The notes beneath the pieces are model-generated. The model saw nothing but the letters and a program-made list of their open reading frames with translations. It did no database searches and was not told the DNA's origin. Shown here piece after piece: positions 1-10,318 of a DNA stretch of 10,318 nucleotides. Positions within the stretch are counted from its first letter, which is position 1. Each line of letters begins with the position of its first letter. Source of the stretch: Candidatus Peregrinibacteria bacterium (GTDB lineage: Bacteria; Patescibacteriota; Gracilibacteria; UBA1369; JACRIC01); contig JACRIC010000030.1 of the NCBI GenBank assembly GCA_016235915.1, positions 1 through 10,318 on the forward strand, in the 5' to 3' direction. The position numbers and the translations under genes are program-made.

Positions 1-2951
1 ACCGCATAACACAGCAATCGATAATCGCAAAACTGGCACTTGTATCCGGGGGTCGCGGGAAAATCCGAATTCTGCATATTTTCCGCGATTTCGAGAAGTT
101 GCTCTTTCGTTTTTTCAAGGTCTTCGGCGGTTCTCGTTGCGGACACTTTCACGTTATCTTCCAAAAAATACAGACTGAGTTTCGATGCGGAGATTCCAAA
201 AATATCGCGGCACGCCAGCGCATAGATGGAAAGTTGCAGATCTTTTTTTAAATCGGACTCTTTTTTAAGACGGCCGGTTTTATAATCAATGACCTCATAG
301 CCGTCTTCGAGCTTGTCTATGCGGTCGATGCGGCCGGAAATGAGGAGAGGCTTTTCGTTTTTTGAAGGCAGAGATCCTTTTCCCGAAAGTTTCAACACAA
401 AATTGCACTCCAGAAAAGCAGGAATCACCCACGGATCCCTATTCTTTTCAAAATACGCTTCAAGCATCTCCCAGCCATTTTTCTTGCGAGTATTTTCATG
501 AGCGCGGCTCATGTATCCGGCTGAAATCCAGTGCTGTTCATAGAGCGTTTTCAGCGTCTCTTTCGTCGCTCCACTCGGATTTTGCATCAGAATTTTATAA
601 AAAGCGTTCAAGGTATTGTGCACGGATGAGCCAAAACTGGCGGCATGAGAAGGCGGTGTCGGCACACGCCAAAGATACCCCAATGTATACTTGTAAGGAC
701 ACGTCTGAAACATGTCGATTTGGCTGAAGGAAAGGCGGTTTATGTCATTGCGAGGAGCCCTGAGCGAGCGAAGCGAGTCGAAGGGCGACGAAGCAATCTC
801 ATCGCGCGTGCCGTCATTATCCCGAGCATTCCTCTGTATAGCCGGCAGAGATCCTTCGACTTCCTGTCGCGGTGCGACAGGAACGCTCAGGATGACAGTC
901 AGCCCCGTCTTCTCCATCTCCTCCACAAACACACTTTTTTTCCACTTTTTTTTGCCATGTTCGTAACAATCGCTCCATGCGAGAAAAAGTTTTTTTTGAG
1001 CCCGAGTGCACGCCACATAAAAAAGCCGCCGTTCTTCCTCCAGATGCACAGTATCTTCCGCCGGAAGCGCCTCAGGAAGAAGCTCTTCGGGAATTTTGAA
1101 AGGATCATTCTGTCGCCGCGACGGAAATCGCTCCTGCACCAAATTCACAATAAAAACATTCGGAAATTCTAAACCTTTACTCGCATGAATCGTCAAAATT
1201 TTCACCGCATCGCTGTCCACAGGTTGACTCCGAAATTCCTCTCTTGAAATGCCGCTTTCCTCAATCAGTTCCAGATATTCTTCAAAAGCAAAAATATTCG
1301 CCTCCGTTTTATCCGATTCAAATTTTTTAACCAAAGTGGAAAAATCGGAAAGTCCCTGAATTTTTTCCGCGCTGTCCGCGTCGCCGAGATCAATCAATCG
1401 CCTCAAATATCCGCTTTTTTCCAAAAAATTCCCCAGAACACGACTGACAGGAGACCTTCGACTCTCTTCCAAAAGTTCGGTCAAAAGACCTGAAATGAAT
1501 TTCCATTTTTCATTACCGCCAAGAGCAAGCGTGGTCTCCGAGCCTTTTTTCATCACGAGCGTAAAAAGTGGCGAAAAGTGTTTGCGCGCCTCGGACAGAA
1601 GCAAGGTAATTTCCACCATCGGAATGCCAAAAATCGGCATGGAAAGTATTCGAAACAGCGAAATATCATCCGCAGGGTTCGTGCAAATCCGAATTACCGC
1701 CCACATATCCTTAATTTCCTCGCGGGAAAGCAGATTTTCTGAACCTGAAAAACGGCAGGGAATTCCTCGCCTCCGACATTCCTCAATAAATGGCAGAGCA
1801 TGTTTATTCGCCCGAACCAGAATGGCAGAGTCGCTCCACAGAGCATCGGGAACATCGTGAAGCCGTTCGATTTCATTCACGACCTCCTCGGTCTCCTCTG
1901 CGGAATGTTCCGCATGGATCACGGTAATAGGGGAGAGGGGAGCCGTATTTTCAGCAATAAGATGTTTGGAAATGCCTTCTTTCACTTCAAGGCGGTTCGG
2001 GTTGTTATTTTGGATAATGGCATGGCTCGCGGTGAGAATGTTTTGGGAAGATCGGTAATTTCGCGTCAGCACGACCTTTTTCGCTCCGGGAAATATTTTT
2101 TCAAAGGAAAGAATATTCGCAAGCGACGCCCCCCGCCATTTATAAATTGATTGGTCATCATCGCCAACCACCGTGATATTTCGATGTTTTTTGGCGAGGA
2201 GTTCGACCAGCGAATTTTGAGCGAAATTCGTATCTTGAAATTCATCCACGAGAATGTATTGATAACGGTTTTGATACTCGGTCAGCGCGTCTTTTTTGTG
2301 TTGAAAAAGTTGCAGAACGTAAAAAGTGAGATCCTGAAAATCGAGGCAACCATTTTTAATTTTGAGATGTTGATAGGTTTGATAAAAATGCGCGATTTCA
2401 TTCATGAGAGTAAATTCTTCAGTATCTTTCGGAAGCCTTTTCGCAAAGGATTCAAAAGTTTCAGGAGAAATACATTCGTCTCGGAGCCGATCAATGTAAG
2501 CAAGAAGCGTTGAAATGAGTTTTGTGGGATTGCCGAGAGGACGGAGCTCCGAGAGTTCAAATTCAAAAAGATGATTTTTCACAAAAAGCCACTGCTCCGG
2601 AGCGGTGAGAATCCGATAATCCGTGGGAAGCCCGATCAGAAGGCCTTTTTCGCGAAGAATGGAATCGGAAAAACCGTGAAACGTGTAAATCGGAAGCTCC
2701 TCATATCCGAGAGGCAGGGCAAGGTCGAGGCGTTCTCTCATTTCAGAATTGGCCTTTTCGGTAAAAGTCAGCGCGAGGATGCTCTGCGGATTAACTTTTT
2801 TTTCTTGGATGAGGTACAAAATGCGGGAAGCCAAGACATGAGTTTTTCCAGTCCCCGCTCCAGCGATAATCAGGAGCGGCCCTTCGCCGTGAGTCACAGC
2901 TGAGAGCTGTTCGGGATTGAGGGTTGCCTCATTTCGGGAGTGAGTTTTCAT
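1..2951 (-). CDS. UvrD/PcrA-like SF1A helicase fused to a PD-(D/E)XK Fe-S nuclease (3' end outside window)
   Basis: ATP-dependent 3'-5' DNA helicase with a C-terminal RecB/AddB-type nuclease, expected to act in DNA repair or break processing. I read 983 uninterrupted residues from the ATG at 2949-2951; the frame is still open at base 1. Helicase motifs: Q motif (Q15), Walker A GAGTGKT (31-37), LTFTEKA (61-67), Walker B VDEFQDT (235-241), VGDDDQSIYKWRGA (262-275), LTRNYRS (295-301), TIHASKGLEF (587-596) and YVACTRA (645-651). Residues 685-737 are a linker encoded by inserted palindromic repeats. The nuclease domain starts near 740, with FGSSVH (773-778), GRIDRID (873-879), VIDYKTG (887-893) and QLSIYA (906-911). 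C751 plus C972, C975 and C981 (CxxCx5C) match the four cluster cysteines of AddB. PcrA/UvrD are usually about 720 residues, so the nuclease accounts for the extra length. I see no convincing Shine-Dalgarno. The helicase and nuclease calls are firm; the exact pathway is inferred. A RecB/AdnB-like partner role is possible, but no AddA-like or RecC-like gene is visible here. Confidence 0.93.
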   Translation of the reverse strand, partial: MKTHSRNEATLNPEQLSAVTHGEGPLLIIAGAGTGKTHVLASRILYLIQEKKVNPQSILALTFTEKANSEMRERLDLALPLGYEELPIYTFHGFSDSILREKGLLIGLPTDYRILTAPEQWLFVKNHLFEFELSELRPLGNPTKLISTLLAYIDRLRDECISPETFESFAKRLPKDTEEFTLMNEIAHFYQTYQHLKIKNGCLDFQDLTFYVLQLFQHKKDALTEYQNRYQYILVDEFQDTNFAQNSLVELLAKKHRNITVVGDDDQSIYKWRGASLANILSFEKIFPGAKKVVLTRNYRSSQNILTASHAIIQNNNPNRLEVKEGISKHLIAENTAPLSPITVIHAEHSAEETEEVVNEIERLHDVPDALWSDSAILVRANKHALPFIEECRRRGIPCRFSGSENLLSREEIKDMWAVIRICTNPADDISLFRILSMPIFGIPMVEITLLLSEARKHFSPLFTLVMKKGSETTLALGGNEKWKFISGLLTELLEESRRSPVSRVLGNFLEKSGYLRRLIDLGDADSAEKIQGLSDFSTLVKKFESDKTEANIFAFEEYLELIEESGISREEFRSQPVDSDAVKILTIHASKGLEFPNVFIVNLVQERFPSRRQNDPFKIPEELLPEALPAEDTVHLEEERRLFYVACTRAQKKLFLAWSDCYEHGKKKWKKSVFVEEMEKTGLTVILSVPVAPRQEVEGSLPAIQRNARDNDGTRDEIASSPFDSLRSLRAPRNDINRLSFSQIDMFQTCPYKYTLGYLWRVPTPPSHAASFGSSVHNTLNAFYKILMQNPSGATKETLKTLYEQHWISAGYMSRAHENTRKKNGWEMLEAYFEKNRDPWVIPAFLECNFVLKLSGKGSLPSKNEKPLLISGRIDRIDKLEDGYEVIDYKTGRLKKESDLKKDLQLSIYALACRDIFGISASKLSLYFLEDNVKVSATRTAEDLEKTKEQLLEIAENMQNSDFPATPGYKCQFCDYRLLCYA
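743..800. repeat. Palindromic repeat, type A (GTCATTGCGAG...AAGCAATC), inside the helicase CDS
   Basis: On the plus strand it begins TGTCATTGCGAGG and ends GACGAAGCAATCTC, with complementary ATTGC/GCAAT near the outer ends. The core (CCTGAGCGAGCGAAG, then GTCGAAGG) is shared in degenerate form with the other repeats of this window. It is read in frame by the helicase gene as residues 718-737 (EIASSPFDSL, then RSLRAPRNDI). Similar 'cattgcgagg' elements recur at 3381-3448, 4964-4983 and 5011-5053. No transposase is present, so it resembles a non-autonomous palindromic element. Confidence 0.85.
848..897. repeat. Palindromic repeat, type B (GATCCTTCGAC...CAGGATGACA), inside the helicase CDS
   Basis: It reads GAGATCCTTCGAC on the left and CTCAGGATGACA on the right. 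The centre (861-883) is a perfect 9-bp stem, TTCCTGTCG/CGACAGGAA, around a 5-base loop. It is read in frame by the helicase gene, giving about residues 685-701 (VILSVPVAPRQEVEG and flanks). A 47-base spacer (801-847) separates it from the type A copy, and the two form a 155-base composite. Confidence 0.85.
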
Positions 2952-2959
2952 CGAACATT

Positions 2960-2965
2960 ATTGTA
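2960..2965 (-). promoter_or_regulatory. Possible -10 box of the helicase gene
   Basis: TACAAT on the minus strand ends 8 bases before the ATG at 2951, so a transcript starting here would be leaderless or nearly so. I find no acceptable -35 hexamer at 16-18 bases spacing. The gene may instead be read through from ylxR. Confidence 0.2.
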
Positions 2966-2976
2966 GCATAAAGAGC

Positions 2977-3005
2977 TGTCATGGTGAGCTTGTCGAACCA
3001 TGACA
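2977..3005. repeat. Perfect palindromic hairpin, type C, between ylxR and the helicase gene
   Basis: Arms TGTCATGGT and ACCATGACA (9 bp, perfect) enclose an 11-base core, GAGCTTGTCGA, which shares the TTCGAC...GCTCA theme with the other repeats. It belongs to a run of three hairpins filling the 113-base gap between the ylxR stop and the helicase start. There is no U-tract, so it is not a classical intrinsic terminator. Confidence 0.8.
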
Positions 3006-3022
3006 ACGAAGAGCTCTTCATG

Positions 3023-3044
3023 AGACTCGCTATGCAACGAGTCT
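3023..3044. repeat. Inverted repeat (7-bp stem) in the ylxR-helicase gap
   Basis: AGACTCG and CGAGTCT form a perfect 7-bp stem around an 8-base loop. It sits between the palindromes at 2977-3005 and 3046-3076 and could be the degenerated centre of a larger element. Confidence 0.6.
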
Positions 3045-3045
3045 A

Positions 3046-3076
3046 TTGTCACTCTTCGAGAGCCTCAGGGTGACAA
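3046..3076. repeat. Palindromic repeat (TTGTCAC...GTGACAA) overlapping the ylxR 3' end
   Basis: Outer arms TTGTCAC and GTGACAA pair perfectly over 7 bp, and the core CTTCGAGAGCCTCAG is a variant of the CTTCGAC...GCTCAGG core. The minus-strand copy reads TTGTCACCCTGAGG; its TTG TCA CCC TGA supplies the last three sense codons and the stop of ylxR. Confidence 0.8.
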
Positions 3077-3340
3077 TTTTATCATCTGCACAAGCTTTTC
3101 CAAAATCACTTCCGTTTCGACCGGCACTTTCAGAAAATGCGAAACAATGCCTTTCTTTTTTCCTTGAAAAGCGCGCTCCACGCATTCTCGGTTTTTGCAC
3201 AAATACACTCCGCGTCCATTTTCACCGAGATCATCGGCAATTTTCACGATACCTTTTGGTGTTCGGATCATCCGAAAAAAATCACTCTTTTGCGCCTTTT
3301 TTCGGCAACTGACGCAGGTACGGAGGGGAATAAAGGCCAT
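3065..3340 (-). CDS. ylxR: YlxR-family RNA-binding protein (DUF448)
   Basis: Small nucleic-acid-binding protein of 91 residues, the usual size for the family. Family hallmarks are PLRTCVSCRKK (5-15), RMIRTPKG (23-30) and GRGVYLCKNREC (42-53), i.e. the RxCxxCR and GRGxYLC motifs, followed by a basic stretch (QGKKKG, 59-64). In Bacillus the YlxR protein has been linked to RNase P RNA and to transcription. The gene normally sits between nusA and infB; here it follows an S1 gene by 108 bases and is probably co-transcribed with it. I chose the ATG at 3340 because the family match begins at once. ATGs at 3373 and 3421 are in frame, but would add residues that look like translated spacer and repeat. 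No Shine-Dalgarno is seen; the leader is pyrimidine-rich. The last three residues (LSP) and the TGA come from a palindromic repeat. The family call is firm; the exact role is not known here. Confidence 0.88.
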   Translation of the reverse strand: MAFIPLRTCVSCRKKAQKSDFFRMIRTPKGIVKIADDLGENGRGVYLCKNRECVERAFQGKKKGIVSHFLKVPVETEVILEKLVQMIKLSP

Positions 3341-3380
3341 AAAGAAAGAGGAGAATAAACTTCCACGAAGCATCTTGGAA

Positions 3381-3448
3381 ATTGCTTCGCTTAGTCGAAA
3401 AGAAGAGAAGACGCACTCCACTTCGCTCCGTGCGTGCTCGCAATGACA
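3381..3448. repeat. Palindromic repeat, type A, between rpsA and ylxR
   Basis: On the minus strand it runs from TGTCATTGCGAGCACGCAC to GCGAAGCAAT, with terminal ATTGC/GCAAT arms and an internal ACGCAC/GTGCGT pair. It starts at the base right after the TAA stop of the S1 gene and fills most of the 108-base gap before ylxR. Its interior differs from the copies at 743-800 and 5011-5053, so only the ends are conserved. Confidence 0.8.
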
Positions 3449-4846
3449 TTAGAGCGCCAAAAGTTTCTCCGCAGTTTTTTCACCAATGCCTTCGAGAGCG
3501 ACGAGATCTTCTTTTTTGGCTTTTTTCAAATCGTCCAGCGTTTTATAACCGCCTTTTTCAAGAGCCGCCGCAACCTTCGCGGAAACACCTTTCACATCGG
3601 AAAGATTCGTTTGACCATCTTGCGACTCAGTTGCCTCGACCTTCGTTTCCCTTGCTTCAACAACTCCGACCTTTCCTTCTGAAAGTTCAGCCCCTTTCTC
3701 TTTTTTGGCCTTCGTCTTTTTCGCAGGAGCCGTTTCCGAAAGCGCCTTAATGGAAAGTCCTATTCGATGTTCCTCCGGCTCCACCGCAATAATTTTCGCC
3801 TTGACCTTATCACCGATTTTCAGAATTTGACGAATATCTTTAATGGTCGGATCATCCGTGACTTCGGACAGGTGAATGAGTCCATTGATTTCCGTGTCCA
3901 GCTTGATAAACGCTCCAAATTCCGTAGTTCGGGCAATTTCACTTTCAATAATCTGCCCGACCTTAAATTTCTTCGCGGCTTCAATCCACGGATCAGGAGT
4001 CAGACGCTTCATGGAAAGGGAAATTTTATCATTATCAATACCGATAACCAGCACTTCCACCGGATCGCCAAGCCGTCCATGCTCTGAAGGATCGCTCACA
4101 TGTCCCCATGCGATTTCCGAAATATGCACCAACCCTTCCAGTCCCTCAAAAGCCACAAAAATTCCAAATTTCACAATGCCACTGATTCTCCCTTTTACTT
4201 TTTGTCCTATTTTCAATTTTTGCAAAACAGCTTTTCTCTCTTCTTCCAGCGCAGATTTCTCAGAAAGGATCAGTTTTCCATTTTCTTTGTCGAGATTGAT
4301 AATTTTCACTTTAAAAGTAACACCGATGAGCTTCTGAAGGCGTTCGAGAATCCTGAGCGCATCAGCGCCATTGACTCGCGGATAATGGAGCGGAGCAAGC
4401 TGGGAAACAGGAATAAATCCTTTAATATTATCAATTTCCAAAAGAAGTCCTCCTTTATTGGCCTCATGCGGCCGAACACTGATAACGGTTCCCTTCTCAA
4501 ACGCTTCTTGAAATTCTTCCCAAGTGCGTTCCTCACTGGCTTTACGAAGGGAAAGAACCACCAGGCCGTCTGGATTTTCTTCTTCGATCACGTAGGCTTT
4601 CAAAATATCGCCGACTTTGAGCTGTTTCGCGGTATTGGCGCGATCACGAAGCTCTCGGCCGCTGATAATGCCGGTATAAATTCCAAAAAGATCGAGGAGA
4701 ATTTTATCTTTTTGAATATCAATAATGGTTCCCGAGATCATTTCTCCGGCTTTGGCAGAAGTAAAAGGAGGAAGACCCTGAAAAAGTTCTTCCATAAAAG
4801 AATCAGCGACGACATCAGGCGTTGAAAGTTTTTTTCGTTTGGCCAT
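3449..4846 (-). CDS. rpsA: 30S ribosomal protein S1-like, four S1 domains plus helix-hairpin-helix tail
   Basis: RNA-binding protein expected to help mRNA load on the 30S subunit. The 465 residues hold four S1/OB-fold domains: about 34-103 (AGEMISGTIIDI), 119-198 (degenerate and divergent), 212-281 (KVKGRISGIVKFGIFVAF, then GLVHISEIAW) and 294-368 (EFGAFIKL, then GLIHLSEV). The third is the most canonical. A Lys/Glu/Ala-rich linker (about 371-412) leads to a C-terminal segment (415-465) containing GVSAKVAAALEKGGY and LEGIGEKTAEKLL, a helix-hairpin-helix pair that most S1 proteins lack. A four-domain S1 is typical of Gram-positive-like lineages, against six in E. coli. The start ATG at 4846 follows a pyrimidine-rich, U-rich leader and a strong promoter at 4926-4955. 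ylxR lies downstream. The S1 family is certain; equivalence to ribosomal S1 is likely but not proved. Confidence 0.88.
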   Translation of the reverse strand: MAKRKKLSTPDVVADSFMEELFQGLPPFTSAKAGEMISGTIIDIQKDKILLDLFGIYTGIISGRELRDRANTAKQLKVGDILKAYVIEEENPDGLVVLSLRKASEERTWEEFQEAFEKGTVISVRPHEANKGGLLLEIDNIKGFIPVSQLAPLHYPRVNGADALRILERLQKLIGVTFKVKIINLDKENGKLILSEKSALEEERKAVLQKLKIGQKVKGRISGIVKFGIFVAFEGLEGLVHISEIAWGHVSDPSEHGRLGDPVEVLVIGIDNDKISLSMKRLTPDPWIEAAKKFKVGQIIESEIARTTEFGAFIKLDTEINGLIHLSEVTDDPTIKDIRQILKIGDKVKAKIIAVEPEEHRIGLSIKALSETAPAKKTKAKKEKGAELSEGKVGVVEARETKVEATESQDGQTNLSDVKGVSAKVAAALEKGGYKTLDDLKKAKKEDLVALEGIGEKTAEKLLAL

Positions 4847-4864
4847 ATATAAAAATGAGCAGAG

Positions 4865-4887
4865 AATGAAGGAATACCGCCTTCACT
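4865..4887 (-). promoter_or_regulatory. Short stem-loop in the rpsA 5' leader
   Basis: In the mRNA, AGTGAAGG pairs with CCTTCATT (8 pairs with one G-U) around a 7-base loop, ending 18 bases before the ATG. S1 synthesis is autoregulated through its leader in E. coli, so such a structure could matter. It is short, however, and could be chance. Confidence 0.25.
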
Positions 4888-4925
4888 TCGCGTCTCCGCA
4901 GGTAGCGTTCCATGAAAGCTCTGGC

Positions 4926-4955
4926 ACTATACAGAAAAAAGGCCAAAAAAGTCAA
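4926..4955 (-). promoter_or_regulatory. Sigma70-type promoter for rpsA-ylxR
   Basis: Minus strand: -35 TTGACT (4950-4955), 18-base spacer, -10 TATAGT (4926-4931). Each hexamer matches the consensus at five of six bases. The predicted start near 4919 gives a leader of about 70 bases before the S1 ATG. The spacer carries two T6 runs flanking GGCC. It lies between the clpC-end repeat and rpsA, so it separates the two transcription units. Confidence 0.65.
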
Positions 4956-4963
4956 GAGCGCTG

Positions 4964-4983
4964 TGTCATTGCGACGAAGCAAC
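4964..4983. repeat. Type A repeat half-copy downstream of clpC
   Basis: Plus strand TGTCATTGCGACGAAGCAAC: the two ends of a type A element with no interior, since ATTGC is followed directly by GACGAAGCAA. It is inverted relative to the copy at 5011-5053, so 4964-5053 is one large imperfect palindrome between clpC and rpsA. It could fold into a hairpin at the 3' end of the clpC mRNA. Confidence 0.7.
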
Positions 4984-5010
4984 CTACCTGACATCACCGG
5001 AGTTCGAAAA

Positions 5011-5053
5011 GATTGCTTCGTCAGCCGGCTAAAGCGGCTTCCTCGCAATGACA
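5011..5053. repeat. Type A palindromic repeat overlapping the clpC 3' end
   Basis: Minus strand: from TGTCATTGCGAGGAAGCCG to GACGAAGCAATC, with an inner AAGCCGCTTTAGCCGGCT segment holding an AGCCG/CGGCT pair. The GTC ATT GCG AGG AAG CCG CTT TAG within it is read by clpC as VIARKPL plus stop. Confidence 0.85.
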
Positions 5054-7665
5054 GAAGTTCCTTCCTTCTTCTCCAGCCCCACCTCCTCCTTCTTCTTCAC
5101 AATCCTCACCGTATCTCCATCAGCAAATTTCCCTTCCAGCAAGCCCTGCGTCAAGGGATCTTCCACCATGTCTTGAATAGTTCGACGCACCGGCCGCGCT
5201 CCATAATCCGGGTCATAGCTTTTCTCAGCAAGAATCTCAAGCGCCCCGTCCGTGAGCTCCAGTGTAATTTTTTTCGTGATCAACCGTTCGGAAAGCATGG
5301 CCACATGAAGTTTGACAATATCTTTGATATTTTCATGAGTGAGCGGTTGAAAGACGATCACTTTATCGATTCGGTTTAAAAATTCCGGACGAAAACACTC
5401 CTTGAGTTCCGCCAAAATTTCCTCTTTTTTTTCATCAAATTCTTCTTCCGCTTTTTTCAATTCATCAGTGGCAAGGTTAAATCCGATCCGCGAAGCTTTT
5501 TTCGTGAGCTGATCTGCCCCAATATTCGAGGTCATAATAATAATGGTATTTCGGAAATCAACTCGCCGCCCCTTCGCATCCGTGAGATGTCCATCTTCAA
5601 GAATTTGCAAAAGGAGATTAAAAACATCGGGATGCGCTTTTTCAATTTCATCAAATAAAATGACCGCGTAGGGCTTTCGGCGCACCGCCTCCGTGAGTTG
5701 CCCACCTTCCTCATACCCAACATATCCAGCAGTTGCCCCTACAAGGCGAGAGGTATTGTGCCGTTCCATAAATTCACTCATATCGATTTTAATGAGCGCG
5801 TCTTTATCATTGTAAACTTCTCGAGCGATGGTTTTCACGAGCTCGGTTTTTCCCACGCCCGTCGGCCCCATGAAAATAAAAGATCCGATTGGCCGATTGG
5901 CATCCGCAATTCCAGCTCGAGATCTTCGTATGGCCTGCGCCACGATTTTTATGGCGTCACCTTGTCCCACAATAGATTTTTTCAGATTATCTTCAAGATG
6001 AATGAGGCGCTCGACGTCGTCTTTCAAAAGTCTCATAACAGGAACACCGGTCATGGTAGCCACGACATGGGCGATGTCATCTTCGCCGAGCTTTGCACGT
6101 TTTTCGCGTGGAATCTTCACAGTCCGCGAAGCCTCCAATTTTTCCAAAATAGCCAACTCTTGCGCACGAATCTCTGCCGCATATTCGTAATTTTGCTCTG
6201 AAACGGCATCTTCTTTTTTCTTGATAAGCTTATTGAGTTCTTTTTGGAACTTTTTAACCGACGAATCATTCTTTTGGGATTTCATGCCTTTGAGCGCCGC
6301 GGCTTCATCCAGAATATCAATGGCTTTATCAGGCAAATATCGATCCATGATATAGCGCTTGGAAAGACCGACCGCAGAAGTAAGGGCATTATCCTGAATA
6401 AGAAGGTTGTGATGATCCTCAAACGATGCTTTCAACCCTTTCAGAATCGCGATACTGTCAGATTCCGAAGGCTCATAAACCATCACCGGCTGAAACCGTC
6501 GTTCAAGCGCGGCATCATGTTCCACATATTTTCGATATTCATTCGTGGTCGTGGCGCCGATCATCTGGATTTTACCGCAAGAAAGCGCGGGTTTCAGAAT
6601 ATTGGCGGCATCCAGACTTCCCTCGGCCGATCCCGCTCCAATAACCGTATGCAATTCGTCAATAAAAAGAATCACATTGGAAAGTTCGGCCGCTTCATCG
6701 ATAACCTGTTTGAGTCGCTCCTCAAATTCACCGCGGTACTTTGTGCCGGCCACGAGCGAACCCATGGATATCGAAAGGATTTTTTTATCAAGCATGTTAT
6801 CAGGAACTCTCTCCTGAACAATCGCATGAACCAGCCCTTCCACCACCGCAGTTTTTCCCACTCCCGGTTCGCCGATAAGAACAGGGTTATTCTTTGTTTT
6901 TCGCTGAAGAATGCTGATAGTGCGTTCGATTTCTTTTTCTCGGCCAATAATCGGATCCGTCTTTCCATCGCGGCATTCTTTAATAAGGTCTGTTGAAAAA
7001 TAATCGAGCGCCGGTGTTTTGACATGTTTCGCCGTTGCGGTGCGTGCTCCACCGGGAAAACCATCCCCATTGTCTTTATGCCGAAAACCGTCTTGAAAAT
7101 TCCCGCCTTTTTCGCCGGCTAGCACTCCTTGAAGGCCATTTAAAAGCGCCTCAATCGGATTCATCATATGTCCCATTTGACCAGACATTCCTCCTGGAAT
7201 CTTCATGGGATTTTCAAAAATTTTCAGAACCTCGCGCTCCACATCTTTATTATTAATTTTCATGTTTTCCAAAATAACAGTGGCCGCGGTATTTTCCTGC
7301 TTCACAAGACCGATGAGCAGGTGCTCCGTCCCGACAAACATGTGTTTATAATCATGAGCGCATTTCACCGCGTCTTCGATAACTTTTTTCGCGAAACCGC
7401 TGAGTCCCACGGAAGGCGCTTTTTTGATTCCCTGCGGGGCGGTGGTCCGACCGACGGTTTTCAGAACAAGATTGACATTATCAAGCGAAACGCCGAAATT
7501 ATGGAGAATGGCCGCGCCAAGCGAATTTTGTTGTCTTATTATCCCCAGAAGCACATTCTCGGTGCCGATATAGGTGGTTTTTGTTTGTCGTTCAATGTCC
7601 TGTGCTACGAGGAGGGCTTGTTTCGCTTCTTTCGTGAATTTTTCGAATTTGTTTTGTGGATCCAT
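5029..7665 (-). CDS. clpC: ATP-dependent Clp protease ATP-binding subunit ClpC
   Basis: Cytoplasmic AAA+ unfoldase that feeds proteins to the ClpP peptidase; 878 residues. Order: Clp-N double repeat (about 1-150), a Gly/Met-rich linker (155-208), AAA ring 1 with Walker A GEPGVGKT (265-272) and Walker B LFIDE (333-337), a short middle region with a UVR-like motif (about 470-510), AAA ring 2 with Walker A GPTGVGKT (600-607) and Walker B LFDE (670-673), the RPEFLNR arginine-finger region (759-765), and GARPVRR sensor 2 (822-828). The short UVR middle domain marks ClpC rather than ClpB. SRIGF (725-729) is the ClpP-docking loop, which ClpB lacks. The start ATG at 7665 fits the Clp-N domain start; no Shine-Dalgarno is visible. 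Expression is probably under HrcA through the CIRCE box upstream. The last eight residues (SVIARKPL) and the stop derive almost wholly from a palindromic repeat. No clpP or adaptor gene is in the window. Confidence 0.95.
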   Translation of the reverse strand: MDPQNKFEKFTKEAKQALLVAQDIERQTKTTYIGTENVLLGIIRQQNSLGAAILHNFGVSLDNVNLVLKTVGRTTAPQGIKKAPSVGLSGFAKKVIEDAVKCAHDYKHMFVGTEHLLIGLVKQENTAATVILENMKINNKDVEREVLKIFENPMKIPGGMSGQMGHMMNPIEALLNGLQGVLAGEKGGNFQDGFRHKDNGDGFPGGARTATAKHVKTPALDYFSTDLIKECRDGKTDPIIGREKEIERTISILQRKTKNNPVLIGEPGVGKTAVVEGLVHAIVQERVPDNMLDKKILSISMGSLVAGTKYRGEFEERLKQVIDEAAELSNVILFIDELHTVIGAGSAEGSLDAANILKPALSCGKIQMIGATTTNEYRKYVEHDAALERRFQPVMVYEPSESDSIAILKGLKASFEDHHNLLIQDNALTSAVGLSKRYIMDRYLPDKAIDILDEAAALKGMKSQKNDSSVKKFQKELNKLIKKKEDAVSEQNYEYAAEIRAQELAILEKLEASRTVKIPREKRAKLGEDDIAHVVATMTGVPVMRLLKDDVERLIHLEDNLKKSIVGQGDAIKIVAQAIRRSRAGIADANRPIGSFIFMGPTGVGKTELVKTIAREVYNDKDALIKIDMSEFMERHNTSRLVGATAGYVGYEEGGQLTEAVRRKPYAVILFDEIEKAHPDVFNLLLQILEDGHLTDAKGRRVDFRNTIIIMTSNIGADQLTKKASRIGFNLATDELKKAEEEFDEKKEEILAELKECFRPEFLNRIDKVIVFQPLTHENIKDIVKLHVAMLSERLITKKITLELTDGALEILAEKSYDPDYGARPVRRTIQDMVEDPLTQGLLEGKFADGDTVRIVKKKEEVGLEKKEGTSVIARKPL

Positions 7666-7697
7666 AGGGTAAAGTTGAGATTTTAAAAAGTCATTTC

Positions 7698-7726
7698 ATT
7701 ATACAGATTTTTCTTTTCATTTTGAA
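7698..7726 (-). promoter_or_regulatory. Possible second, CIRCE-independent clpC promoter
   Basis: Minus strand: perfect TATAAT (7698-7703), a 17-base spacer and a weak -35, TTCAAA (7721-7726, four of six). The start would fall near 7691, giving a leader of about 26 bases. It could supply basal clpC, but the region is AT-rich and chance matches are common. Confidence 0.35.
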
Positions 7727-7800
7727 GGAAAAAGACGAAGAAAGGCTTTACTTTTCCCTGTTCAATGGTGCGGAGAGTATTGGAAATGAGGCACGACAGA

Positions 7801-7827
7801 TTGGCACTCGCTATTATAGAGTGCTAA
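7801..7827. promoter_or_regulatory. CIRCE operator (HrcA binding site) upstream of clpC
   Basis: Plus strand TTGGCACTC-N9-GAGTGCTAA. It matches the CIRCE consensus TTAGCACTC-N9-GAGTGCTAA at 17 of 18 arm bases and has the exact 9-base spacing. Both arms surround the TATAAT of the clpC promoter, so bound HrcA would block RNA polymerase. It lies 135 bases upstream of the clpC ATG. hrcA itself is not in the window. Confidence 0.9.
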
Positions 7828-7841
7828 AAATGGAAATGCAA
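7813..7841 (-). promoter_or_regulatory. HrcA-controlled clpC promoter
   Basis: Minus strand: -35 TTGCAT (7836-7841), 17-base spacer, -10 TATAAT (7813-7818, perfect). The -10 box is inside the CIRCE spacer. The predicted start near 7806 leaves a leader of about 140 bases. The CIRCE overlap supports a heat-inducible vegetative promoter. Confidence 0.75.
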
Positions 7842-7847
7842 GAAAAT

Positions 7848-7863
7848 TGTCATCTTGAGGCGA
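7848..7863. repeat. Half of a type B repeat (TGTCATCTTGAGG) after the lipoprotein gene
   Basis: TGTCATCTTGAGGCGA resembles the outer arm TGTCATCCTGAGCG of the type B element. It has no inverted partner nearby. It begins 5 bases after the lipoprotein stop codon and lies just upstream of the clpC -35 box. It may be a decayed remnant. Confidence 0.4.
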
Positions 7864-7867
7864 CCTT

Positions 7868-9520
7868 TCAATCAGTGATCGTTCCCGCCATCGTTTCCAG
7901 AATACTCTTATAGAAAGCCGCACCGCTTAATCGATAGCTTCGCGAATCATCTTTTCCAGCATATACCACAGAAACTCCCTCTTCTTCGGTGACAAGAATC
8001 GTGAATCCGTTGATTTCCGAAGAAGCGCCGGAAATGCCGGAGAGTCCTTGTTTTCGCACCTCAAGGGTTACGAGAGTATTGTCAGCTTCCACAGGTTTAT
8101 CTGAGAAAGAATACACGCCGGCCGACCCAGAAAAATACCACGCCGACGGATATTGGATTTTAAAATGATACGTCGAACTCTCGAAATATCGATAGCCGGG
8201 AAGCTGAGTAAAAGATTCCTCGGAATCCGCTCCGGAATAGACGATTCGCTCCTTTCCATACGCGGCGTTTGAACCGGAAACCGTTTCCCAATTTTCATCT
8301 TCGTCTGTTTGAAAATACCCCACCACGGCGGTAGTAATGGATCCGCCGTCATTTTGAAAGGTCAAAAGGAGTTTTCGCCGTTCTGTCGCATCATTATATT
8401 CCACATACACATAATTCGGCTCCACAAATTCAAATTTTGTGGTCTTCCAGCCGCCATTTTCTGAAGGATCCGGCGCAATGGTGGAAATATTGGTTTGAAT
8501 GGAAATCATCACGGATTTTTGGGAATCTTTTTCAGTCGAATCGGTCGGAGGTTCAGCTTCGGAAGTGGTATTGACAGGCGAAGGTTCCGCCACGGGTGCG
8601 GAAACAACGGCAGGAACTTCCTTGGCCGTATCGTCAATCAGGACTTCAGGGGTTTGTGTATCCGCGCCCTTCATTTTTTGTTCTTCCGAAACATTCGTGG
8701 TACTCTCAGGCGCTTTCATATCGTCCGTGACTTCAGAAGTGGGAGCATCGGGCGCCTTTGCCTGAGAAATAAGAGAAAAACTCTTCGCCATCGTCAGAAA
8801 ATATTCGCGATATTGGTCATGTGAAACACTCTTTTCACTCAAATGCGAAAAATCAAAAACCGCATTCCCGCTTTCAACATAGATATCAATGAGCGCATCA
8901 TCAGGACTCGCGACTTGGTACCCGAACAGCGTGCCAATTGTGGTGGAACTGCGCGCTGATTCCGCAACGTCAAGAATATCGCTGAGGTACTTTTCAAGGT
9001 TCATTCCCGAAGGCAAGGCAATGCGAGAAATCACAATCATCTGGCCAGAATCTTCCGAATTTTGAAACGCCACGCGCGACTGCGACTTCGCTGGCGTCAA
9101 AATTCCCGGATATTCAACTCGAAATCCGAGATCAGCATCTTCATAAACTTTCAGAGCGGTATCGGCGCCAGCGCCAAGTGTTTGAATGGACTCCACGGCA
9201 ATCACATCTTTTTCACCTTTTTTTCCTTTCAAAAGAGATCCGGTCACCGAAACTTTTTTCCCAAGATACTTCTCCGAATCAAGATCAACATAATTGCTAA
9301 AAACCAGCACAATCTCGTTAGTATTTTTTTGAAGGAGATGCGTGCCTTTCTGGCCGAGATTGACTCCGAGCGCTTTGAGAACACCCTCTTCGGTTACCGT
9401 TTTTTGGCCAATTTCCTGTGAGAGAATGTTCGCTTGATTATCCGAAGAACCGCAACCGACAGCGGCGAAAAGGAGAATAATGGCAAAAAATACTGGCAGG
9501 AACCGTTTGAGATGGACCAT
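7868..9520 (-). CDS. Putative secreted lipoprotein with two PsbP/DcrB-like segments
   Basis: I cannot place this 550-residue protein in a named family. It starts with a basic stretch and a hydrophobic helix (FLPVFFAIILLFAA, 7-20), then AVGC (20-23), an acceptable lipobox with C23 as the lipidated residue; the mature protein should be anchored outside the cytoplasmic membrane. Residues about 60-115 look like an OB-type beta segment (YLGKKVSVTGSLL, then DVIAVESIQTL). Residues about 128-252 contain LGFRVEYPG and KSFSLIS, as in PsbP/DcrB-like lipoprotein domains. A Pro/Thr/Glu/Ser-rich linker without obvious fold covers about 254-335. A further segment with YHFKIQYPSAWYF (451-463) ends near 547 and repeats the 'F.(I/V)(E/Q)YP' theme. 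It lies between ruvB and clpC, 35 bases after ruvB, so it may be co-transcribed with ruvB. A TATAAT sits in the gap. The start ATG at 9520 fits the signal peptide. Function unknown. Confidence 0.8.
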   Translation of the reverse strand: MVHLKRFLPVFFAIILLFAAVGCGSSDNQANILSQEIGQKTVTEEGVLKALGVNLGQKGTHLLQKNTNEIVLVFSNYVDLDSEKYLGKKVSVTGSLLKGKKGEKDVIAVESIQTLGAGADTALKVYEDADLGFRVEYPGILTPAKSQSRVAFQNSEDSGQMIVISRIALPSGMNLEKYLSDILDVAESARSSTTIGTLFGYQVASPDDALIDIYVESGNAVFDFSHLSEKSVSHDQYREYFLTMAKSFSLISQAKAPDAPTSEVTDDMKAPESTTNVSEEQKMKGADTQTPEVLIDDTAKEVPAVVSAPVAEPSPVNTTSEAEPPTDSTEKDSQKSVMISIQTNISTIAPDPSENGGWKTTKFEFVEPNYVYVEYNDATERRKLLLTFQNDGGSITTAVVGYFQTDEDENWETVSGSNAAYGKERIVYSGADSEESFTQLPGYRYFESSTYHFKIQYPSAWYFSGSAGVYSFSDKPVEADNTLVTLEVRKQGLSGISGASSEINGFTILVTEEEGVSVVYAGKDDSRSYRLSGAAFYKSILETMAGTITD

Positions 9521-9549
9521 GGAAATGAGGGTTAAGATGTTTCAAAAGC

Positions 9550-9555
9550 ATTATA
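9550..9555 (-). promoter_or_regulatory. Possible -10 box of the lipoprotein gene
   Basis: A perfect TATAAT on the minus strand directly follows the ruvB TGA, about 30 bases before the lipoprotein ATG. I find no good -35 at 16-18 bases, since that region is the 3' end of ruvB. It is weak unless an activator or an extended contact is used. Confidence 0.3.
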
Positions 9556-10318
9556 TCACCACATCGCCTTCTGCACTTCTTTTTCCGGAACCGGTAATTT
9601 CAAGTGCCGGTACGCGTGAGGAGTGGCAATGCGGCCGCGGGGGGTGCGCGAGAGAAAGCCGAGTTTTAAGAGGAAGGGTTCGTAGATGTCTTCGATGGTG
9701 CCTTCTTCTTCGGAGGTAGCGGCCGCAATGGTATTTAAGCCCACCGGTCCGCCTGAAAATTTCGTAATAATGGTATCGAGAATATGGCGATCCGTTCCAT
9801 CAAGTCCGATTGAATCAATGCCAAGAGATTCGAGGGTGGTTTTCACTATTTTTTCATCAATAGTCTCCAGATTATGAACTTCCGCAAAATCCCGAATGCG
9901 TCGAAGAAGTCGATTGGCGATGCGCGGAGTCGCTCGACAACAATGGGAAAGGAGATCTGCCGCTTTTTCGCTCAAACAACATCCGAGAATTTTCGCGGAA
10001 CGCAGGAGAATCTGGCGAATTTCTTCAGGAGTATAAAATTGCAATTTAAAAACATTGCCAAAACGATCGCGAAGAGGCGAGGACAACATATTGAGTTTGG
10101 TCGTGGCTCCGATCAGAGTAAAGCGGGGGAGTGAAAGCCGCATGGATCGGGCCGATGGCCCTTTGCCGATGATAATGTCAATACAAAAGTCCTCCATCGC
10201 GCTGTACAGAATTTCCTCGACCTGCGGTTTGAGGCGGTGAATTTCATCAATAAAAAAAATATCATTCTCGCGAAGATTCGTCATAATGGCGGCAAGATCG
10301 CCCTGCCGCTCGATGGCC
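9556..10318 (-). CDS. ruvB: Holliday junction branch migration ATPase RuvB (5' end outside window)
   Basis: Hexameric AAA+ motor that works with RuvA to move Holliday junctions, with RuvC cutting. The visible 253 complete codons begin with [15 protein letters not shown], just before Walker [10 protein letters not shown]; the N-terminal part with Walker A lies beyond 10318. Motifs include [22 protein letters not shown] (sensor 1 region), SPLRDRFG (arginine finger), [16 protein letters not shown] (sensor 2 helix), and the winged-helix tail with [26 protein letters not shown] and [13 protein letters not shown]. The protein ends MW at a TGA. The ATG at 10284 is internal, not the start, because RuvB sequence continues upstream of it. 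Two neighbouring Cys pairs (LGCCLS and SHCC) look unusual but lie outside the motifs. ruvA and ruvC are not visible. The downstream lipoprotein gene starts 35 bases later. Confidence 0.97.

Follow-up and report, generated by a model that had tools for sequence, protein, structure and literature searches.

An in-frame palindromic repeat element in the inter-domain linker of a helicase-nuclease gene from Candidatus Peregrinibacteria

The window, which is the whole 10,318-nucleotide stretch of DNA analysed here, opens with a gene for an ATP-dependent helicase-nuclease (Table 1). Its product joins a helicase of the UvrD/PcrA type to a nuclease domain of the PD-(D/E)XK type, in which four cysteines are invariant. 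The protein is matched by the Pfam families UvrD-helicase, UvrD_C (residues 293–660) and PDDEXK_1 (residues 739–981), and Cys751, Cys972, Cys975 and Cys981 are invariant in an alignment of 50 sequences. Fold comparison matches the chain with PcrA, UvrD and AdnB; the motor corresponds to PcrA/UvrD, and AdnB aligns with most of the chain. The window enzyme differs from AdnB, AddAB and PcrA/UvrD in having a repeat-derived linker. The nearest named helicase homologue among the matches listed also belongs to Candidatus Peregrinibacteria (52% identity). Of the 119 single-chain homologues listed, which are approximately 50% identical, all except one cover 97–100% of the query; a scan of the genome contigs for helicase relatives found none.

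Table 1 Features of the window associated with palindromic units
Feature	Position	Strand	Characteristics	Basis
ATP-dependent helicase-nuclease	3..2951	-	983 aa, 3′ end beyond the window	ORF, Pfam, invariant Cys, fold match
Composite palindrome	743..897	-	In-frame residues 685–737, inter-domain linker	Units, homologue linkers, RNA fold, AlphaFold2
Unit A	743..799	+	TGTCATTGCGAG...GACGAAGCAATCT; stem ATTGC/GCAAT, TGTC tag at 743	3′ motif matched 72 times in the genome
Unit A tail	800..818	+	CATCGCGCGTGCCGTCATT	Read by eye from loci L005, L006, L009 and L011
Spacer between units A and B	819..848	.		Second own-genome match weak (C73:377–402, E 0.09)
Unit B	849..897	-	TGTCATCCTGAGC...AGTCGAAGGATCT; stem ATCCT/AGGAT, inner hairpin CTGTCGC...GCGACAG, TGTC tag at 897	
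Second unit pair	2977..3075	.	Stems ATGGT and ACCCT, tags outward; same family	Motif search
Single A-type half (5′ motif)	3437..3448	-		Motif search
Pair of A units	4964..5053	.	Tags outward; overlaps a clpC-like gene at its 3′ end	

The linker region carries two palindromic units, inverted relative to each other with both TGTC tags facing outward and separated by 49 nt (47 nt by the ends used in the initial annotation). That annotation, made from the sequence, held that the two palindromes are read through without a stop as residues 685–737, between the helicase core and the nuclease domain. The helicase frame is indeed open across both units, codon arithmetic yields the same residues, and UvrD_C ends at residue 660 with PDDEXK_1 starting at 739. 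By eye, the first part of the unit A tail recurs behind other A units, and the PrmC insert contains a closely similar sequence. The spacer may be what is left of a third, decayed unit or of the native linker. The closest copies of unit B found by BLAST in its own genome are at C91:116, C1:10816 and C44:92. Folded as RNA, the 155-nt repeat forms one closed hairpin (−66.4 kcal/mol, z-score of −3.38, none of 200 shuffles as stable). As single-stranded DNA, unit B (849–899) is more stable than its shuffles (z-score of −2.84, 3 of 200 as good); for unit A by itself (743–802), a stable hairpin is not supported (z-score of 0.65, 150 of 200 shuffles as good). In the AlphaFold2 model, pLDDT falls below 50 only at residues 1–4 and 695–729, and the first element codons (residues 685–689) are modelled as a confident strand, so that part of the insert does not look inert. 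Judged from the open frame, the repeat is probably translated as a flexible joint between the helicase and nuclease parts.

Residues 685–737, which had been taken for an insertion, are conserved in no aligned homologue: 19 repeat-derived peptide signatures were sought in the linkers of 119 aligned homologues and were found in none. One or two four-residue words are common to the repeat and the homologue linker in 9 of the 119, which we take as chance. The homologue linkers (n = 119) are of unrelated sequence and comprise 38–84 residues, with a median of 45; the window linker comprises 64, a length reached by three homologues, and only 11 of its residues lie outside the repeat. The native linker therefore seems to have been displaced, rather than lengthened by 53 residues. 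The helicase linker of the nearest relative compared (G001, same family) is without a unit, and the A 3′ motif was not found in that genome at one mismatch. At approximately 56% identity, the comparison with this relative did not define an empty site exactly, nor a duplication of the target.

Many further copies of the elements, as the initial annotation would predict, were recovered from the genome. BLAST with a 157-nt query returned 75 matches with E values of 10 or less; the total includes the query itself, and many of the weaker matches are short fragments. With up to two mismatches, the A 3′ motif matches 72 times (9 for the reversed control) and the B 5′ motif 84 times (3 for its control); this copy number is not chance. 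The units share the layout TGTC – 5-bp stem – GAG – inner part – CGA(A) – stem′, with CGTC replacing the terminal TGTC in some. The inner part is very variable in length and often a hairpin, and the tail is mostly CTC (by eye). MITEs are recognised by terminal inverted repeats together with a target-site duplication; in the present units, tag and stem at one end are inverted relative to those at the other. The commonest stems are ATTGC, ATCCT, ATGGT and ACCCT, three of the four starting with AT. Units A and B had been described as two types; both palindromes are real, but stem covariation makes them stem variants of one family (273 of 296 pairs, 0.922, compared with a mean of 0.656 and a maximum of 0.757 in 1,000 reshuffles). 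With a 3′ register that B-type units cannot fit, the signal was indistinct (0.866, compared with a mean of 0.825 and a maximum of 0.866). The outer contiguous stems of the inner parts in the named genomes are weakly better than shuffled ones (mean 1.5 versus 0.34; at least 4 bp in 4 of 26). Among 20 neighbouring pairs of units, 17 are tags-outward, none tags-inward and three tandem. Against shuffles that preserve base composition only, A units (50, including one overlapping pair) are open in 4.18 of six frames, a value reached by none of 500 shuffles, compared with 3.33 for the shuffled units. B units are no more open than their shuffles (3.22 versus 3.40; 412 of 500 at least as open), and stop avoidance is thus not general.

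The stretches of the host genome covered contain 148 motif clusters, of which 95 were counted after removal of 53 with a single two-mismatch match; 18 of the 95 are open in frame, in 16 recognisable genes. The count of 18 covers in-frame copies, as distinct from frame-shifting insertions (pseudogenes). A spanning ORF is present for 29 clusters, 11 of which were not accepted because the ORF was short, at an end or not recognised, or because the motif matched weakly (for example L003 and L147); in one of the 11 (L123) the unit precedes the Pfam domain of a sortase. In TilS, Elp3 and the O-antigen ligase, a Pfam domain lies only on one side of the unit. At IleS, MnmA and the third ligase, the sites were identified by matches with two mismatches, and the general pattern also finds IleS. 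Comparison with PDB sequences gave unmatched residues at the insert in all five proteins compared: 31 residues versus 4 in PrmC, 37 versus 2 in ValS, about 13 versus 0 in TGT, 104 versus 1 in UDP-glucose dehydrogenase and 60 versus 15 in MurC, each count including some native residues.

Of 66 units from nine further Patescibacteria, 17 have a spanning ORF, the genome richest in units (G194) being left out of this count. Pfam matches 12 of the 17 ORFs and none of the other five; the unit lies inside or between domains in nine, including ATP synthase gamma, LeuS and CarA, and on one side in three. A survey of 123 units, 28 of which were set aside as near locus ends, gave 14 rows with a spanning ORF, two rows being one ORF, and Pfam was run on three. 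Protein-coding palindromes may be a general force in Patescibacteria, a proposal that we place somewhat below an even chance. A single TGTC-tagged family with exchangeable stems would then extend over many phyla, with repeated independent in-frame hits on the same gene families and on essential enzymes of these reduced genomes (ATP synthase gamma, tRNA synthetases, tRNA-modifying enzymes and CarA), supplying new linkers and loops.

The initial annotation compared the repeat with the Rickettsia palindromic elements (RPEs), the protein-coding palindromes of Ogata and colleagues, described here from excerpts of PMC2229807 and PMC3733652. In these excerpts, RPEs are short palindromes present in many copies and in frame inside conserved protein genes, and gmk, a case that was tested, is described as keeping its enzyme activity with a changed affinity. 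The likeness is limited to behaviour, with an open frame in 16 recognisable host genes and putative translation. The host is a Patescibacterium rather than Rickettsia, and the units, set beside RPEs by description, carry a TGTC tag, have stems that can be exchanged, and frequently form composites. The CGTC-tagged REPs in excerpts of Di Nocera et al. 2013 (PMC3733652) have an unpaired terminal tag CGTC, often TGTC, a stem of 8–9 bp with AT at positions 1–2, a loop of mostly 4–5 nt and a tail of mostly CCA. They share with the present units the C/TGTC tag, a stem usually starting with AT, the dominance of tags-outward dimers (17 of 20 neighbouring pairs here), no dedicated transposase, and intragenic copies, including in UvrD/REP helicase and RecBCD genes. 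In contrast, the stem here is 5 bp followed by the GAG/CGA(A) box, the inner part is variable rather than a 4–5-nt loop, the tail is mostly CTC, units mostly exceed 20–40 bp, and the host phylum is outside the five given there for CGTC repeats. GTAG-tagged REPs with RAYT transposases, as excerpted from the same paper, are likewise palindromic, high-copy and paired, but the units here have no GTAG tag, and no unit was found in the 1.3–2.1 kb covered at each of 20 RAYT-like loci.

The host genome has one RAYT-like ORF, cut by the end of contig C73, that scores 23.2 bits with PF01797 (cut-off 23) and 58.8 bits with NF047646 (cut-off 80). At E up to 0.001, RAYT-like genes are present in 17 of 21 element-rich and 7 of 20 other genomes (Fisher P = 0.004), or in 16 of 20 and 7 of 20 with G000 removed (P = 0.0095), in hand-picked genomes with kinship ignored. 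Only 3 of the 41 genomes have such genes above the curated cut-off. A RAYT is a candidate mover of the units, although none of the 20 RAYT-like loci examined has a unit nearby.

We consider it probable that the two outward-tagged units and the remnants at positions 743–897 together make up a composite copy of a palindromic element that is non-autonomous, present in many copies and dispersed over this Peregrinibacteria-like genome, and that this copy is selfish or neutral DNA tolerated as a flexible 53-residue linker rather than an adaptation. The element most likely behaves like RPEs and intragenic REPs. It would be copied in trans by a transposase or a hairpin-dependent process, and copies landing in frame in loops or inter-domain linkers would persist, as a short disordered peptide is acceptable to the protein at such places. 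The copy in the helicase-nuclease would have displaced most of an original, unconserved linker and would be translated as a flexible tether between motor and nuclease. An unlikely alternative is that the insert has been domesticated, the tether or the strong mRNA hairpin being useful, for example in determining how far apart motor and nuclease can act or in pausing ribosomes between domains. The displacement of most of the native linker instead of its mere extension, the single strong hairpin and the ordered strand at residues 685–689 would fit such a role, but the same family occurs at unrelated places in many unrelated proteins, the model gives low confidence to most of the insert, and no aligned homologue conserves the insert. 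Inserts can come before gene decay, and the stable mRNA hairpin could mark a barrier in a gene already broken or split, with helicase and nuclease made separately or not at all. This is very improbable, however, as the frame is open over 983 residues, the protein, itself a member of the 50-sequence alignment, retains every residue that is invariant there, and the pattern recurs in 15 further recognisable genes of this genome. An assembly chimera at the repeat, to which a fragmented bin of 120 contigs and copies near contig ends (for example C91:116, C44:92 and C65:8336 of 8512) might point, is the least credible reading, as the flanks on the two sides encode, in a shared frame, the two parts of a single protein family, approximately 50% identical to single-chain homologues, and the in-frame pattern is seen again in other genes and other genomes.

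In-frame palindromes are best known from Rickettsia, and intragenic REPs have been reported in a range of other species; the in-gene inserts described here lie in widely conserved enzymes of Patescibacteria. They provide a natural set for asking how selfish DNA yields new protein segments, which enzyme moves the hairpins, and whether the hairpins are tolerated or put to use in small genomes. For annotation, peptides such as VIARS...DEAIS or EIASS...PRND in such proteins are repeat-derived.

Between its UvrD_C and PDDEXK_1 domains, the helicase-nuclease gene holds two palindromic units at window 743–897, arranged in inverted orientation with their tags (TGTC at the unit end) outward. The initial annotation had the pair read through in frame, which holds: no stop occurs across 743–897, corresponding to residues 685–737 and lying between the Pfam domains. 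Because the frame stays open and the domains on either side are intact, we infer that the repeat is translated.

Helicase-nuclease gene, its domains and the two repeat units
Feature	Position	Strand	Basis
Helicase-nuclease gene	2951 to past the window's left edge	-	ORF
UvrD-helicase domain	residues 11–287		Pfam
UvrD_C domain	residues 293–660		Pfam
PDDEXK_1 domain	residues 739–981		Pfam
Unit A	743–799	+	
Unit B	849–897	-	

The AlphaFold2 model resembles PcrA and UvrD in its motor, and AdnB chains along most of the model. In the nuclease domain, cysteines 751, 972, 975 and 981 do not vary across an alignment of 50 sequences; these four may hold an Fe–S cluster, as in AddB-type nucleases. Within the repeat-encoded region, residues 685–689 are modelled as a strand in a block of mean pLDDT 94, and residues 695–729 have pLDDT below 50. 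RNA folding of the composite 743–897 gives one hairpin, with the two ends of the composite closing it. The spacer between the units (819–848) matches the genome at a second place only weakly; it could be a degenerated unit or what is left of native linker.

The linker was measured between the landmarks K-x-S-x-F and LS[FY] in an alignment of the best 120 of 7,999 matches, the window's own sequence included. The linker of the window protein has 64 residues; those of the remaining 119 range from 38 to 84, with a median of 45, and three reach 64 or more. Nineteen repeat-derived peptide signatures were present in none of these 119 linkers, and one or two four-residue words of the window linker recur in nine. 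The absence of the signatures favours the initial reading of the repeat as an insert, but not as a simple lengthening by 53 residues, given homologue linkers of 38–84; only 11 of the 64 linker residues lie outside 685–737, and the protein is therefore not simply longer by 53. Either the repeat displaced native linker, or the linker of this lineage was unusually short. At the DNA level, the linker was located in 24 of 29 relatives; one (locus L053) has a single match to the 13-nt motif, with two mismatches, at the linker edge and with the second half absent, and no repeat motif was found in the other 23.

Further copies of both elements, as anticipated initially, are abundant in the host genome (683 kb), where a 157-nt query gave 75 BLAST matches at E up to 10, itself counted. 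The 13-nt A 3' motif has 72 matches with at most two mismatches (30 exact) versus 9 for the reversed control, and the B 5' motif has 84 (9 exact) versus 3. The 260 kb fetched around these matches contain 148 motif clusters; the analysis used the 95 that have a match with no more than one mismatch, or two or more matches. Many units are found close to contig ends, no further than a few hundred bases away, in C91, C44, C72, C26, C33, C65 and C39; the assembly therefore probably breaks at units, and there may be more copies than were counted.

Host units follow the plan TGTC, 5-nt stem, GAG, inner part, CGA(A), complementary stem, CT. The type A and type B palindromes of the initial annotation are both real, but stem covariation assigns them to one family as stem variants, not to two. 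A pattern that fixes just one of the five stem positions selected 74 distinct host units; of their 296 stem pairs, 273 are formed (0.922, versus a mean of 0.656 and a maximum of 0.757 in 1,000 redeals of the 3' halves), a test inflated by related copies. Counting each of the 24 stem combinations once gives 0.802 versus 0.591 (maximum 0.74; 2,000 redeals). For 127 units from other named genomes, selected as type A and hence near uniform, pairing is 0.969 versus 0.910 (maximum 0.929). Matched exchanges include ATTGC/GCAAT (unit A), ATCCT/AGGAT (unit B), ATGGT/ACCAT, ACCCT/AGGGT and ATTCT/AGAAT. The inner part often folds into a separate hairpin (longest stem 4.43 on average versus 3.09 shuffled; 37 host units). 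Among 20 neighbouring pairs at most 120 nt apart, 17 are tags-outward, none tags-inward and three tandem.

Of the 95 clusters, 29 lie inside a spanning ORF (stop-to-stop, at least 100 aa, at least 30 aa either side), 18 of them in 16 recognisable genes, with names such as TilS, Elp3, NadB and IleS assigned from sequence and Pfam matches. By raw count, seven of the 16 are genes we take to serve translation or tRNA modification (PrmC, TilS, Elp3, ValS, TGT, IleS and MnmA); the others are the helicase-nuclease, an ABC exporter, MurC, UDP-glucose dehydrogenase, a NadB-like flavoprotein, O-antigen ligase (three sites), a FemAB protein, PriA and a class IV aminotransferase. In 13 of the 16, a domain encloses the unit or recognised stretches flank it (PrmC by PDB alignment); for TilS, Elp3 and O-antigen ligase, Pfam places a domain to just one side. 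In all five proteins set against PDB sequences the unit region is unmatched, the unmatched stretches containing some native residues: PrmC 244–274 (versus 4 residues), ValS 400–436 (versus 2), UDP-glucose dehydrogenase 138–241 (versus 1), MurC 302–361 (versus 15) and about 13 residues of TGT. The roughly 100 extra residues of UDP-glucose dehydrogenase (locus L114, 1501–1798) consist of several units, direct and inverted. Units also occur at gene ends: a clpC-like gene ends inside an A unit (window 5029–5060, - strand), its last residues VIARKPL and TAG stop being repeat-derived. The stop of ORF 3065–3421, which we take to be YlxR-like, falls within a TGTCACCCTGAGG unit end (window 3063–3075, - strand), and the element seems to supply its last residues and stop.

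Beyond the host, the A unit with both halves exact occurs in at least 118 stretches of the species-representative genome collection, the matches listed including Chloroflexi, Planctomycetes, Omnitrophota, Bacteroidetes, Patescibacteria, Desulfobacteraceae, Zixibacteria and others. Two-half matches were found in 56 of 379 Patescibacteria genomes (15 in the host; maximum 20 per genome), and the reversed control over the same 379 gave none in the table. With one mismatch allowed, counts of the 13-nt motif in 79 genomes from the same family and order are near control level save in the host (41) and genomes G034 (12 versus 1), G042 (7 versus 0) and G063 (7 versus 1); none was found in the nearest relative.

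Of 66 A units fetched from nine Patescibacteria, 17 are spanned by an ORF of 100 aa or more. Pfam matched 12 of the 17, and the five short ORFs without a match may be spurious. The unit is inside a domain or between two in nine (LeuS editing domain, ATP synthase gamma, M16 peptidase, O-antigen ligase, MnmA, PrmC, tetrapyrrole-type methylase, CarA and YmdB), and beside a domain in three (COX1, zinc dehydrogenase and a GIY-YIG protein). The named genomes gave 123 units, 28 of them near locus ends and set aside; of the remaining 95, 14 are spanned by an ORF of 150 aa or longer. Pfam was run on three of these: one unit falls within HypF, another separates two phosphomannomutase domains and the third is next to a PMT_2 domain. 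In PrmC (L006, L324), MnmA (L153, L304) and O-antigen ligase (L124, L303), an in-frame unit is present both in the host and in a Patescibacterium of another family, G186 or G424. The insertion places in PrmC and MnmA clearly differ between genomes, which suggests that the same gene families were struck independently.

Di Nocera et al. 2013 (PMC3733652) place C/TGTC-tagged REPs in five phyla and describe GTAG and CGTC copies within genes; many of these copies lie in genes for replication and repair, UvrD/REP helicase and RecBCD genes among them. The present family resembles the CGTC REPs in tag, dimer orientation and in-gene habit, but departs from their stem, loop and tail definitions as tested. 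Delihas 2007 (PMC2229807) reviews the Rickettsia elements, which occur in 19 reading frames, together with the gmk experiment. The helicase-nuclease copy is therefore new only as an instance of already described in-gene palindromes. A search of open-licence papers found no report of such elements in Patescibacteria and, as far as it goes, the Patescibacteria family with exchangeable stems is new.

The most likely mechanism, in keeping with the data, is a non-autonomous hairpin element that is copied in trans; its in-gene survivors would have passed a filter for an open frame and a tolerant position. Units of type A are open in 4.18 frames versus 3.33 when shuffled (50 units); the 18 B units are no more open than their shuffles (3.22 versus 3.40). 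A RAYT-like tyrosine transposase ORF, cut by the contig end, lies in the host genome (L333 on contig C73, 3–299, - strand) and scores 58.8 bits against NF047646 (cut-off 80).
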